From: an uncultured Pseudomonadota bacterium
GTDB taxonomy: Bacteria > Pseudomonadota > Gammaproteobacteria > Burkholderiales > SG8-39
Length of the DNA stretch: 64,000 bases
NCBI GenBank assembly: GCA_903829815.1
Contig: CAIKRR010000027.1
Location: forward strand, 1-64,000
Direction: 5' to 3'
The position numbers and the translations under genes were made by a program. Each line of letters starts with the position of its first letter. The stretch's first letter is position 1. Below, piece by piece: positions 1 to 64,000 of the stretch. Below the pieces are notes generated by a model that was given only the letters and a program-made list of their open reading frames with translations, made no database searches and was not told where the DNA came from.

Positions 1-176
1 ACGACGATATGCACCGGCCGTGTTGGCCAGCTTTGTGCCTGTGCGCCGGCAGACGCCAGCATCGACCCGGTGAGTGCCAGCGCGAACGCAAGCATCGGCA
101 CCGAGCGATGCTCGCAGCACTGGGACAGGGCATGCGCGGCTCGGGCACATCGATGAAAGAAATGGAACACGAGCAT
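1..176 (-). CDS. Bug/TctC-family periplasmic substrate-binding protein, N-terminal fragment
   Basis: The reverse strand encodes the first ~58 residues of a Bug (TctC-type) receptor and then runs off the left edge of the window. A hydrophobic segment (MLAFALALTGSMLASAGAQA) is followed by QSWPTRPVHIVV, the usual mature start of this family, in which W/F-P-x-R-P-hydrophobic leads into the first beta strand. The ATG at 174-176 is the most upstream start and supplies arginines ahead of the hydrophobic core. A later in-frame ATG near 101 would leave a signal peptide with no positive charge. The protein would bind a small carboxylate in the periplasm. It is divergent from the gene that follows. The assignment rests on the N-terminus only. 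Confidence 0.7.
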   Translation of the reverse strand, partial: MLVFHFFHRCARAAHALSQCCEHRSVPMLAFALALTGSMLASAGAQAQSWPTRPVHIV

Positions 177-284
177 CTCCGTCGGTTGGTTTTCTGGCGC
201 CGGGCGCCCTGGCGACACCGGCTTGGCCAGCGAGAATGTCATACTCGTTGCCGACCTGTCGACTGCCCATCTGCCCGCACCATC

Positions 285-746
285 ATGCCGACGCCCGCCG
301 AGCTGACATCCACACACCTGTCGTCGACGCCCATGGCGAACGCGCCCGCGTCATCGACGCCGCCCTCACCGACCGTGTCTGCCAGGCCCCGCAGGGCAGG
401 CGAGCAGCACGCAGCCCGGGCCATCGGCCTGCTCTCGCGCTGGAGCCGTGCCGCCCACTGGCACCTGATGTTCTCCGGGCCCTGCGGCTGCTGCGCAGGA
501 GACGCTCAACTGATCCACCTGGAGCGACAGGCCATCGGCGTTCTGGAAGAGCGCGTCGGACGCGACCCGGCGCTCGCTGCGCTGCTCGCCCGCTGCCGCA
601 GCGAAGATCAGGGCGAAGCGCGCCCCCTGGGGCAGCTGATGCGCTCAATCGCGACCGAGCGTGATCCGGGCTGTACGTCGGGCCATGCCCTGCTGCTCGA
701 CGCCCTCGAAGCCCTGCTCGATTCAATGGAAGGAGACTCGCAGTGA
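285..746 (+). CDS. small hypothetical protein upstream of amidohydrolase
   Basis: Unrecognised protein of up to 153 residues. The N-terminus is rich in Pro, Ser and Thr, which may mean that the true start is the in-frame ATG at 333 (137 residues) or later. The second half looks like a normal alpha-helical protein (repeated LxxL-type segments such as LLLDALEALLDSM), with a cysteine cluster GPCGCCAG near the middle. The main support for coding is its stop, which overlaps the GTG start of the next gene (GTGA at 743-746), a typical coupled junction, and the Shine-Dalgarno of the next gene lies within its 3' end. No function can be inferred. The ORF is open further upstream, but that part has an arginine/histidine-rich composition unlike a protein. 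Confidence 0.45.
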   Translation: MPTPAELTSTHLSSTPMANAPASSTPPSPTVSARPRRAGEQHAARAIGLLSRWSRAAHWHLMFSGPCGCCAGDAQLIHLERQAIGVLEERVGRDPALAALLARCRSEDQGEARPLGQLMRSIATERDPGCTSGHALLLDALEALLDSMEGDSQ

Positions 747-1756
747 GCCCAACGCACGTGCGTGGCATCGACATACACACCCATGTCGTGCCCGGCAGTT
801 TCCCGGGGTATCGCGGCACTCGCGGCGCGCATCAGTGGCCCTCGATGGCGCCGGCCCAGCCCTGCCATTGCCACGTGATGATCAACGGGGCCAGCTATCG
901 AACCGTGCCCGACACGAGCTGGCTTGCCGCCAAACGCCTGCCCGACATGGATGAGGCTGCGCTCGCGCGACAGATTCTCTCGCCCATGCCCGAACTGCTC
1001 TCCTACTGGTTGCCGCCAGAGGACGCGCACGTGCTGCTGCGCCATGTCAACGAAACCATCGCCACGATGGTGAGCGATGCGCCCACCCGGTTTGGCGGTC
1101 TGGGCGGTGTGCCGCTGCAGGACCTTGATGCCGCGATCGCAGAGCTCGAATTCATCATGCGCGACCTGGGCCTGCATGGCGCCGAGATCGGCACTCATGT
1201 GAACGGCGTCTCGATCGGTGACCCGCAATTCGAGCCCTTCTTCGCTACCGCCAGAGCGCTGGGTGCCAGCATCTTCGTGCACGCCATTCACCCTGCGGGG
1301 CGCGACCGGCTGGTGGGTGCCGGCCTCGAGCAGCTGGTGGCCTTCCCGGGGGATGTCGGCCTTGCCATCACCTCGATGATCACCGGCGGCACGCTCGAAC
1401 GCTTGCCGGGACTGCGCATGGCGTTCAGCCACGGCGGCGGTGCCTTCGCGATGATGCTGCCGCGCCTTGAACATGGCTGGAAGACATCACCCGCGCTCAA
1501 GAACATCCTGCCGCGCTCACCCTCGAGCTATGCGCGCGAGTTCTGGTACGACACCCTGGTGTATGACGCAGCGGCGCTGAGGCATGTGGCAAGCGTGTTC
1601 GGCACCGACCGGCTATGCCTGGGGTCCGACTACCCGTTCCAGATACGCGAGCGCGATCCGGTGGGCGCAGCGCGCGCCTGCGGCTTCGATGAGCAGACCA
1701 CGCTCGCGCTGCTCGAAGGCAATGCGAAGCGCTTTCTGGGCATCGACGCACGCTGA
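743..1756 (+). CDS. amidohydrolase family 2 protein (ACMSD-like decarboxylase/hydrolase)
   Basis: 337-residue TIM-barrel metal hydrolase of the amidohydrolase-2 / 2-amino-3-carboxymuconate-semialdehyde decarboxylase family. Metal ligands are visible: H12-x-H14 in DIHTHV, H180 in IFVHAIHP, H230 in FSHGGG and D296 in LGSDYPF, in the order expected for ACMSD. Family members decarboxylate or hydrolyse aromatic ring-cleavage acids; the substrate here is unknown. The start is GTG at 743, chosen because AAGGAG lies 8 bases upstream and the codon overlaps the previous stop. It converges on arfB. A second, different family member lies at 55691-56656. Confidence 0.9.
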   Translation: MSPTHVRGIDIHTHVVPGSFPGYRGTRGAHQWPSMAPAQPCHCHVMINGASYRTVPDTSWLAAKRLPDMDEAALARQILSPMPELLSYWLPPEDAHVLLRHVNETIATMVSDAPTRFGGLGGVPLQDLDAAIAELEFIMRDLGLHGAEIGTHVNGVSIGDPQFEPFFATARALGASIFVHAIHPAGRDRLVGAGLEQLVAFPGDVGLAITSMITGGTLERLPGLRMAFSHGGGAFAMMLPRLEHGWKTSPALKNILPRSPSSYAREFWYDTLVYDAAALRHVASVFGTDRLCLGSDYPFQIRERDPVGAARACGFDEQTTLALLEGNAKRFLGIDAR

Positions 1757-1801
1757 TCGGGGCAGGAGTGCGTCACCGGCTCTTCTCCCCGCAGGGCCCA
1801 T

Positions 1802-1835
1802 GCCGCCACGGTGGACGTCGCTGACGCGTGGCGGC
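1802..1835. terminator. inverted repeat between convergent genes, possible bidirectional terminator
   Basis: GCCGCCACG (1802-1810) and CGTGGCGGC (1827-1835) are perfect 9-base arms around a 16-base loop. They lie between the converging stops of the amidohydrolase (1756) and arfB (1844). The position suits a terminator for both genes, but there is no T-run on either side, so intrinsic termination is doubtful. Confidence 0.3.
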
Positions 1836-1843
1836 GCCCTTGC

Positions 1844-2269
1844 TCAGTCGCCCCCACGACGGCCACGACCCTTCTTCACTTCACTACGCTGACGCTTGCC
1901 CTCGAGCCTGCGCTCGACCGAGCCACGCGTGGGGCGTGTCGCTCGGCGCGGGCGGCGCACGATCATCACGCTGCGCACCAGTGAGGCCAGCCGCTCGAAG
2001 GCTTCGGCCAGGTTGCGCTCGCGACTGCGGTGCTCCTGCGACTTGAGGACCAGCACGCCATCGGCCGTGATCCGGCCATCGCCGCACACGAGGAGTCGCC
2101 GTTTGATCGTATCGGAGAGCGAAGATGCCCCAATGTCAAAACGCAAATGAACGGCGCTCGACACCTTGTTGACGTTTTGCCCGCCTGCGCCCTGCGCGCG
2201 CACACCCACCGTCTCGATCTCCGCGAACGGTATGCCGACTGCGGCTGAAACCTGCAAGACGCCTGCCAT
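1844..2269 (-). CDS. arfB: alternative ribosome-rescue factor / peptidyl-tRNA hydrolase ArfB (YaeJ)
   Basis: 141 residues, matching the usual ~140 for ArfB. The catalytic GGQ tripeptide sits at residues 29-31 within RAQGAGGQNVNKVSSAV, the release-factor class-I signature. After the globular domain comes a Lys/Arg-rich tail (RRLEGKRQRSEVKKGRGRRGGD), which in ArfB enters the empty mRNA channel of stalled ribosomes. The protein hydrolyses peptidyl-tRNA on non-stop ribosomes independently of tmRNA. It is the last gene of the leftward run starting at 9680, 51 bases after the MetE-like gene. No good Shine-Dalgarno is seen, so it may be co-transcribed or expressed from a promoter in that gap. Confidence 0.93.
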   Translation of the reverse strand: MAGVLQVSAAVGIPFAEIETVGVRAQGAGGQNVNKVSSAVHLRFDIGASSLSDTIKRRLLVCGDGRITADGVLVLKSQEHRSRERNLAEAFERLASLVRSVMIVRRPRRATRPTRGSVERRLEGKRQRSEVKKGRGRRGGD

Positions 2270-2320
2270 GAGTATCTGCGATAGACGGCTTTGGGAGGTG
2301 AGTGCGACGAGCGGCGGCGC

Positions 2321-3421
2321 TTAGCGGCCGCCCCAGACTTCGGCAGCCACCTCCACCACGAGTTCGAGCTTGCGTCGCTGATCGTCTTCGCTCAAACGAT
2401 TGCCGTGGTGCGTGCTCGAGAACCCGCACTGCGGCGACAGACACAGATCTTCCAGCGGCACGTAGCGCGCGGCCTCCTCGATGCGTCGCTTGAGCTCGGA
2501 CTTTGACTCGAGCTCGGCGCGCTTGCTGCTCACCAGGCCCAGCACGACCTTCTTGCCACGCGGCACGAACCGCAAGGGCGCAAAGCCACCCGAGCGATCG
2601 TCGTCATACTCGAGGAAGAAGGCATCGACCTCGGTACCGGCAAAGATGATTTCGGCTACCGGGTCGTAGCCACCGCTCGCGATGAACGTGCTCTTGAAGT
2701 TGCCACGGCAGGTGTGCATCGACACCACCATGTCGGCCGGGCGATCACGCAGCGAAGCATTCACCGCTGCGGTGTATGAACGTTGGAGTTGGTCAGGATC
2801 ATCGCCTGCCTCGCGCAGATTGGCGCGAATCTTCTCGTCACAGAGCATCGAGACACTGGTGTCGTCGATCTGCAGATAACGACAGCCCGCTGCATGCAGG
2901 TCGGCGATCTCGGCCCGATAGCCTGCCGTCAGGTCGGCCCAGAACTGGGCTATATCGGGGTAGGTGCTGGCAAGTGCCAATCGATCGCTGCGCAGGTGCA
3001 GCATGGCCGGCGACGGCATGCAGAACTTGGCAGTTCGCGTGGTGTGCGCCGCCACGAACTTGAAATGATCGACCATGATCGGTCGGGTGCGCCGCAGCGG
3101 AGCCACCACCTTCATGAACGGAGGCTGCTCGTCGGCATTCTGGAAGCCCTTGGCATAACCGGGCTGGGTGAGCTCGACCCCGGAAAAGCCGCTGATGAAA
3201 TCCACATGCCACCAGTCGCGTCGAAATTCGCCATCGGTGATGGACTGCAGGCCAATGGCCTCCTGGGTACGAATCGCGGCCTGGATGCAGCGATCCTCGA
3301 CGACACGCAAGGCAGCAGCATCGATATCGCCGCGTCGGGCGCGGGCGCGCGCCTCGTGCAATTCGGCTGGCCGCAGCAAGCTGCCGACATGGTCGGCGCG
3401 GAAGGGTCCGTGTGGGCTCAT
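2321..3421 (-). CDS. cobalamin-independent methionine synthase C-domain-like methyltransferase
   Basis: 366 residues, a stand-alone homologue of the C-terminal catalytic domain of MetE (UROD/MetE superfamily, YxjG-like). The zinc ligands of MetE are all visible in order: H236-x-C238 in SMHTCRGN, E271 in FFLEYDD and C332 in SPQCGFSS. Such short proteins move methyl groups to thiols; the methyl donor is not necessarily methyl-tetrahydrofolate because the N-terminal half of MetE is absent. The start at 3421 has GAGAGG about 7 bases upstream; the open frame extends to 3520 but with non-family sequence. It follows an LLM flavin oxidoreductase in the same direction, which suggests a role in degrading an S- or O-methyl compound (inference). 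Confidence 0.87.
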   Translation of the reverse strand: MSPHGPFRADHVGSLLRPAELHEARARARRGDIDAAALRVVEDRCIQAAIRTQEAIGLQSITDGEFRRDWWHVDFISGFSGVELTQPGYAKGFQNADEQPPFMKVVAPLRRTRPIMVDHFKFVAAHTTRTAKFCMPSPAMLHLRSDRLALASTYPDIAQFWADLTAGYRAEIADLHAAGCRYLQIDDTSVSMLCDEKIRANLREAGDDPDQLQRSYTAAVNASLRDRPADMVVSMHTCRGNFKSTFIASGGYDPVAEIIFAGTEVDAFFLEYDDDRSGGFAPLRFVPRGKKVVLGLVSSKRAELESKSELKRRIEEAARYVPLEDLCLSPQCGFSSTHHGNRLSEDDQRRKLELVVEVAAEVWGGR

Positions 3422-3602
3422 GGTGTCATCCTCTCGAGGTGTCTTGGGTGCGGGCGCCGGATTGTGCCACAGGGCACCGACCCGCCATCCTGCCAGAGCG
3501 CAAGGCGCACGGCCGCCCATGCCGGCACTCAGGCGTTACACCGGGGCGCCTGACCGTGCCAACCCATCATGCCGCCAACGCGTGCCTCCACGGCAGTCCG
3601 CG

Positions 3603-4583
3603 TCAGGCCAGTTCGCGCACAACCTCCAGGGCCAGCGCCCGCTCCTCGGCACTGCCCGAGATCTCGATGATCGGCTCATCAAGCCCGATCGAGAGGTAAT
3701 CGGCCAGCCGCTCGCGACACTCCAGCGGCGTGCCAGCCACGGCGAAGGCCTGCGCGGCCTCATCGGGCAGCAGGCCGGCCGCGCCCTCGAGGTCGCGCCG
3801 GGCGAGGGCCGCGATGATGGCGGCATGATCGATCGGCAGCCCCGAGGAGCGGATGTTCTCGGCGTGGCCCTTGCTGCGAAAGAGGAAGGCGAGCTTTCGC
3901 AGCATCGCCGCGCGTGCGCTCACCCCGTCGGCCGAGACCGAGAAATTGATGAACGAAGCCTTGCGCACCGCACCGGGTGCGCGCCCGGCGGCGCTTGCGC
4001 CCGCTTCGGCATGCGCCAGACAGACCTTGCACGAAGCCAGCGTGAGCCCGGCCGAGAGCAGCACGCCATCGCCCACCCCGCCTGCCAGTTGCAGCACCTT
4101 GGGGCCGGTCGAGGCCACGTACAAAGGCAGGGTCGCAGCCGGATCAAAGGCCATGCGTGCACCGCGCAACTGGTTGACTTCGCCTTCGGCCGTCACCGAC
4201 TCGCCGGTCCACAGGCTGCGCAACGCATGCACGTACTCGCGCATCGCCGTCACCGGACGAGTGGCCTCGATGCCCGACTCGGCAAGATTGAGCAGGTTGC
4301 CCACCGACACGGCCAGCGCAACCCGGTCGCCCGCCAATTCGGCGAGCGTGGCCATCGACATCGCCACCGGCAGCGGCGGCCACAGGTAGGGGGTGATGGC
4401 CGTGGGCACGAGGCGGATGCGGGTCGTCACGGCTGCTGCAGCCGCCGCCCACATGAAGGCCTCGCGATAACCCATGTGCTGGGCAAACCAGAGGCTATCG
4501 GCACCGGCTGCTTCGGCTGCGCGTGCAACCTCGATCATCTCGGCGCTGGAACTGAATCCATCGAAGAAGACACCTACCTTCAT
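3603..4583 (-). CDS. LLM-class flavin-dependent oxidoreductase (paralogue 1)
   Basis: 326 residues, bacterial luciferase-like TIM barrel of the methylenetetrahydromethanopterin-reductase type. Recognisable parts are the N-terminal MKVGVFFDGFSSSAEM strand-loop, AGADSLWFAQHMGY, the conserved IRLVPTAITPYL strand and the VALAVSVGN strand. It is clearly paralogous to the protein at 8682-9680: both share the pattern FDGF...EAAGA-SLW-A-H-GYR and the tail motif LVPDEA/LLPDEA followed by V-GT--C. These enzymes use reduced FMN or F420, and the substrate cannot be read from sequence. An AGGA lies 8 bases before the ATG. It lies between the leaderless NMT1-like gene and the MetE-like gene in one leftward run. 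Confidence 0.87.
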   Translation of the reverse strand: MKVGVFFDGFSSSAEMIEVARAAEAAGADSLWFAQHMGYREAFMWAAAAAAVTTRIRLVPTAITPYLWPPLPVAMSMATLAELAGDRVALAVSVGNLLNLAESGIEATRPVTAMREYVHALRSLWTGESVTAEGEVNQLRGARMAFDPAATLPLYVASTGPKVLQLAGGVGDGVLLSAGLTLASCKVCLAHAEAGASAAGRAPGAVRKASFINFSVSADGVSARAAMLRKLAFLFRSKGHAENIRSSGLPIDHAAIIAALARRDLEGAAGLLPDEAAQAFAVAGTPLECRERLADYLSIGLDEPIIEISGSAEERALALEVVRELA

Positions 4584-4643
4584 GTCATGTCCTGTTTGTG
4601 AGGGGTGGGCACTGGCGGCGGCAACAACCGGGTTGCCTCAGGT

Positions 4644-5549
4644 TCAAAGAGACGCCACGACAGCGTCATGCTCGAACTCGGGTCTTGAGAGCATGCCGAC
4701 TTCAAAGGCGTAGCGGTTCATTGCAAGTACGAAAGGTCGTGAGAGTGCCACATCGTAATAGGGTAGATCACGCATGACGAGCGTATCGATCAGGCTGGCC
4801 TCCAGAGGGGGGAAAAGCCCTTCGACCGCGCGCGCAGCAAGCGCTCGGTCGCGCTTGAGCGCCACATGGGTATCGACCATGGCATCCCGTACCGCACGCA
4901 CCACCTCGGGTCGCTCGAGCACCATGCGCTCGGTGGTGGCCACCGCCGGCATCGTGTAAGAAAAGGCCGCCGCAGGCCCGTCGCCCCGACGCACGTCGAT
5001 CACCAGCGTGCCGATCCCCTCGCGCACAGCCAGTTCGGCCCCCATGCCATTGGCGAAAAAACCGTCGATGTCGCCACGACGCAGTGCCTCGGCAGCAGCC
5101 ACCCCGAAATTCACACCCGGCCCGAGGGCGCCCGGCGGCACCATGATGTCGATGCCCTGGGCCTGCGGATCGAGCCCGGCCTCGATGAGGAGGCGACGCA
5201 GCGCCGCTCCCACAAACGGCACCGCAGCAATGTGACGACCCCGCAAGGCAGCCAGATCGCCCCGTGCAATGCCCAGGTCGGCGCGCATCACCAGAAACCA
5301 ATAGGTTCCCTGCGACTGCGCGCAGACCAGTCGCACGCCCTGCCAGTCCGGGAATGCCAGCAGCGGGGCATGGGCCGAGGCGCCGATGAAATCGATGGTC
5401 CCGTCGCGCAAGGCCTGCACGCAGGCCGGCAGCGGCGAGATGTGCTCAACACTCATCGGTACGCCGCGCGCCTCGAACGCACCGAGCCGCGTTGCGGCGA
5501 TGACCGGGAAATAGGAGTTGGACACCAGATCGGGCACGGCAATGCGCAT
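4644..5549 (-). CDS. leaderless NMT1/THI5-like periplasmic-binding-fold protein
   Basis: 301 residues with the type-II periplasmic-binding fold seen in NMT1/THI5 and SsuA/TauA-like proteins: RIAVPDLVSNSYFPVIAATRLGAF at the N-terminus, then DGTIDFIGASAH and GDIDGFFANGM. Unlike normal receptors it has no signal peptide. The first beta strand begins at residue 1, and the ATG abuts the tctA stop (TGAATG) with GAGGAGG as ribosome site, so no upstream extension is plausible. It may therefore be cytoplasmic, as an enzyme (the same fold serves the THI5 HMP-P synthase and 4,5-dihydroxyphthalate decarboxylase) or a ligand sensor. No ABC permease or ATPase gene is nearby. Confidence 0.82.
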   Translation of the reverse strand: MRIAVPDLVSNSYFPVIAATRLGAFEARGVPMSVEHISPLPACVQALRDGTIDFIGASAHAPLLAFPDWQGVRLVCAQSQGTYWFLVMRADLGIARGDLAALRGRHIAAVPFVGAALRRLLIEAGLDPQAQGIDIMVPPGALGPGVNFGVAAAEALRRGDIDGFFANGMGAELAVREGIGTLVIDVRRGDGPAAAFSYTMPAVATTERMVLERPEVVRAVRDAMVDTHVALKRDRALAARAVEGLFPPLEASLIDTLVMRDLPYYDVALSRPFVLAMNRYAFEVGMLSRPEFEHDAVVASL

Positions 5550-7055
5550 TCAGGCCTCCTCGGTCCATTGTTCACGTCGCTGTCGAAACGCGGGCAGGAG
5601 CACGGCAGCCAGCAGGATGACCGACACCACCAGGAACGACAGACTGATCGGCCGGGTCAGGAAAATGCTCGCGTCACCCCCGGTGAGCATGAGTGATCGC
5701 CTGAAGTTCTCCTCGAGCAGGGGCCCGAGGATGAAACCGAGCAGCAGGGGCGCCGGCTCGCATTCGAGCTTGCGCAGACCATAGCCGAACACGCCGAAGA
5801 AGGCCATCAACACCACATCGCTCAATCGGTTGTCCAGGCTGTAGACGCCAATGCCGCACAAGACGATCACCGCCGGAAAGAGAAAGCGATAAGGCACTTC
5901 GAGCAGCTTTACCCAGATCCAGATGAGCGGCAGATTGAGCACCACCAGCATCAGGTTGCCGATCCACATGCTTGCCACCAGGCCCCAGAAGAGGTCGGGC
6001 TGCTTCTGGATGATCTGCGGACCCGGCTGAATGCCGTGCACCATCATCGCGCCCACCATGAGCGCCATCACGGCATTGGGTGGGATGCCCAGAGACAGCA
6101 TCGGAATGAAGCAGGCCTGGGCCCCGGCGTTGTTGGCGGCTTCGGGCGCAGCAACACCCTGGACAGCACCACGCCCGAACCGTGACGGGTCGCGCGCGAG
6201 TTTCTTCTCCAGGCTGTAGGCCGCAAACGATGGAATGGTCGAGCCGCCCCCCGGCAACACGCCCAGAAAGCAACCCAGAAGGGTACCGCGCACAGCTGCG
6301 GGCGTTGCCTCGCGGAAATCGCGGCGTGTGGGCCACAGCCGGTTGATGGCAACCCGGGTGCGGTTGCCTTCGGCCCCGCCTTCGAGGTTGAACATGATCT
6401 CGGCCAGGCCAAAGAGCCCCATCGAGAGTGGCACGAAACCGATGCCATCAAAGAGCGTATCGAGTCCGAAGGTGAAGCGCTGCTCGCTCGTGCTCACATC
6501 AGTGCCGATGAGCCCTAGAAAGATGCCCAGCAGAATCATCGCCACGGCCTTTACCACCGAACCATGGGCAAGCACCACGGCAGCCACCAGACCCAGCACC
6601 ATCACCGCCACGTAGTCAGGGGACTGGAACTGCAAGGCTACCGAGGCAATCGCAGGCCCGGCCCAGGCAATGAGAAAGGTGGTGACCGTGCCGGCAAAGA
6701 GCGAGGCCAGCGCCGCAATCGCCAACGCCGCCCCGGCCCGGCCCTGACGCGCCATGGCATAGCCATCGAGGCAGGTCACCACCGAACTCGATTCGCCCGG
6801 CAGGTTGACGAGAATGGCGGTGGTCGACCCGCCGTACTGCGAGCCGTAGAAGACCCCGGCCATCATGATGAGCGCACCGGTCGGGTCAAGCCAGAAGGTC
6901 ACCGGCATCAGCATGGCCACGGTGGCCGTGGGGCCCAGACCGGGCAGCACGCCGATGAGCGTGCCCAGCACACAACCGGCAAAGCACAGTGCCAGATTGG
7001 CCGGTGTCATGGCCACCGCCAGACCATGCAGGATGTTGCCGAAGAGAAAGTCCAT
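5550..7055 (-). CDS. tctA: tripartite tricarboxylate transporter large permease TctA
   Basis: 501 residues, the normal length for TctA (DUF112). About 10-12 hydrophobic segments are visible, with the family signatures GVLPGLGPTATVAML near the N-terminus and the internally repeated GVLPGGGSTIPSFAAY about 200 residues later, plus YGGSTTAILVNLPGE. It forms the inner-membrane channel of a secondary, cation-driven uptake system with TctB and the TctC receptor. It lies 15 bases downstream of tctB and directly abuts the next gene. This is the only TctA in the window, although nine TctC-type receptors are present, so it may serve several of them (inference). Confidence 0.95.
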   Translation of the reverse strand: MDFLFGNILHGLAVAMTPANLALCFAGCVLGTLIGVLPGLGPTATVAMLMPVTFWLDPTGALIMMAGVFYGSQYGGSTTAILVNLPGESSSVVTCLDGYAMARQGRAGAALAIAALASLFAGTVTTFLIAWAGPAIASVALQFQSPDYVAVMVLGLVAAVVLAHGSVVKAVAMILLGIFLGLIGTDVSTSEQRFTFGLDTLFDGIGFVPLSMGLFGLAEIMFNLEGGAEGNRTRVAINRLWPTRRDFREATPAAVRGTLLGCFLGVLPGGGSTIPSFAAYSLEKKLARDPSRFGRGAVQGVAAPEAANNAGAQACFIPMLSLGIPPNAVMALMVGAMMVHGIQPGPQIIQKQPDLFWGLVASMWIGNLMLVVLNLPLIWIWVKLLEVPYRFLFPAVIVLCGIGVYSLDNRLSDVVLMAFFGVFGYGLRKLECEPAPLLLGFILGPLLEENFRRSLMLTGGDASIFLTRPISLSFLVVSVILLAAVLLPAFRQRREQWTEEA

Positions 7056-7070
7056 CGTCCAGCCCAGCCC

Positions 7071-7559
7071 CTAGCGATCGAAGCGCGGAAGCGCCGGCAC
7101 CGGCAATCCAAGCCCGGTGATGAAGATCAGCACCAGCGCTGCGGCGAGCACCAATGCTGCAATCACCGTCTCGCGTGTGCGCGCCCCCGGCGTGGCTGCA
7201 CCGGCAATGACAACGGCTGCCACCACGGCCAGCGCAAGGCCCAGTCGTTCGAGCAGGCCAGCAAAGACCAGGACCGCCAGGGTCACCACCAGCAAGGGGC
7301 GCCAGGCGATGCCGCCGGGCCGCACCCCGGGCCGGCGCAAACCCGTCAGTGCAATCACGAGGCCCAGGGCCAGCAGCCCCAGGCAGAGCAGGCGCGGGAC
7401 ATAGCCTGGCCCCATCTCGGCCGCAGTGCCCGCCTCGAGCGAGCGCCCGGCCCACAGACCCAGCAATCCGACCGCGGCGCACAAGGCACCGCTCAGGGTG
7501 TCGTGATTGAGGCGCGAGCGGGCGGTAGCGGGCGCCACCGACGGGTTGTCGAGACTCAC
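7071..7559 (-). CDS. tctB: tripartite tricarboxylate transporter small permease TctB
   Basis: 162 residues with four hydrophobic stretches, typical of the poorly conserved TctB subunit: GALCAAVGLLGLWAG, then GYVPRLLCLGLLALGLVIA, WRPLLVVTLAVLVFAGLL and VIAALVLAAALVLIFITGLG. The MGPGYVPRL segment after the first helix is a common TctB feature. The GTG start at 7559 overlaps the tctC stop (GTGA), so translation is probably coupled. Gene order tctC-tctB-tctA is the usual one. Confidence 0.9.
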   Translation of the reverse strand: MSLDNPSVAPATARSRLNHDTLSGALCAAVGLLGLWAGRSLEAGTAAEMGPGYVPRLLCLGLLALGLVIALTGLRRPGVRPGGIAWRPLLVVTLAVLVFAGLLERLGLALAVVAAVVIAGAATPGARTRETVIAALVLAAALVLIFITGLGLPVPALPRFDR

Positions 7560-8572
7560 TTCTGCCGGGTCTTCACCAGGCCTGCCTCGAGAAAGACCGG
7601 ATACATGGCGGCATCTTCGGCCGCCAACCGGCGTGCCGTGTCGGCACGGCCCAGCGGCGAGACGATGAAGCCGGCGGTGCGGGCCTTGGTCTTGAACTCC
7701 GGATCGTTCATGGTCTCGAGCAGGCGCGATTCGAGCGTGGCGAGCCGGTCGGCCGGAATGCCGCGCGGCCCGATGATCACGCGCCAGGTACCTGCGACGA
7801 AGTCGATCCCCTGCTCGCGGAAAGTAGGCACATCCGGTGCCAGAAAATGGCGCTGGGTGGCGGCAACGCCAAGCATCTGAACCGTGCCCGCCTGCTGATG
7901 CTGCAGCACGTCGGGAACACCCACCGTGACCGTGTCGAGTTCACCGGCCAACAGCGCCTGAACGGTCGGCGCATAGCCTGCATACGGCACCTTGATGACT
8001 CGTACACCAAGCGCCTTTTCCAGCAGCGAAACGGTCACATGCGAGGTACCGCCGGGCTGATCGTTGCCATTGCGCAGGCGCCCGGGCGAAGCCTTGGCTG
8101 CCGCAATGAAATCAGCCACCGTCTTGAACCCGGTCTTGGCACTGGCAGTGAGGGCCGAAGGGTCGTCACCAAAGAAGGCAATCAGCTCGAAGTCGCTGAC
8201 GGCATTGGCGGCCGGGTTGTTGTACTGGGCGAAGAGCGCGCCCGTGGCGAGCATCGCCAGCGTGTAACCATCGGGCTTTGACTGGGCCACTTCCTTCAGG
8301 CCCACCGTACCGCCCGCACCCGGCTTGTTCACAACCACCACTGGGGCGCCCATGCGCCGCGTAGCCCCGTCGGCGAGCAGACGCATCGCGATGTCACTGC
8401 CACCACCGGCTGGCCAGGGCACCACCAGACTGATGGGCTGCGAGGGAAAAGCCTGTGCCGCAGCAAGCGTCGGCACGGCTGCCAGGGCAGCGACAGCACC
8501 GATCGCCAGACCGGCACGCACCCGGTCTGCCATCGAGGCAAGCCCGTGCGTGGAGCGAGAGGAACGATTCAT
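7556..8572 (-). CDS. tctC: tripartite tricarboxylate transporter receptor TctC (Bug family), permease-linked
   Basis: 338-residue periplasmic receptor. A signal peptide of about 40 residues ends at AAAQA; the mature chain starts FPSQPISLVVPWPAGGGSD, followed by KPDGYTLAML, the loop that contacts the bound carboxylate. The start at 8572 has AAGGAG 7 bases upstream; the longer open frame to 8812 lacks family sequence. It is the only Bug gene in this window physically joined to tctBA, so it is the cognate receptor. The ligand is unknown; the neighbouring LLM oxidoreductases and MetE-like protein suggest that the imported compound is then oxidised. Confidence 0.93.
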   Translation of the reverse strand: MNRSSRSTHGLASMADRVRAGLAIGAVAALAAVPTLAAAQAFPSQPISLVVPWPAGGGSDIAMRLLADGATRRMGAPVVVVNKPGAGGTVGLKEVAQSKPDGYTLAMLATGALFAQYNNPAANAVSDFELIAFFGDDPSALTASAKTGFKTVADFIAAAKASPGRLRNGNDQPGGTSHVTVSLLEKALGVRVIKVPYAGYAPTVQALLAGELDTVTVGVPDVLQHQQAGTVQMLGVAATQRHFLAPDVPTFREQGIDFVAGTWRVIIGPRGIPADRLATLESRLLETMNDPEFKTKARTAGFIVSPLGRADTARRLAAEDAAMYPVFLEAGLVKTRQK

Positions 8573-8681
8573 GGAGGACTCCTTGACCGGAAGGGATGAA
8601 CGGGATCTGACCGGCACGCTCATGCGCGCCGAGCCGGGCCAGTAGGGCTGCGGCAGGGCAAGTCGCTGCACCGATGGCACC

Positions 8682-9680
8682 TCATGCAGACGCATACTCG
8701 CGGATGACATCGAGCGAATCGGCCCGTTCGCTCGCCTCGCCCACCAGCAGCAACACTGCCTCCTCGATGCCGGCGGCGAAGAAACGCTCGAGCTGGCGGG
8801 CGCACTGCGCACGCGTACCGCTCACGGTGAAGGCTTCCACGGCTTCATCGGGCACGAGGCGGGTGGCCTGGTCGATGTCGCGACGACCGATGGCCTCGAT
8901 GATGGCCTGCTGATCGACCGGAATGCCCGAGTGGGCAATCGCCTCGTCGAGGTAGCGGTTGCGCATCACGAAGGCAAGCTTTCGGCGCGACTTCTCGAAA
9001 GCGCCCCGCGGGTCGCTGTCGGAAGCCATGAAGAAGACATAGGCGGCGCGGCGCACATCGGCCGGGTCACGGCTGCCCTCGCCCGCTCCTGCGCTCACCA
9101 GGGCGAGCGACTCGCGCACATAGTCGGCCGACAAACCGGCCGAGAGCACCACCCCATCAGCCAGACGTCCAGCCAGACGCAGGTTCTGCTCTTTCATCGG
9201 CGCGAGGTAGATTGGAATCGGCTCGGGCGGGCGAAACATCATCCGCGCACCGGCCAACTGGTGCAGCATGGCGTCCGGCATCGATACAGGGTCGCCGGTC
9301 CAGAGCCCGCGCAAAGCCTGCAGATACTCTCGATTGGCCGTGAGAGGCTTTGCCATCGCGACCCCGGCCTCGGCCAGAAAAAGCGGGTTGCCCACGCCGA
9401 TGGCAATACCGACCCGTCCGGGTGCGGCTTCGGCAAGCGTCGCCATGGCCATGGCAAGGGGCACCGGGTTGCGCAGGTAGGGGCTGATGGCGGTGGGCAC
9501 GATCTTCACGCGGCTCGTGTTGAGCGCAAACGCCATGCACGAACCGAGCGAATCCCGATAGCCCAGATGCTCGGCCATCCAGAGACTGGCAGCGCCAGCC
9601 GCTTCGGCCTCGCGCGCAATGACAAGAGACTCGGACAAGGTCGCAAAGCCGTCGAAACTGATACCAATGGTGGATTTCAT
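8682..9680 (-). CDS. LLM-class flavin-dependent oxidoreductase (paralogue 2)
   Basis: 332 residues, luciferase-like fold, paralogous to the protein at 3603-4583. Motifs: TIGISFDGFATLSESL at the N-terminus, EAAGAASLWMAEHLGYRDS, VKIVPTAISPYLRNP and VGIAIGVGNPLF. It is the first gene of the leftward run (LLM, tctC, tctB, tctA, NMT1-like, LLM, MetE-like). The ATG at 9680 was chosen because family homology begins at MKSTIG; its Shine-Dalgarno is poor, and an upstream in-frame start (MLQHSRIRS) is possible. Two paralogues bracketing one transporter suggest two oxidation steps on the same imported substrate, or two related substrates (inference). Confidence 0.87.
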   Translation of the reverse strand: MKSTIGISFDGFATLSESLVIAREAEAAGAASLWMAEHLGYRDSLGSCMAFALNTSRVKIVPTAISPYLRNPVPLAMAMATLAEAAPGRVGIAIGVGNPLFLAEAGVAMAKPLTANREYLQALRGLWTGDPVSMPDAMLHQLAGARMMFRPPEPIPIYLAPMKEQNLRLAGRLADGVVLSAGLSADYVRESLALVSAGAGEGSRDPADVRRAAYVFFMASDSDPRGAFEKSRRKLAFVMRNRYLDEAIAHSGIPVDQQAIIEAIGRRDIDQATRLVPDEAVEAFTVSGTRAQCARQLERFFAAGIEEAVLLLVGEASERADSLDVIREYASA

Positions 9681-9733
9681 GGAGCGTATTCGAGAGTGTT
9701 GAAGCATGGCAACGGTAGCACGGACGCTCACCG

Positions 9734-9805
9734 TATAATCGCGCGCCGCCCCCAGAATTACGACTGGACGCCCGTGTACCCGGGCAAAAACATCCGGCCA
9801 GTCGT
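9734..9805 (+). promoter_or_regulatory. candidate -10 box and structured 5' leader of the LLM gene at 9853
   Basis: A perfect TATAAT (9734-9739) lies in the 172-base divergent gap, though no good -35 is seen. About 20 bases on begins a nested foldable element: outer arms ACGACTGG (9760-9767) and CCAGTCGT (9798-9805), and an inner stem GCCCG (9770-9774)/CGGGC (9781-9785), followed by an A-run. If transcription starts near 9746, this fold sits in a ~107-base leader before the ATG. It could be an operator or a cis-acting RNA. I could not match it to a known riboswitch class. Confidence 0.35.
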
Positions 9806-9852
9806 GACTTGAGCGCCTGCGACAGAGCCATCACCACGAAACGGAGACACTC

Positions 9853-10917
9853 ATGGATATCGGCATCAATCTGGCCACCAGTGCCGACTCGTGGAAGGTG
9901 GTGAAGCGGGCCGAAGAACTCGGCTACTCACGCGCCTGGTTCTACGACACGCAACTGCTCAATGCCGACATGTTCGTCGGCATGGCAGCGGCGGCGATGC
10001 AGACATCGAAAATTCGCCTCGCCACGGGCGTGCTCATCCCCTCCAACCGCATCGCACCGGTAGCCGCCAGTGCGCTGGCCTCGATCAATGCGCTGGCACC
10101 AGGTCGCGTCGACTTCGGCGTGTCGACGGGCTTCACCGCCCGGCGAACGCTCGGCCTGGGCCCGGTGAAGCTTGCCGACATGAAGGAATACATCCGCATC
10201 GTGCGCGGACTGCTCGCCGGCGAGACGCTCGAATGGACCTTCGAGGAGAAACAGCGAAAGATCCGCTTCCTCAACCCGGAGATCGGCGTCATCAACATCG
10301 ACGACCCCATTCCCCTGCATATTTCGGCGCTGGGCCCCAAGGGGCGTCAGCTCACCGCGGAACTCGGGGCCGGATGGATGTACACCGCCGCCAACATCCC
10401 GACCGCAGCGACAGCCGTGGGCGAAATGATCGCAGCCTGGCGCGCCGCGGGGCACGCGCCAGAGATGATGACCGCCACCGCGATTGCCGGAGGCTGCGTG
10501 CTGGCCGAGGGCGAGTCGCTCGAGAGCCCGCGGGTCAAGGCTCAGGCCGGGCCGCATGCCACGATTGCCCTGCACAATCTGGTCGAACTGGCCGAGTTTG
10601 GCGACATGGGTCGTCCGGTGCCACCGCAGATGGTGCCGCTGGTCGAGCGTTACCGCGAGATTTACCTGAAGTACGAACCCGCCGATGCGCGTTATCTCTC
10701 AAACCACCGCGGGCACCTGATGTTCCTGCGGCCCGAGGAACAGGCGCTGTGCACGCCCCAGCTCATTGCCTCGACCACGCTCACGGCCACCCGACCGGAA
10801 CTGCAGGACAGGCTGCGCGCCCTGCGTGACGCCGGCTACAGCCACTTCTCGATCAACATACGCCATGGCCACCCGCAGATGCTCGAGGAGTGGGCCGAAG
10901 TGTTTGCCGGGATCTGA
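9853..10917 (+). CDS. LLM-class flavin-dependent oxidoreductase
   Basis: 354 residues, luciferase-like TIM barrel closest in look to 5,10-methylenetetrahydromethanopterin-reductase/F420-type proteins: MDIGINLATSADSW, AEELGYSRAWFYDTQ, IRLATGVLIPSNR, LAPGRVDFGVSTGFTARRTLG and PLHISALGPKGRQL. It differs from the paralogue pair to the left by a longer C-terminal region (DARYLSNHRGHLMFL... HFSINIRHGH). GGAG lies about 9 bases before the ATG. It is divergent from paralogue 2 and converges on a CoA-transferase gene. Cofactor (FMN or F420) and substrate are not determinable here. Confidence 0.87.
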   Translation: MDIGINLATSADSWKVVKRAEELGYSRAWFYDTQLLNADMFVGMAAAAMQTSKIRLATGVLIPSNRIAPVAASALASINALAPGRVDFGVSTGFTARRTLGLGPVKLADMKEYIRIVRGLLAGETLEWTFEEKQRKIRFLNPEIGVINIDDPIPLHISALGPKGRQLTAELGAGWMYTAANIPTAATAVGEMIAAWRAAGHAPEMMTATAIAGGCVLAEGESLESPRVKAQAGPHATIALHNLVELAEFGDMGRPVPPQMVPLVERYREIYLKYEPADARYLSNHRGHLMFLRPEEQALCTPQLIASTTLTATRPELQDRLRALRDAGYSHFSINIRHGHPQMLEEWAEVFAGI

Positions 10918-10929
10918 GCCCCGCCCGGC

Positions 10930-12117
10930 TCAGATCACCTTGTCGGCGCGCAAGGCCACCACTTCATCATCGGTAAACCCGAACGAGCGCAGCACGGCAT
11001 CGCTGTGCTCGCCCAGTGCGGGCGGCAGCACCGGATCGAGTTCGCGCTCGCCATCGATGCGCACCGAACGGTGCATCATGGTCTGCTCGCCATACTGGGG
11101 ATGCGACATCCGGTGAAAGAGCTGCAGGTGCTCGACCTCGGGGTCCTGCATCGCCTCGGGCACCGAGTTGACGCCTGCAGCCGGCACATCCGCGGCAGCC
11201 AGTCGCTCGACCCAATCGGCGCTGGAGCGCCTGGCGAACACCGGCCGCAACTCATCGACCAGTGCACGGTAGTTGCGCACCCTCGAGCGACGATCGCAGA
11301 AACGTGGGTCGGTGTTGAGCTCGCCGCGCTCGAGCGCCGCCAGGAGCGCCAGCCAGAACTTCTCGATCGACGAGACATGGATGGCCACCAACCGTTGATC
11401 GGCGCACTCGAAGGCAAACGAGAGCGACACCGCCGAGCGCGACTCAGGCCCCATGACCAGACCTGCCTGCGTGTACGCGGTGAAGAAATCCGGGATGAGC
11501 GACATCGTCGCCTCGACCATCGTCACCTCGACATGCGCACCGCGGCCGGTGCGGGTGCGTTCGAGCAGCGCGCCGAGAATGCCCGAACTGGCCTGCATGC
11601 CGGTCATCTGGTCGGAAATCGTCGGCCCCAGGACACGCGGATCGGCCGGATCGACCAGCAAACTCATCAGCCCCGACACGGCCTGGCCGACGGCATCGTA
11701 GGCAGGGCGGTCGCGATAGGGCCCGTCGCCGGCAAAGCCTGCGATCGAGCAATAAATGAGTTGCGGTGCCGCGGCGCGCAGACTGGCCGAATCCAGCCCC
11801 AGACGTGCCATCACGCCCGGACGGAAATTTTCGAGCACCACGTCGGCCTTGGCAGCGAGCCGCCGGAAGGCGGCCTGACCGCGCGCTGAATTCACGTCGA
11901 GCGAGAGGCTGCGCTTGTTGCGATTGAAGGCGCAGAAGTTGTGACTGTAGCCGCGCGCCGTATCACCGACACCAAACTGCCGAAACGGGTCACCGATGCC
12001 GGGACGCTCGATCTTGATGACCTCGGCACCCAGATCAGCCAGTTGCAGGCCGGCAAAGGGGCCGGCAATGAACTGGCCCAGTTCGAGGACACGGATACCG
12101 CTGAGTGGTGTGGACAT
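10930..12117 (-). CDS. family III CoA-transferase (CaiB/BaiF)
   Basis: 395 residues, full length for the CaiB/BaiF family. Visible signatures: the N-terminal IRVLELGQFIAGPFAGLQLADLGAEVIKIE, FCAFNRNKRSLSLDVNS, then LENFRPGVMARLG containing the family aspartate/glutamate region, and IYCSIAGFAGDGPYRDRPAYD. The enzyme would move CoA between carboxylic acids (often formyl-, succinyl- or dicarboxyl-CoA donors). It is a stand-alone leftward gene. A TATACT (-10-like) on the minus strand at 12165-12160 gives a possible leader of about 35 bases; no clear Shine-Dalgarno is seen. A second, distinct family member lies at 39380. Confidence 0.93.
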   Translation of the reverse strand: MSTPLSGIRVLELGQFIAGPFAGLQLADLGAEVIKIERPGIGDPFRQFGVGDTARGYSHNFCAFNRNKRSLSLDVNSARGQAAFRRLAAKADVVLENFRPGVMARLGLDSASLRAAAPQLIYCSIAGFAGDGPYRDRPAYDAVGQAVSGLMSLLVDPADPRVLGPTISDQMTGMQASSGILGALLERTRTGRGAHVEVTMVEATMSLIPDFFTAYTQAGLVMGPESRSAVSLSFAFECADQRLVAIHVSSIEKFWLALLAALERGELNTDPRFCDRRSRVRNYRALVDELRPVFARRSSADWVERLAAADVPAAGVNSVPEAMQDPEVEHLQLFHRMSHPQYGEQTMMHRSVRIDGERELDPVLPPALGEHSDAVLRSFGFTDDEVVALRADKVI

Positions 12118-12432
12118 GGGGCACGAGATTCAGGTTGGCAGGGAGGACACAGCGGCGCGAGTATAAGCGAGGCACCCCAAGCTTCTGCCCGCGTGCCGGC
12201 TGGAAAGCCCGGGGCAGACTGGGGTACCCTTGTATCGGTCGCAGGCAGCCTGTCGGATCACCGACGCAGCAACCGCAGACTGGCAGCGTGCGTACACCGG
12301 TGGAGCAGTCGATTGGCCCCAGCAGACAGCAGGAGATCTTCAGGCCCCAGCAGTCGGCATGCACCCGCCCTGCACGCCAACCCTCAGGCAGCGCATCGCG
12401 CAGGCCTGGGTCGGCTTGCGCGCACAGGCGCG
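12118..12432. other. 315-base divergent intergenic region
   Basis: This gap lies between the leftward CoA-transferase and the rightward secreted-protein gene. It holds a minus-strand TATACT (12165-12160) that may serve the CoA-transferase. The reading frame of the secreted protein stays open throughout, so part of the right end (from about 12360) may encode the true N-terminus. A 25-codon ORF at 12358-12435 in another frame ends with a TGA that overlaps the ATG at 12433. No RNA gene or repeat was recognised. Confidence 0.5.
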
Positions 12433-13656
12433 ATGACGGTGCTGCTGCTCGCAGGGTACCTGCCTGCAACGAGCGTCAGCGCGGCACCCTCGACAACACC
12501 CTCTGCGACCATCGCCGCGACCGCCACGGCGCCTGCAATGGCGCCCGGTACGGGCCCTGCGTCATCGACAACCACCATCAACTGGAACAGCACGGCGCGA
12601 CTGCTGGCTGGGTTGCCGGTGGATAGCCATGCGCCTCTGGGCACGCTGGCTGGACGATCGAGCCTGCGCGAACACCAGGCCGCCATGGACGCGGTCTGGC
12701 AGACATTTGCCAATCGCCGGCTCGCGCCGATGCGTCGGTTTGCACAGACCGAACTCTCGCCGCTATCGGCCTCGCAGGGCCCGATCTACTACCCTTTCAG
12801 CGGTCCGGATGCCTTGCATGCGCTGGCACTCTTTCCTGCGGCGCAACAGTTCCTGCTCACCGGCCTGGAGCCGGTCGGACGGCCGCCCGACCTCGAACCC
12901 ATGGATGAGGCCAGCCTGCGTGCCAGCCTCGCCCTGCTCAGGCGCTCGATCAGCAGCGTGCTGTCGTGGAGCTTCTTTCGCACCAACGACATGAAGGTAG
13001 ACCTCAAGCGCAACCAGCTCGAGGGCGTCACCCCGATCCTGCTGGCCTTTACAGCCCGCTATGGTTTCGAGGTGATCGGGCTGGATCAACTCGCCATCGG
13101 TACCAGCCCACGTGCAGGCGGCACCGCAGCAGCCAACATGGCAGCCAATGCGGCAGGGACCACAACGGGCGAAGCGGGAGCAACCGAACGCATCACGGTG
13201 CCTGCGGTGCGCCTGCGTTTCAAAGTGCCGGGCGAGAGCGCCGAGCGCAGCATCACCTACGCCTCAGCTGACATCAGCAACGCGGGCCTTGTCGGACGCC
13301 AGGATTACATCGATTGGGTCAAGGCGGCACATCCGTCGGCCACGATGCTCAAGTCGGCCTCCTACCTGCTGCACAGGAGCAGTTTCTCGCAGGTACGCAG
13401 CCTCATTCTCGATCAGACGACCCTGGTCGTGCAGGACGACTCGGGGATTCCCTGGCAGCACTTCTCGAGCCAGGCGTGGAGTGCACACCTCTACGGCCAT
13501 TACACCCGCCCAATCGCGCTCTTTGCCAACCGGGCGCAAGGCGACCTGAAGGCCGCCTACGCGGGCAACTCGCCTTCACCACTACCCTTCGCCTACGGCT
13601 ACAACTACCAGGATGGCGGCAACAACCTGCAGCGCTTCACCCGGCTGGCGCACTGA
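12433..13656 (+). CDS. secreted protein of unknown function with YPFSGPD motif
   Basis: 407 residues from the ATG at 12433. The N-terminus VLLLAGYLPATSVSA/APS looks like a signal peptide but lacks the usual positive charge; in-frame sequence just upstream (GLGRLARTGA) would supply arginines, so the real start may be upstream at a non-ATG codon. A Thr/Ala/Pro-rich linker (about residues 17-55) precedes a conserved-looking domain containing IYYPFSGPDALHALALFP and LLTGLEPVG, a pattern I have seen in uncharacterised secreted or lipoprotein-like bacterial proteins. No catalytic motif is recognised. A low-complexity insert rich in Ala, Gly and Thr occurs near residues 225-250. It converges on an LLM gene. 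Confidence 0.68.
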   Translation: MTVLLLAGYLPATSVSAAPSTTPSATIAATATAPAMAPGTGPASSTTTINWNSTARLLAGLPVDSHAPLGTLAGRSSLREHQAAMDAVWQTFANRRLAPMRRFAQTELSPLSASQGPIYYPFSGPDALHALALFPAAQQFLLTGLEPVGRPPDLEPMDEASLRASLALLRRSISSVLSWSFFRTNDMKVDLKRNQLEGVTPILLAFTARYGFEVIGLDQLAIGTSPRAGGTAAANMAANAAGTTTGEAGATERITVPAVRLRFKVPGESAERSITYASADISNAGLVGRQDYIDWVKAAHPSATMLKSASYLLHRSSFSQVRSLILDQTTLVVQDDSGIPWQHFSSQAWSAHLYGHYTRPIALFANRAQGDLKAAYAGNSPSPLPFAYGYNYQDGGNNLQRFTRLAH

Positions 13657-13678
13657 GCCGCGCGCCAGGGCGTCCGGC

Positions 13679-14758
13679 TCAGGCAGCCAGCGCGCGAGGC
13701 ATGGAGAATGCAGGCATCACTTCATGCGCAAAGAGCTCGAGCGAGTGCTTCATCTGCGCCTGGGTCAGGCTGCCAAAGGTGAAGGAGCCAATGAAGTGGT
13801 TGGCACCGAAGCGCGTCAGGTGATCGGCCAGAATGCGTTTCACCGTGGCCGGTGAACCGCACAGGATGCGCCGCTGTTCGACAAACTGATCGAAGCTCGG
13901 CCGGTTCGCGAACTTGGCGCCCTGGCCAATCTCGACATAGCGCCGGGTGTAGTTGTCGTTGAAGGTCACCCAACCGGCACGTGCCTCCTCGAGCGCTCGC
14001 GCATCGGTATCGGCCAGGTAGACGTGGGTGGTGATCGCACACTCGGGCTCGGCCACATGGGCATTGAGTCGGCCCGGCTGATGACGATGCGCGTCGAAGG
14101 CAGCCCGCCAGGCGGCCACCATCTCGCCGACATGCTCGAGCGTCGGGGAGAGCAGGAGCGATGTGGCCACATTGCACCCTTGCGCACCCGCCCAGCCCAT
14201 CGACTCCAGATTCGAGGTGGGATACCAGATCGGCGGATAGGGCTTCTGCACCGGGCGGAACCGCGTCTTCACATGCTCGTAGTCATGGAACTCGCCATGG
14301 AAGTCGAGCTCACCCTGGGTAAAACCCATGATCAGGAGCTTGAGCACCTCCTCGAAGCGAGCCTTTGAATCATCGCGCTGCACACCCAGACGCTTGCCCT
14401 CGTTGGGCGAAGACCCGCGGCTGATCCCCAGTTCGAGCCGGCCATGGCTCATCTGGTCGAGCATGCACAGTTCCTCGAGCAGGCGCAGCGGGTTGTAGAG
14501 CGGCAACAGCCAGGTGAGCGCGCCGATCCGCAGGCGCTTCGTGCGCTGCGCAACAGCCGAGAGAAAGAGACTGGGCGAGGGGGTGGTGGAGAGCGAGGTC
14601 CCGTGGTGCTCGGCCAGCAGGTAGGAATGAAACCCGACCTGGTCGGCGTAGGCGAGGAGATCGAGGCGCTCGTCGTAGCCCACCGCATAGCCGCGCCCGG
14701 ACTCGTCGAGCCAGTCGAACAGGGAAAAACGCACAGGGGAAGAGGCTTGCGGCTGCAT
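13679..14758 (-). CDS. LLM-class flavin-dependent monooxygenase (luciferase-like)
   Basis: 359 residues, closer to true bacterial luciferase/alkanal-monooxygenase-like proteins than the three LLM genes to its left: FSLFDWLDESGRG, ADQVGFHSYLLAEHHGTSLS (the EHH motif), LRIGALTWLLPLYNPLRLLEE, and MSHGRLELGISRGSSPNEGKRLG. The start at 14758 has GGAG about 8 bases upstream; the longer frame to 14848 adds non-family residues. These enzymes oxygenate substrates with reduced FMN from a separate reductase, which is not encoded nearby. It is followed at a 111-base interval by a Bug gene upstream in the same orientation. Confidence 0.9.
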   Translation of the reverse strand: MQPQASSPVRFSLFDWLDESGRGYAVGYDERLDLLAYADQVGFHSYLLAEHHGTSLSTTPSPSLFLSAVAQRTKRLRIGALTWLLPLYNPLRLLEELCMLDQMSHGRLELGISRGSSPNEGKRLGVQRDDSKARFEEVLKLLIMGFTQGELDFHGEFHDYEHVKTRFRPVQKPYPPIWYPTSNLESMGWAGAQGCNVATSLLLSPTLEHVGEMVAAWRAAFDAHRHQPGRLNAHVAEPECAITTHVYLADTDARALEEARAGWVTFNDNYTRRYVEIGQGAKFANRPSFDQFVEQRRILCGSPATVKRILADHLTRFGANHFIGSFTFGSLTQAQMKHSLELFAHEVMPAFSMPRALAA

Positions 14759-14869
14759 CGATCGACTCCGGCTGCTGGGAAATAGGCGAGTACTGCCCCG
14801 GATTGTAGGGGATTGCAGCGCGAGCGCATTCATGCACAGCACACGCAAGCGTCTGGAGGGCGCCTGGCG

Positions 14870-15913
14870 CTAGTCGGGCTTCACACCGGCCGCCTTGATC
14901 ACCTTGGTCCACTGAGCGGAGTCGCGTGCAATCTGCGCTGCAAACTCCTCGGGCGAGTTGCCCACCGCATCGATGCCATCGCGGGCCAGACGGGCACGAA
15001 AGTCGGGTCGCCGCACGATCGTGAGCACATCGGCATTGATCTTGCGGATGATCTCGCGCGACGTTCCGGCCGGCGCCATGAAACCGTACCAGGCCAGCAC
15101 CTCGAAGCCGGGAAACTCTTCGGCAATCGCCGGCACATCAGGCAGCACCGCAACACGATGGCTGCCCGACACACCGATGCCGATCAGCTTGCCCGACTGG
15201 ATCAGACCGATCGAGGCGGTCACCCCGCCAAAGAGCATCGGCACCTGTCCGGAGAGCGCATCGGCAAGTGCCTGACCAAAGCCCTTGTAGGGAATGTGGG
15301 TCAGTTCCAGATGGCCGGCCGTGCGTATCCACTCCATCGCCAGATGCTGATTGCTGCCATTGCCCGACGAGGCGTAGCTCCACTTGCCCGGTTGCGAGCG
15401 CACCAGCGCAAGCCAGGCGCGCAGGTCACGCGCCGGCACCGAAGGGTGCACCATGAGGGTGAACGGTCCCTGAGCAACATTGACGACAGGCACCAGGTCG
15501 CGGATCGGATCATAGGGCAGGCGGATGCCAAGACTGGGCGAGATCGTGATCGGGGCATCGGCGGCAAAGAGCAGCGTGTAGCCGTCTGGTACCGCCTTGG
15601 CCACCATATCGGTGCCGATGGCGCCGGCCGCACCGGTGCGATTCTCGACCATGACGGGCTGACCCCAAAGAGCACCCAGTTCGCCGGCCATGACACGTCC
15701 GTAGACATCGGGGGTACCCCCCGGCGGGTACTGCACGATGATGCGTACCGGTCGTGACGGAAAGGCAGCAGTGGCGGTCTGTGCCTGGGCCTGCGCACAA
15801 CCAAAGCCCGGCAACATCGGCCACACGACTGGCGCCAGGAGCACCGGCAACACCCGCAGCATCCGCCGCATCGACAGCAAGCAAGTGCGCAGGGCGCGCA
15901 ATACAGGGGGCAT
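14870..15913 (-). CDS. Bug/TctC-family periplasmic receptor (orphan)
   Basis: 347 residues. The signal peptide (MRRMLRVLPVLLAPVVW core) ends near AQAQA; the mature chain begins AAFPSRPVRIIVQYPPGGTPDVYGRV and carries VPDGYTLLF. GAGGAG lies just before the ATG. It is upstream of the LLM monooxygenase (13679-14758) on the same strand, so the pair could form a transport/oxidation cassette. It is divergent from another Bug gene 152 bases away; two different receptors sharing one promoter region is unusual. No TctAB permease is adjacent. Confidence 0.92.
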   Translation of the reverse strand: MPPVLRALRTCLLSMRRMLRVLPVLLAPVVWPMLPGFGCAQAQAQTATAAFPSRPVRIIVQYPPGGTPDVYGRVMAGELGALWGQPVMVENRTGAAGAIGTDMVAKAVPDGYTLLFAADAPITISPSLGIRLPYDPIRDLVPVVNVAQGPFTLMVHPSVPARDLRAWLALVRSQPGKWSYASSGNGSNQHLAMEWIRTAGHLELTHIPYKGFGQALADALSGQVPMLFGGVTASIGLIQSGKLIGIGVSGSHRVAVLPDVPAIAEEFPGFEVLAWYGFMAPAGTSREIIRKINADVLTIVRRPDFRARLARDGIDAVGNSPEEFAAQIARDSAQWTKVIKAAGVKPD

Positions 15914-16065
15914 GGCAGTCTCCTCGAAGAAACCTCACACGTGCTCTGGGGCGAAGACGTGGGTCAGACCGGAACAGTCAGCCGATTATGCGACCATTGG
16001 AGGCAGGAACTTCGATCGCAAGCGCGCCCCGCATCCCGTGGGCCTCAATCGAGAACAGAACCGCC

Positions 16066-17079
16066 ATGCGCCTCGCCACCCTGCGTCTCGCCACCCTGCG
16101 CCGCACGCTTGCTCGAGCGGTCATCGCACTCACACTGCTGACTGCACCCTGGCTGACGCATCCAGCCCGGGCCCAGAGCACCACCGCCTTCCCGACGCGA
16201 GCCATCCGCGTCATCGTGCCCTTTCCGGCCGGTGGCATCTCCGATGTCCTCGCACGGGCGCTCGGCGTACAACTGGCAAGCCGACTGGGGCAACCGGTCA
16301 TCATCGACAACAGGCCCGGTGCTGGCACGACGATTGCAGCCGAGCAGGTTGCCCGCGCGGCGCCCGATGGCTACACGCTGCTCATGCAGGACATCGCAAC
16401 CCACGCCCTCAACGCCACGCTGTACCGCAACCTGGGGTACGACACGCTGCGCGACTTCAGTGCCGTCGCCCTGGTGGCCGCCAGCCCGCTTGTGCTGGTG
16501 GTGAACCCCGAGGCCAACGTGCCCTCGGTGGCCAGCCTCATCACCGCCGCGCGCAGTGCGGGCGATCGCATGAGCTACGGTTCATCGGGCAATGGCACCT
16601 TGCCGCACCTGGTCGGTGAAGCGTTCAAGAGTCAGGCCAGTCTTGCCACGACGCATGTGCCTTACAAGGGCCAGACTGCTCAGCATGTGTTGTCGGGCGA
16701 GGTGGCCTGGACCTTCTCGGTCATGCCCCCTGCCGTCGCAGCGGCGAAAGGCGGCAAGCTGCGCGCCCTGGCGGTGACCTCCACCCAGCGAGTCGGCGCC
16801 CTGCCAGGGGTCCCGACAATGGCCGAAGCGGGCGTGTCCGGCTTCGAATTCATGTTGCCCAGCGGCCTGCTCGGTCCGGCCGCCATGCCCCGTGCCGTCA
16901 TCGCGCGCATCCATGCCGAAGTGACCATGGCACTGGGCACACCTGAACTGCAGGCAACGCTTGCCACGATTGGCGCCGAGCCCTCACCGATGAGCCCCGA
17001 GGCCTTCGCCGGATTCATCGCACGAGAAACCGAACGACTCGGTCGCCTGGCCCGGCAATCGGGCACGCAACTGGACTGA
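16066..17079 (+). CDS. Bug/TctC-family periplasmic receptor (orphan)
   Basis: 337 residues. The signal peptide has three nearby arginines followed by AVIALTLLTAPW and cleavage near ARAQS; the mature start is TAFPTRAIRVIVPFPAGGISDVLARAL, with APDGYTLLM next. The ATG at 16066 was chosen because the open frame further upstream (to 15754) is antisense to the neighbouring Bug gene. Its Shine-Dalgarno is weak (GAGAAC). The polysaccharide-deacetylase-like gene follows after 53 bases in the same direction, which suggests co-transcription and a nitrogenous ligand (inference). Confidence 0.92.
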   Translation: MRLATLRLATLRRTLARAVIALTLLTAPWLTHPARAQSTTAFPTRAIRVIVPFPAGGISDVLARALGVQLASRLGQPVIIDNRPGAGTTIAAEQVARAAPDGYTLLMQDIATHALNATLYRNLGYDTLRDFSAVALVAASPLVLVVNPEANVPSVASLITAARSAGDRMSYGSSGNGTLPHLVGEAFKSQASLATTHVPYKGQTAQHVLSGEVAWTFSVMPPAVAAAKGGKLRALAVTSTQRVGALPGVPTMAEAGVSGFEFMLPSGLLGPAAMPRAVIARIHAEVTMALGTPELQATLATIGAEPSPMSPEAFAGFIARETERLGRLARQSGTQLD

Positions 17080-17132
17080 ATCGACCGAACACCCACCACA
17101 CGCTCGAAGCGCAGCGGCCAGGAGACCCCTTG

Positions 17133-18068
17133 ATGGATGCATCGCGACTGCTACCCCGGCAAGATCGTTACGACTACCACCCCTTGCCCGAACGCGCCGA
17201 CTGGGACTGGCCCGAAGGTCGTCGGCTTGCCTTTTGTGTGACCACCAACATCGAGGCTTACGCGTTTGGATCGGGCCTGGGTCCCGACCCGGCGCGACAG
17301 GACGGGGTACAGACGCAGCGCAACTTTGCCTGGCGTGACTATGGCAATCGCGTGGGCATCTGGCGGCTGTTCGAACTGGCTGATGAACTCGGTCTGCCGC
17401 TCGCGCACAACGTGAACAGCCTCATCTATCAGGTGGCCCCGCAGATCATGACGGTCATTCGCAAGCGGGGTGACGAGTTCGTCGGTCACGGACGCAGCAA
17501 CGCCGAATCGATACGCGGGATGTGGGAAGCCGACGAGGCCGAACTGATCGCGCAGGCGAGCGCAGCGTTCGTGACCCATGAGGGGCGCATGCCGGCGGGC
17601 TGGATGGGCCCCGGTGGCATCGAGTCGGCGCGCACGCTCGACCTCCTCAAGGAGGCGGGCTACCGCTACGTCATGGACTGGCCACTGGACGACCAGCCGG
17701 TGTGGCTGCGCACGCGTTCCGGACCGATTCTGTGCGTGCCCTACCCGATCGAACTCAACGACATCGGCACCAATGTGCTGCGCCATGAAAGCGCCGAAAC
17801 CTTCGCCGACATGATCGTGTGCCAGTTCGAGGAAATGGTGCGCCAGTGCGAGCGCGCCCCACTCGTGATGAACGTGTCGCTACACCCCTTCATCGTCGGT
17901 CAGCCCTTCAGGCTGTGGCGGCTGCGCCAGGCCTTGCAGCACTGCCGCACGCACGCGCTGCGCGAACGGGTGTGGTGGACTCGGCCCGGCGAGATCGCCA
18001 CCTTCTGCGAGTCGCTGCCCGCCGGCACCCTTGCCGGCAGCCAGAGCGCTACTGCGGATCGATCCTGA
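17133..18068 (+). CDS. polysaccharide deacetylase-family hydrolase (PuuE allantoinase-like)
   Basis: 311 residues, NodB-fold protein of the PuuE/peptidoglycan-deacetylase branch. Family landmarks: RLAFCVTTNIEAYAFG (first strand, with Asn-Ile-Glu where chitin deacetylases carry the Asp-Asp metal pair), EFVGHGRSNAESIRGM (GHG-S motif), GWMGPGGIES, and VMNVSLHPFIVGQPFR (LHP-G-P motif). Members act on C-N bonds of allantoin-like or other cyclic amides rather than on sugars. The ATG at 17133 has GGAG 8 bases upstream; a TTG directly before it is less likely. The 3' end overlaps the convergent Bug gene by 20 bases. Confidence 0.87.
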   Translation: MDASRLLPRQDRYDYHPLPERADWDWPEGRRLAFCVTTNIEAYAFGSGLGPDPARQDGVQTQRNFAWRDYGNRVGIWRLFELADELGLPLAHNVNSLIYQVAPQIMTVIRKRGDEFVGHGRSNAESIRGMWEADEAELIAQASAAFVTHEGRMPAGWMGPGGIESARTLDLLKEAGYRYVMDWPLDDQPVWLRTRSGPILCVPYPIELNDIGTNVLRHESAETFADMIVCQFEEMVRQCERAPLVMNVSLHPFIVGQPFRLWRLRQALQHCRTHALRERVWWTRPGEIATFCESLPAGTLAGSQSATADRS

Positions 18069-19122
18069 GTTCGCGCACCAGATTGCCCCAGCGCGCACGG
18101 TGCACCGCAATGTAGTGGTCGAGATCGCGGGCGCTCATGCCAGGCTCGGGGTAGATGCCCAGTGACTGCAACCGCACGGCGATGTCCGGCGCCGAGACGA
18201 TGCGGTCGAACTCGCGATTGAGCCGCTCGATGATCTCGGGTCGGGTTCCGGCCGGGGCAAGAATGGAGAACCAGCCCACGTAGTCAAAGCCCGGATAGGT
18301 CTCGGCGAGCGTCGGCACGCCATCCAGTTCGGGAAGGCGCCGCACCCCGGTCACCGCCAGCGGCACCAGTCGGCCACTCTTGATGGCGGCCATCACGGCC
18401 GGGATACCCTGGATGCTGAACTGGGTGCGCCCTGTCATGACATCCTGCAGCCCCATGGCGCCATTGTTGGGCACATTGATCATGGTGGCGCCGGCACGCA
18501 AGGCAAAGATCTCGGCAATCATGCCGGGGAGCGAGCGCGGGCCCGGACTGGTATAGGCCACCCGCGAAGGCTCGCTGCGCGCAAAGACAGCCAGTTCACT
18601 GACGTTGCGCCAGCGTGCATCGGGGTTTGCAACCATGATGAACGGGCTCATGCCCACCATGGCAACACCCACCAGGTCGCGATCGGGCTGATAGCCGATG
18701 GCCTTGTAGGTGAACTGATTGACCACGATGGCACCCGCGGTGCCAAAGAGCAGGGTATAGCCATCAGGGGCGGCGCGCGCCACAAGCTGCGCTCCCATGG
18801 CACCATCACCCCCGCCGCGGTTATCCACCAGCACCTGCTGACCAAGACTCGCGGACAGGCGTTCGGTGAGGAGGCGCGCAATCACATCCGGCGATGAGCC
18901 CGGATTCTGCCCGACCACCATGCGTACCGGTCGCAGCGGCCAGGACTGGCCGGATGCCGACTCGATCGCAGCGCCAAGCGCGATGGCCAGGACGAGGCAG
19001 GCAGCGGGCAAGCGAAAGCGGGGCTGGCATGATGAGGCCGCTGAAGACAGACGAGACCGCACTGCAGTCACGCTGCCAGCAGCAGGCAGAGACGGTTCAA
19101 GAGGGCGAGGCGATTGGATCAT
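18049..19122 (-). CDS. Bug/TctC-family periplasmic receptor (orphan)
   Basis: 357 residues with a long N-region, then ACLVLAIALGAAIESASG as the signal-peptide core; the mature start is QSWPLRPVRMVVGQNPGSSPDVIARLL, followed by APDGYTLLF. The glycine-rich loop is altered (GQNPGSSPD instead of the common PAGG-SD), so ligand contacts may differ. It overlaps the convergent deacetylase gene by 20 bases and is divergent from rpfC across a 167-base gap. GAAGAGA precedes the start. A shorter start within the first 40 residues cannot be excluded. Confidence 0.9.
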   Translation of the reverse strand: MIQSPRPLEPSLPAAGSVTAVRSRLSSAASSCQPRFRLPAACLVLAIALGAAIESASGQSWPLRPVRMVVGQNPGSSPDVIARLLTERLSASLGQQVLVDNRGGGDGAMGAQLVARAAPDGYTLLFGTAGAIVVNQFTYKAIGYQPDRDLVGVAMVGMSPFIMVANPDARWRNVSELAVFARSEPSRVAYTSPGPRSLPGMIAEIFALRAGATMINVPNNGAMGLQDVMTGRTQFSIQGIPAVMAAIKSGRLVPLAVTGVRRLPELDGVPTLAETYPGFDYVGWFSILAPAGTRPEIIERLNREFDRIVSAPDIAVRLQSLGIYPEPGMSARDLDHYIAVHRARWGNLVRELRIDPQ

Positions 19123-19289
19123 CGGTTTTCTCTTCGAAGCATCAGGGGCCGGCGCGAGCGCGTTGACACCAGACGCATTCTCGCCGATCTGCGCGCCTTG
19201 TCGCCATCGATGGCAAGATGGATGCGGGCCGGGGACACCGGGTACGCAGGGACAACCGGGCCGGCGGCCCGCAACGACCGGAGCCGACC

Positions 19290-21839
19290 ATGTGGCAGGC
19301 CCTGAAGACCCGGCTGCAAGGACGTGCCGACAGCGAGCACGTGCAGATCCTGATCCGGATCGTGATCGTGAGCTTGCTGATCACCTATTTCTGGTTCGTA
19401 CGCGAGAGCGTTCCGAGCGAAGCCGAGGCGATCGGCAAGACTTTTCGTGTACTCCAGGTGTCGATGGTTGCAGCGGTCGCGCTGCTCCTGTGGCTGCTGA
19501 TATCGCCCGCCATCAATCCGCTGCGTCGTGGCATGAGCGCCCTGCATGACAATGCGGTGCTGTCGGCCTGTCTGATCCTGTGCGGTGAACTTGCCGCGCC
19601 CTGCTATGGGCTCTATCTCTGGGTGACCCTGGGCTATGGCTTCCGATACGGCCCGGCCTACGTCGTTCTGTCCCAGGTCTTGAGCATCGCAGGCTTTGGC
19701 GCCGTATGGGCAAGCTCCCCTTTCTGGCAGGAAAATGGACTGCTGACGGGCTCACTGATGCTGACCCTGATCATCATCCCACCCTATGCAGCGAGTCTGA
19801 TCCGAATGCTGCATGCTGCCAAAGCACGCGCCGAGGAAAACAGCCGTGCCAAGAGCGACTTCGTTGCGCTGGTGTCCCATGAATTTCGTACCCCGCTCAA
19901 CGGCATCATCGGTCATGCGCAACTGCTCGAGACCACGGCACTGACCGAAGAGCAGTCGCTGTACCTGCGCAATCTGCAGGGGTCAGCCGCCGGCCTGCTC
20001 GATCTGGTAGAGAGCGTGCTCGACATCTCGCAGATCGAGTCGGGTCAGTACGTGCCGCAACAGGCCGAGACGGGCCTTGCCGAACTGGTTCTCAACTGCC
20101 TGACCACCGTCGAGGTGCAGGCAAGGCAGCGCGGCCTGCACTTGAGCGCCCATATCGACCCGGCACTGCCTGCGCGCATCGTGCTCGATGCGCGGGCGGT
20201 ACGCGAAATCCTGCTGAACCTCCTGGGCAATGCAGTCAAGTTTACCGATGCGGGCACCATCGAGCTGATTGTCGCGGCCAGTGATGCCGAGCACGGGCAG
20301 ATTCGTCTCACCTTCAGCGTGCGCGACTCCGGCATCGGCATTGCGCGAGAGCACTTCTCGCGCGTCTTCGAACGATTCACCCAGGTGCGCGGTGGTTCGG
20401 CCCGACCAGCTACCGGCGCCGGGCTTGGCACCACCATCGCCCGCGATCTGGCACGCCGCATCGGCGGTGACATCTGGCTGGAGAGCCTGCCCGGTCGCGG
20501 CAGCGCCTTCCATCTGCAACTGCCGGCGCAGGGCATCCTGAACGAACGCACCCGACCCGAGGCGGACAACCGGGTGCTGCTGATCGGCACGGCCCAGCCG
20601 CAGGCAAGCCGACTCGTCGCCAACCTGGATCGCCTGGGCTACGCCTGCGAGGTCATCGCCAGTCCGGCACGGGCCATGACCCGACTACGCGCCGGCCCCA
20701 TGAAGCCCGATTGGGTGATCGTGGCCGAGTCGGTCGGTGACAGGGCCTGTCGACAGATTGCAAGCACCGTCCAGGAACTGCTGCCAGCGCAGTTCGAGAG
20801 TGCTCGACTGCTGGCGCTGACCGGGGACTGGGCATTGTCGGCTGCGCTCGCCGATGCGGGCTACCGCGCCTCGATGCCTGCGCAATTGAGCCTTGGTGCG
20901 CTGGCAGCCCTGCTGTGCCCGCCTTTGAATCCGACCAGCGCGAAGACCGATGCCCGCGCCCCTACCGCGGCCGATGCGCTCGTCCGGGCAAAAGCCCTGC
21001 TCGCACCGATGCAGTTCATTCGTGTGCTGCTGGTCGATGACAACCGGGTCAATCGCCTGATGATGTCGACCTGGCTTGAAAAGCTCGGTATCGAGCATCA
21101 GGTGGCAACCAGCGGCTACGAGTTTCTCGACATGGCGGGCGATGGCTCGTTTGATCTCTTTCTGGTTGACCACCAGATGCCCGACCTCGATGGCATCGAG
21201 GCACTGAACCTCTTTCGATCGGCGGCAACCGGTCCGGTGATACCTGCCGTACTCATATCCGCCGACGTGCAGCACGACACGGTCACGCGCGCCCTGCGTG
21301 CCGGATTCGCCGACGTGATTGCCAAGCCGCTGCGACTCGAGCGACTGGTTCCAGCCATGCGCCACGCCTTCAGGCCGGCCGAGTTTCACGTGCGCACCGA
21401 CATCCAGGCGCTCACGCCCGGGCCTGCAACGGCCACAACGCCGGTGGCCGCCAGCCCCGAGGCAGCTTTGGACATGGCAGGCGAGGCTCTCATCGACCGA
21501 ACACAGATCGTGGCTGCCACCGCCCTCGACCCCACCGAAGCGGCCGAGTTCGTGCTGCGCCTGAGCCGGGCCTATGCCGAAGACGCCCAGATCGTGTTCG
21601 CACACATGCGTGGCGCCCTGGCCGCCGGCGACTGGCCGTCACTCTGGGATTCGGCACACGCACTCAAGGGCAACAGTGCCAATGTGGGCGCCAGCGTTGC
21701 AGCCCTGTGCTGCGAGCGGCTCGAGACAATGTCACCGGAGGAACTCCGGATACAGGGCTCGAGCCGCATCGACGAACTGCAAACGGTGGTCGAGCGCAGC
21801 GTTGCCCAGATCGAGATAACCGCCGCCCGGCAAGCCTAG
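19290..21839 (+). CDS. rpfC: RpfC-like hybrid sensor histidine kinase (DSF sensor)
   Basis: 849 residues. The N-terminus (GRADSEHVQILIRIVIVSLL) and the WVTLGYGFRYG loop strongly resemble Xanthomonas RpfC, the receptor for diffusible signal factor. Layout: about five membrane segments (residues 18-172), HisKA with H197 in VSHEFRTPLNG, HATPase with GIGIAREHFSRVFERF and GAGLGTTIA, a degenerate receiver (about 430-545, LLIGTAQ instead of an acidic pair), an intact receiver (DDN, phospho-acceptor D627 in LVDHQMP, AKPL lysine), and a C-terminal HPt with H790 in SAHALKGNSANVG. It is longer than the ~726 residues of Xanthomonas RpfC because of the extra pseudo-receiver. CGGAG precedes the ATG. A TTGACA at 19163-19168 is a possible -35, with a poor -10. 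It is convergent with rpfF. No HD-GYP regulator (rpfG) is in the window. Confidence 0.92.
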   Translation: MWQALKTRLQGRADSEHVQILIRIVIVSLLITYFWFVRESVPSEAEAIGKTFRVLQVSMVAAVALLLWLLISPAINPLRRGMSALHDNAVLSACLILCGELAAPCYGLYLWVTLGYGFRYGPAYVVLSQVLSIAGFGAVWASSPFWQENGLLTGSLMLTLIIIPPYAASLIRMLHAAKARAEENSRAKSDFVALVSHEFRTPLNGIIGHAQLLETTALTEEQSLYLRNLQGSAAGLLDLVESVLDISQIESGQYVPQQAETGLAELVLNCLTTVEVQARQRGLHLSAHIDPALPARIVLDARAVREILLNLLGNAVKFTDAGTIELIVAASDAEHGQIRLTFSVRDSGIGIAREHFSRVFERFTQVRGGSARPATGAGLGTTIARDLARRIGGDIWLESLPGRGSAFHLQLPAQGILNERTRPEADNRVLLIGTAQPQASRLVANLDRLGYACEVIASPARAMTRLRAGPMKPDWVIVAESVGDRACRQIASTVQELLPAQFESARLLALTGDWALSAALADAGYRASMPAQLSLGALAALLCPPLNPTSAKTDARAPTAADALVRAKALLAPMQFIRVLLVDDNRVNRLMMSTWLEKLGIEHQVATSGYEFLDMAGDGSFDLFLVDHQMPDLDGIEALNLFRSAATGPVIPAVLISADVQHDTVTRALRAGFADVIAKPLRLERLVPAMRHAFRPAEFHVRTDIQALTPGPATATTPVAASPEAALDMAGEALIDRTQIVAATALDPTEAAEFVLRLSRAYAEDAQIVFAHMRGALAAGDWPSLWDSAHALKGNSANVGASVAALCCERLETMSPEELRIQGSSRIDELQTVVERSVAQIEITAARQA

Positions 21840-22747
21840 GCAGACAGTACCGCCGGCATGGGCGAGGCCTCGACACGAGCGCGCTGTTCAGCATTCCACA
21901 TCTTGATCTGCAGATCGAGGTAGCTGCGCATCATCTTCAGGTCGCGTGCTTCCACCTCGAGCACGGCATCGCACCAGACGTCGACGACATCATCGAGTTC
22001 GCGCCGGGTGATGGGCTCCACGATGCCACGAACCTTCTGCATCGCAAGAGCGGTATTGTGATGGCGCGAGTGTCGACGAATGAATTCGTAGACCGCCTGC
22101 TCGCCCTCACCCTTGGCAAAGAGCCCGTCGATCAGCCCCATGTCGCTCAGTTCGGTGGCACTGTACCGGTCGCCCGACATGATCATGCGCATCGCTTCGG
22201 CATGACCGATGCGACGCTTCAGGATCGAGTAGGCACCCATGCCCGGAAAGAGGCTGAAGCTGACCTCCGGAAAGCTGAACTGTGCATCGCGTTCGGCCAG
22301 AATCACCGATGAGGCAAGCGCGTTCTCGAAGCCACCGCCAAAGGCGCGCCCCTCGACCAGGGAAATGGTGGTGAGCGGCAGGGCGAGATTGTGCAGACGG
22401 TTCCACTGAACATCGATACAGGCGGCGGCATAGGCCCTCAGGGTGACCCGATCACGCCGCGCGTGCAGGTCGAGAAAGGCCGCCAGATCACCGCCGAGGT
22501 TGAACACGCCCGGGACTGCCGAGCCGTAGACGACATAGCGCACGCGAAACGCACTGCCTGCGGCCATCAGCGTGCCACCCGATGCCTGCAGCGAGGCATC
22601 GTGCTCGCGCATCTCCTTGAGAAGGGCCAGCGAGTAGCACGGACGCCCGTGCGGTTTCATGCGCTGCCACACGACCCCATGGGCAGGGTCCATGCTGATA
22701 TCGAGCAAGGCGTAATCGGGGTGGAAACGGATCGGTTCACGGATCAT
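21836..22747 (-). CDS. rpfF: DSF synthase RpfF (crotonase-fold enoyl-CoA hydratase/thioesterase)
   Basis: 303 residues. The sequence tracks Xanthomonas RpfF: VFNLGGDLAAF, EGRAFGGGFENALASS, FSFPEVSFSLFPGMGAYS and YSATELSDMGLIDGLF. Both catalytic glutamates are present, E141 (GGGFE) and E161 (FPEV), at the same numbers as in Xanthomonas campestris. RpfF dehydrates 3-hydroxyacyl-ACP and releases the cis-2-unsaturated fatty acid signal (DSF/BDSF). The start at 22747 has GAGG about 9 bases upstream. Its TAG stop shares a palindromic CTAG with the rpfC stop. An ordinary enoyl-CoA hydratase is less likely given the NLGGD and LFPGMGAYS signatures and the rpfC neighbour. Confidence 0.92.
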   Translation of the reverse strand: MIREPIRFHPDYALLDISMDPAHGVVWQRMKPHGRPCYSLALLKEMREHDASLQASGGTLMAAGSAFRVRYVVYGSAVPGVFNLGGDLAAFLDLHARRDRVTLRAYAAACIDVQWNRLHNLALPLTTISLVEGRAFGGGFENALASSVILAERDAQFSFPEVSFSLFPGMGAYSILKRRIGHAEAMRMIMSGDRYSATELSDMGLIDGLFAKGEGEQAVYEFIRRHSRHHNTALAMQKVRGIVEPITRRELDDVVDVWCDAVLEVEARDLKMMRSYLDLQIKMWNAEQRARVEASPMPAVLSA

Positions 22748-22859
22748 GGCGGGACCTCGTTGTCTGGATGATGTTGTTGGTGTTATGTCATCGAGGTGGC
22801 GAGCAGACGGCACCCGGCCACCGGTCGTGCCCGGTCATTCACAGGAAGGCGAGCGGGCA

Positions 22860-22875
22860 TGTGACAAATGTCGCA
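22860..22875. promoter_or_regulatory. CRP/Clp-type palindrome upstream of rpfF
   Basis: TGTGA-N6-TCGCA matches the CRP/FNR-family consensus TGTGA-N6-TCACA at 9 of 10 positions. It lies 113-128 bases upstream of the rpfF start, in an AT-richer stretch of an otherwise GC-rich gap. A CRP-like regulator could control DSF synthesis, or the site could act on a promoter facing the other way. This is a single-site match judged by eye. Confidence 0.35.
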
Positions 22876-23027
22876 TATCGTGAAAAATAGTCTTGCACGA
22901 TGCCCGGCCGATTCAATGCGCTTCGTGACGTATGCCACAGTTGGCGATCGATTGTGGGGTCGCGCAGCCCCCCGCGAGGGCTGCAACGGACCCGGTGCCG
23001 CCACCCTGTGGCGATCCGCTTGCAGCC

Positions 23028-23507
23028 TCAGCCGATCGCCTCGAGAGTGCGCCCACCGGCCATCGCGGGATCGGCATGCACCAGAATCACCGCCACGAAA
23101 CAGGACTCGGTGCCTCGGTTGATCCAGTTGTGAATCGTGCCGCGCTGCACCATGACATCGCCGGCATTGAGGTGAACCTCGACCTCGTCATCGAGCTGCA
23201 TGTCGATCTCGCCGCGCAGAACCACCAGGTAGTCGACCGAGTCGGTGCGGTGCATGCGCTGGGCCACACCGGGCTTGAACTCGATCATGCGAAACACCGT
23301 ACCCCCAGGCAGCGTGGTGCCTGCCGGTGCCGCACCGGCATCCTCCTCGGTCGAATTGCTGGACGGAAACGTCGACGTCGTCCAGATGTTGCACGACAGC
23401 GCCCCGGGGCGACCCTCGCGGATGTTGCTGCAGACCTCGTCGATCTTGACGATGGCCTTGCCATTGGCGTCGTGTCCGGTAACGACACGCCTCACGTTGA
23501 GTGTCAT
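23028..23507 (-). CDS. cupin-domain protein
   Basis: 159 residues with a single cupin barrel. Motif 1 is HRTDSVDYLVVLRGEIDMQLD and motif 2 is LNAGDVMVQRGTIHNWIN, supplying the usual His/Glu-type metal site positions (H in QRMHRTDS, D/Y in VDYLV, H in TIHNW). The N-terminal third (VRRVVTGHDANGKAIVKID) matches a group of small cupins often found beside aromatic catabolic genes. Enzymatic role unknown. AGGAG lies 8 bases before the ATG. It lies between recD (178 bases upstream) and rpfF (280 bases downstream) on the same strand, and is probably transcribed on its own. Confidence 0.85.
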   Translation of the reverse strand: MTLNVRRVVTGHDANGKAIVKIDEVCSNIREGRPGALSCNIWTTSTFPSSNSTEEDAGAAPAGTTLPGGTVFRMIEFKPGVAQRMHRTDSVDYLVVLRGEIDMQLDDEVEVHLNAGDVMVQRGTIHNWINRGTESCFVAVILVHADPAMAGGRTLEAIG

Positions 23508-23685
23508 GGTGCTGCTCCTGATCGAGTTGCGCACGGATTGCGCGGTGGGGAAGCGATGCATGGGTCATGGGGCAATCCGGAGTAGAGCACGGGTAGCCGA
23601 TGGGGGCGCAGGGTACCGGTGTGACCGGCTCGCATCAAGCACGAGGCAGGATGCAGCAGTCCTTGTGCAGCTCGTCGCTGACCGC

Positions 23686-25752
23686 TCAGGCCTCGCGCAA
23701 ACGCGCCAGAAGTCCGGAGTCTCGCAGCGCCAGGCGCGCCACCGCCGCCACGATCACAGCCTCCTGCCCAGCCAGACATGCACCGAGACGGGCACGGGTC
23801 ACTGCGGTATAGATGAGTTCGCGCGTCAGAAGCGCATGAACCTCGTCAGGCAGCACGATGAGTACGCGGTCGAACTCAGAGCCCTGGGACTTGTGCACCG
23901 ACAAGGCCCAGGCCGTCTCGTGATCGGGCAGGCGTGCCGGTGACAGGGCACGAAAGCTGCCATCGGGCGTGGGAAACCAGACCTGAAGCACAGCCTGCGC
24001 ATCGGGCCAGGCAATGCCGGTGTCGCCGTTGAACAACCCGGCGGTGTAGTCGTTGCGGAGAATGAGCACCGGGCGCCCGGCATACCAGGGCGAGGGCTCG
24101 AGCGGATCGTCAGGGTGCAGGTGACGCCTGCGCACGGCAAGGGTGAGCTGCGCGTTGATCGCATCGACCCCACGCGCGCCGACCCGCAGGGCGCACAACA
24201 CACGAAAACCCTCGAGCAGGGCAAACAAACGATTGAGCGCCGGCTCGGACTGGACCGTGCCGCGCGCAAGCTCGGCAATGCAGTCCAGGTAAGCGGCATA
24301 CCCCTGCAGCGCCCGTACCACCCATGCTGGCATACCGCGAGTGGGCTCATCGGCAAGCCACTCGGCCTCGCCAGGACTGGGGTCACGCAGCACATCGATC
24401 AGCTCGTGTGCTGCACCGGCGCGAATGGCCGTCGCCATCCGGCCAGGCCCCGAGCCTGCATCGAAACGGAAGTTTTCGGTCAGCCAGACCACCGAGTCGA
24501 TGAGCCCGCCCGCGGCATCGGCTGCACTGCCATCGGGCTCGCGCGCGTCGCGCTCCATGGCCCCGGGTTCGATACCCGCGGTTTCGATCCGGCTGGGCTC
24601 GATGCCCAGGCCAGCAAGCAATCGCAGGCATTCGTCGCTGTAGTTGCAGGTAGCGCTCAATTCGGCAAAGACCGCGCCGGCATCCACCGAGGCCAGTTGC
24701 TCGCGATCGCCGAGCAAGATGATGCGGGCCCCGGCAGGCACCGCCTCGAGCAATTGCGTCGCCAGCGCCAGATCAAGCATCGAGGCCTCATCCACCACCA
24801 GGGTGTCGATCGGCAAGGGATTGCCGAGGCCATGTCGAAAGACGCCCGGCACCTGCGTCGCCCCGAGCAGCCGATGAATGGTCTGGGCGCTGGGCGTTCG
24901 GGCATCGAAGGCACCCTGCGCTCGCAGCGACTGCTCGACGCGTGCCGCCGCCTTGCCGGTGGGCGCCGCGATGGCGATGCGCTCAGTGGGGTTGCACAGC
25001 CTCAGACAGGCAAGCAAGCGCGCAACGGTGGTGGTCTTGCCCGTACCCGGGCCACCACTGATCACCACCAGCGAGCGCATCAGCGCAAGCGCGACCGCCA
25101 ATCGCTGCCCATGCGTGCGCGCATCGGCTCGGGCAAGCGGCGGATGCACCGCCTCGAAGGCTGCACAGGCCGTGGCATCGAGCGCACGCATCGGCTCGCG
25201 CGCTGCAGAGAGCAAACGCCGCGCCAGACGCTGCTCGAGATCGAAATGCCGATGCAGGTAAAGCCTGTCGCCGGCATCGAGCACGAGCGGCATGGCTTCG
25301 GGGTGCCCGGCAGCGCCAACCACGCCCGAGGCCAGCAAGGCCATGCGCAGCCCCTGCAGGCCAGAGAGGGTGTCACGCATCGGGTCGCCAGGGCGCTCGT
25401 CAGCCACCCCTTCGTCGGGCCATGCATCGGCAAGGTCTGTGGCTACCCAGTCAGCGCCATCAGCCCAATGAGCCCAGGCCCCCTCCACATCATCGGCCTG
25501 GACCGGGGGCGCGTCGGCAGGATCAGTGCCTGCCACAGCATCGGCAGCGCCTCCTGTCGGCTCGTGCACGAACTCCACCGATGCCAGTGGCAGGCAGACA
25601 TGACCGGCCGCAATCGCACGACTGAGCGCCCAGGCAGTGCGATGCAGGTGGGGGAGGATGGCAGCCGCGGCCCCGCGGTCCCGTGCCCATGCCACCAGCC
25701 GCCGCGCGAAGGCCCGAGCAAGACTGCGCTCACCGTAGTTGCGATCGCTCAT
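23686..25752 (-). CDS. recD: exodeoxyribonuclease V subunit alpha (RecD)
   Basis: 688 residues, larger than the ~608 of E. coli RecD. Superfamily 1B helicase: Walker A SGGPGTGKTTTVARLLA at about residues 233-249, IAIAAPTGKAAARVEQSL, LVVDEASMLDLALATQLL, then ILLGDREQLASVDAGAVFAEL and the late motif WALSVHKSQGSEFDRVLIVLP. It is the fast 5'-3' motor of RecBCD, which processes double-strand ends for recombination. Its ATG overlaps the recB stop by four bases (ATGA). The extra length sits mainly in the N-terminal region and in a Gly/Asp-rich segment around residues 370-400. Confidence 0.96.
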   Translation of the reverse strand: MSDRNYGERSLARAFARRLVAWARDRGAAAAILPHLHRTAWALSRAIAAGHVCLPLASVEFVHEPTGGAADAVAGTDPADAPPVQADDVEGAWAHWADGADWVATDLADAWPDEGVADERPGDPMRDTLSGLQGLRMALLASGVVGAAGHPEAMPLVLDAGDRLYLHRHFDLEQRLARRLLSAAREPMRALDATACAAFEAVHPPLARADARTHGQRLAVALALMRSLVVISGGPGTGKTTTVARLLACLRLCNPTERIAIAAPTGKAAARVEQSLRAQGAFDARTPSAQTIHRLLGATQVPGVFRHGLGNPLPIDTLVVDEASMLDLALATQLLEAVPAGARIILLGDREQLASVDAGAVFAELSATCNYSDECLRLLAGLGIEPSRIETAGIEPGAMERDAREPDGSAADAAGGLIDSVVWLTENFRFDAGSGPGRMATAIRAGAAHELIDVLRDPSPGEAEWLADEPTRGMPAWVVRALQGYAAYLDCIAELARGTVQSEPALNRLFALLEGFRVLCALRVGARGVDAINAQLTLAVRRRHLHPDDPLEPSPWYAGRPVLILRNDYTAGLFNGDTGIAWPDAQAVLQVWFPTPDGSFRALSPARLPDHETAWALSVHKSQGSEFDRVLIVLPDEVHALLTRELIYTAVTRARLGACLAGQEAVIVAAVARLALRDSGLLARLREA

Positions 25753-28700
25753 TCGTGGCCTCCTTGCAAAAGCCGGTCGAGCCGCTCGATCACGGCCCGC
25801 GCTGGCCGATGAAAGTACACGCCCGGCGAGGGCGATGCGGCATCGACCCAGGCCGGCTGCACACCGCGCATGAACAGGTAGTGCACCCCGCCCACATGCT
25901 GGTCGTAGTCGTAACCGACCAGGCGGCGCGACAACATCCGGTGCAGCGCAACGGTGTAGAGCAGGTACTGCAGATGGTAGCCGTGGCTCGCCATCGCCTC
26001 GGCCATCGAGGTCTGCCTGTAGTCGATCGGGCTTGCGCCCAGATAGTTCGATTTCCAGTCGGCAATCCAGTAGCGGCCGCCGTGCCGGTAGACGATGTCG
26101 ACAAAGCCCCGCAGATAACCTCGAAACTGTCCAAAGGTGAGACGCGGCCCGGGATAGTCGGGCAGCGCCAGTGCCTCGTTCAGGGCCCGATCGGTGAACT
26201 CTGGCGCCGGCAACCAGAACGACCACTCGGTGATCCGCTCGGCCAGCGGCACTTCGGCAAGCCGCACCCCACCTGGCAAGGGCATGTCGACCACGTTCTT
26301 GAGCATCGTCGCGAGCATCAGCGGCAGACGTCGGTCCGCTTCGCTGCGTTCGACACCCGCCAGTGTCTGCGGGTGAGCCGCCAGAGCACGTTCGATCGCC
26401 CCAGGCCAGGTCAGCGCCTGGGTGAAATCGGCCGCCTCCATCACCGCGTGCACGCAGATGCCTGCCGTGGTGCCGCGTGGGAAGCCCAGAATGTCATCGG
26501 CAGCGAGCGGCGCGCTCGGGTATTCAGGGTCGGGCGCCGCAAGGGTGACCGCGACGGGGGCCGCCAGTGCAACCGCGGCATCGTGATCGGACGCATCGGC
26601 TTCCTCGACGCGAGCCTCGGGCATCAGCGCCTCGCTGCCCAGACTCAGACTGCTGTAACTGCCGGTTCGCCAGCGCGTCGGAATCCGCGCCGGTGCAGGG
26701 AGCGCCCGCAGGCGCCCCGGATCGTCGGCATCGGGCGGCAGGTGCTCGCCGGGGGTGCGGTCGAGGTCACGCAGGTGGATGCTCTGGGCATTGCCGTCGG
26801 CAAAGGCACGCCAGGTGCTCGCGATCGCCTCCGCCGAGGGGCGCGACTTGTCGTCGAACCAGGCGGCAGCGGTGAGGTCACGACCGGCCACGAGCCAGTT
26901 GAGCGGCGCGCACGTCACCGGCTTGCTGACCCTGGATCGCGCCCCCAGCCCCCAGCCCACCACCAGATAGCAACGATGCACGGCGCGGGTGAGGCCGACA
27001 TAGGCAAGGCGGATGGCCTCGGCGTAGCTCTCCATCCGCGCTCGTTCACGCGCAACCTGGGGATCGAAGGCGGCACCCGCGCTGGTATCGCCCCGGTCGC
27101 GATAATCGATGAGCTGGGTACCATCGTCGGCATGCGAGACGATGCCATCGACCCGCTTCGGGGCCGGACTGCTCGCGATGTCCCACAGGGTCGGGCAGAA
27201 CACCACCGGATACTCCAGGCCCTTGGACTTGTGATAGGTGACGATCTGCACCAGGTTGCGATCGGAGTCCAGCCGCAATTCAGCCATCTCGTCGCCATCA
27301 CTTGCACGGGTACCGTGACGCAGCCAGGCAAGCAGCGCCTCGGGCGACACGTGCTCACGCGAGGCAGCCTGCAGGCAATCGCCCAGATGCAGCAGATTGG
27401 TCAGACGGCGCTCGCCATCGCCGCGCGCGAGCAGCCGCCCGATGACGCCTTCACGGGCGAGCAACGTGCGATACATGAAGCCGATGCCCCGTTGCCGCCA
27501 GGCATCGGCGTATTCGCGAAAGCGCAGGGTGGTCTCCAGGGCCAGCGTCTCGTCACTGCGCAGCGCCGCGATCTGGCTGGCTGGCAAGCCCAGGAGGTCG
27601 GTCGAGAACGCAGCGCACAGTCGCGCGATGCGTGCCGGTTCGAGAACCGCGGCGAGCACCAGCACGAGTTCGCTCGCGTCGACCGACTGATAGACGCTCT
27701 CGCGCGTCGTGATCACGCTGCCGATCCCCAGTTCGGCCAGGGCCTCACGAGCACGCAAACCCTGGTGATGACTGCGAACGAGAATGGCAATGTCACCCGG
27801 CACGAGGGTGCGCTCGCCGATGCGCGTCCGGCCTGCTTGCGCATCGCGCAGCAGGCGCGAAATTTCGGCCGCCATGGCACTCATCGACAGGCGCAGCGCG
27901 GCTTGCTTGGTCAGCGCCGCGCCGCGGGATGGCAACTGCCAGACCTGCATCGCTGCCGCCTCGCCTGCCGGATCGATCAGCACGGGTGGGCGCCTCGCCC
28001 CTGGCGTCACCCAGCGATAGGCCAGGCCCTCCATCATGAACGGTTCGCGCACCGCCTCGCCCCGTTGGGCACCGTCAGCCGCACCGAACAGCAGATTCAC
28101 CGCGCGTATGAGCGAGTCGGCCGAGCGCTGATTGGCCCCGATCGACCAGGTGAGGGGCGCCAGCGCCCGGGCACCCAGATAGGTATGCAGGTCGGCCTGG
28201 CGAAAGCTGTAGATCGCCTGCTTGGGGTCGCCCACCAGAAAGAGCGGTCCGGTCTGCCCCTGATAGAGGGTGCGAAAGATCTCGAACTGGATCGGGTCAG
28301 TGTCCTGAAACTCATCGATCAGGGCCACCGGATAGCGGGCACGCAGGCGTTGCGCCAGTGCCTCGCGTGCCGCCGGATCGCCCGCCTCGTCGCAGAGGGC
28401 GACATGCAGTTCGCGCAGCATGTCATCGAAGGCGATCACACGCCGCGAACGCTTCACTTCGCGCAGTGCGGGCACGCAGTCATCGATGAGTTGGCGGATG
28501 AGTCCGCGACGCGCCAGACGCAGCCCGCCTGCCAGGGCAGCTGCCGCCTCGAAGACCTGCTGCCACTGATCGAAGAACGGATGCGAAGGGGGCTGGCAGT
28601 TCTTCTTGGGGGCCTCTTTGAGGCGCTGGCTCGTGTAGAGGCGCACCTTGGCGCCGTCGTCCTCCCACTTGCCGTGCTCGAGATGCTTTTCAACCAGCGC

Positions 28701-29552
28701 AAGGAGAGCCAGCGGTTCGCCATCGGCGAACATGTGCTCGATGAGGTCGGCACCCTGCGCGATGCCCTCCACACGATACGAGTTGCCGTTTACCTGTGCC
28801 CGACCCGCCTGCAGGCACCGCTGCACCTCACCAGGCTCGGCACACCAGATGGATCGAGCCTGCTGCCATGCATCGTCCAGTGCAGTGGTATCGATGGCGG
28901 GGGCGAGTGCGCCCGAAGAGGGCAGCCCCAGCACCCGGGCCAGCGGCTGCTTGAGGTGCTGGCGCACGATGGCATCGAAGGTCTCGGGCGTGTCGCCACG
29001 GCGCACCAGGTAACGGACCAGTACCGGTGCGGTCACACCCGAGGCAAATGTGCGGCGCCAGAAATCATGCACCACCTCACGGCGCAGATCAGCATCGTCC
29101 GTGATGACCTCGGTGGCAAAGGGCGATGCTGCCGAGAACGGTGCATCGGCAAGCGCGCGCTGGCAGAAGCCGTGAATGGTGAACACCGCCGCGGCATCAA
29201 ATGCCTCGAGGGCCAGTTCGAGGCGCTCGCACTGGGCCTTGCGCTCCACACCGCCGGCCTCGATCTGCGCCACCAGTGCGGCGATGAAAGTCTCGCCAGG
29301 CGCGGTCAGCCCCTCGCGCAGGTAGAGCAGAGCATCGGCCAGCCGGGCGCGCAGCCGATCGCGTAGTTCGGCCGTGGCAGCGGTGGTAAAGGTAACGACC
29401 AGAATCCGATCGACCTGCATCGCCTGCTCGAGCACCAGGCGCAGATACAGGCCGCAGATGGCCCAGGTCTTGCCCGTGCCCGCTGAAGCCTCGATGAGGG
29501 CAATGTCCTCGAGCGGGCAGGCAAGAACGTCAAGCGGCTGGGCGATGCTCAT
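25749..29552 (-). CDS. recB: exodeoxyribonuclease V subunit beta (RecB)
   Basis: 1267 residues. UvrD-type helicase with Walker A EASAGTGKTWAICGLYLRLV near residue 24, the Walker B region ALIDEFQDTDPIQFEIF near residue 414, VGDPKQAIYSFRQADLHTYL, and the motif V/VI stretch ITYHKSKGLEYPVVFCP; the C-terminal nuclease domain carries YWIADWKSNYLG near residue 1167 (catalytic Asp and Lys). RecB supplies the 3'-5' helicase, the single nuclease site and RecA loading in RecBCD. It overlaps recC upstream and recD downstream by four bases each, giving a tightly coupled recCBD operon. Confidence 0.97.
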   Translation of the reverse strand: MSIAQPLDVLACPLEDIALIEASAGTGKTWAICGLYLRLVLEQAMQVDRILVVTFTTAATAELRDRLRARLADALLYLREGLTAPGETFIAALVAQIEAGGVERKAQCERLELALEAFDAAAVFTIHGFCQRALADAPFSAASPFATEVITDDADLRREVVHDFWRRTFASGVTAPVLVRYLVRRGDTPETFDAIVRQHLKQPLARVLGLPSSGALAPAIDTTALDDAWQQARSIWCAEPGEVQRCLQAGRAQVNGNSYRVEGIAQGADLIEHMFADGEPLALLALVEKHLEHGKWEDDGAKVRLYTSQRLKEAPKKNCQPPSHPFFDQWQQVFEAAAALAGGLRLARRGLIRQLIDDCVPALREVKRSRRVIAFDDMLRELHVALCDEAGDPAAREALAQRLRARYPVALIDEFQDTDPIQFEIFRTLYQGQTGPLFLVGDPKQAIYSFRQADLHTYLGARALAPLTWSIGANQRSADSLIRAVNLLFGAADGAQRGEAVREPFMMEGLAYRWVTPGARRPPVLIDPAGEAAAMQVWQLPSRGAALTKQAALRLSMSAMAAEISRLLRDAQAGRTRIGERTLVPGDIAILVRSHHQGLRAREALAELGIGSVITTRESVYQSVDASELVLVLAAVLEPARIARLCAAFSTDLLGLPASQIAALRSDETLALETTLRFREYADAWRQRGIGFMYRTLLAREGVIGRLLARGDGERRLTNLLHLGDCLQAASREHVSPEALLAWLRHGTRASDGDEMAELRLDSDRNLVQIVTYHKSKGLEYPVVFCPTLWDIASSPAPKRVDGIVSHADDGTQLIDYRDRGDTSAGAAFDPQVARERARMESYAEAIRLAYVGLTRAVHRCYLVVGWGLGARSRVSKPVTCAPLNWLVAGRDLTAAAWFDDKSRPSAEAIASTWRAFADGNAQSIHLRDLDRTPGEHLPPDADDPGRLRALPAPARIPTRWRTGSYSSLSLGSEALMPEARVEEADASDHDAAVALAAPVAVTLAAPDPEYPSAPLAADDILGFPRGTTAGICVHAVMEAADFTQALTWPGAIERALAAHPQTLAGVERSEADRRLPLMLATMLKNVVDMPLPGGVRLAEVPLAERITEWSFWLPAPEFTDRALNEALALPDYPGPRLTFGQFRGYLRGFVDIVYRHGGRYWIADWKSNYLGASPIDYRQTSMAEAMASHGYHLQYLLYTVALHRMLSRRLVGYDYDQHVGGVHYLFMRGVQPAWVDAASPSPGVYFHRPARAVIERLDRLLQGGHE

Positions 29553-32500
29553 CGCGACGCCTTCGGTCTTGCAGCGCCCGGCACATGCTCGAAGAGTGGC
29601 CAGAGAATCTCACGGGCCAGACCGCTGAAGGCGTCATCGAGGGGATCGGGCTCACCCCGCAAGGCCAGACGCAGCGATGAAAATTCCGACTCGCCCAGCG
29701 GACCACGGTCGGAGCGACGCGGCTCCCAGACCTTGCGTGCCGCAGCCAGAGGCCTTGGCGTCGAGCCCTTTGCCTTGTCGCTCGATGCGCGCAAGGCTTG
29801 TGTGGCGCATTCGGCCCAGGCCATCGCGCTGCGCGGGTAGAAGTGCAAGGGGGCACGCATGCCTTGTGCGTACCGGGCGAGCAAGCACGCCAGATACTCA
29901 CCGGCCAGGTGCTCGCCCAAGGGGGGCATCTCGATCCGCCGGCCCTTGAGATGGACAATGGTCCGTGCGAGTGCATCGGGCGGGGCCAGTCGGTTCAGAC
30001 ACAGATGATGGATCCAGGCCTTGATGAGCATCCGGTCGTCACGATCGCGGTAGCTCTGCAGTACCAGACCCGTGGTGCGCAGCGACCCGAGGGCGATCGA
30101 CAGTTCCCATATCGCATCGGCCACCGGCATGAGCACGGGCACCTGCCGTGCCGGCAACAGCGTCCCCTGGCAGTCGGCCCGCACCGCGCTCGCAAAGTGT
30201 TCGATCGCCGCGAGGTCACGGGCAAGCGCAGCCTCGCCGATCGCGCCGCCTGGGTACTCGGTGCCAGCCGTGGCAAAGGCATGCACTTCATCGATGCTGC
30301 AGCCCTCGAGAAGGCGCGGCACCAGGCGTTCGGCCAGCAACCGTTCGGTACGATCATCAGGCAGGAAAGGCTCATCGTCCTGGACTGCGTCTTCGTACAC
30401 CCAGGTATCGATGTCCAGGCGCCGCCGCAGCAGCACACCGGCCGGATCAGCGAAGAAGCTCGCCAGATCCGTCATCGAGACGGCATGGGTGCCATCGGCA
30501 CGGGCCTCCAGGGGCAGGAGTGGACGATCGAAGAAGGCCGGGGCAAAGGGGTTGGGGGTGTAACGCTCGGGCAGTTCTTCCTCGTCCGACTCGTCCGACT
30601 CGTCCGACTCATCGGACTCATCGGATTCATCGGACCTGGCCGACTCAGCCGACTGGGCCGACCGAGACCGTTCACTATCGGGCAACGCATCGACCCGAGC
30701 GGATTCGAGGGCATCGGGTGCAGGTACATCGCTCCCGCCGGTAGTGGCGCGGACCGCTGCCTGGACCTGCTCCAGCCCGCGCGCGATGGCGCTGCAGTAC
30801 GGCTCTTCGTGACTGGCGCGGCGCGGATCGACATCGGGCTCGAAATATTCGATCGAGAAGGGCTGCAAGGGATGCACGACCATCAGACGCTGGCGAGCGG
30901 CCTTGCGCGCCTCGACCGAGGTCGGATCGGTGGCACCGGCCGCGGCCAGATAGTCGAGCAACTCGGCAACCAGGACCGAGGGCGGCCGTGGCTGGTTGTC
31001 ACGCACGCCCAGACCGGTGTAGCTGAGGTACAGACGTTCGCGGGCAGCAAGGATGAGATCGAGAAAGAGGTTGCGATCGTCGTCGCGCCTTGACCGATCG
31101 CCCTTGCGCGGGTCAAGCCGCATGAGATCGAGTTCATCGGGCCTGGGTGGCGCCGGAAACGCGCCGTCATCCAGACCGATGATGCACAGATGCCTGAAGG
31201 GCAACCCCCGCATGCTGGCCATCGAGGCAAAGGTGACGGCGCCCCCCACCACGCTGCCGCCGGCAGCCGCATCGAGTCGATCGGTGAGTGCACGCTGCAC
31301 CAGGGCAAGCGGTACGGCCTCGGTGTGCCCCCCAGCCACCATATCGTCGTTGAGCGCACGGATGGCCGCGCGCAGTGCCGCAACCGCGTCGAGATCAGAC
31401 GCCAGCGCCTTGAGAAACCGGTCGATGCATCCGTTGAGCGCCAGCACCCAGGCGGCCGGGGTCAGCGCACCCGACAAGGTTTCGCGGGTGCGCTCGATCT
31501 CGTCCATGAAGCCACAGAGCGAACCCAGCACCAGGGCGCGGCTGCCACTGGCCTGTCCTGCTGCATTGCGCCCGTCAAAGGGCTGATCGATGGCATCGGG
31601 CAGTGCGTAGCCCAGCAGCAGGCGGTCGATGCCATCGCGGAAGGTAAACCGCTCCTCGGCCGGCAGACCCTGACGCGCACGGTGGGCAGCATCGATGCCC
31701 CAGCGAATGCCGGCCTCCTCGAACCACAGGCGCAGGGTCTCGAGTTCATCGGCGGCAAGCCCGAAGCGGCGCGCAATGAGCGGCTGGTGCAGCACCTGCA
31801 GCACCTCGCTCGCCAGAAAGCGAGACCCCGACAGCCGCAGCAGATCAAGCAGCGCGCGTGCCGCCGGATTCACCACGCTTGGCCGGGTACCTGCCAGCGT
31901 GTAAGGAATCCGTCTGCGGGCAGGTGCCGTGCCGAAGATGGAATCGATGAGCGGGGCCGCAGCGTCGATGTCGGGCATGACCACGAGGATCTGGTCGAGC
32001 ATCGGCGGATCATCGGCCGCAAGCACGCTCAGCAACTGATCGTGCAGAACCTCGACCTGCCGGGTCAGCGAGTGGCAGACATGCACCTCGATCGAACGGT
32101 CGTCGGCCGGGGGCACAAGGTCGCCGGGCACAAGTTCCCGCAACTCGAGAATCGATGCCTGCAATTGGCCGAGCCGCGTTGCGGGGTGGTCGGCACTGAA
32201 GAAGGCATCATCGGTCATGCCATCGCCCGAGGCTTCGAACAATGCCTGGACATGCGATCGCGTCTGCTGGCCCCACGCCGAGAGCAGCCGGTGTCCGGTT
32301 TCATGGTGATCGATCTGACCACGGGCGGCCAGATGGCGCCACTGCACCGGGGAGACGATGTCGTGCCAGAACGCCTCGCACGGGTTGAGCACGAGCAGGA
32401 CCACATCCATGTGGGCCGAGAGTTGTTGCAGCATCGCCAGATAAAGCGGCGGCACCGAGGGCAGGCACACCACATGCACCCGCGCCGGGCGGGCGTGCCG

Positions 32501-33103
32501 GGTACCGCGCTGCAGTGCTCCGATGGCGGCATGCACCGGATGCACGCGGGCGACACCCAGCCCTTCCAGGACGCGCTGGCACAAGGCTGCCTGCCACTGC
32601 AGATCGGCGAGCAGCACCGGATCGGTCAAGGGCGTACCGATCACGGCCGGCTGCCCGACGCTCCAGGCTTCGGTCCAGTCGGGACGCCAGGTGCTGTACT
32701 GCTCGACAAGGCGCGCCATTTCGCAGGCAAGCTCGTAGCGCATGACCGGATCGCCCGATGCAAGGTAATGCGCCAGGCGCGGAAATCGGGCTACGAAGTT
32801 TGCATCGGCAAGGATGCCGGCAATACGCCAGACCAGTGGCCCTGCGCCAAAGGGCGACTGGCTCGCGACCCCGGGCACGAGCGCTGCGACCTGACGCCAC
32901 AGCCACTGCGCAAGAAAGGAAAACTCGACCCCGGCGCAGATGCCCTGGCGCCTGGCAATCGCCAGTTCCAGCGTGCGCCGCATCGCCGCACCCGGAATGA
33001 CGATCTGCTCGGTCGTGAACGGGTCGGCGGGCTGCTGCTCGAGGGACTCGAGCAGCGCTGCCTGCAACATCTCGAACCGATTGGAGAAGACGACCCGCAG
33101 CAT
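29549..33103 (-). CDS. recC: exodeoxyribonuclease V subunit gamma (RecC)
   Basis: 1184 residues from the ATG at 33103. This start is preferred because MLRVVFSNRFEML aligns with the E. coli RecC N-terminus (MLRVYHSNRLDVL); a GTG at 33151 would add 16 residues. RecC is the helicase-like, catalytically dead subunit that recognises Chi. Recognisable features include WLAQWLW-like early helix and VLVVMPDIDAAAPLIDSIF (ILVVMPDID). A striking acidic tract of repeated E-S-D triplets interrupts the protein around residues 814-846 (see the repeat feature); this is not part of E. coli RecC. It is the first gene of recCBD. Confidence 0.95.
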   Translation of the reverse strand: MLRVVFSNRFEMLQAALLESLEQQPADPFTTEQIVIPGAAMRRTLELAIARRQGICAGVEFSFLAQWLWRQVAALVPGVASQSPFGAGPLVWRIAGILADANFVARFPRLAHYLASGDPVMRYELACEMARLVEQYSTWRPDWTEAWSVGQPAVIGTPLTDPVLLADLQWQAALCQRVLEGLGVARVHPVHAAIGALQRGTRHARPARVHVVCLPSVPPLYLAMLQQLSAHMDVVLLVLNPCEAFWHDIVSPVQWRHLAARGQIDHHETGHRLLSAWGQQTRSHVQALFEASGDGMTDDAFFSADHPATRLGQLQASILELRELVPGDLVPPADDRSIEVHVCHSLTRQVEVLHDQLLSVLAADDPPMLDQILVVMPDIDAAAPLIDSIFGTAPARRRIPYTLAGTRPSVVNPAARALLDLLRLSGSRFLASEVLQVLHQPLIARRFGLAADELETLRLWFEEAGIRWGIDAAHRARQGLPAEERFTFRDGIDRLLLGYALPDAIDQPFDGRNAAGQASGSRALVLGSLCGFMDEIERTRETLSGALTPAAWVLALNGCIDRFLKALASDLDAVAALRAAIRALNDDMVAGGHTEAVPLALVQRALTDRLDAAAGGSVVGGAVTFASMASMRGLPFRHLCIIGLDDGAFPAPPRPDELDLMRLDPRKGDRSRRDDDRNLFLDLILAARERLYLSYTGLGVRDNQPRPPSVLVAELLDYLAAAGATDPTSVEARKAARQRLMVVHPLQPFSIEYFEPDVDPRRASHEEPYCSAIARGLEQVQAAVRATTGGSDVPAPDALESARVDALPDSERSRSAQSAESARSDESDESDESDESDESDEEELPERYTPNPFAPAFFDRPLLPLEARADGTHAVSMTDLASFFADPAGVLLRRRLDIDTWVYEDAVQDDEPFLPDDRTERLLAERLVPRLLEGCSIDEVHAFATAGTEYPGGAIGEAALARDLAAIEHFASAVRADCQGTLLPARQVPVLMPVADAIWELSIALGSLRTTGLVLQSYRDRDDRMLIKAWIHHLCLNRLAPPDALARTIVHLKGRRIEMPPLGEHLAGEYLACLLARYAQGMRAPLHFYPRSAMAWAECATQALRASSDKAKGSTPRPLAAARKVWEPRRSDRGPLGESEFSSLRLALRGEPDPLDDAFSGLAREILWPLFEHVPGAARPKASR
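30582..30662 (-). repeat. in-frame 9-base tandem repeat in recC encoding an acidic Glu-Ser-Asp tract
   Basis: Nine consecutive 9-base units occur: TCGTCCGAC three times, then TCATCGGAC-type units four times, then diverged units ending in GCCGAC, as written on the plus strand. Translated on the minus strand they give an S-D-E triplet array next to a run of glutamates. The period is a multiple of three, so copy-number change would lengthen or shorten the protein without a frameshift. The 5' units are nearly identical, consistent with recent slippage. Confidence 0.85.
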
Positions 33104-33173
33104 GGAGAAATCCGGATTGGCCTGAGGCCGGTCAGGTCGAGGGGATGACACTCAGGGGACCATTATTGCCCCC

Positions 33174-33200
33174 CCACTGGCTCACCCGCTGAGCCAGTGG
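33174..33200. terminator. perfect 11-base inverted repeat between the glyoxalase-fold gene and recC
   Basis: CCACTGGCTCA (33174-33184) and TGAGCCAGTGG (33190-33200) are exact complements around a 5-base loop CCCGC. The element lies 16 bases after the stop of the leftward VOC gene and ahead of recC, where a terminator would insulate the recCBD promoter. On the minus strand it is followed by a G-run, not a T-run, so it may instead be a protein-binding palindrome or a factor-dependent terminator. Confidence 0.45.
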
Positions 33201-33215
33201 TCGACGCCCGGCCTT

Positions 33216-33623
33216 TCAGTCGCCGTCCTTCGTCCCCACCCAGCCCTTGCGCGAGATATCGAAGATGATGCCCTCGGGGTCCTTGAACTTGCGCTCGAAG
33301 TTCTGCTTGTCCTCGCCTTCGCCCAACTGGAAGAAGAAGCGACCACCAGCCGCTTCGATACGCGCTTCGGTCTCGGCGATGTCATCGACCACGAAACCGA
33401 AATGATGCGCCCCCGAAAAGGATGCGGCATCGGCGAGTCCGGACCCCTTCTCGCCCTTGTAACGCAAGAGAGCCAGGTTCACCACGCCATCGGACAGGTA
33501 GATGGCTGAGCCCATGTCGAGGTCTTCGCGCCCGACCTGCTTCAGATCGAACACGCTCTCGTAGAACCGCGCCGAAGCGTCCAGATCCTTCACCACGACC
33601 GCAATATGTCTCAACTTCGCCAT
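33216..33623 (-). CDS. VOC-family (glyoxalase/dioxygenase fold) protein, lactoylglutathione-lyase-like
   Basis: 135 residues with two beta-alpha-beta-beta-beta modules: MAKLRHIAVVVKDLDASARFYESVFDLKQV and HHFGFVVDDIAETEARIEAAG. Likely metal ligands are H6, H in GAHHFGF and E in DPEGIIFDIS. This fold includes glyoxalase I, methylmalonyl-CoA epimerase and extradiol dioxygenases; with glutathione-lyase-type spacing a detoxifying or isomerase role is plausible, but the substrate is open. The start at 33623 has GAGGAAG upstream; the open frame to 33827 is not family sequence. It is divergent from the molybdenum hydroxylase operon. Confidence 0.86.
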   Translation of the reverse strand: MAKLRHIAVVVKDLDASARFYESVFDLKQVGREDLDMGSAIYLSDGVVNLALLRYKGEKGSGLADAASFSGAHHFGFVVDDIAETEARIEAAGGRFFFQLGEGEDKQNFERKFKDPEGIIFDISRKGWVGTKDGD

Positions 33624-33796
33624 GAGTGCTTCCTCGTGAAGAGCGTGGGCGCAGTGTACCCGGCGCGAATCGTGCCACAGACCCTCGACAGCGAGCCGCC
33701 CGAGCCGGCCCCCCGACGCTTGTCGGCTACGCGGCATGACAGCCATGAGCGGTGATGCACTACCTGGCTTGATGCAAGGTCTGTACCATTCCGGGC

Positions 33797-34675
33797 ATGA
33801 AACCCGCACCCTTGGATATCCTCGCACCGACCTCGGTCGCGCACGCCCTCAGTCTTCTTGTCGAGCATGGCGATCAGGCCCGACTGATTGCCGGCGGGCA
33901 GAGCCTGATGCCGATTCTGGCCATGCGTCTGGCCGCCCCGGCCATCCTCATCGACCTCAATGGCATCGGCGCCCTGCGCGGCATCCATGCCCAGGCCGAT
34001 GGCAGCGTCATCATCGGTGCGCTCAGCCGCCACCGTGATCTTGAACGCAGCGATCTGGTCGCCGAACGCTTGCCCCTCATCGCGGCAGCCATGCCCTGGG
34101 TCGCGCATGTACAGATCCGCAATCGCGGCACGATAGGCGGAAGCCTTGCGCATGCCGATCCGGCGGCCGAACTGCCCGCCCTGTGCCTCGCCCTGGGCGC
34201 CACGCTCGAACTGCACTCGCCCCGCGGCGCCCGACACGTGGCCGCGGCTGATTTCTTCCAGGGCGTCTTTGCCACCGAGCGCGCCGATGACGAGATGATC
34301 ACCGCGGTGCACCTGCCGGCGGCCTCGCCCGGGCAACGCTGGGCCTTCATCGAACTGGCGCGCCGCCATGGCGACTTTGCGCTGTGCGGCATTGCCCTTA
34401 CCGCCGACTGTTCACCGATCGGCCAGGTGCTGGGCGCCCGTATCGTGGTCTTTGGCGTCAGCGACTGCGCGCAACGCCTGCCGCAGCTCGAAGCTGCCAT
34501 CGTGGGCACCACCCCGACACCGACTTCGATCGACCAGGCGATGCCGGCGCTCGATCAGGTCGAGGCGCGCAGCGACCATCATGCCTCGAGCGAATACCGC
34601 CTCGAGCTGCTGGCAACACTGGCCCGGCGCGCGCTGCGCCAGGCATTTGGCTTTGATGAAAGGATTGCACCATGA
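33797..34675 (+). CDS. molybdenum hydroxylase FAD-binding subunit (CoxM-like)
   Basis: 292 residues, FAD subunit of the xanthine-dehydrogenase/CO-dehydrogenase family. FAD-binding motifs are LIAGGQSLMPIL (AGGQS) near residue 35 and RNRGTIGGSLAHADPAAELPA (TIGG) near residue 112. It passes electrons from the 2Fe-2S clusters to a final acceptor. It is first in an M-S-L operon whose junctions overlap by four bases each. No Shine-Dalgarno precedes the ATG; TACCAT at 33784-33789 is a -10-like hexamer about 8 bases upstream, so the mRNA could be nearly leaderless (inference). Confidence 0.93.
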   Translation: MKPAPLDILAPTSVAHALSLLVEHGDQARLIAGGQSLMPILAMRLAAPAILIDLNGIGALRGIHAQADGSVIIGALSRHRDLERSDLVAERLPLIAAAMPWVAHVQIRNRGTIGGSLAHADPAAELPALCLALGATLELHSPRGARHVAAADFFQGVFATERADDEMITAVHLPAASPGQRWAFIELARRHGDFALCGIALTADCSPIGQVLGARIVVFGVSDCAQRLPQLEAAIVGTTPTPTSIDQAMPALDQVEARSDHHASSEYRLELLATLARRALRQAFGFDERIAP

Positions 34676-35202
34676 ACCCCACCCGGGAGATCACCCTGCG
34701 GGTGAACGGCAACACGGTTCGAGCCGTGTGCGAAACCCGCATCACGCTGCTTGATTTCCTGCGCGATCAGGCAGGGCTCACCGGCACCCACGCCGGCTGC
34801 GAGCATGGCGTATGTGGTGCCTGCACGGTGCAACTGGATGGTGAGTCGGTGCGTTCATGCCTGCTCTTTGCCGCCCAGGTGAGCACCGGTGAGATCACCA
34901 CGGTCGAGGGCCTGGCGCCGGCAGGAAGCCTCACCGACCTGCAACGCGCCTTTCGACGTCATCACGCACTGCAGTGCGGCTTCTGCACACCGGGCATGCT
35001 GATGACGGCCGATGCACTGCTGCGCGAATCGCCCAACCCCGATGAGGCGGCAGTGCGCGCCGCGCTGTCAGGAAATCTGTGCCGCTGCACCGGTTATCAG
35101 CCGATCATCGAGGCGGTGCTCGATTGTGCCGAATCGCGGGCCGAAGCCACGCTGCGCGCCGACCAACGCCACGCCCCGACCACCAGCGGCGGTGCAGCAT
35201 GA
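34672..35202 (+). CDS. molybdenum hydroxylase 2Fe-2S subunit (CoxS-like)
   Basis: 176 residues. The plant-ferredoxin-type cluster has C43, C48, C51 ([12 protein letters not shown]) and C63; the second cluster has C102, C105 (QCGFCTPGM), C137 and C139 (LCRCTGYQP). All eight cysteines are present. It carries electrons from the Mo centre to the FAD subunit. ATGA overlaps join it to the FAD gene upstream and to the Mo subunit downstream. Its slight C-terminal extension (after residue 155) is hydrophilic and of no clear role. Confidence 0.95.
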
Positions 35203-37466
35203 ACGCGCCCGACCGCACCGGCCTTGGCAATGCCTTTGAGGCAACCGCCAGCGGCACCCTGACAGGTGCGCCGATCGAACGGGTCGAAGACGAACGGTTC
35301 CTCACCGGTGCCGGGTGCTTCACTGACGATGTGCGCTTCGAGGGCATGGTCCATGCCGCGATCCTGCGCAGCAGTCATGCGCATGCACGCATCCGAGGCA
35401 TCGACTGCAGCGCGGCACGAGCCCTGCCCGGGGTGCTTCTGGTAGCCACCGCAGCCGAGATCGGCCACGCGCACAAGCCTATCCCCATCCGGCTCGCACC
35501 GCTCCCCGGACTCGATCGCTTCCTGCAGCCGACCATCGCCGCTGATGAAGTGCGCTATGTCGGTGAACCGGTGGCCATCGTGGTTGCGACGAGCCGCTAT
35601 ATCGCCGAAGACGCGCTCGATCTGATCGAGACCGACTACGAGGAACTGCCGGCCGTTACCGGCATCGAGCAGTCGATCGCTGGCGCAGCACTGGTCCATG
35701 CGTCCGTCGGCACCAATGTGGCGACGCAGTATCCGGTGGGGCGAGGCGATGCAGAGCAGGCCTTCGCCAGCGCACCCTACACCCGGCGCGAGCGCTTTCG
35801 CTGCCACCGGCATACCGGCGCACCGATGGAAACCCGCGGTCTGGTCGCCGAATGGAACGGCAGCCTGATGCGGGTCTGGGGCGCCACCAAGGTGCCCTTC
35901 TTCAACCGCGGACTGCTTGCCAGCATGTTCGACCTGCCCGAGACGGCCGTCGACATGATCGAAACCGACATCGGCGGGGGCTTTGGCATCCGAGGCGAGT
36001 TCTACCCTGAAGACTTTCTCGTGCCTTGGGCCTCGATGCAGTTGGGCCGACCGGTGAAATGGATCGAAGACCGCCGCGAACACCTGATGGCTGCCAACCA
36101 TGCGCGCGAGACCGAGTGCGAACTCGAGATCGCGATGGACCACGATGGCACGATACGGGGCCTGCGCGGCCGCGCCATGGCCGACCTGGGCGCCTATGTC
36201 CGCACCGGCGGCGGTGTAGCCATATCGAGGCTCGCCCAGTACCTGCCCGGGCCCTACCGAATCACCGACTTTGCCTGCGAAGTGATGGCGGTGATCACCA
36301 ACAAGACCCCGGTGGGCACCTTTCGCGGCCCCGGACGCTACGAGGCCAACTTCTTTCGCGAGCGACTGCTCGACCTGGCCTGCGCCGACCTGGGGCTCGA
36401 CCCGGTGGCGGTACGCGAGAAGAACCTCATCGCAAAGCATGAGATGCCCTGGCCCATTGGCCGCCTCGTACCCACCGAAGGCGAAGGGGCCTATGACGTT
36501 GGCGACTTCCACTCGGGCCTGCACAAGGCACTGGCCGCCATCGGCTACGAGCGCCTGCCGCGTGGCGGCACGCGCATCGACGGCTGGCTGCACGGGGTGG
36601 GCGTGGCCTGCTTCGTCGAATCCAGCGGTGGGGGCAAGTCTGAAAACGCACGCATCATCGCGCGCACCGATGGCAGCTTCGACATCTATTCGGGCGTGTC
36701 CACCATGGGGCAGGGCCACGAGACGGTCTTTGCGCAGATTGCGGGCGACGAACTCGGGGTCCCGCTCGATGCCTTCAGGGTGCATCACGGGTCGACCGCG
36801 CATGTCGACTATGGCTGGGGCACCTTTCACAGCCGCGCCATCGTGGTGGGCGGCAGTGCGGTGAAACTGGCAGCGGCCCAACTGCGTGAACAACTCGATG
36901 CGCTCGCCGCCACCGGACATGTCGGCGCACCGGCCGAAGACATCGAAGTGAAACTGCGCTACGACACTCGCGGCCCGACCTACAGCTACGGCACCCACGT
37001 GGCGCATGTGGCCGTCGACCCCGAGACCGCCCGCGTCAAGGTGCTGGCCTATGTGGCGCTCGAGGATGTCGGTCGTGTGATGAACCCCCTGCTTGCCCAT
37101 GGCCAGGCGGTGGGTGGTGCGGTGCAAGGCATCGGGGCCACCTTCCTCGACGAACTGCGCTATGACGAGGCCGGGCAACTGCTCTCGGGCAGCTACGCCG
37201 ACTACCTGATGGCCACCAGCACCGAAGTGCCGGCGGTGCAGGCCGTGCTGCTCGAGGAATCACCCTCACCATCCAACCCGCTGGGCGCCAAGGGTGCAGG
37301 CGAAGGCGGCATCGTTGCAACGGGTGGGGCGCTTGCAAATGCGGTGGGGGATGCCCTCGCGGGCTACCGGCTGCCGCTCACCACCCTGCCACTGTCGCTC
37401 GACAACCTGGCCCGGGCCCTGCGCCAGGCGCGTGCCGCCGGCAACGCACCCCAAGCAGGTCACTGA
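35199..37466 (+). CDS. molybdenum hydroxylase Mo-cofactor (large) subunit (CoxL-like)
   Basis: 755 residues from the ATG at 35199. N-terminal aldehyde-oxidase domain (ERVEDERFLTGAGCFTDDV, MVHAAILRSSHAHARIRGID), then the Mo-binding domain: DIGGGFGIRGEFYPED, TPVGTFRGPGRYEANFFRERLLDL, and the catalytic-glutamate motif GAKGAGEGGIVATG near residue 701. The loop lacks the AYRCSFR sequence of genuine CO dehydrogenase, so this is a form-II enzyme that hydroxylates an organic aldehyde or heteroaromatic ring. The substrate is probably the ligand of the Bug receptor that follows after two bases (inference). Sulfurase and cofactor-assembly genes are not in the window. Confidence 0.94.
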   Translation: MNAPDRTGLGNAFEATASGTLTGAPIERVEDERFLTGAGCFTDDVRFEGMVHAAILRSSHAHARIRGIDCSAARALPGVLLVATAAEIGHAHKPIPIRLAPLPGLDRFLQPTIAADEVRYVGEPVAIVVATSRYIAEDALDLIETDYEELPAVTGIEQSIAGAALVHASVGTNVATQYPVGRGDAEQAFASAPYTRRERFRCHRHTGAPMETRGLVAEWNGSLMRVWGATKVPFFNRGLLASMFDLPETAVDMIETDIGGGFGIRGEFYPEDFLVPWASMQLGRPVKWIEDRREHLMAANHARETECELEIAMDHDGTIRGLRGRAMADLGAYVRTGGGVAISRLAQYLPGPYRITDFACEVMAVITNKTPVGTFRGPGRYEANFFRERLLDLACADLGLDPVAVREKNLIAKHEMPWPIGRLVPTEGEGAYDVGDFHSGLHKALAAIGYERLPRGGTRIDGWLHGVGVACFVESSGGGKSENARIIARTDGSFDIYSGVSTMGQGHETVFAQIAGDELGVPLDAFRVHHGSTAHVDYGWGTFHSRAIVVGGSAVKLAAAQLREQLDALAATGHVGAPAEDIEVKLRYDTRGPTYSYGTHVAHVAVDPETARVKVLAYVALEDVGRVMNPLLAHGQAVGGAVQGIGATFLDELRYDEAGQLLSGSYADYLMATSTEVPAVQAVLLEESPSPSNPLGAKGAGEGGIVATGGALANAVGDALAGYRLPLTTLPLSLDNLARALRQARAAGNAPQAGH

Positions 37467-37468
37467 CC

Positions 37469-38455
37469 ATGGGGCCGACCCGCGCGCTCGGTGCCGTGCT
37501 GGTTGGCCTCTTCAGTCTGCAACTGCTCGGTCTGCCGCGGGCACACGCAGCCGAAACGCCCGACTATCCGCGCCACCCCTTGCGCTTCATGATCGGGTTT
37601 GCCCCCGGGGGCAGTGCCGATCTGGTGAGCCGTCTGCTCGCGCAAAAGCTCTCCGAGAAGCTGGGTCAACCTATCGTGGCCGAGCAGAAGATGGGGGCTA
37701 CCGGCATTCTTGCCAACGAGGTGGTGGTGCGCGCCGCCCCCGATGGGCATGTGCTGGTGCTGCTCACCGGCGGGCATGCCGCCTCGGCCGTCATCATGAA
37801 GACGATGCCGCACGACCCGGTGCACGACTTCGCGATGGTCTCCACCGTCACCGGTTATCCGATGGTGATCTCGGCATCGCCTGATGCGCCCTTTCGCAAC
37901 CTTGCCGAATTCATCACCTGGGCGCGCGCGCGTCCCAATCAGGTGACCTATGCGATGTCGGGCATCGGCAGCGTGCATCACCTGCTGGGTGAACTCATCA
38001 ACATCGAGGCCGGTACCCAGATGACCGGCATCCCGCTCAAGGGCGCTTCGCAAAGCCTGGTCGAGGTTCTGGGTGGGCGCATCGACATCATGGTCGAGAC
38101 GGCTACCGCCTCGTTCGGCCCGATCAAGGGTGGCCGATTGCGCGCGCTGGCACTCTCGTCGACCGGACGCTATCCGCTCATGCCCGATGTACCCACCATC
38201 GCCGAGACCCTGCCCGGCGTCGAAGTCACTTCGTGGCTGGGCCTCGCTACCACCCCCGGCACGCCCAGGCCGGTGATCGATCGGCTCAACCGCGAAGTGC
38301 GCGCCCTCCTGGCCGAGCGCGAGGTGCAGGCACGCCTGGCCGATCTGGGCGGCGTCGCCATCCCCTCCACACCGGAGGAGATGCGCGATCGCGTGGAGCG
38401 TGAGATCGTGCGCTGGACGCGGGTGGTCGAGTTGAAGAAGATCGAGCGCCAGTAG
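37469..38455 (+). CDS. Bug/TctC-family periplasmic receptor, last gene of the Mo-hydroxylase operon
   Basis: 328 residues. Signal peptide: RALGAVLVGLFSLQLLGLPRAHA, cleaved near AHA/AET; mature motifs are RFMIGFAPGGSADLVSRLL and APDGHVLVLL (the usual DGYTLL is changed to DGHVLV). The ATG begins two bases after the CoxL stop, so it is transcribed with the hydroxylase. In Burkholderiales such pairing often means that the receptor binds the enzyme's substrate or product. Confidence 0.92.
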   Translation: MGPTRALGAVLVGLFSLQLLGLPRAHAAETPDYPRHPLRFMIGFAPGGSADLVSRLLAQKLSEKLGQPIVAEQKMGATGILANEVVVRAAPDGHVLVLLTGGHAASAVIMKTMPHDPVHDFAMVSTVTGYPMVISASPDAPFRNLAEFITWARARPNQVTYAMSGIGSVHHLLGELINIEAGTQMTGIPLKGASQSLVEVLGGRIDIMVETATASFGPIKGGRLRALALSSTGRYPLMPDVPTIAETLPGVEVTSWLGLATTPGTPRPVIDRLNREVRALLAEREVQARLADLGGVAIPSTPEEMRDRVEREIVRWTRVVELKKIERQ

Positions 38456-38482
38456 GCAGCCCAGCGCAGCCCATCAGCCTGC

Positions 38483-39256
38483 TCAGAGCACCCGGTCGTC
38501 GAAAACCCGCCGCACGTCCATCTCGTAGTCGAGGATATCGACCGGCGGACGGACAAAGTGCCAGGTGATGCCACCGGGGGCGGCGCCGCGCGGCAGCAGT
38601 TCGCTCTCGATGAGCGGGTGAATGTCATGGACGGTGTAGACATGCGTGGAGCCCACATCGCGCCAGCCCACGCCCAGCATGCCCATGCGGCGCTCCATTT
38701 CGCCCAGCACCCAGCGCATCTTGTCACGCAGTCCATCGGGCGAGACATCGCCGGCCCGGATCACGTGCCCGGCGTATCCGCCCTTGCCCTCGGGCGCCTC
38801 GGCACTGCCCGAGACAATGAAACTGGGGGCCGCCGGCACACCGGCTGGCAGGGGCACGGTGTAGGAGAAAGCATAGAGCGAGGGTACTGCAGGCGGGGCA
38901 ACTTTGGGACAGACGTTGCTGCGCGCTACCGGGTTGGCGTCACCGCGGGCGATGCCCCAGCGCTCGAGCGTTGATACATAGACGCGGTTGAAAGCGATGA
39001 AGCCGGCATCATCGAACGGAGCCGGTGATCGCAACTCGCAGGCACAGAACGCGGTTGTGGGGCGTCCCTCGGCACGCAGATGCGCCTCGATGCGTGCAAA
39101 CCCTTCGGCCAGCGGCAACGGCGTCAGAAAGCGCACTCGGCGGATGGCGTAACCGGGATCGGCGATCACGCCCGACGAATACTGGAATACGCCCGGAGCG
39201 TGATGATAATTGCCTGGAGCAAAGGGCAGAGACTGAGTCACGAGGAAGCCTTCCAT
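38483..39256 (-). CDS. RidA-like deaminase-fold protein of unknown substrate
   Basis: 257 residues. The C-terminal half (about 145-255) reads like a RidA/YjgF-type domain: SFIVSGSAEAPEGKGGYAGHVIRAGDVSPDGLRDKMRWVLGEM (shown only in outline), followed by STHVYTVHDIHPLIE and an arginine-bearing tail VDILDYEMDVRRV. The N-terminal half (APGNYHHAPGVFQYSSGVIADPG) may be a second, diverged copy. Related two-domain proteins include aminomuconate-type deaminases and chorismatase-like enzymes; I cannot choose between them. It lies convergent to the Mo-hydroxylase/Bug operon and divergent from a CoA-transferase gene, within an aromatic-catabolic neighbourhood. Confidence 0.7.
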   Translation of the reverse strand: MEGFLVTQSLPFAPGNYHHAPGVFQYSSGVIADPGYAIRRVRFLTPLPLAEGFARIEAHLRAEGRPTTAFCACELRSPAPFDDAGFIAFNRVYVSTLERWGIARGDANPVARSNVCPKVAPPAVPSLYAFSYTVPLPAGVPAAPSFIVSGSAEAPEGKGGYAGHVIRAGDVSPDGLRDKMRWVLGEMERRMGMLGVGWRDVGSTHVYTVHDIHPLIESELLPRGAAPGGITWHFVRPPVDILDYEMDVRRVFDDRVL

Positions 39257-39340
39257 TTCAGTTCGAGCCCTGGCGCCAGCAATTCATCCGGGCGTGGGCA
39301 GGTTGTTCGATGGCGCAAGGTATCACGCCCTCTGCGCCCG

Positions 39341-39346
39341 TAGAAT
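39341..39346 (+). promoter_or_regulatory. candidate -10 box of the CoA-transferase gene
   Basis: TAGAAT matches the sigma-70 -10 consensus at five of six positions and would place the transcript start about 27 bases before the ATG, leaving the GGAG ribosome site in the leader. No recognisable -35 is present at 16-18 bases, so this needs an activator or is fortuitous. Confidence 0.35.
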
Positions 39347-39379
39347 GCGTGTCAGGCATCCCACGGAGACAAACCGCTC

Positions 39380-40576
39380 ATGACCCATCCGACCCCATCG
39401 TGTGCGCTGGCCGCACTGCGCGTGCTTGACCTCACCCGTGTGCGCGCGGGTCCTACCTGCGTGCGCCAGTTTGCCGACTGGGGTGCCACTGTCATCAAGG
39501 TGGAGGAGCGCGTTGCGGATGAACCGGGTGGCAATCCGGCGGACTTCTCGGCGCGCCACGACCCTGACTTCCAGAACCTGCACCGCAACAAGCGCAGCAT
39601 CACGCTCGATCTGAAAAGCCCACGCGGCATCGAAATCCTGAAGAAACTGGTGGCAAACGCCGACGTGCTGGTGGAGAACTACCGACCCGACGTGAAGCAT
39701 CGCCTGGGCATCGACTACGAAAGCCTCAGCGCCGTGAACCCCCGCCTCATCTACGCGAGCATCGCCGGCTTCGGCCAGGATGGCCCTTACAGCAAACGAC
39801 CGGGGGTCGATCAGATCGCGCAAGGCATGTCGGGGCTGATGTCGGTCACCGGCGAACCTGGCCGCGGCCCGATGCGGGTGGGCATCTCGCTCGCCGACCT
39901 GTCCTCAGGCCTGTTTGCCGCCCTGGGCGTGATGACCGCGCTCATCGAGCGCCAGACTTCGGGCAAGGGCCAGTGGGTGCAGACCTCGCTCCTGCAGGCC
40001 CAGACCTTCCTGCTCGACTACCAGGCGGCCCGCTACCTCATGCAAGGCGAGATACCGGGGCAGGCCGGCAACGACCACCCCACCGGCGTGCCCACCGGCA
40101 CCTTCAAGGCGCGCGATGGCTGGGTCAACATTGCCCCGACGCCACCGATGTGGAAACGCTTCTGCAAGGCGGTGGGCCACGAGGAATGGATCGATCACCC
40201 CCACTTCGCCTCACCGAAACTGCGGCGCGAGCACCGGGGCGAACTCAATGGCCTCATCGCCGACCTGGTGGCGACCGAAGACCGTGACACCTGGGTCGAA
40301 CGGCTCAACGCCGCAGGCGTGCCGTGCGGCCCCATCCTCTCCATCGATCAGACCTTTGCCGACCCGCAGGTGAAGCATCTGGGCATTGCACAGACGGTGC
40401 ATTCGCCGGTGCTGGGCGACATCACCCTGGTCGGACAGCCAGTGACGCTCAGCCGCACCCCCAGCGCGCTGGTGACCTCAGCGCCGGAAGCCGGCGAGCA
40501 CACCGCCGCCATCCTCGGTGAACTGGGTTACGACGCGGCGCAGATCGCCGCGCTGCGCGAGGGCGGCGTGGTCTGA
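39380..40576 (+). CDS. family III CoA-transferase (CaiB/BaiF)
   Basis: 398 residues with the full signature: LRVLDLTRVRAGPTCVRQFADWGATVIKVE, LHRNKRSITLDLKSPRG, LVENYRPDVKHRLGIDYESL (D in the YRPD catalytic region), IYASIAGFGQDGPYSKRPGVDQIAQ and WVQTSLLQAQTFLLDYQAARYL. It would activate or exchange CoA on a carboxylic acid. GGAG is 10 bases before the ATG. It differs clearly from the homologue at 10930-12117. It is divergent from the RidA-like gene and convergent with a Bug gene. Confidence 0.94.
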   Translation: MTHPTPSCALAALRVLDLTRVRAGPTCVRQFADWGATVIKVEERVADEPGGNPADFSARHDPDFQNLHRNKRSITLDLKSPRGIEILKKLVANADVLVENYRPDVKHRLGIDYESLSAVNPRLIYASIAGFGQDGPYSKRPGVDQIAQGMSGLMSVTGEPGRGPMRVGISLADLSSGLFAALGVMTALIERQTSGKGQWVQTSLLQAQTFLLDYQAARYLMQGEIPGQAGNDHPTGVPTGTFKARDGWVNIAPTPPMWKRFCKAVGHEEWIDHPHFASPKLRREHRGELNGLIADLVATEDRDTWVERLNAAGVPCGPILSIDQTFADPQVKHLGIAQTVHSPVLGDITLVGQPVTLSRTPSALVTSAPEAGEHTAAILGELGYDAAQIAALREGGVV

Positions 40577-40664
40577 GGCACGGGTGACATGGGGCTCGCA
40601 CCCGAGCCATTGCGCTGGTAGCGCAACGGCGGGACCGGCAACGGCGCCGGACCCGCTCTGCCAC

Positions 40665-41648
40665 TCAGTCGAGCGAGATCTTTGCGCGCTCGATCAGACC
40701 GCCCAGGCGCTTGCCGCCCGATTCGATCGCCTGTGCAATTTCAGCCGGCGTGGAAGGCATCGGCTCGAAACCCATGGTGGCGAGGCGATCACGCACATCC
40801 GTGTCGGCCAGCGTCTTGTTGATGTCGGCATTCAGTTGCGCGCTGATCGCGGGCGGCAGGCCGCGCGGCGCAAGAATCGCCACCCAGCTTCGCACCTCGA
40901 AATCCGCCTGGCCACCTGCCTCGGCGATGGTCGGGATGTCGGGGTAGCCCACCACACGCTTCGGCGCTGCGGCGGCGAGATAGCGAATCTTGCCCGAGCG
41001 AGCCACCGCACCCGAGGAGGCGACGGTGCCGAAGCCCCAGTCCACTTCGTTGTTGCCGATCGCCGGGTAGAGCAGCGTCACTCCCTGGAACGGGATGTGG
41101 GTCATGTTGAGCCCGGTTGCATTCTCGAAGGCCACGACGCCCAGATGCCCGACGCTGCCGATACCCCACGAACCGTAGGTGAACTTGTCACCCTTCGCCT
41201 TGGCGGCGGCGATGAACTCGGGCATCGTCTTCCAGGGGGCGTTGGCCGGCACGACGAAGAAGAAGTAGGTCTGGTAGAGACGCGCGATCGGCTCGAAGTC
41301 CTTCACCGTGTCGTAGGGCATCTGCTTGTACAGACGCGGGTTGGCGTTCAGATGGGCGTCATCCATCATCAGCAGCGTGTAGCCATCGGCGGGCGAACGC
41401 TTGGCCTGCTCACCCGCCACCAGACCATTGGCCGTGGGCTTGTTCTCGATGAGGATCTGCTGCCCCCACATCTTCGTGAGCTTGTCGCCCACCACACGCA
41501 GCACCGCATCGGGGCCGCTGCCGGTCGGATAGGCGGCGATGACCTTGACGGGCTTGTTCGGGAAGGCCTGTGCCAGCGCAGCCGAGCTGGCCGCGGCGAG
41601 AGTGATGGTCCCGAAAGCAGCCAGGCTGCTGGAAATGATCCGGTTCAT
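40665..41648 (-). CDS. Bug/TctC-family periplasmic receptor divergent from the hydroxylase gene
   Basis: 327 residues. The signal peptide (SSLAAFGTITLAAASSAALAQ) has a clear ALA-Q cleavage site; the mature start is AFPNKPVKVIAAYPTGSGPDAVLRV, then PADGYTLLMMDD. AGGAG lies 8-9 bases upstream of the start at 41648; the open frame to 41936 continues antisense into the neighbour and is rejected. It shares a 218-base divergent control region with the 3-hydroxybenzoate-6-hydroxylase-like gene, so its ligand may be the aromatic acid that the enzyme uses (inference). Confidence 0.93.
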   Translation of the reverse strand: MNRIISSSLAAFGTITLAAASSAALAQAFPNKPVKVIAAYPTGSGPDAVLRVVGDKLTKMWGQQILIENKPTANGLVAGEQAKRSPADGYTLLMMDDAHLNANPRLYKQMPYDTVKDFEPIARLYQTYFFFVVPANAPWKTMPEFIAAAKAKGDKFTYGSWGIGSVGHLGVVAFENATGLNMTHIPFQGVTLLYPAIGNNEVDWGFGTVASSGAVARSGKIRYLAAAAPKRVVGYPDIPTIAEAGGQADFEVRSWVAILAPRGLPPAISAQLNADINKTLADTDVRDRLATMGFEPMPSTPAEIAQAIESGGKRLGGLIERAKISLD

Positions 41649-41740
41649 GCCGGGTGTCTCCTGAAGACGCCAAAGCCCGATGCGTTCGGGTCGTGCAGAT
41701 AAGTGAAAAGCGGTCATCACCGCCAAGAGCGACAGTGCAG

Positions 41741-41765
41741 TTTCCGATGCTAATCGATTTCCGAT
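41741..41765. promoter_or_regulatory. 8-base direct repeat in the Bug/hydroxylase divergent control region
   Basis: TTTCCGAT occurs at 41741-41748 and again at 41758-41765, a 17-base centre-to-centre spacing, in an AT-rich stretch of the gap. Direct or inverted half-sites with about one-and-a-half-turn spacing are common for LysR- and IclR-type regulators of aromatic catabolism. No regulator gene is adjacent. Confidence 0.35.
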
Positions 41766-41817
41766 ATTGTTGCCCTTTGCCGGAGGTCGATGCAGTGGTT
41801 GCAACGACCCCGCGCGT

Positions 41818-41842
41818 CTGTCGCTCGAACACTCTGCGACAG
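41818..41842. promoter_or_regulatory. 7-base inverted repeat just upstream of the hydroxylase gene
   Basis: CTGTCGC (41818-41824) and GCGACAG (41836-41842) form perfect arms around an 11-base spacer, ending 24 bases before the ATG and 11 bases before the ribosome site. It could be an operator or an mRNA hairpin near the ribosome site. Confidence 0.3.
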
Positions 41843-41866
41843 TCCGATTGGCCTGGAGGCCTGGAT

Positions 41867-43063
41867 ATGGCAGCACAAGCGCAGGACAAACCCGTACTCG
41901 TGGTGGGTGGCGGTATCGGCGGCATGTCGGCAGCACTCGCCCTGAGCCAGGCCGGATGCAAGGTCGAGGTGCTCGAACAGGCCTCGGAGATCGGCGAGAT
42001 CGGCGCCGGCATCCAGCTCGGGCCCAATGCCTTCACGGCCCTCGATGCACTGGGCGTGGGCGAGGCGGCACGGCGCCGCGCCGTCTACACCGACTTTCTG
42101 GTGATGCACGACGCGATCGACGAAGCAGAGGTCGCCACGATTCCAGTGGGCGAGGCGTTCCGCACGCGCTTTGGCAACCCCTACGCGGTGATTCACCGTG
42201 CCGACATCCATCTGTCGATCTACGAAGGCGTGCAGAACGATCCGCAGATCGGCGTGCATACCGGCATACGGGTCGAGGCGATCGACATCGGCCCTGATGG
42301 CGTGCGGGTGACCGACCAGAAGGGCCGCGTCTTCGAAGGGTCAGCCCTCATTGGCGCCGACGGCGGGCGTTCGGTGGCGCGCCAGACGCTGGTCGGTGAC
42401 GAGCACCGCGTCTCAGGGCATGTGGTCTACCGTGCCGTGGTGTCCAACGAGGAGATGCCCGCCGATCTGCGCTGGAACGCCGCATCGATCTGGGTCGGCC
42501 CCAACTGCCATCTGGTGCACTACCCCTTGCGAGGGGGTGAGCAGTACAACATCGTCGTCACCTTCCACAGTCGCGATATCGAAGAGTGGGGGGTGCGCGA
42601 GGGCAGCCGCGAAGAGGTGATGTCCTACTTCGAGGACATCGGTGCACGTCCGCGCCAGTTGCTTGCCACGCCCCTGTCCTGGAAGCGCTGGGCCACTGCC
42701 GACCGTGACCCTGCCGACCACTGGGGCCATGGCCGCGCCACGCTGCTAGGCGACGCCGCCCACCCGATGCTGCAATACCTCGCGCAAGGCGCCGCCCTGG
42801 CCATGGAAGACGCCGTGACCTTGCGCGAAGCGCTGCGCGTGTGCTCGGGCGATCTGGAAGCGGCGTTCCGGCTGTACGAAAGCAAACGCATCGCACGCAC
42901 CGCGCGCGTGGTGCTCTCGGCCCGCGAAATGGGTCGCATCTATCACGCCAAGGGCGTGGAGCGCCTGGTGCGAAACGACATGTGGCGAGGCCGCACCCCA
43001 GAGCGCTTCTATGACGCGCTCGAGTGGCTCTACGGCTGGCGCCCGGAGCAGTGCCTGGCCTGA
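41867..43063 (+). CDS. FAD-dependent aromatic hydroxylase, 3-hydroxybenzoate 6-hydroxylase-like
   Basis: 398 residues, group-A flavoprotein monooxygenase. FAD motif VLVVGGGIGGMSAALALSQAG at about residues 10-30, the mid DG motif ALIGADGGRSVAR, and the GD motif TLLGDAAHPMLQYLAQGAALAMEDAV. The stretches HVVYRAVV and CHLVHYPLRGGEQYN plus EEWGVREGS are typical of 3-hydroxybenzoate 6-monooxygenases, which convert 3-hydroxybenzoate to gentisate with NADH and O2; salicylate-hydroxylase-type relatives are the alternative. GGAGG lies 8 bases before the ATG, which decides the start. No gentisate dioxygenase, hydrolase or isomerase gene is nearby. Confidence 0.88.
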   Translation: MAAQAQDKPVLVVGGGIGGMSAALALSQAGCKVEVLEQASEIGEIGAGIQLGPNAFTALDALGVGEAARRRAVYTDFLVMHDAIDEAEVATIPVGEAFRTRFGNPYAVIHRADIHLSIYEGVQNDPQIGVHTGIRVEAIDIGPDGVRVTDQKGRVFEGSALIGADGGRSVARQTLVGDEHRVSGHVVYRAVVSNEEMPADLRWNAASIWVGPNCHLVHYPLRGGEQYNIVVTFHSRDIEEWGVREGSREEVMSYFEDIGARPRQLLATPLSWKRWATADRDPADHWGHGRATLLGDAAHPMLQYLAQGAALAMEDAVTLREALRVCSGDLEAAFRLYESKRIARTARVVLSAREMGRIYHAKGVERLVRNDMWRGRTPERFYDALEWLYGWRPEQCLA

Positions 43064-43125
43064 CCCCGGGTCGGGAAGATCGCGCATCGAAACGCGCGCG
43101 CCGTACCCGGCGCTTGCCCCGCGGC

Positions 43126-44691
43126 TCAGCGCCCGGACGCAGCCACCGGTCGGGCGATGTAGCGATCGATGCCCACCGGCACGGCCAGATTGCGTCGGTG
43201 GACTTCGCTCAGATAAGGGGCCACCGGCGCACCGCGCTCGATGATGGCCGCCAGATCGGCGCGCAGGCCCGGCATGAGTTCGGCCACCTCGCGAAAGAGT
43301 TCCCGCTCATCGATGCGGGTCGAGCGCGCCCCATCGACCACCACCTCGCCATCGACGAGCACGGTCTGCACGCTGCGCACCGAAGCCGCATAGACCAGTT
43401 GCCGGATCGGATCGTTCACCGGGTGCAGCGCCGGATCATTGCGATCGATGAGCGTGAGATCGGCACGAAAACCCGGGGCAATGCGCCCGAGTCGGTCGGC
43501 CTGCCCGATGCCTGCCGCGCTGCCTGTGGTGGCCGCGGCAAAGGCCTCGCGTGCATCGGGCCGCCCGGTGAGGCCATGACTGGCCGATGAAAGGAGCGCC
43601 AGCAGCTTCATCGCCGTGAACATGTCCTGTGCGTCAGAACAACTGCTGTTGTCGGTGCCGAGGCCCACGCCGACACCGGCCTCGAACAGTTCTCGAATCG
43701 GCGCGACACCACTCAGGGTCTTCAGGTTGCTGGCCGAATTGAGCGCAACGCGCGCCCCGGCGCGGGCAATCGCCTCGATCTCGGCAGGCTGCAGCCATAC
43801 GCAGTGCGCCATCGTCAGGCGCGGGCCGAGCACACCGATGGCGTCCATCCAGGCAACCAGCGAGCCGCCGTGGTGAGCGAAGTGGGCCCGGGCGTTGACT
43901 ACCGTCGACTTCGACTCGTAGAGGTGGGTATAGATCCGGCAATCGAGACGCTCGGCGCGCTCGGTGAGTGCCTGCAGAAACGCATCGCTGCAGTTCTCGG
44001 GCGTAGCCGCGCCCAGCCCCCAGGTCGTACGGGCATGCCGACCACGCCAGCGCTCGATCTGACCGTCGACCAGTTCGAGAATCGCCTCACGGTGTCCCAG
44101 GGGCTTCACCGAGGTCGCCATCGAGCGCCGCAGTTCGGAGGGAACGACCTCATCCCAGTGCGGTACCCGGTATTGACCCGGTGCATCGGCCACCTGCAGG
44201 GCAAACTCCACCCGAATGCCCACCTCGTCATAGGCATCGAGCACGACGCCCACGTGCGACTCGTCAAACGGATGCAAGGTGCACAGATCCTGCACCGTGG
44301 TGATGCCGGAGCGCAGGCACTCCAGTGCGGCCAGCAGCGCGCGTGCCCGGATTTCTTCGCGACTGCGGGGCGGGTAATTCACCGGCACACCCAAGGCCAG
44401 CCAGGCCTCGAGGGTCATCGGTTCGAAAAGACCGCGCAGCAAGGCATCGTGCGAATGAAAATGCGCGGCAATGAAACCGGGCACGACGTAGCGCTCGCGC
44501 GCATCGATGACGCGAAGGCCCACCGGCAAGCCACCGGCCGCACGCAGGCGCGCAGCGATGCCCTCGCCCACTTCGCGGATCACGCCCTCCTCGACGAGGA
44601 TGTCGGCTGCACGCGCGCCACTGGCCGCCTCGAGCAGCATGCCCCCTTCGATGAGGAGCGGCCCGGCAGCATGGGTTGTTGAAGCGTTCAT
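43126..44691 (-). CDS. amidohydrolase (TrzA/AtzA-SsnA type, cytosine-deaminase-like fold)
   Basis: 521 residues. Subtype-III amidohydrolase: PGFIAAHFHSHD (H77-x-H79 metal pair), IYTHLYES, LTMAHCVWLQPAEIEAIARAG (metal His) and GLGTDNSSCSDAQDMF (catalytic Asp). The region before the barrel forms the usual composite beta-sandwich with LVDGEVVVDGARS near the C-terminus. Family members deaminate or dechlorinate N-heterocycles (triazines, guanine, methylthioadenosine) or hydrolyse cyclic amides. The ATG at 44691 fits the family N-terminus better than a longer form to 44748. It is divergent from an NMT1-like receptor only 63 bases away, probably sharing control. Confidence 0.9.
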   Translation of the reverse strand: MNASTTHAAGPLLIEGGMLLEAASGARAADILVEEGVIREVGEGIAARLRAAGGLPVGLRVIDARERYVVPGFIAAHFHSHDALLRGLFEPMTLEAWLALGVPVNYPPRSREEIRARALLAALECLRSGITTVQDLCTLHPFDESHVGVVLDAYDEVGIRVEFALQVADAPGQYRVPHWDEVVPSELRRSMATSVKPLGHREAILELVDGQIERWRGRHARTTWGLGAATPENCSDAFLQALTERAERLDCRIYTHLYESKSTVVNARAHFAHHGGSLVAWMDAIGVLGPRLTMAHCVWLQPAEIEAIARAGARVALNSASNLKTLSGVAPIRELFEAGVGVGLGTDNSSCSDAQDMFTAMKLLALLSSASHGLTGRPDAREAFAAATTGSAAGIGQADRLGRIAPGFRADLTLIDRNDPALHPVNDPIRQLVYAASVRSVQTVLVDGEVVVDGARSTRIDERELFREVAELMPGLRADLAAIIERGAPVAPYLSEVHRRNLAVPVGIDRYIARPVAASGR

Positions 44692-44742
44692 CGCGAGGCT
44701 CGCAGCAGAAAGGGACAATGCCGTCGATTCTACGGGCCGCGC

Positions 44743-44748
44743 TATCAT
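44743..44748 (+). promoter_or_regulatory. candidate -10 box placed for a leaderless receptor mRNA
   Basis: TATCAT (five of six to consensus) ends 6 bases before the ATG at 44755. With normal spacing the transcript would start at or next to the A of that ATG, and no Shine-Dalgarno exists in the intervening bases. No -35 match is seen. This would be a leaderless mRNA if the promoter is real. Confidence 0.3.
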
Positions 44749-44754
44749 CGTGGC

Positions 44755-45783
44755 ATGTCGATCTTCCTCTCACGCCGACTGGCATCGCTGCTCACCGTGT
44801 GCTGCCTCGGGTTCATCGCCCCGGCAGCCCTCGCCCAGGCCCTCTCGGCCATCCGGCTCAACACATTCCCGAACGCCACCAACCTGGCGCTCTACTACGG
44901 CCTCGCCCACGGCGTCTTCGAACGCCACGGCATCGCCCTCGACCTGCGGTTCACGCCCAACTCGGAAGCGCAGCGCGACGGACTCGCCCGCGGCGAATTC
45001 GAGATGGCCTATTCGGCCGTCGACAACGCCGTCGCCATGGTCGAACTGGCACGCGAAAATGTCGTGATCGTGTCCGGCGGTGACAGCAGCATGAACGAGT
45101 TCATGGTGCGCCCCGAGATCCGTACCCTCGAGGACCTGCGGGGCCGCACGCTCGTTGTCGACCGGCCCGAGACCGCCTACGCACTGCAGGCCAAGAAGGT
45201 GCTGCGCCGCGCCGGCCTCCTGCCGGGTCGCGACTACCAGTTGCGCGCCATCGGCGCGACCATTCCGCGCATCGAGGCCATGCAGGCCGATGCCACGAAC
45301 GCCATGGCGATGCTCAATCCCCCGTTCACGTTCGTGGCCCGCGAAAGGGGTTTGAAGAGCTTCGGGCGCTTCACCGATCTGGTCGGGCCTTACCAGGGCG
45401 GCGGGCTTTTCGTGATGCGCCGCTGGGCCCGGGCGCATGGCGAGGTCCTCGAGCGATTCCTGGCCGCCTACATCGAATCGACTCGCCTCGCGCTCGCACC
45501 GGCGCAGCGCGCCGAGGCCGAACGACTGCTCGTGACCCGGCTGAAGCAGACCCCGGCCGTGGCCACCCAGACCCTCGAGATACTGCTCGCCCCGGGCTTC
45601 GGACTCGCCCCGGACGCAAGGTTCGATCTGGCCGGCTTTCGCGAAGTGCTCTCGCTGCGCGCGGAAGTCGAGGGCCAATGGGGTGGTGTAGCGCCCTCGC
45701 CCGAGCGCTACTACGATCTCAGCTGGTACGACAACGCCCTCGCGCGCCTCGCGCGCACCGCCTCACCGGAGCAATCACGATGA
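44755..45783 (+). CDS. NMT1/SsuA-like periplasmic substrate-binding protein
   Basis: 342 residues. The signal peptide (SRRLASLLTVCCLGFIAPAALA-Q) precedes IRLNTFPNATNLALYYGLAHGVFERHGI, the typical start of nitrate/taurine/THI5-type receptors; FEMAYSAVDNAVAMVE and ATNAMAMLNPPFTFVARERG follow. It would deliver a small organic molecule to an ABC importer, but no permease or ATPase gene is present. Its stop overlaps the ATG of a quinone oxidoreductase (ATGA), coupling an exported binding protein with a cytoplasmic enzyme. It is divergent from the amidohydrolase gene. Confidence 0.9.
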   Translation: MSIFLSRRLASLLTVCCLGFIAPAALAQALSAIRLNTFPNATNLALYYGLAHGVFERHGIALDLRFTPNSEAQRDGLARGEFEMAYSAVDNAVAMVELARENVVIVSGGDSSMNEFMVRPEIRTLEDLRGRTLVVDRPETAYALQAKKVLRRAGLLPGRDYQLRAIGATIPRIEAMQADATNAMAMLNPPFTFVARERGLKSFGRFTDLVGPYQGGGLFVMRRWARAHGEVLERFLAAYIESTRLALAPAQRAEAERLLVTRLKQTPAVATQTLEILLAPGFGLAPDARFDLAGFREVLSLRAEVEGQWGGVAPSPERYYDLSWYDNALARLARTASPEQSR

Positions 45784-46784
45784 CCCTCGACACAGGCACT
45801 CCAGCGGAAGGCTGGCGACTCCACCAGCACGGTGGTCCCGAGGTACTCACCTGGGCGCAGTGGACGATACCGGCCCCGGGTCCGGGCCAGGTCCTGATGC
45901 GCAACACCGCCATTGGCGTGAACTACCGTGACGTGCTGGTGCGTGCCGGCGCGCACGCGGTGAAAGGCTTTCCGATCGGTCTGGGTCTGGAGAGTGCCGG
46001 GGTCATCGAGGCCATCGGGCCAGGCGTCGAAGGGCTCACGATCGGGCAACGCATCGTGTGCGTGGCCGGGCCCGACGGCGCCTACGCCACCGCGCGACTC
46101 GTCCCGGCAGCGCGCGTCATCCCGCTACCCAATGCCATCGACGATGCCATCGCTGCCTCGATGATGATTCGCGGGATGACCGCACGCTATCTGCTGCATG
46201 ACACCTACGCGGTACAACCGGGCGACACGATCCTCATTCACGCGGCCGCGGGCGGTGTCGGCCTCATCGTCTGTCAGTGGGCGAAGCGGCTGGGGGCCAC
46301 CGTGATCGGCACGGTGGGCAGTCGTGAAAAGGCCGAGATCGCGCGAGCGCACGGCTGCGACTACCCGATCGTCTATACCGAAGAAGATTTCGCCGCCCGC
46401 GTGCGCGAGATCACCGGCGGCAAGGGCGTGCCCGTCGTCTACGATTCGGTGGGCAAGGACACCTTCGAAGGGTCACTCTCCTGCCTGCGCCCGCGCGGCA
46501 TCATGGCTTCATTCGGGGAAGCCTCGGGCGACCCTGAGCCGATCGCGCCGCGGCGGCTGGGGCAACTCGGGTCGATCTTTCTCACCCACCCGAGCCTGCC
46601 CGATTACACCGCCACCCGCGCCGACCTGCTCAAGTGCGCCAACGACCTCTTTGCGCAGGTGGCGAGCGGTCTGGTGCGCATCTCGGTGCATGCACGCCTT
46701 GCACTGCGCGAAGCGCCGGCAGCCCATGCGCTGCTCGAATCGCGAGGCACCAGCGGCTCGATCGTGCTGACCGTGACCGGTTGA
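45780..46784 (+). CDS. zinc-independent quinone oxidoreductase (QorA-like MDR family)
   Basis: 334 residues. Medium-chain reductase fold: IGVNYRDVLVRAG, GLGLESAGVIEAIGPGVEGL, and the NADPH motif HAAAGGVGLIVCQWAKRLGA (residues 154-173). The zinc-binding cysteines and glutamate pattern of alcohol dehydrogenases is absent. Such enzymes reduce quinones or enones with NADPH. The start at 45780 overlaps the stop of the receptor gene; the open frame before it is shadow sequence. It may reduce an unsaturated intermediate of the compound bound by that receptor (inference). Confidence 0.93.
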   Translation: MTLDTGTPAEGWRLHQHGGPEVLTWAQWTIPAPGPGQVLMRNTAIGVNYRDVLVRAGAHAVKGFPIGLGLESAGVIEAIGPGVEGLTIGQRIVCVAGPDGAYATARLVPAARVIPLPNAIDDAIAASMMIRGMTARYLLHDTYAVQPGDTILIHAAAGGVGLIVCQWAKRLGATVIGTVGSREKAEIARAHGCDYPIVYTEEDFAARVREITGGKGVPVVYDSVGKDTFEGSLSCLRPRGIMASFGEASGDPEPIAPRRLGQLGSIFLTHPSLPDYTATRADLLKCANDLFAQVASGLVRISVHARLALREAPAAHALLESRGTSGSIVLTVTG

Positions 46785-46909
46785 ACTCGCCCGCCTCGAG
46801 CAGAACCACGTGCTCGGGCTGGAGCGATCGCGGCGTACGCCAGGAAAATACCGGCCAGTCGGGCTGTTGCCCGTTTCAGGCCATGAGCGACAGAAGGGCT
46901 TCCCATCGC

Positions 46910-47932
46910 TCACAGGCCCTGCAGTCTCACCCCCGCCGCCTTCACCACCGGAGTCCAGCGCCGGATGTCATCGGCGATGAACTCGGTGTACTCGGCCTGT
47001 CCACGTCCGGAGAGCACCATCCCGAGTTCGGCAAAGCGGGCCTGAAGGTCGGGGAGTGCAAGGACCTTGCGACCCTCGAGTTGCAGCCGATCGACGATGT
47101 CGCGCGGGGTGCCGGCCGGTGCCGAAATGCCGAACCAGGCAAAGCCGCTCACGCCTGGCACGATCTCGTCCATGGTGGGCGTCTCCGGATAATGGGCCAG
47201 GCGCTGCTGGCTCGAGATGGCGAGCAGGCGCAGCTTGCCCGAACGGACATAGGGGGTGGAGGCCGGCAGCCCGTCGAAGATGGCATCGATCTGTCCTGCC
47301 ATCAGGTCGGCAATGGCAGGACCTGTTCCCTTGTAGGGAACATGCACCATGTCGATGCGAGCGCGCTGCTTGATCATCTCGCCGGTGAGATGTCCGGCCG
47401 AACCCACCGCGGCCGAGGCAAAGGTCATGCGCCCGGGGCGCGCCCGCGCCATCCCGAGAAATTCCTCGAAGCTCCTTGCCAGGTGATTGGCATTGACCAG
47501 AAACCCGTTGGCAAACGACGAGATCATCAGCACATGCTCGAAATCGGTCAGTGGCTGGTACCCCGCCGTGCCCTGCACCAGGGGCCCGGTGGAGATCGAC
47601 GCGTTGTTCGACAGCAGCAAGGTGTAGCCATCGGGGGCCGAGCGGGCAACCGCCTCGGCACCGATGAGGCCGGAAGCACCCGGCTTGTTCTCGATGACGA
47701 TGGGCTGGCGCAGGACATCGGACAGGCGCGGCACAACCAGACGGGCGATGACGTCGCCACCACCGCTCGGCGCGAAGGGCACGACGAAGCGGATCGGTCG
47801 CGCGGGCCATGTGGTCTGCGCGAACGCCAGCAGGGGCACGAAGGCCGCGAGCGCCATCAGCACCATGAGCCCCCGGAGCGCCGCAGCGGCCGGGCCAGCC
47901 CTGCCGGTTTTCAGAAGGGTACGTTGGTGCAT
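46910..47932 (-). CDS. Bug/TctC-family periplasmic receptor (orphan)
   Basis: 340 residues. The signal-peptide core ALRGLMVLMALAAFVPLLAFAQ is followed by TTWPARPIRFVVPFAPSGGGDVIARLV and APDGYTLLL. The start at 47932 (MHQRTLL) is preferred over 48013 because it gives a normal N-region; its ribosome site is weak. It is divergent from the flavin monooxygenase at 48082, repeating the receptor/monooxygenase divergent layout seen at 40665-43063. Confidence 0.92.
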   Translation of the reverse strand: MHQRTLLKTGRAGPAAAALRGLMVLMALAAFVPLLAFAQTTWPARPIRFVVPFAPSGGGDVIARLVVPRLSDVLRQPIVIENKPGASGLIGAEAVARSAPDGYTLLLSNNASISTGPLVQGTAGYQPLTDFEHVLMISSFANGFLVNANHLARSFEEFLGMARARPGRMTFASAAVGSAGHLTGEMIKQRARIDMVHVPYKGTGPAIADLMAGQIDAIFDGLPASTPYVRSGKLRLLAISSQQRLAHYPETPTMDEIVPGVSGFAWFGISAPAGTPRDIVDRLQLEGRKVLALPDLQARFAELGMVLSGRGQAEYTEFIADDIRRWTPVVKAAGVRLQGL

Positions 47933-48081
47933 GGCAGCCGCTTCATGAGAAGTCCTTGACCGGGGTAGGGGCATCGCGCGCCAGCCATCAGACTCGATGA
48001 AATCACGCGGCACGCCATGCTAGATTCAATCGATCGACGATGCCAGACAAGGCACGATCGCAACAGCGAGCGAGTGGACCG

Positions 48082-49305
48082 ATGACAGACAGATCCCGCC
48101 TGAAAGCCTCGGCAGACGATTGCGTGCTCATCGCAGGCGGTGGCCCGGTGGGGATGACCGCTGCATTGTGCCTTGCCCAGGCTGGCATCTCAGTGCAACT
48201 GTTCGAGGCAGCCGGTGATGTCAGCGAGGACCTGCGCGCCTCGACCTTTCACCCGCCCACGCTCGACATGCTCGATCGCTTCGGCATCACGGCCGAACTC
48301 ATCGCCCAGGGACTCATCTGCCCGAGCTGGCAGATTCGACTGCATCCCTCGGGGGAAAGGGCCGAATTTGATCTCTCGGTACTGGCCAATGACACCGCAC
48401 ACCCCTACAGGCTGCAGTGCGAGCAGTGGAAACTGTCGCGCGCGCTGCTGCGCCGCTTGCAGGCGCACCCGCTTGCGACGGTGAACTTCAATACCCGCAT
48501 CACCGGTCTTTCGCAGGATGACGAAGGTGTCAGCGCAACCCTCGAGCACGATGACGAGACCCGCTCGGTGCGCGGCCGCTACCTCATCGGCGCCGATGGC
48601 GCGCGCAGCGTGGTGCGACAGTCGCTTGGCATCGAGTTCGAGGGGAGCACCTACCCCGAAACCACCATTCTTGCCACCACTCGCTTTGCCTTTGATGAGC
48701 ACTTGAGCGGGCTCTCGAATGTGAGCTACTGCTGGCGTGAGGGTGCAGCCAACTTCAGCCTGCTGCGCCTGCCCGGCGTTTGGCGCGTGAGCATCTATCC
48801 GCCCGAAGACCGGCCGATCGAAGAATCCCTCGAGCCACCGGCGATCGAAGAGGCCCTGCAGGCCATCGTGCCCCGCGCCGAGGCGTATGACGTGCTCGAG
48901 CGACGCCCCTATCGGGTGCATCAGCGCATCGCCACCCGGTATCGCGAGGGGCGGGTCTTTCTGGCCGGTGACGCAGCGCACCTCAACAGCCCCTCGGGCG
49001 GCATGGGCATGAATGGCGGCGTCCACGATGCCATCAACCTTGCCGACAAGGTCACGCAGGTCTGGCGAGGGGCCGATGCGACGCTGCTCGATCGCTACGA
49101 ACGCCAGCGCCGGCCCGCCGCCATCGAGCAGATCATCGCCCAGGCCGATGCCAACCGCTCGCGCATGCGCGAGCGCGATACTCGACGCCGCAGCGAGATT
49201 CTGGCCGGGCTGCAGGCCATCATCGCCGACCGCACACGACTGCATGCGCACCTTCTCAAGACCTCGATGATCACAGGGCTGCGACAGGCGGAACAGACGC
49301 TCTGA
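48082..49305 (+). CDS. FAD-dependent monooxygenase (PHBH/UbiH-type)
   Basis: 407 residues. The Rossmann motif VLIAGGGPVGMTAALCLAQAG starts near residue 14, the middle DG motif is YLIGADGARSVVRQSLG, and the GD motif is VFLAGDAAHLNSPSGGMGMNGGVHDAINLADK. The latter resembles phenol/2-polyprenyl and pentachlorophenol-type hydroxylases. Substrate unknown; DLRASTFHPPTLDMLDRFG is the usual substrate-cap entry of the PheA/TfdB group, though the protein lacks their C-terminal thioredoxin-like domain. An ATG at 48040 would add 14 residues; 48082 is better aligned with the family start. Confidence 0.88.
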   Translation: MTDRSRLKASADDCVLIAGGGPVGMTAALCLAQAGISVQLFEAAGDVSEDLRASTFHPPTLDMLDRFGITAELIAQGLICPSWQIRLHPSGERAEFDLSVLANDTAHPYRLQCEQWKLSRALLRRLQAHPLATVNFNTRITGLSQDDEGVSATLEHDDETRSVRGRYLIGADGARSVVRQSLGIEFEGSTYPETTILATTRFAFDEHLSGLSNVSYCWREGAANFSLLRLPGVWRVSIYPPEDRPIEESLEPPAIEEALQAIVPRAEAYDVLERRPYRVHQRIATRYREGRVFLAGDAAHLNSPSGGMGMNGGVHDAINLADKVTQVWRGADATLLDRYERQRRPAAIEQIIAQADANRSRMRERDTRRRSEILAGLQAIIADRTRLHAHLLKTSMITGLRQAEQTL

Positions 49306-49320
49306 GCCCTCTGAGCCCAA

Positions 49321-50061
49321 TCAGCCAAGCGTCGCCGCCAGGCGCGGTGCAGCCGCCCTCAGCGTGGCCGAAGCAGGCAGGCCGAGCGAGCGCAGCAACT
49401 GCCACGCGCCACACAGGTTGGAGGACAGCAGCGGCACCTTCAACCCGGCCTGCCGAGCGAGGATGGCGGGCAGCGTGAGCATGCCAGTGCCCGAGAGCAG
49501 CACGGCACTGCCCGACGAGGGATGCACCCGCGCCAGACCTGCCAGCACTTCGGCCGTCTCGAGTTCATAGGCGCGAAAGATCTCGCCCAGCTTCACCACC
49601 TCGCTGACACGGTGGCCCGAGGCTTCCCAGTAGGCCACGGCGAGCTCGGTCAGCCAGTCAGGGTACGGTGACACGAGGCACAAGGTGTCGCAATCAAGTA
49701 CGGCCAGCGCCTCGAGGATGGCGCGACTCGCCGTCCAGACCGGCTTGCCGCCAGCCGCCGCAGCGAGTTCCTCGCTCAGCGCCCGATCGGCTGCTGGGCC
49801 CAGGGCATAGGTGGCACCGGTCGAGCCCACATAGAGGGCATCGAGCCGCAAGGCCCCAAAACTGGCAATCGCGGGCGAATAGTGCGCTGCGTAAGCCGCA
49901 TTGCGCTGCTGCAGGTTACCCGGCAGCACCGGCAGACGCGTGGTGTACATCGCCACTGCCTCAGGCAATAGCGCATGCAGTTCGGGCTCCACCGTAGGGT
50001 TGGCCGGCGGGGTGATGATGCCCACGCGTGGCTGTGTCCCCTGCAGCAGCCCGTCACTCAT
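49321..50061 (-). CDS. Asp/Glu-racemase-superfamily protein (maleate isomerase / arylmalonate decarboxylase-like)
   Basis: 246 residues. RVGIITPPANPTVEPELHALLPE is the typical N-terminus of maleate cis-trans isomerase and arylmalonate decarboxylase relatives. The C-terminal half-site cysteine is visible in LLSSNLCGAWQLLRSLG, but the first half-site reads YVGSTGATYALG with serine/threonine and no cysteine. That one-cysteine arrangement is more like decarboxylases than two-cysteine racemases (inference). The 5' end overlaps the isocitrate-lyase-like gene by eight bases, so they are one transcriptional unit acting on dicarboxylic acids. Confidence 0.82.
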   Translation of the reverse strand: MSDGLLQGTQPRVGIITPPANPTVEPELHALLPEAVAMYTTRLPVLPGNLQQRNAAYAAHYSPAIASFGALRLDALYVGSTGATYALGPAADRALSEELAAAAGGKPVWTASRAILEALAVLDCDTLCLVSPYPDWLTELAVAYWEASGHRVSEVVKLGEIFRAYELETAEVLAGLARVHPSSGSAVLLSGTGMLTLPAILARQAGLKVPLLSSNLCGAWQLLRSLGLPASATLRAAAPRLAATLG

Positions 50062-50905
50062 AGCGCTTGCCCAGCGCCAGCAGATCGGGGGTACCAATCA
50101 CCCGGTTCAACTGATCGAAGTCGAGCATGTGCTCGCGCCAGGGCGTTGTCGTACCAGCGGCCTTCAGACTTTCGAAGTAGCCTTGCAGCGCATGCGCAAA
50201 GGCGCGCACCGTGCCGCCCGGGAAGATGGCGATGCGATAACCCAGACGCTCGAGTTCGGCGGCAGGCATGACAGGCGTCTTGCCGCCTTCGACCATGTTG
50301 GCAAGCAGCGGCACACGATGCGCAAAGCGGGCGAGTGCCTGCTGCATCTGGGTCACATCGCGCAACGCCTCGATGAAGAGCACATCGGCACCGGCTACCA
50401 GGTACTGCTCGGCACGCTCGAGCGCCGCCTCCAGCCCTTCGACCGCCACTGCGTCGGTGCGCGCAATGATGAGGGTCTCGGTGCTGGCACGCGCATCGAG
50501 CGCAGCGCGGATCTTGCCGGTCATCTCGTCCGTGGTCACCAGCGTCTTGCCGTCGAGGTGGCCGCAGCGCTTGGGCAGCGTCTGGTCCTCGAGCTGCAGC
50601 GCACTGGCACCGGCGCGCTCGAACATCCTCACCGTACGCATGACGTTGAGCGCATTGCCAAAGCCGGTATCGGCATCGACGATGAGCGGCAGCGCCACCC
50701 GCTCGCGGATGTTCTCGATGACATTGGCCACTTCACTCGCGGTGACGAGGCCAATGTCGGAGCGGCCAAGCCGGGTGTAGGCAATGCTTGCACCCGAGAG
50801 ATAGGCAGCCTCGAACCCGGCCTGCTCAACCAGCAGGGCAGTGAGCGCGTCGTGAACGCCGGGGGCGAGCAAGAGGGCCGGTCGGGCAAGGCGTTGTCTG
50901 AGCAT
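50054..50905 (-). CDS. isocitrate lyase/PEP mutase-superfamily lyase
   Basis: 283 residues. TIM-barrel lyase with GVHDALTALLVEQAGFEAAYLSG, the metal-binding LIVDADTGFGNALNV (D77, D79), E106 in LQLEDQ, and the active-site loop KRCGHLDGK with C115, the hallmark of lyases (isocitrate, 2-methylisocitrate, dimethylmalate) rather than phosphonate mutases. It would cleave a C4-C7 hydroxy-dicarboxylate, or act as an oxaloacetate-type decarboxylase. It is coupled to the Asp/Glu-racemase-like gene. The ATG at 50905 starts family homology. Confidence 0.9.
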   Translation of the reverse strand: MLRQRLARPALLLAPGVHDALTALLVEQAGFEAAYLSGASIAYTRLGRSDIGLVTASEVANVIENIRERVALPLIVDADTGFGNALNVMRTVRMFERAGASALQLEDQTLPKRCGHLDGKTLVTTDEMTGKIRAALDARASTETLIIARTDAVAVEGLEAALERAEQYLVAGADVLFIEALRDVTQMQQALARFAHRVPLLANMVEGGKTPVMPAAELERLGYRIAIFPGGTVRAFAHALQGYFESLKAAGTTTPWREHMLDFDQLNRVIGTPDLLALGKRYE

Positions 50906-51067
50906 CTTGATGGCTCGCGTCGATGAGTGACTGCAATGATCGCAGGCTCGGGGGCGTCGTGCAGGCCACGCGCAACGGGCCTCGAGCAACGGCGATGGGC
51001 TCCCACCGCCCAGCCCGACCGGCATGGCATGATGCCAGCCTCACGCGCCCCCAGGAGGAGCTCAGAC

Positions 51068-51889
51068 ATGCAACGCACTTTCTCGATGCTGGCAGCCGCA
51101 GCCCTTGTCGGCCTGGCCGGCAACACCGCAACACTCGCACAGACCGCCCCCGAAGTCACCCTGTCGCGGATCGACTGCGGCACGCCGGTGCTCAACGACG
51201 TGGCGGTGCGCTTCAGCGACACCTTCGCCTACAACGGCCTCAAGGTGATGTTCACCTTCAGTTGCTACCTGGTGCGCCATGGCGACGAGTACCTGCTTTG
51301 GGATACCGGACACTCGATGAGTGCCGGTGCCCCGGCACCCAAGGTGAGCATCGTCGACCAGCTCGCCGCGGCGCGCGTCACCCCCGAGCAGATCAGGTAC
51401 GTCGGCATCAGTCACTTTCACGCCGACCACACCGGGCAGGTGGCGTCCTTTCCGGGCGCCACCCTGCTGATCGGCAAGGGTGACTGGGATGGCATCACGG
51501 CAGTGCCGCCCATGCCGGGTGCCAACGCGGCACCCTTTGCCCACTGGGCCAGCGGTGCCGGCAAGCGTGAGTCCCTCGGCGGCGACAAGGACGTGTTCGG
51601 CGATGGCACGGTCATCATCATGAACACACCCGGTCATACGCCAGGCCATCGCAGCCTGCTCGTTCGCCTGAAGGAAAAGGGGCCCGTGCTCATCAGCGGC
51701 GACCTCACGCACTTTCACGAGAACTACGAATCGAACGGCGTGCCGTCGTTCAACTTCCATCGCGGCGATACGCTCGCCTCGCTCGACCGGTTCAAGAAGG
51801 CTGCGGCCAACCTGAAGGCCACGGTCGTGATCCAGCACGACGCGCGCGATGTGGGGCTCTTGCCTGCACTGCCGGCGTTCGCCAGGTAA
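51068..51889 (+). CDS. secreted metallo-beta-lactamase-fold lactonase (AHL-lactonase-like)
   Basis: 273 residues. The signal peptide (MLAAAALVGLAGNTATLAQ) places it in the periplasm or outside. Zinc ligands: H116-x-H118-x-D120-H121 in SHFHADHTG, H190 or H194 in NTPGHTPGHRS, D212 in LISGDLTHF and a C-terminal H in VIQHD. The dinuclear layout and the YLLWDTGHS strand resemble N-acyl-homoserine lactonases (AiiA/AttM family), which open lactone rings of quorum signals; other lactones are possible. AGGAGG is a strong ribosome site about 10 bases before the ATG. It is divergent from the lyase gene and converges on a Bug gene. Confidence 0.86.
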   Translation: MQRTFSMLAAAALVGLAGNTATLAQTAPEVTLSRIDCGTPVLNDVAVRFSDTFAYNGLKVMFTFSCYLVRHGDEYLLWDTGHSMSAGAPAPKVSIVDQLAAARVTPEQIRYVGISHFHADHTGQVASFPGATLLIGKGDWDGITAVPPMPGANAAPFAHWASGAGKRESLGGDKDVFGDGTVIIMNTPGHTPGHRSLLVRLKEKGPVLISGDLTHFHENYESNGVPSFNFHRGDTLASLDRFKKAAANLKATVVIQHDARDVGLLPALPAFAR

Positions 51890-51897
51890 GGGGGCGG

Positions 51898-52980
51898 CTA
51901 CTCGGGTTCGATGCCGGCCAGTCGCACCATCTCGGCGTAGAGCTTCAACTGGCCTTCGAGATAGGCGCGAAATTCCTCGGGACTCGTGGGCGAGGGTTCG
52001 AAGCCCTGCTCCTGCAGTCGCTTGCGCAGGGCGGGGTCATCGAACACGCGGCGCATCGCGGCGTTGAGGCGCGCCACCACCTCGGGCGCCATGCCCGCAG
52101 GACCGAGCAGGCCGAACCAGCCGGCATCGATGTCCATGCCCGGGATTCCCGCCTCACCCAGCGTGGGGATATCGGGCAGGGAGGCAAGCCGGCGATGGCC
52201 GGTCACGGCCAGCGCACGCAGACGACCCGAAGCCTGGTAGGGCAGCACGAGAAGCTCGTTGGACATCATGGCCTGGATCTCGCCCGAGAGCAGTGCGCCA
52301 GTGGCAAGCCCGCCGCTCTTGTAAGGCACATGCGTCATGTGCAGGCCGGCCCGTGCATTGAAGAGTGCCCCTGCGAGATGAATCGTGTTGCCGATGCCCG
52401 GTGAGCCGTAGGCGATGTTGGTCTCGGGCCGGCGGGCCAGCGCCACGAATTCGGCAGCACTGCGCGCTGGCAGCGATGGCGTGACAGCCAGGATGAACGC
52501 CTGCTGCGAGCACAGGTTGGTGATCGGTGTGAAATCGCGCAAGGGGTCGAACGGCAGCTTGCGATAGATGCTCGGGTTCACCACCAGCGAGGCCGAGACC
52601 ACGAGCAGCGTATGCCCATCGGGCGCCGCCTTGGCGACCGCATCGGCACCAATGATGCCGTTGGCGCCCAGCCGGTTCTCGACCACCACCGATTGCCCGG
52701 TCTGCGCTGCGTACTGCTGTCCGACCAGCCGTGCGATGGTATCGGGCGCACCCGGCCCGAAGGGCACGATGATGCGGATCGGACGGGCAGCGGTGCCTTG
52801 CGCCTGCGCGGGCACTGTCCATCCGGTGAGACTGGCCAGCACGAGCGCAGCACCAAGCCCGACGCGGGCGGCCAGTGCCCGGCCGACATGCCCGGCGGTT
52901 CGTGCCCCGCTCGTCGCCCCGCTCGTCGCCACTACCGCACGGCAGACCCGCCGAACACGCCTGCGCGCATTCACGCTCAT
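51898..52980 (-). CDS. Bug/TctC-family periplasmic receptor, last gene of the 52-59 kb operon
   Basis: 360 residues. A long arginine-rich N-region (RRRVRRVCR) precedes the hydrophobic core VGLGAALVLASLTGWTVPAQAQ; the mature motifs are RPIRIIVPFGPGAPDTIARLVG and APDGHTLLV. Its ATG overlaps the M20 hydrolase stop (ATGA), so it is the terminal cistron of the coupled leftward operon starting at 58869. The receptor probably binds the operon's substrate (inference). An internal ATG after the arginine-rich stretch is not available in good context, so the long form is kept. Confidence 0.92.
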   Translation of the reverse strand: MSVNARRRVRRVCRAVVATSGATSGARTAGHVGRALAARVGLGAALVLASLTGWTVPAQAQGTAARPIRIIVPFGPGAPDTIARLVGQQYAAQTGQSVVVENRLGANGIIGADAVAKAAPDGHTLLVVSASLVVNPSIYRKLPFDPLRDFTPITNLCSQQAFILAVTPSLPARSAAEFVALARRPETNIAYGSPGIGNTIHLAGALFNARAGLHMTHVPYKSGGLATGALLSGEIQAMMSNELLVLPYQASGRLRALAVTGHRRLASLPDIPTLGEAGIPGMDIDAGWFGLLGPAGMAPEVVARLNAAMRRVFDDPALRKRLQEQGFEPSPTSPEEFRAYLEGQLKLYAEMVRLAGIEPE

Positions 52981-54185
52981 GATGATGTTGTCCCCTTCAA
53001 CCCGAGCACGGCCCGCACCACATCGAGCTGGATGAGCGACGCGTCGATCATCTGTGCGATTGGAATCGATTCATTCGGCGCATGGCCCTGCCCACCCTCG
53101 CCCGGCCCGAAATCGATGATCTCGATACCGTCGCGGGCGAAGTAGCGTCCATCGAAGACGCCGACAGCATTCACGAAACGCGCTGGCGCCCCCAGGTGGC
53201 TGGCGATGGCGGCATTGAAGGCCGCAAACATGGGCCCGTCGTCACGACTCTGGAAGCCGGCCGAGGCGGTGAGCTGGCTCACCTCGACGGTGCCCTCAGG
53301 CTCACCGGCACTCAGGAGGCAATCGCGCAATTCGGCAAAGGCGTCAGCGGGGTTCTCGCTCGGCAGCAGACGCCGGTCGATCCGGACCTTGCAGTGCGCA
53401 GGCACCACATTGGGCTGCTCGCCCCCCTCGATGGTGCCCACATTGATCATCGAGGCCAGCTCGCCGCCCGGCGATGCGGCACGCCGGCGGGCAATGGCCG
53501 GACTCAGATCGCGCTCGACACGGGAGAGCAATCGCATCATTCGAAGAATGGCGTTGTCACCCGTCGGCGCGGCGCCGGCGTGGGCAGCACGGCCATGAGT
53601 GACCACTTGCACCCAGATTACGCCCCGTTCGGCCACGATCATCTGATTTTCGGTCGGGGCACCGACCACCAGCATGTCGGGCCGCACCATGCCTTCGCCA
53701 CGCAGTCGAGCCAGCCCGTCGGGACCGAGATTTTCCTCGTCGCCCACGAAAGTGAAGACGACCTCGCCACGCGCCGGCCCTCCGGCGCGAGCAATTTCGC
53801 GCGCAAGCCACAGGTGACAGGCAGCAGCGCCCTTGGCGTTGGAGGCCCCAAGGCCATGCAGACGCCCCTCGCGAACCACCGGACCATACGGCTCGGTATG
53901 CCAGGCCGCCAGATCACCCGGGCCGATGGTGTCAACGTGCACGTTGAAAACGAGCGAAGGATGACCGCTGCCCAGACGTGCCACCACATTGGTCGAGGCA
54001 CCGAAGCGAGGCGTGTCGACCCGGTAGCCGCTGGCGAGGAGATCGCGCGCGATGCGCTCGGCGATGGCGCTGGTATCACCCGGGGGCGAGCGTGAATCGA
54101 TCGCCACCAGATCACCCAGCGTGGCAACCAGATCGCGCCCGATCGGCTCGCGGTCGACGGGGCGTCCAGATTGGCTGTGCGTCAT
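52977..54185 (-). CDS. M20-family metallohydrolase (ArgE/DapE-like)
   Basis: 402 residues. Metal-site motifs: NVHVDTIGPGD (H83, D85), GLGASNAKGAAAC where N116 stands at the usual bridging-aspartate position, and FVGDEENLGPDG with the catalytic E150 and metal-ligand E151. The dimerisation domain contains THGRAAHAGAAPTGDNAI, and the closing histidine region is GGQGHAPNESIPI. Members remove acyl or carbamoyl groups from amino acids. The ATG shares a base with the dihydroorotase-like stop (TGATG), and its own stop overlaps the receptor start. The Asn substitution could alter metal content. Confidence 0.9.
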   Translation of the reverse strand: MTHSQSGRPVDREPIGRDLVATLGDLVAIDSRSPPGDTSAIAERIARDLLASGYRVDTPRFGASTNVVARLGSGHPSLVFNVHVDTIGPGDLAAWHTEPYGPVVREGRLHGLGASNAKGAAACHLWLAREIARAGGPARGEVVFTFVGDEENLGPDGLARLRGEGMVRPDMLVVGAPTENQMIVAERGVIWVQVVTHGRAAHAGAAPTGDNAILRMMRLLSRVERDLSPAIARRRAASPGGELASMINVGTIEGGEQPNVVPAHCKVRIDRRLLPSENPADAFAELRDCLLSAGEPEGTVEVSQLTASAGFQSRDDGPMFAAFNAAIASHLGAPARFVNAVGVFDGRYFARDGIEIIDFGPGEGGQGHAPNESIPIAQMIDASLIQLDVVRAVLGLKGTTSS

Positions 54186-55603
54186 CAGGGACGCCAGGCG
54201 GTGATCGACTCGGTGGTGTGCTCGAGATTGCGCGGCGCGGCCGGCGCCATCTGCTGCGTGGCCTTCACCGAGCGCCCCCAACCGCGGTCACCCACCAGTG
54301 CACCGTCCTTGGCAACGACGCGACCCCGCACCATCGTGAGCACCGGGCCGGCCGTGGTACGCCAGCCATGCCAGGGCGAAATCTTCGACTTCGAGAAGAG
54401 CGACTCATCGCGAATGTCGCGCTCCAGCGCCATGTCGACCAGCACGATGTCGGCATCGGCGCCCACCTGCAGCACGCCCTTGTGCGGATACAGACCCCAG
54501 GCCCGTGCCGGGTTCACGCACGCCCAGCGCACATAGTCGTTGAGGGTCATGCGCCCGGCGTTCACCTGAGTGAGCATGAGGGGCATCTGGGTCTGCACAC
54601 CGGGGAAGCCGCATTCGCAGTTCCAGATCGTGTCGCGGCGTTTTTCCTCGATGGTGTGCGGCGCATGGTCGGTCGCAATCATGTCGACCGTGCCGTCGTG
54701 CAGGGCCTCCCACAGCGCCACGTCGTGCCCGGGCTCGCGGATCGGCGGGTTCACCTTGGCAAGACCATGCATGGTCTTCATCTGCTCGCTGGTGAGGAGC
54801 AGGTACTGCGGGCAGGTCTCCACCGTGACATCGACCCCGCGGCGCTTGGCATCGCGCACGAAATAAAGACCATCGCGCGAGCTCTTGTGGGCGATGTGCA
54901 GGCGCGCGCCGGTCCACTCGGCAAAGAGCGTGGCGCGACTCACCGCTTCCATCGCGGCAATGGCCGGGCGCGCGGCCAGATGGGCGAGCGGATCGACGCG
55001 CCCGGCGGCCTCGAGCTTGCCCTGGCGGCGCGCCATGATCGAGGCATTCTCGGCGTGCACCGTGCACCGAAGGCCGAGCTGGGCCAGGATCTCGAAGCCC
55101 TCGAGCATCGCGCCATCAGTCGGGGCCGGCAGATTGCCGAAGGTATTGCCCATGAAGCACTTGAAGCTTGCTGCCCCGGCAGCAGCCAGGTCTGCAAGCT
55201 GGTCGATATTGTTCTCGGCGAGCAGGCCGTAGATGCCGAAGTCGACATGAGCATCCCGGCTGGCGATGCCGATCTTCTGCTCCATCGCTGCCACCGTGCC
55301 GGTGGGCGGGTTGGTGTTGGGCATCTCGAACACGGTGGTCACACCACCCAGGGCAGCCGCACCGGTACCGGTATGCCAGTCTTCCTTGTACTCATAGCCA
55401 GGCGTACGAAAGTGCACGTGGGAGTCGATGGCACCCGGAATCACGTACTTGCCGGTGGCGTCGATCACCTGCGCAGCCGGTGGCATCAGGGCCTCATCAC
55501 CGATGGCAACGATGCGCTCGCCCACGATGGCGATGGCCGCCTCGACGGTCGACTCGGGGCTCACCACCTTGCCACCGCGGATCAGGATGTCGATCTTGTT
55601 CAT
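54185..55603 (-). CDS. dihydroorotase/hydantoinase-family cyclic amidohydrolase
   Basis: 472 residues, larger than bacterial PyrC and of the allantoinase/dihydroorotase/hydantoinase length class. GAIDSHVHFRTPGYEYKEDW (H62, H64), carboxylated lysine K148 in ASFKCFMG, H183 in TVHAENAS, H239 in LHIAHKSS and D312 in ATDHAPH give a binuclear zinc site. It opens a cyclic amide (dihydroorotate, hydantoin, allantoin or similar). GGGGAAG precedes the ATG. In the same operon are an N-carbamoylase-like nitrilase and an M20 hydrolase, which fits a ring-opening plus decarbamoylation route rather than pyrimidine synthesis (inference). Confidence 0.92.
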   Translation of the reverse strand: MNKIDILIRGGKVVSPESTVEAAIAIVGERIVAIGDEALMPPAAQVIDATGKYVIPGAIDSHVHFRTPGYEYKEDWHTGTGAAALGGVTTVFEMPNTNPPTGTVAAMEQKIGIASRDAHVDFGIYGLLAENNIDQLADLAAAGAASFKCFMGNTFGNLPAPTDGAMLEGFEILAQLGLRCTVHAENASIMARRQGKLEAAGRVDPLAHLAARPAIAAMEAVSRATLFAEWTGARLHIAHKSSRDGLYFVRDAKRRGVDVTVETCPQYLLLTSEQMKTMHGLAKVNPPIREPGHDVALWEALHDGTVDMIATDHAPHTIEEKRRDTIWNCECGFPGVQTQMPLMLTQVNAGRMTLNDYVRWACVNPARAWGLYPHKGVLQVGADADIVLVDMALERDIRDESLFSKSKISPWHGWRTTAGPVLTMVRGRVVAKDGALVGDRGWGRSVKATQQMAPAAPRNLEHTTESITAWRP

Positions 55604-55690
55604 GTCTTCCCCATCATGTGAGTCGTGCCAGGCCTGAGTGCCGGCAGGTGCACCGTGAATGCAGGCGCAGGCCCGAGTTTACGCGAGCGC

Positions 55691-56656
55691 TCAGAGCCCG
55701 AGCAGGCGGGCCGCATTGCCCCCCAGAATCGCCGCCTTGTCCTCGGCCGCGAGATCAAGCGCATCGACATGCGCCGTGTCGGCGTCGATGTAGGGATCAT
55801 CGGTTGCGAACAGCAGATGGTCGGCACCGGCAAAGCCGATGGCCATGTCGAGTACCGGGCCGAAGAACGACGCGGTGTCGTAGTAGAGCTGCTTCGCATA
55901 GACACTGGGCAACTGCGAGATGTGCTCGCGGCAGGCCGGGAAGATGCGAAAACCGTTGTCGAGGCGCTCGATGAGGGTGAGCAGGGTGCCCCCGGTGTGG
56001 GCCAGAACGATGGCGATGTCGGGATGGCGCTCGAGAACCCCGCCGTAGATGAGACGGGTGGCCGCGAGCGTGGTGTCAAACGGGAACCCGACCCGCAGCG
56101 GCAGTTCGTAACCGTCCATGCCCGAGGTATTGGCCGGGAACATCGGGTGCATGAAGGCGGGCAGCGAGAGGGCACTCATCTGCTCCCAGAGCGGCTCGAA
56201 CATCGGGTCATCGAGCTGGCGGCCACTGACGTTGGAACCCAGCGCAATGCCGCGCATGCCAAGGTCGTTGACCGCCCGATCCAGTTCGCGCATCGAGGCA
56301 TCGATGTCGCCCAGCGGCAGGCTGGCCATGCCCACGAAGCGATCGGGGTGCGCTGCGCACATCTCGTAGACACGATCGTTGATCATGCGCGCCACCTCGA
56401 TCTGGATGCTCGGCTCCCAGGCGTACACATTGGGCGTGCTGAGCGAGATGGCGCGCATGTCGATGCCCTTGCGATCCATTGCACGCAAGCGGTCATCGAC
56501 TTCGAACATGTCAGGCCGCGACCACGCCACGGTATTGCCACCGCGCCCGAGAAAGGTCTTGTCGCCACTCTCGGTCACCTCGAGCCCCAGGTGGGTGCGC
56601 AACTGCTCGAGATATTGTCGATCGACGATGTGGGCGTGAATGTCGATGCAGGTCAT
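55691..56656 (-). CDS. amidohydrolase family 2 protein (ACMSD-like)
   Basis: 321 residues. CIDIHAHIV gives H7 and H9; FMHPMFP, IVLAHTGG and FATDDPYID supply the remaining histidines and the aspartate of the ACMSD-type site. It keeps the family stretch GKTFLGRGG-like basic loop and PDRFVGMASLPLGD. It acts as a metal-dependent decarboxylase or hydrolase on an unsaturated acid. AAGGAG lies 7 bases upstream of the ATG, giving its own strong initiation within the operon. It is only distantly similar to the homologue at 743-1756. Confidence 0.91.
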   Translation of the reverse strand: MTCIDIHAHIVDRQYLEQLRTHLGLEVTESGDKTFLGRGGNTVAWSRPDMFEVDDRLRAMDRKGIDMRAISLSTPNVYAWEPSIQIEVARMINDRVYEMCAAHPDRFVGMASLPLGDIDASMRELDRAVNDLGMRGIALGSNVSGRQLDDPMFEPLWEQMSALSLPAFMHPMFPANTSGMDGYELPLRVGFPFDTTLAATRLIYGGVLERHPDIAIVLAHTGGTLLTLIERLDNGFRIFPACREHISQLPSVYAKQLYYDTASFFGPVLDMAIGFAGADHLLFATDDPYIDADTAHVDALDLAAEDKAAILGGNAARLLGL

Positions 56657-56756
56657 GCGAACTCCTTGGACGTGCGATATGGCCTGCAGGGCGCAAGGCC
56701 AGGAACGAGGACAGGCGAGGTGACGTGCAATGGCCTGGGCAGAACAGGGCACATGG

Positions 56757-57284
56757 TCAGAGGATACCGCTCAGCCCGAGGATTGCGCCAAGCGCGATGA
56801 GCCACAGAGGGCTTACTCGGGTTTTCAGCACCACCAGCGCCGTCAGCGCAGTGAGCAGGTAGGCCGTCGGCCCGTGTGCGGCGGCCACGGTGATGAGGCA
56901 GCCCCCGGAGAGGGCCAGGCCAACGATGACCGGAAAGAGGCCTGCCTGAGTCACCCGGCGCCATCGTGCTCCCTGGAACCGATCCCACACCAACACGACC
57001 AGCATCGCCAGCAGGGCCGAGGGGCCAGCCATGGCGAGGGTTGCCACCAGGCAACCCGGAATGCCGGCAACGTGATAACCGATGAGGCTCACCACGAGCA
57101 CGTTGGGGCCTGGCATCGCGTACCCCAGGCCGTACAGGTCGGCAAAGGTGCGCGCGTCCATCCATTGATGGTGCTCGACCACCACCCGCTGGATCTCGGT
57201 GAGGGCCGAGGTCATCCCGCCAAAGGAGAGCACCGAGAGGATCGAGAATTCGACCGCCAGATCAATGAGTGAGGCCTCGTTCAT
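56757..57284 (-). CDS. chromate transporter ChrA-type half protein (second cistron)
   Basis: 175 residues, one CHR domain: FGGMTSALTEIQRVVVEHHQWM, FADLYGLGYAMPGPNVLVVSLIGYHVAGIPG, with about five hydrophobic helices. Short CHR proteins work as pairs with opposite topology; the partner is the adjacent gene. The two overlap by four bases (ATGA). Known pairs export chromate, but the location inside a catabolic operon raises the possibility that this one moves an organic or sulfate-like anion (inference). Confidence 0.92.
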   Translation of the reverse strand: MNEASLIDLAVEFSILSVLSFGGMTSALTEIQRVVVEHHQWMDARTFADLYGLGYAMPGPNVLVVSLIGYHVAGIPGCLVATLAMAGPSALLAMLVVLVWDRFQGARWRRVTQAGLFPVIVGLALSGGCLITVAAAHGPTAYLLTALTALVVLKTRVSPLWLIALGAILGLSGIL

Positions 57285-57916
57285 CGCACGCGCCTCGACG
57301 CCATCAGGACACCCAGAGGCCCCATGGTGACCAGCACCACCGGCAGGCTGAGTCGGAAGACCACGACCGCCACAAAGGTGAGGACGGCGACGATCGCGAT
57401 CGGGTTGCGAAGGCCCGGAGCCGCCGCAGTCTTCAGACCGAACGAGAGCATGAGGCCTGCAGCCACCGGTGAGATGCCACGCATCGCGTTCTTCACGGCA
57501 GGCAGATCACCGTACTGGGCGTAGAGCGTTCCGAGAATCAGCACGAAGATGAGTGGCACGGTCATGATGGCGATCGAGGACACCACCATGCCCGTGGTAC
57601 CCCGCAGATGTCGGCTGACCGCCGCAATGAGATTGAAGACGTTGGGCCCGGGCATGAACTGGGCAATGGAAAGACCGTTGTTGAATTCCTCGGCCGTAAG
57701 CCAATGCCGCTCCTCGACCATGAGCCGGCGCAACCAGACGATGGAGCCCCCGAAGCCAGTAGCCCCGACCAGTGCATGGGTCCAGAAGAGCGTTGCGAGT
57801 GACGGCGGCTCTCGGCTGGGGCTGCCCTCGGGACCGGCGTGATGCGGTTCGCTCTCGGGGCGGCCGGGCACATCACCATCGCGGACATCGGCTGCGGCAT
57901 CCCGAACCGTCGTCAT
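57281..57916 (-). CDS. chromate transporter ChrA-type half protein (first cistron)
   Basis: 211 residues. A hydrophilic head of about 40 residues (RPESEPHHAGPEGSPSREPPS) precedes the CHR domain TLFWTHALVGATGFGGSIVWLRRLMVEERHW and LSIAQFMPGPNVFNLIAAVSRHLRGTTG. The PGPN motif after the first helices is the CHR hallmark. Coupled by ATGA overlaps both to the N-carbamoylase-like gene upstream and to its partner downstream. The cytoplasmic or periplasmic acidic/His-bearing head is longer than usual. Confidence 0.92.
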   Translation of the reverse strand: MTTVRDAAADVRDGDVPGRPESEPHHAGPEGSPSREPPSLATLFWTHALVGATGFGGSIVWLRRLMVEERHWLTAEEFNNGLSIAQFMPGPNVFNLIAAVSRHLRGTTGMVVSSIAIMTVPLIFVLILGTLYAQYGDLPAVKNAMRGISPVAAGLMLSFGLKTAAAPGLRNPIAIVAVLTFVAVVVFRLSLPVVLVTMGPLGVLMASRRVR

Positions 57917-58869
57917 GAAGCGCCTCCGGAAGGGGCGTCTCCGAGCGGGGCCCCGGCCCCGGTGCGCTCCAGAATCAGCCCGTAATGCTCGGGGCGGCGG
58001 TGCGCGGCAAAGTTGAAGACGTTCTGGCGAAAACGATCACCGACCGCCAGATCGGCATTCACGAAGATCACTTCATCGTCTTCAGACTGCGACTGCGCCA
58101 TGATCTCGCCACTGGGCGACACGATGACTGAACCGCCAATCATGTGAAAGCCATCCTCGAGGCCGGCCTTGGCCGCTGCCGCTACCCAAAGGGCGTTCTG
58201 GTAGGCGCCCGACTGGAGGGTGAGCAGATGATGGAACATCCGCAGGTGGGGTGGCTCAGACCAGTGGATGTTGACCGAGGGCGTGCTGAACCCCAGGGTC
58301 ACGATCTCAGCACTTTGCAGACCCAGCACCCGGAAGGTCTCGGGCCAGCGGCGGTCGTTGCAGATGCACATGCCGATGCGCGCATCCATCGCGCTCCAGG
58401 CGCGGAAGCCTTCATTGCCAACCTGGAAATAGCGCTTTTCCAGGTGCTGGAAGGGCGCCGTGGGCTTGTGATCGGCGTGCCCCGGCAGATGAATCTTGCG
58501 ATAGCGGCCCACAATCCGGCCCTGCGCATCCACGAGAATCTGGGTATTGAAGCGCTCGCCCCGAGGGGTGAGTTCGGCAAACCCGAGGGTAAAGCCGATG
58601 CCCAGGTCGCGTGCACGCTCGAAGAGCACGCGCGTCTCGGGGCCGGGCATCTCGCGCTCGTAGAAGTGGTCGAGCGCTTCGCCATCCTCGAGCCAGTAGC
58701 GCGGAAAGAACGTGGTGAGTGCGAGTTCGGGAAACACCACCAGCCGGGCGCCGCGGCTCGCCGCCTCAGTCATCAGCGCGAGCAGTCGCGCGACCGCCGA
58801 AGCGCGGCTGTCAGCCCTGTGAACAGGCCCCATCTGGGCCACGGCAAGCCCGAAGGGGCGACGAATCAT
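57913..58869 (-). CDS. nitrilase-superfamily amidase, N-carbamoyl-D-amino acid hydrolase-like
   Basis: 318 residues. The catalytic triad is visible: E48 in VVFPELAL, K125 in YRKIHLPGH and C170 in MCICNDRRWPE. These positions and the CNDRRWPE sequence closely match Agrobacterium N-carbamoyl-D-amino acid amidohydrolase (E46, K126, C171), which turns N-carbamoyl amino acids into amino acid, CO2 and ammonia. AGGAG lies 7 bases before the ATG at 58869. It is the first cistron of the leftward operon. Together with the hydantoinase-type gene it suggests hydantoin or related cyclic ureide use (inference). Confidence 0.9.
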   Translation of the reverse strand: MIRRPFGLAVAQMGPVHRADSRASAVARLLALMTEAASRGARLVVFPELALTTFFPRYWLEDGEALDHFYEREMPGPETRVLFERARDLGIGFTLGFAELTPRGERFNTQILVDAQGRIVGRYRKIHLPGHADHKPTAPFQHLEKRYFQVGNEGFRAWSAMDARIGMCICNDRRWPETFRVLGLQSAEIVTLGFSTPSVNIHWSEPPHLRMFHHLLTLQSGAYQNALWVAAAAKAGLEDGFHMIGGSVIVSPSGEIMAQSQSEDDEVIFVNADLAVGDRFRQNVFNFAAHRRPEHYGLILERTGAGAPLGDAPSGGAS

Positions 58870-58972
58870 GACATCTCCTGCAATCGACGGGTGCTCAGGC
58901 ATACTCGTTGCTTGGACAACGCATGGCTGAACGCAGCCTGCATCCTATCCACCCCACCGCGGAATCACAAAC

Positions 58973-60049
58973 ATGGCCCCCTCGCTGCCGCTCGATACCC
59001 CGACCTCGCGCCACCCCGCGTTTCGCCCGCTGCGACGCACCCTGGCATGCCTTGCGGTTGCCGCTGCGAGCCTCACCGGGCTGGGGCTTCCGGCTGCGCA
59101 GGCCCAGACCCCGATCAAGTTCTCGCTCAACTTCAAGCCCGATGGGTCCAACGCCGCCTGGTTCCTCGCTGCCGAACGCGGCTACTTCAAGGAAGCGGGC
59201 CTCGATGTTGCCCTGGATACCTCGGCGGGTACCGGCGACGTGATCCAGCGCCTCGCCTCGAACACCTACGACCTGGGGTGCGCCGACATCGGCACGCTCA
59301 TCGAATTTGCCGGGCGCAATCCGCAGCAGGCACCGGTAACGGTCATGGTGCTCTACGCACGATCACCCCTTGCCATCATCAGCTTCAAGAAGGCGGGTAT
59401 CAACCGACCCTCTGATCTCATCGGCAAGCGCATGGGGGCACCGGCCAACGACGGCGCCTTTCGCATGTGGCCGACCTTTGCCAAGGCCGCCGGCATCGAT
59501 GCATCGAAGGTGCAGAACCAGAACGTCGACATCCGGGTGCGTGAAACGATGCTGGTGCGCGGTGAATACGAAGGGGCCTATGGCTACGACTCGAGCATGT
59601 GGTTCAACCTGAAGCCCATGGGCGTGAAGCTCGAGGACTTGTCGTTCCTGCGCTATGCCGACTACGGCCTGGACTTCTACGGCAACTCGGTGATGGCGTC
59701 GAGAAAGTTCATGGCCGAGCACCCGAAGGAAGTCGAAGCATTCACCCGCATCACGGCGCGTGCCTGGCGCGAGGCGATGGCCGATCCGAAAGCGGCGGTT
59801 GCCGCGCTCTACAAGCGCGAGCCGCTCATCAATGTCGAGGTCGAGATCGAAAAGCTGCAGTGGCTCACGAAGAACCAGCTCACCACGCCGCAGACGCGCG
59901 CCGAGGGCATGGGGGCGGTCGACATCGGTCGGCTGGACAAACAGATCGCTGCCATCACCGAAGCCTTCCAGCTGCCCTCGCTCCCGGCCACGAACGCCAT
60001 CTACGATGCCAAGTTCCTGCCGCCGCGGGCCGAGCGGCAACTGCCCTGA
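58973..60049 (+). CDS. NMT1/SsuA-like periplasmic substrate-binding protein
   Basis: 358 residues. N-region with arginines, signal core TLACLAVAAASLTGLGLPAAQA-Q, then IKFSLNFKPDGSNAAWFLAAERGYFKEAGLDV, typical of thiamine-precursor/riboflavin/pyrimidine ABC receptors; GCADIGTLIEFAGRNP and EYEGAYGYDSSMWF follow. No ABC permease or ATPase is adjacent. It is divergent from the N-carbamoylase operon across a 103-base gap and could share its regulation; a pyrimidine- or hydantoin-like ligand would fit (inference). Confidence 0.92.
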   Translation: MAPSLPLDTPTSRHPAFRPLRRTLACLAVAAASLTGLGLPAAQAQTPIKFSLNFKPDGSNAAWFLAAERGYFKEAGLDVALDTSAGTGDVIQRLASNTYDLGCADIGTLIEFAGRNPQQAPVTVMVLYARSPLAIISFKKAGINRPSDLIGKRMGAPANDGAFRMWPTFAKAAGIDASKVQNQNVDIRVRETMLVRGEYEGAYGYDSSMWFNLKPMGVKLEDLSFLRYADYGLDFYGNSVMASRKFMAEHPKEVEAFTRITARAWREAMADPKAAVAALYKREPLINVEVEIEKLQWLTKNQLTTPQTRAEGMGAVDIGRLDKQIAAITEAFQLPSLPATNAIYDAKFLPPRAERQLP

Positions 60050-60072
60050 GCCCAGCGCAGAGAGGGCTGCAA

Positions 60073-60804
60073 TCAGTCCGAAAAAAGTGGTTTCTCGAGC
60101 TTTGAATAGTGATTCGGGTCGAGGGCGTGCGCTTGCGAGTGCGGCCGTGAAGGGGTCTGATACAGACTGTAGATGAGCCCCTCCTTCGCCGAGTGCATGA
60201 ACCTCGCCGGGTATTTGTGCAAGACCGGTGCCATTGCCAGGGTATAGGCAATCGGGCCTGATACGCGTAGAACGCCGATGCGACCCACCCCGAACCAGGG
60301 TGCCGAATAGCAGTTCATGTTGTCGATGACCTGATCGAGAACGCGGCGAAGAAACGGATGGTTCTTTTCGGCGATGACGAACCACTGCTGAAATTCGCCC
60401 CCTGCCACTCGCGCCAATTCCGGATATACCCCGGCACCCTGTGCAGCTTCGCCCATCCGATTGGGCCACTGCGAGAGCACGAACGTGTCGCTCGCTCGCA
60501 ATATGTCGTTCAGAGGTCTCGAGACAGTGCTCTTGATGTCGAGATAGACCCCACCTTCCTCGTAGATGACGAGATAACGGAAGACATCGGCCAGCACGAC
60601 TCGATACAGGGGATCCAGCTTCCGGATGAGACGCTTGAAGTCGTTGCCAAGATGCGTGACCAGATACTCGTCCATCTCCTGGTCATTGAAAACCCGGCAA
60701 GACCACTCGGGATTGAGTTCTCTGAGCTTCGCCATGTTTGCAACGATTTCCACCGGAAGGGCGTCAACGTCGCGGCACGCCTGAAAGAGCTTTTTTGCTA
60801 TCAA
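60073..60804 (-). CDS. GT32-type glycosyltransferase (OCH1/capsular sugar transferase-like)
   Basis: 243 residues. IAKKLFQACRD matches the IPK-IHQ-type N-terminus of this group; LDPLYRVVLADVFRYLVIYEEGGVYLDIKSTVSRPL holds the A-D--R---L---GG-Y-D core with the D-x-D-like sugar-nucleotide site (YLDIKS). It probably adds a sugar in surface polysaccharide synthesis. The start is a TTG at 60804 with no good ribosome site; no ATG or GTG is available before the upstream stop. Base composition is visibly lower in GC than the neighbours, suggesting transfer. No other glycan gene is nearby. Confidence 0.85.
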   Translation of the reverse strand: MIAKKLFQACRDVDALPVEIVANMAKLRELNPEWSCRVFNDQEMDEYLVTHLGNDFKRLIRKLDPLYRVVLADVFRYLVIYEEGGVYLDIKSTVSRPLNDILRASDTFVLSQWPNRMGEAAQGAGVYPELARVAGGEFQQWFVIAEKNHPFLRRVLDQVIDNMNCYSAPWFGVGRIGVLRVSGPIAYTLAMAPVLHKYPARFMHSAKEGLIYSLYQTPSRPHSQAHALDPNHYSKLEKPLFSD

Positions 60805-60900
60805 CTGTGAAATCTCGCGAAGCCGTTGCCCGATGGATTCGTTTCAGTCTAACAACTGCAGGGCGCGGGTGTGCCTGGGGCAAGCATTCTCAACACCGCA

Positions 60901-62337
60901 CTAAAGCTGAAAGGCCAGCCAGAGCAACAGCCCTTCGGCCGTGTCGCGAAAGATCGAGGGGCGACGTGCCGGGTAGACGCTGGCATCGGCCGCAGCACGC
61001 GCAGCCCACCCCCTCAGCCACGCGATGTCCTGCGCGTCATAGAACGCGGTCATCGACTCGAAATTGAGAAAGAGGCTGCGGCCATCGAGATTCACTGAAC
61101 CGCAAAGCGCCATCGATTCGTCGATGACGACCAGCTTGGCATGCAGCATGGTGGGCGCGAACCGCACGGTGACACCGGCGTGCACGAGGCTGCGCAGACC
61201 GCGATGGCGGGCAATATCTGCGAGCGGATGGTTGGAGCGTTCAGGCAGCAGCAGGTCAACCACCACGCCACGCCCTGCCGCATGGCGCATGGCCTCGAGC
61301 AAACCATCATCGGGCACGAAGTAGGGCGTCACCGCAATCACCCTTGACTCGGCTCGATACAGTGCCGTGAGCAGCAGGGCGTAGACCGTATCCTCGACCT
61401 GGTCGGGGCCACTGGCAATCACCTGAGCGGCATGCGCGCCTGCAGGCAGTGCGGTTTCAGTCAGGCGGCGTCGCGAGGCCATCGAGCGAGCGCCTGCCGC
61501 ATGTGCCCAGGTCGCCTCGAACATATCGAGCGCCTGCACCGCCAGCATTCCGCGCGCCTCGAAGGTGAGATCAATCCAGGGGCCGCGTCCGTGGTGACCG
61601 GTGAAGTATTCGGCACCCAGATTGCGGCCGCCGGACCAGCACACCCCCGCATCGGCGATGGCCAGCTTGCGGTGGCAGCGCGCATTGGCGTGGCCCCGCG
61701 GCGACCAGCGCAGCATCGGCATGAACCAGCGCACCTGCACGCCGGCTGCGCGCAATCGGCGTAGCCGCGCGCGTGAAGTCAGGAAGCCGCCAAAACCATC
61801 GATGAGCACGCGCACTTGCACGCCACTGCCGGCCGCACGCGCGAGGCGCATCGCGATATCGGCTCCGATGGCATCGTCGCGCCACAAGTAGGTGCTCAGA
61901 TCGATGCGCTCTCGTGCCCCGTCGATGAGGGCCTGAAGCGAGGCCAGAGACCGGAGGCCGTCTTCATGGAAGACCAGTGCTTCGCTCGCGACCGGTGGCG
62001 CGATGCCCATGCCGTTCAGTGTGGCCGCAGCCCAGCGGGGCGCAGGCGAGGCAAGATGCGATTCTGACCCCGCCAGCGCCACACCGACGATAGCCCCTGC
62101 CGCCCCATGCCGATGGGCCTGCCGGCCTGCGGGTCGCAACTTGCGCGTGCCAAAGAGCAGATAGAGCGGTACCGCTACATAGGGCAGCAGCACGATCAGC
62201 AGCACCCAGGCAATCGCCGCAGGGCTGCGGCGATGCTCACGCCGCAGGTGGGTGGTGACCACATAGAGGAGCAAACCACCGAGCACGCTCGCCAGGTGCA
62301 GCGAGAGGGGAATGGCATCGAGCCCGAATCGGGACAC
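60901..62337 (-). CDS. phospholipase D-family cardiolipin synthase-like protein
   Basis: 478 residues. Two N-terminal membrane segments (LHLASVLGGLLLYVVTT and AIAWVLLIVLLPYVAVPLYLLFG), then two HKD motifs: H222-x-K224-x4-D229 (CHRKLAIAD) and H399-x-K401-x4-D406 (LHAKLVVID), each followed by the expected SGGRNLG/SVNLDGRS. It joins two phosphatidylglycerols to cardiolipin or has a related phosphatidyl transfer activity. The start is GTG at 62337; the weak GGGAAA ribosome site leaves this open. It stands alone between the glycosyltransferase and a cupin gene. Confidence 0.92.
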   Translation of the reverse strand: MSRFGLDAIPLSLHLASVLGGLLLYVVTTHLRREHRRSPAAIAWVLLIVLLPYVAVPLYLLFGTRKLRPAGRQAHRHGAAGAIVGVALAGSESHLASPAPRWAAATLNGMGIAPPVASEALVFHEDGLRSLASLQALIDGARERIDLSTYLWRDDAIGADIAMRLARAAGSGVQVRVLIDGFGGFLTSRARLRRLRAAGVQVRWFMPMLRWSPRGHANARCHRKLAIADAGVCWSGGRNLGAEYFTGHHGRGPWIDLTFEARGMLAVQALDMFEATWAHAAGARSMASRRRLTETALPAGAHAAQVIASGPDQVEDTVYALLLTALYRAESRVIAVTPYFVPDDGLLEAMRHAAGRGVVVDLLLPERSNHPLADIARHRGLRSLVHAGVTVRFAPTMLHAKLVVIDESMALCGSVNLDGRSLFLNFESMTAFYDAQDIAWLRGWAARAAADASVYPARRPSIFRDTAEGLLLWLAFQL

Positions 62338-62367
62338 GGCCGTGTTTCCCGCGGCAATCGGCCCCGC

Positions 62368-62838
62368 TCAGTGTCCGGTGTCGCGGTGGATGTTGTCGAT
62401 CCAGCGCACTTCCTCGGGCTCTTCCACCATCGGGATGTTCAGGTTCACCACCACCGGCTCCTGACCGGTACGCACCAGCACGCACGAGAGCGGCGCCTTG
62501 TCATCGGCGTTGATCTCCTGATGCGGCACGTAGGGCGGTACGTAGATGAAGTCGCCCGGGCCCGCCTCGGCGATGAATTCGAGCTGATCGCCCCAGCGCA
62601 TGCGCGCACGACCACTCACGATGTAGATGACGCTCTCCACGGGCCCATGGTGGTGCGCGCCCGTCTTGGCATTGGGGTGAATCACCACGGTGCCGGCCCA
62701 GAGCTGCTCGGCGCCGGTGCGCGCGTGCGTGATGGCGGCGGCGCGGTTCATGCCAGGCGTCTGCGCCGTGTTGATGTCGAGTTCATTGGCATGGACCACG
62801 CGCACGCCACTGTTGCGCCACTTCGATTCGTCAGTCAT
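62368..62838 (-). CDS. cupin-domain protein
   Basis: 156 residues, single cupin. Motif 1 is KTGAHHHGPVESVIYIVSGRARM with the H-H-x4-E metal pattern; motif 2 is AGPGDFIYVPPYVPHQE with the final histidine. The C-terminus ends in NIHRDTGH. Such small cupins act as isomerases, decarboxylases or ligand binders; no substrate can be named. It differs from the cupin at 23028. It lies 30 bases downstream of the cardiolipin-synthase start on the same strand (upstream in transcription) and is divergent from the cyclodeaminase gene. Confidence 0.87.
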   Translation of the reverse strand: MTDESKWRNSGVRVVHANELDINTAQTPGMNRAAAITHARTGAEQLWAGTVVIHPNAKTGAHHHGPVESVIYIVSGRARMRWGDQLEFIAEAGPGDFIYVPPYVPHQEINADDKAPLSCVLVRTGQEPVVVNLNIPMVEEPEEVRWIDNIHRDTGH

Positions 62839-62925
62839 GAGCCTGCCACTCCGGTGCCGGTGGGAATACCCCTATTGTGCACCGGCTCGTCCAGGTCGCG
62901 GCAGGGAGACGCATCAAGCAGACGC

Positions 62926-62931
62926 TATCAT
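62926..62931 (+). promoter_or_regulatory. candidate -10 box of the cyclodeaminase-family gene
   Basis: TATCAT, five of six to consensus, would give a leader of about 27 bases before the TTG start, containing the GAGGT ribosome site. No -35 match is present at normal spacing. Confidence 0.33.
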
Positions 62932-62964
62932 GAGCCACTGCCGATCCAACCCGAGGTCATCTGC

Positions 62965-63999
62965 TTGAAACTGCGCATCCTCTCCGAACGAGACTGCCGT
63001 GCCGTGCTCGACATGAGCCACGCCATCGAACTGCAACGCGAAGCCTTCCAGCACCTGGCCCAAGGGCGTGCGGTGGGCGGGCTGCGCAGCGTGGCACAAG
63101 GCAGCGAGCCGCCGAGCGTCACCATCTTCAACCCGTGCTTTCTCACCGGCGGTGGCGGATTTGGCGTGAAGGTGGTGTCCGACTTCGAGCAGAACACCGC
63201 CATCGGGCGCACCCGGCTCACCGCGCTCGTGGCTGTCTTCGATGGCGCCTCGGGCTACCCCGAAGCGGTGATGGAAGGGGGTTACCTCACCGATGTGCGT
63301 ACCGGCGCCGGAGTGGCACTGGCAGCCCGGTTGATGGCCCGCCCCGAGAGCCGTTCACTGACCCTCATCGGTGCCGGGCGCATCAGCGCCCATGTGCTTT
63401 CGGCCGTGGCCGAGGTGTTCGACCTGGAGCGGGTGCAAGTGCATACCCGCAGCCGCGCCCGCGGTGAAGCCTTCGTGGCTGCGGCCCGGGCGGCGGGCGG
63501 TCGGATACCCGATCGGATCACCCTCACCGACGACCCGGCCACCGCGGTCGCCGAATCCGATCTGGTGATCGCCGCGACCACCGCGAGCACACCCGTGATT
63601 CAAGGCAACTGGCTGCGCGCGGGCACCTTCGTCGCCTCGGCCGGCAGCTATTCGGCCGCGGCACGCGAAGTGGATACGCGAACCATCGAGCGCGCCGCGG
63701 TGCGTGTGGTGGACAGCGTGCGCGACAGCCTCGATCGGGTAGGCGACTACGTGATACCACTGGCCGAGGGTGCCATCGAACGCAGCTCGGTCATCGATTT
63801 CGGTCAGGTGGTGGCAGGCCTCGTGCCCGGACGCACGAGCGCGGCCGACATCACCTACTTCAAGTCGTGCGGCGTTGCTGCACAAGACCTCATCACGGCA
63901 CAGTTCATTGCACGAGCCTGTACGGCACGGGGCCTGGGCACCGTGGTCGACATCGGTGGCGACGAGCCACCCGCCAACGGAAGCAAAACCCATGCATGA
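62965..63999 (+). CDS. ornithine cyclodeaminase/mu-crystallin-family dehydrogenase
   Basis: 344 residues. LRILSERDCRAVLDMSHAIELQREAF is the usual N-terminus; GGYLTDVRTGAGVALAARLMA and the Rossmann motif LTLIGAGRISAHVLSAV (NAD binding) follow, then DLVIAATTASTPVIQGNWLRAGTFVASAGS. Members are ornithine cyclodeaminases, alanine dehydrogenases or cyclic-imine reductases. The start is taken as TTG at 62965 because GAGGT lies 8 bases upstream and no ATG/GTG is in frame nearby. Its stop overlaps an ATG at 63996, so another gene follows beyond the window. Confidence 0.9.
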   Translation: MKLRILSERDCRAVLDMSHAIELQREAFQHLAQGRAVGGLRSVAQGSEPPSVTIFNPCFLTGGGGFGVKVVSDFEQNTAIGRTRLTALVAVFDGASGYPEAVMEGGYLTDVRTGAGVALAARLMARPESRSLTLIGAGRISAHVLSAVAEVFDLERVQVHTRSRARGEAFVAAARAAGGRIPDRITLTDDPATAVAESDLVIAATTASTPVIQGNWLRAGTFVASAGSYSAAAREVDTRTIERAAVRVVDSVRDSLDRVGDYVIPLAEGAIERSSVIDFGQVVAGLVPGRTSAADITYFKSCGVAAQDLITAQFIARACTARGLGTVVDIGGDEPPANGSKTHA

Positions 64000-64000
64000 C
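63996..64000 (+). CDS. start codon of a following gene cut by the window edge
   Basis: The last bases read ATGAC, with the ATG overlapping the TGA stop of the cyclodeaminase-family gene in the ATGA arrangement common throughout this window. Nothing of the product is visible. Confidence 0.35.

What the first reader, a model, noticed from the sequence alone, without database searches (positions are those of the whole stretch)
19290..22747. Complete DSF synthase/sensor pair (rpfF-rpfC) in a betaproteobacterial catabolic region
RpfF carries both catalytic glutamates at residues 141 and 161, and RpfC has the GRADSEH N-terminus and GFRYG loop of the Xanthomonas DSF receptor. DSF systems in Burkholderia usually pair RpfF with the cytoplasmic RpfR, so an RpfC-type pair in a Burkholderiales-like genome, without rpfG nearby, is notable. 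The genes are tail to tail, as in Xanthomonas, and share a palindromic CTAG stop overlap, so transcripts of either gene may run into the other.
Basis: partly seen in the sequence, partly recalled or inferred. Interest (0 to 1): 0.72.

Follow-up and report, generated by a model that had tools for sequence, protein, structure and literature searches.

The report
Fatty-acid signal pair with relocated partner
Two overlapping genes in an uncultured betaproteobacterium encode a likely maker and a likely sensor of a fatty-acid cell-to-cell signal; such pairs are common in its family, but here the gene for the likely response partner sits elsewhere in the genome, and a close relative carries a second copy of the pair on a likely conjugative plasmid.

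Summary
rpfC (19290-21839, +) and rpfF (21836-22747, -) are intact, convergent and overlap in CTAG. RpfF keeps E141 and E161 and groups with RpfF proteins, apart from seven of the genome's own hydratases. RpfC has a five-segment input region, HisKA, HATPase, receiver and Hpt domains, and all five residues shown to matter for DSF sensing in Xanthomonas. The reading 'notable because RpfC-type' does not hold: 49 of 98 family genomes searched have an RpfF, and the usual layout there is rpfG-rpfC facing rpfF. What is unusual is narrower. In this genus rpfG has left the module and sits beside enolase and a DivIC/ftsB-type gene; it is the only HD-GYP hit in the genome and groups with the RpfC-linked RpfGs. 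The genus's rpfC and rpfF are more diverged than its rpfG predicts. One genus-mate has a second rpfF-rpfC pair on a likely conjugative plasmid, whose RpfC lacks the Hpt histidine. A second RpfC-like kinase lies beside rpfF in both genus-mates and is missing here. Signal, sensing and relay to RpfG are inferred, not measured.

The parts
19290..21839 (+). rpfC: 849-aa hybrid histidine kinase, 5 hydrophobic segments, HisKA, HATPase_c, receiver, Hpt
   Evidence: (hydropathy)
19323..19346 (+). codons 12-19 (RADSEHVQ): R12, D14, S15, E16, Q19 match Xanthomonas RpfC R15, D17, S18, E19, Q22, shown by mutagenesis in a paper to be needed for DSF sensing
19878..19880 (+). H197 codon, kinase phospho-acceptor (HEFRTP)
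21168..21170 (+). D627 codon, receiver phospho-acceptor (DHQMP)
21657..21659 (+). H790 codon, Hpt phospho-acceptor (AHALKG)
21836..22747 (-). rpfF: 303-aa crotonase-fold DSF synthase homologue
22325..22327 (-). E141 codon of rpfF (GGGFE)
22265..22267 (-). E161 codon of rpfF (FPEVSF)
21836..21839 (.). CTAG: both stop codons overlap, genes tail to tail
22748..23027 (.). junction upstream of rpfF where genus-mates G001 and G002 carry a second RpfC-like hybrid kinase (686 and 714 aa); absent here

Best explanation
The window encodes an RpfF-type synthase and an RpfC-type hybrid kinase that likely make and sense a cis-2-unsaturated fatty-acid (DSF-family) signal and likely pass it on to an RpfG encoded on another contig of the same genome. 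Inferred cycle, by analogy with Xanthomonas: at low signal the RpfC receiver domain would hold RpfF and keep synthesis low; signal binding at the short N-terminal segment (R12, D14, S15, E16, Q19) would switch on the kinase; phosphate would run H197 -> D627 -> H790 -> the RpfG receiver; RpfG, the only HD-GYP protein found in the genome, would then lower cyclic di-GMP. Shown here: the genes, domains, residues, the single rpfG beside enolase and a DivIC/ftsB-type gene, and the separation of rpfG from rpfFC in all three genus genomes. Inferred: the signal, the binding, the relay, and that the partners still recognise each other although rpfC and rpfF have diverged more than rpfG.
For: RpfF: best solved relatives are 6dgn, 5fus and 3m6m (E 8e-42 to 9e-40); both Glu kept in 121 of 121 rows, and 16 RpfF rows stand apart from 7 own-genome hydratases at 100/100. 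RpfC: all domains; sensing residues; among the 120 listed homologues (of 372 at E<=1e-80; 7997 candidates scored) many carry the JGI name RpfC and a Stenotrophomonas protein is tenth. RpfG: receiver + HD_5, HDIGK and HHEKFDGTGYP intact, sole HD_5 hit in the genome; its closest relatives outside the genus are RpfC-linked RpfGs at 61-64%, and it falls with them in a 39-row clade (99). Few other c-di-GMP domains: 2 GGDEF and 2 EAL hits. In G001 (about 10 contigs) rpfG and rpfFC lie on different contigs, each more than 180 kb from its ends.
Against: NCBIfam's RpfF equivalog cut-off is missed (172 of 550 bits); the B. cenocepacia RpfF segment misses it too (180) and only the Xanthomonas segment passes, barely (551), so the model is narrow. 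RpfG is not adjacent, so partnership rests on orthology. RpfC is about 30% identical to the family RpfCs. Two family RpfG rows (L177, L187) fall outside the 39-row clade, and the clade also holds Methylotenera and Sulfuriferula rows (quick tree). No signal chemistry, no expression data, uncultured host, draft genome.
Confidence: 0.72

Rival explanations
1. The pair is a real DSF synthase/receptor pair, but RpfC no longer signals to RpfG: it mainly restrains RpfF or drives another regulator, and rpfG answers to a different kinase (for example the genus-specific RpfC-like kinase on contig C77).
For: rpfG is unlinked from rpfFC in all three genus genomes although 31 of 33 paired family loci show it beside rpfC; rpfC has diverged more than rpfG (mean identities to the family: RpfC 29.5%, RpfF 42.0%, RpfG 59.0%); a second kinase of RpfC kind exists in the genome. 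RpfF restraint by RpfC needs no phosphorelay in Xanthomonas (PMC4504480, passage).
Against: H197, D627 and H790 are all kept in the window RpfC, which a relay-free protein need not keep; RpfG is the only HD-GYP hit.
Confidence: 0.2
2. The genus's rpfF-rpfC pair is a foreign replacement: the family's own rpfC and rpfF were lost and a divergent pair was acquired, while the native rpfG stayed. (This concerns origin and can be true together with the best explanation.)
For: Long stems of 1.39 (RpfF) and 1.65 (RpfC) for the four genus pairs against 0.48 for RpfG; in the quick RpfC tree the genus groups with one genome of another family (L154, support 90, flagged as a long-branch join); a second pair sits on a likely plasmid in G002. 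Exchange of rpfF/rpfC variants has been proposed for Stenotrophomonas (PMC4517397, passages).
Against: Holding genus and family together is not rejected for RpfC (p-AU 0.388) and gives a better RpfF tree than the free search (p-AU 0.86). No likely donor: outside the genus no RpfF exceeds 48% identity, no more than the family reaches (51%).
Confidence: 0.35
3. rpfF is an ordinary enoyl-CoA hydratase of a catabolic region next to an unrelated hybrid kinase.
For: Neighbours include three TctC-type solute-binding proteins and a luciferase-like monooxygenase.
Against: Phylogeny, residues, solved relatives, and convergent pairing with an RpfC-type kinase in 57 of 78 genome-contig loci and 33 of 35 family loci.
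Confidence: 0.03
4. The CTAG overlap is a regulatory device: converging transcripts silence one gene or the other.
For: Overlap kept in G001; no terminator-like site between the genes.
Against: Not kept in G002 (17 and 95 bp gaps); overlaps are scattered, 10 of 57 pairs in the genome contigs set and 1 of 33 in the family set.
Confidence: 0.06

Closest known systems
Xanthomonas RpfF-RpfC-RpfG DSF system
   Same: Convergent rpfF and rpfC; same domain order; five DSF-sensing residues and both catalytic Glu kept; an RpfG of receiver + HD-GYP type present
   Different: rpfG unlinked and beside enolase; no rpfH or rpfB seen next to the pair; RpfF far from the xanthomonad model (172 bits against 551 for the Xanthomonas segment)
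rpfG-rpfC / rpfF modules of Thiobacillus, Methylobacillus, Methylophaga (review) and of this betaproteobacterial family
   Same: Same three gene kinds; the RpfG groups with theirs
   Different: There rpfG abuts rpfC; here the module is split and rpfC/rpfF are strongly diverged
Burkholderia RpfF-RpfR
   Same: RpfF homologue with both Glu
   Different: Receptor is an RpfC-type membrane kinase, not PAS-GGDEF-EAL; GGDEF/EAL-linked betaproteobacterial RpfFs (L117, L119, L183) form another clade
Pseudomonas aeruginosa PA1396 sensor
   Same: Described as resembling RpfC but without an Hpt (PMC4504480, passage), somewhat like the extra genus-specific kinases
   Different: The extra kinases keep a receiver and, in the G001 one, an Hpt match just under the cut-off; no direct comparison with PA1396 was made

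Membership tests
RpfF DSF synthase | Two catalytic Glu (E141, E161) | tested here: met
RpfF DSF synthase | Groups with RpfFs, not with enoyl-CoA hydratases | tested here: met
   16 RpfF rows against 7 own-genome hydratases (of 13 further hydratase-like hits), 100/100
RpfF DSF synthase | NCBIfam RpfF equivalog cut-off (NF053515, 550 bits) | tested here: not met
   172 bits. Control: the B. cenocepacia RpfF segment also misses it (180), the Xanthomonas segment passes (551), so the model is xanthomonad-narrow and not defining for the wider family; the broader PRK08788 is passed by all three (308, 383, 399 of 177)
RpfF DSF synthase | Makes a cis-2-unsaturated fatty acid | not testable with these tools
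   needs expression and mass spectrometry
RpfC DSF receptor | Five-helix input plus HisKA, HATPase_c, receiver, Hpt | tested here: met
   Pfam; five hydrophobic regions between residues 13 and 174, plus one borderline segment at 564-582 outside the input region
RpfC DSF receptor | R, D, S/T, E, Q of the DSF-sensing segment | tested here: met
   48 of 88 aligned RpfC rows keep all five with K and T allowed, so 40 of 88 rows do not
RpfC DSF receptor | Phosphorelay residues H, D, H | tested here: met
   H197, D627, H790
RpfC DSF receptor | Binds DSF and restrains RpfF | not testable with these tools
   needs protein biochemistry
RpfG | Receiver plus HD-GYP with intact motifs | tested here: met
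rpfGC-rpfF gene cluster | rpfG beside rpfC | tested here: not met
   not in the window and in 0 of 3 other genus pairs; rpfG lies beside enolase and DivIC genes in G000, G001 and G002
RpfR-type DSF system | PAS-GGDEF-EAL receptor beside rpfF | tested here: not met
   the genome's GGDEF and EAL hits are on contigs C29, C32 and C74, not on the window's C27

The most novel reading that the evidence does not exclude
This genus runs a mobile, branched DSF network: rpfF-rpfC pairs sit both on the chromosome and on a conjugative plasmid, extra RpfC-like kinases with an altered sensing segment listen in, and all converge on one chromosomal RpfG; the plasmid receptor, stripped of its Hpt histidine, only brakes and releases its own synthase, so the plasmid broadcasts a signal that its host's RpfC-RpfG answers.
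Probability: 0.17. Interest if true: 0.78.

Novelty: new variant of a known kind. Interest (0 to 1): 0.42.

Why it matters
It shows a DSF synthase-receptor pair kept as a two-gene unit apart from its likely output gene through a whole genus, and a related unit that probably rides on a conjugative plasmid. That gives a testable case of how a quorum-sensing circuit is cut up, duplicated and rewired, outside the plant pathogens in which it is mostly studied.

Tried and rejected
Ordinary hydratase: rejected. RpfR-type system: rejected (GGDEF and EAL hits are on other contigs). rpfG lost: rejected. A clear foreign origin of the pair: not shown; the quick trees put the genus on long branches and the AU tests do not reject vertical descent. 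A first tree against hydratases caught only one hydratase because of a bad motif filter and was replaced. rpfC on known plasmids: none of 72,556 PLSDB records covers 80% of window RpfC; 49 records match at E<=1e-40, and of the 15 listed, 14 match only from residue 163 on (kinase and receiver). The exception, the Methylorubrum extorquens AM1 megaplasmid, matches residues 73-466, part of the input region included, and also has an RpfF-like match about 218 kb away, so an RpfC-like kinase on a megaplasmid is not excluded. Plasmid RpfC at E<=1e-60: no match. G002:C38 as a plasmid is likely, not proven: Rep, ParA, integrase, TraC, TraG, TraH and TrbI matches; a relaxase was not looked for, and it is one contig of a metagenome bin. 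The CTAG overlap as a special device: unsupported. No structure prediction was run.
Full report
OBSERVATION. rpfC runs 19290-21839 (+) and rpfF 22747-21836 (-); their stop codons overlap in CTAG at 21836-21839. RpfC (849 aa) holds HisKA, HATPase_c, receiver and Hpt domains above Pfam cut-offs and five hydrophobic regions between residues 13 and 174. RpfF (303 aa) hits ECH_1, and its best solved relatives are 6dgn 8e-42, 5fus 2e-41, 3m6m 9e-40 and 7zq7 6e-39, against 8e-15 for the best ordinary hydratase. 6dgn and 3m6m are named RpfF by their depositors; that 3m6m is from Xanthomonas and 5fus from B. cenocepacia is recalled, not stated by the call.

IS IT RpfF AND RpfC? E141 and E161 are Glu in 121 of 121 RpfF rows, five of them contigs fetched twice. 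The NCBIfam RpfF equivalog cut-off is missed (172 of 550 bits), but the B. cenocepacia segment misses it too (180) while the Xanthomonas segment just passes (551), so that model is narrow. For RpfC, a paper on Xanthomonas campestris (PMC5391125; abstract, passages and section 8 seen) found R15, D17, S18, E19 and Q22 needed for DSF sensing. The window has R12-A-D14-S15-E16-H-V-Q19, so all five are kept. 48 of 88 aligned RpfC rows keep all five when K and T are allowed; 40 do not, so the motif is not universal in the family. H197, D627 and H790 are the relay residues. A search of 5.8 billion proteins gave 372 at E<=1e-80 of 7997 scored; among the 120 listed, six clusters are 48% or more identical, many others carry the JGI name RpfC, and a Stenotrophomonas protein ranks tenth.

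HOW COMMON IS IT? RpfF was found at E<=1e-20 in 68 of 199 related genomes; by my count of the rows, 49 of 98 in the family and 19 of 101 in the rest of the order. I fetched 35 loci of the 46 non-genus family genomes with RpfF, 4 loci of other families and 1 of the genus. Of the 35, 33 have a convergent RpfC-type kinase within 4 kb. By the script's rule 29 have an HD-GYP gene directly upstream of rpfC; L171 and L179 have it too, hidden inside an over-long ORF; in L173 and L178 the kinase is cut by the contig end. L160 and L174 show no such kinase in the fetched stretch. Of 78 genome-contig loci (80 kept of 364 confirmed; the two of G002 set aside), 57 have the convergent pair, and 38 of these have rpfG; five of the 78 are contigs also in the family set, and 21 show no pair, some of them at contig ends. 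GGDEF/EAL-linked (RpfR-like) RpfFs of betaproteobacteria (L117, L119, L183) fall in another clade with 100 support (quick tree). A review names rpfF-rpfG-rpfC clusters in Methylophaga, Leptospirillum, Thiobacillus and Methylobacillus (PMC4504480, passages). So an RpfC-type pair in this part of the tree is the rule among RpfF carriers, not the exception.

WHERE IS rpfG? The window genome (98 contigs, 98% complete) has one HD_5 hit: a receiver + HD-GYP protein of 363 aa on contig C78, beside an enolase gene and a DivIC-family (ftsB-type) gene (the name ftsB is my reading). Its closest relatives outside the genus are the RpfC-linked RpfGs of the family, 61-64% identical. The quick tree places it with them in a 39-row clade (99), which also holds Methylotenera and Sulfuriferula rows, while two family rows (L177, L187) fall elsewhere. 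The same enolase-DivIC neighbourhood holds rpfG in both genus-mates, G001 and G002. In G001 rpfG and rpfFC are on separate contigs, each more than 180 kb from the contig ends, so the split is not an assembly artefact there. Other c-di-GMP domains are few: two GGDEF and two EAL hits, one protein having both.

DIVERGENCE. Genus against family, mean identities are RpfF 42.0%, RpfC 29.5%, RpfG 59.0% (93 comparisons); among family pairs with RpfG at 57-64% (8 of 465 pairs) RpfF is 45-65% and RpfC 36-53%, and 77 pairs with RpfG at 52-57% still have RpfC at 32-49%. The genus pair is thus more diverged than its rpfG predicts. Quick trees give it long stems. AU tests do not reject one clade of genus plus family (RpfC p 0.388; RpfF p 0.86 with a better likelihood). 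Fast change and replacement by a foreign pair both remain open.

SECOND RECEPTORS AND A LIKELY PLASMID. In G001 and G002 a second hybrid kinase with an RpfC-like input (686 and 714 aa) sits directly upstream of rpfF; in the window about 2.4 kb of the G001 sequence is missing between rpfF and the cupin gene. Relatives of that kinase at 42% or more were found only in the genus among 120 genomes (G000 one, on C77; G001 itself; G002 two); the other matches at E<=1e-45 are 35% or less. All four have HN(M/L)RTP in place of HEFRTP, and in the alignment R or H where RpfC has D14 and N where it has S15, with E16 and Q19 kept. In Xanthomonas every tested change of that Ser except to Thr impaired sensing, so they would probably not sense DSF as RpfC does. 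G002 also has a second rpfF-rpfC pair (RpfF 64.7%, RpfC 51.2% to its first pair) on contig C38. That contig (114 kb) holds a Rep3_C initiator about 40% identical to annotated plasmid initiators, a ParA, an integrase, TraC, TraG, TraH and TrbI, so it is probably a conjugative plasmid; neither G000 nor G001 has the initiator. Its RpfC has Glu in place of the Hpt His; the same residue is in another record, P0006, whose link to the same sample is unknown. Of 88 aligned rows 79 have His, these 2 have Glu, and 7 have no residue there. In Xanthomonas, RpfC's restraint of RpfF needs no phosphorelay (PMC4504480), so a brake-only receptor is conceivable.

PLASMIDS AND PAPERS. In PLSDB (72,556 plasmids) RpfF-like matches occur in 16 records at 40% identity or less. 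Of seven looked at, four have an EAL-domain gene next to the rpfF-like gene, two have neither an EAL gene nor a sensor kinase annotated directly beside it, and one has no annotation; the other nine were not looked at. No record covers 80% of RpfC; one megaplasmid (Methylorubrum extorquens AM1) matches residues 73-466 and also holds an RpfF-like match about 218 kb away. Exchange of rpfF/rpfC variants was proposed for Stenotrophomonas maltophilia (PMC4517397, passages). In my paper searches (titles and starts of abstracts seen, only asked about plasmids) I saw no plasmid-borne rpfF-rpfC pair; this does not show that none is in print.

MECHANISM. See the best explanation. Shown: genes, residues, locations, orthology of rpfG. 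Inferred: signal chemistry, binding, relay to RpfG, and the RpfF-receiver hold.

VERDICT. A real and intact-looking DSF synthase-receptor pair of a known kind, with an unusual genus-wide split from rpfG and a likely plasmid-borne relative. Moderate interest.

Noticed in passing
G002:C38 103687-107417 (L203/L238): Second rpfF-rpfC pair beside a plasmid-type replication initiator on a contig with conjugation genes; its RpfC has Glu in place of the Hpt His.
   Followed up: yes
L149:12512-14572, L202:6509-8653, L219:7770-9746, L223:7651-9750: Genus-specific RpfC-like hybrid kinases with an HN(M/L)RTP H-box and a changed sensing segment.
   Followed up: partly
G002:C38 102034-102513 (L238:2034-2513): Stand-alone receiver-domain protein between the integrase gene and the plasmid rpfF.
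   Followed up: partly
L096:10478-15144: In a Rhodospirillales bin an RpfC-type kinase is followed by a gene with GGDEF and EAL motifs where rpfG would be, a possible different output.
   Followed up: no
window 14870-15913, 15754-17079, 18049-19122: Three TctC-type solute-binding proteins close together next to rpfC.
   Followed up: partly
L220:5208-6959 (own genome C29): PAS-GGDEF-EAL protein whose EAL signature looks degenerate by eye; it holds one of the two GGDEF and one of the two EAL hits in the genome.
   Followed up: no
NC_012811.1 (Methylorubrum extorquens AM1 megaplasmid) 988828-989628 and 1206725-1207915: An RpfF-like match and an RpfC-like kinase match on the same megaplasmid, about 218 kb apart.
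   Followed up: no
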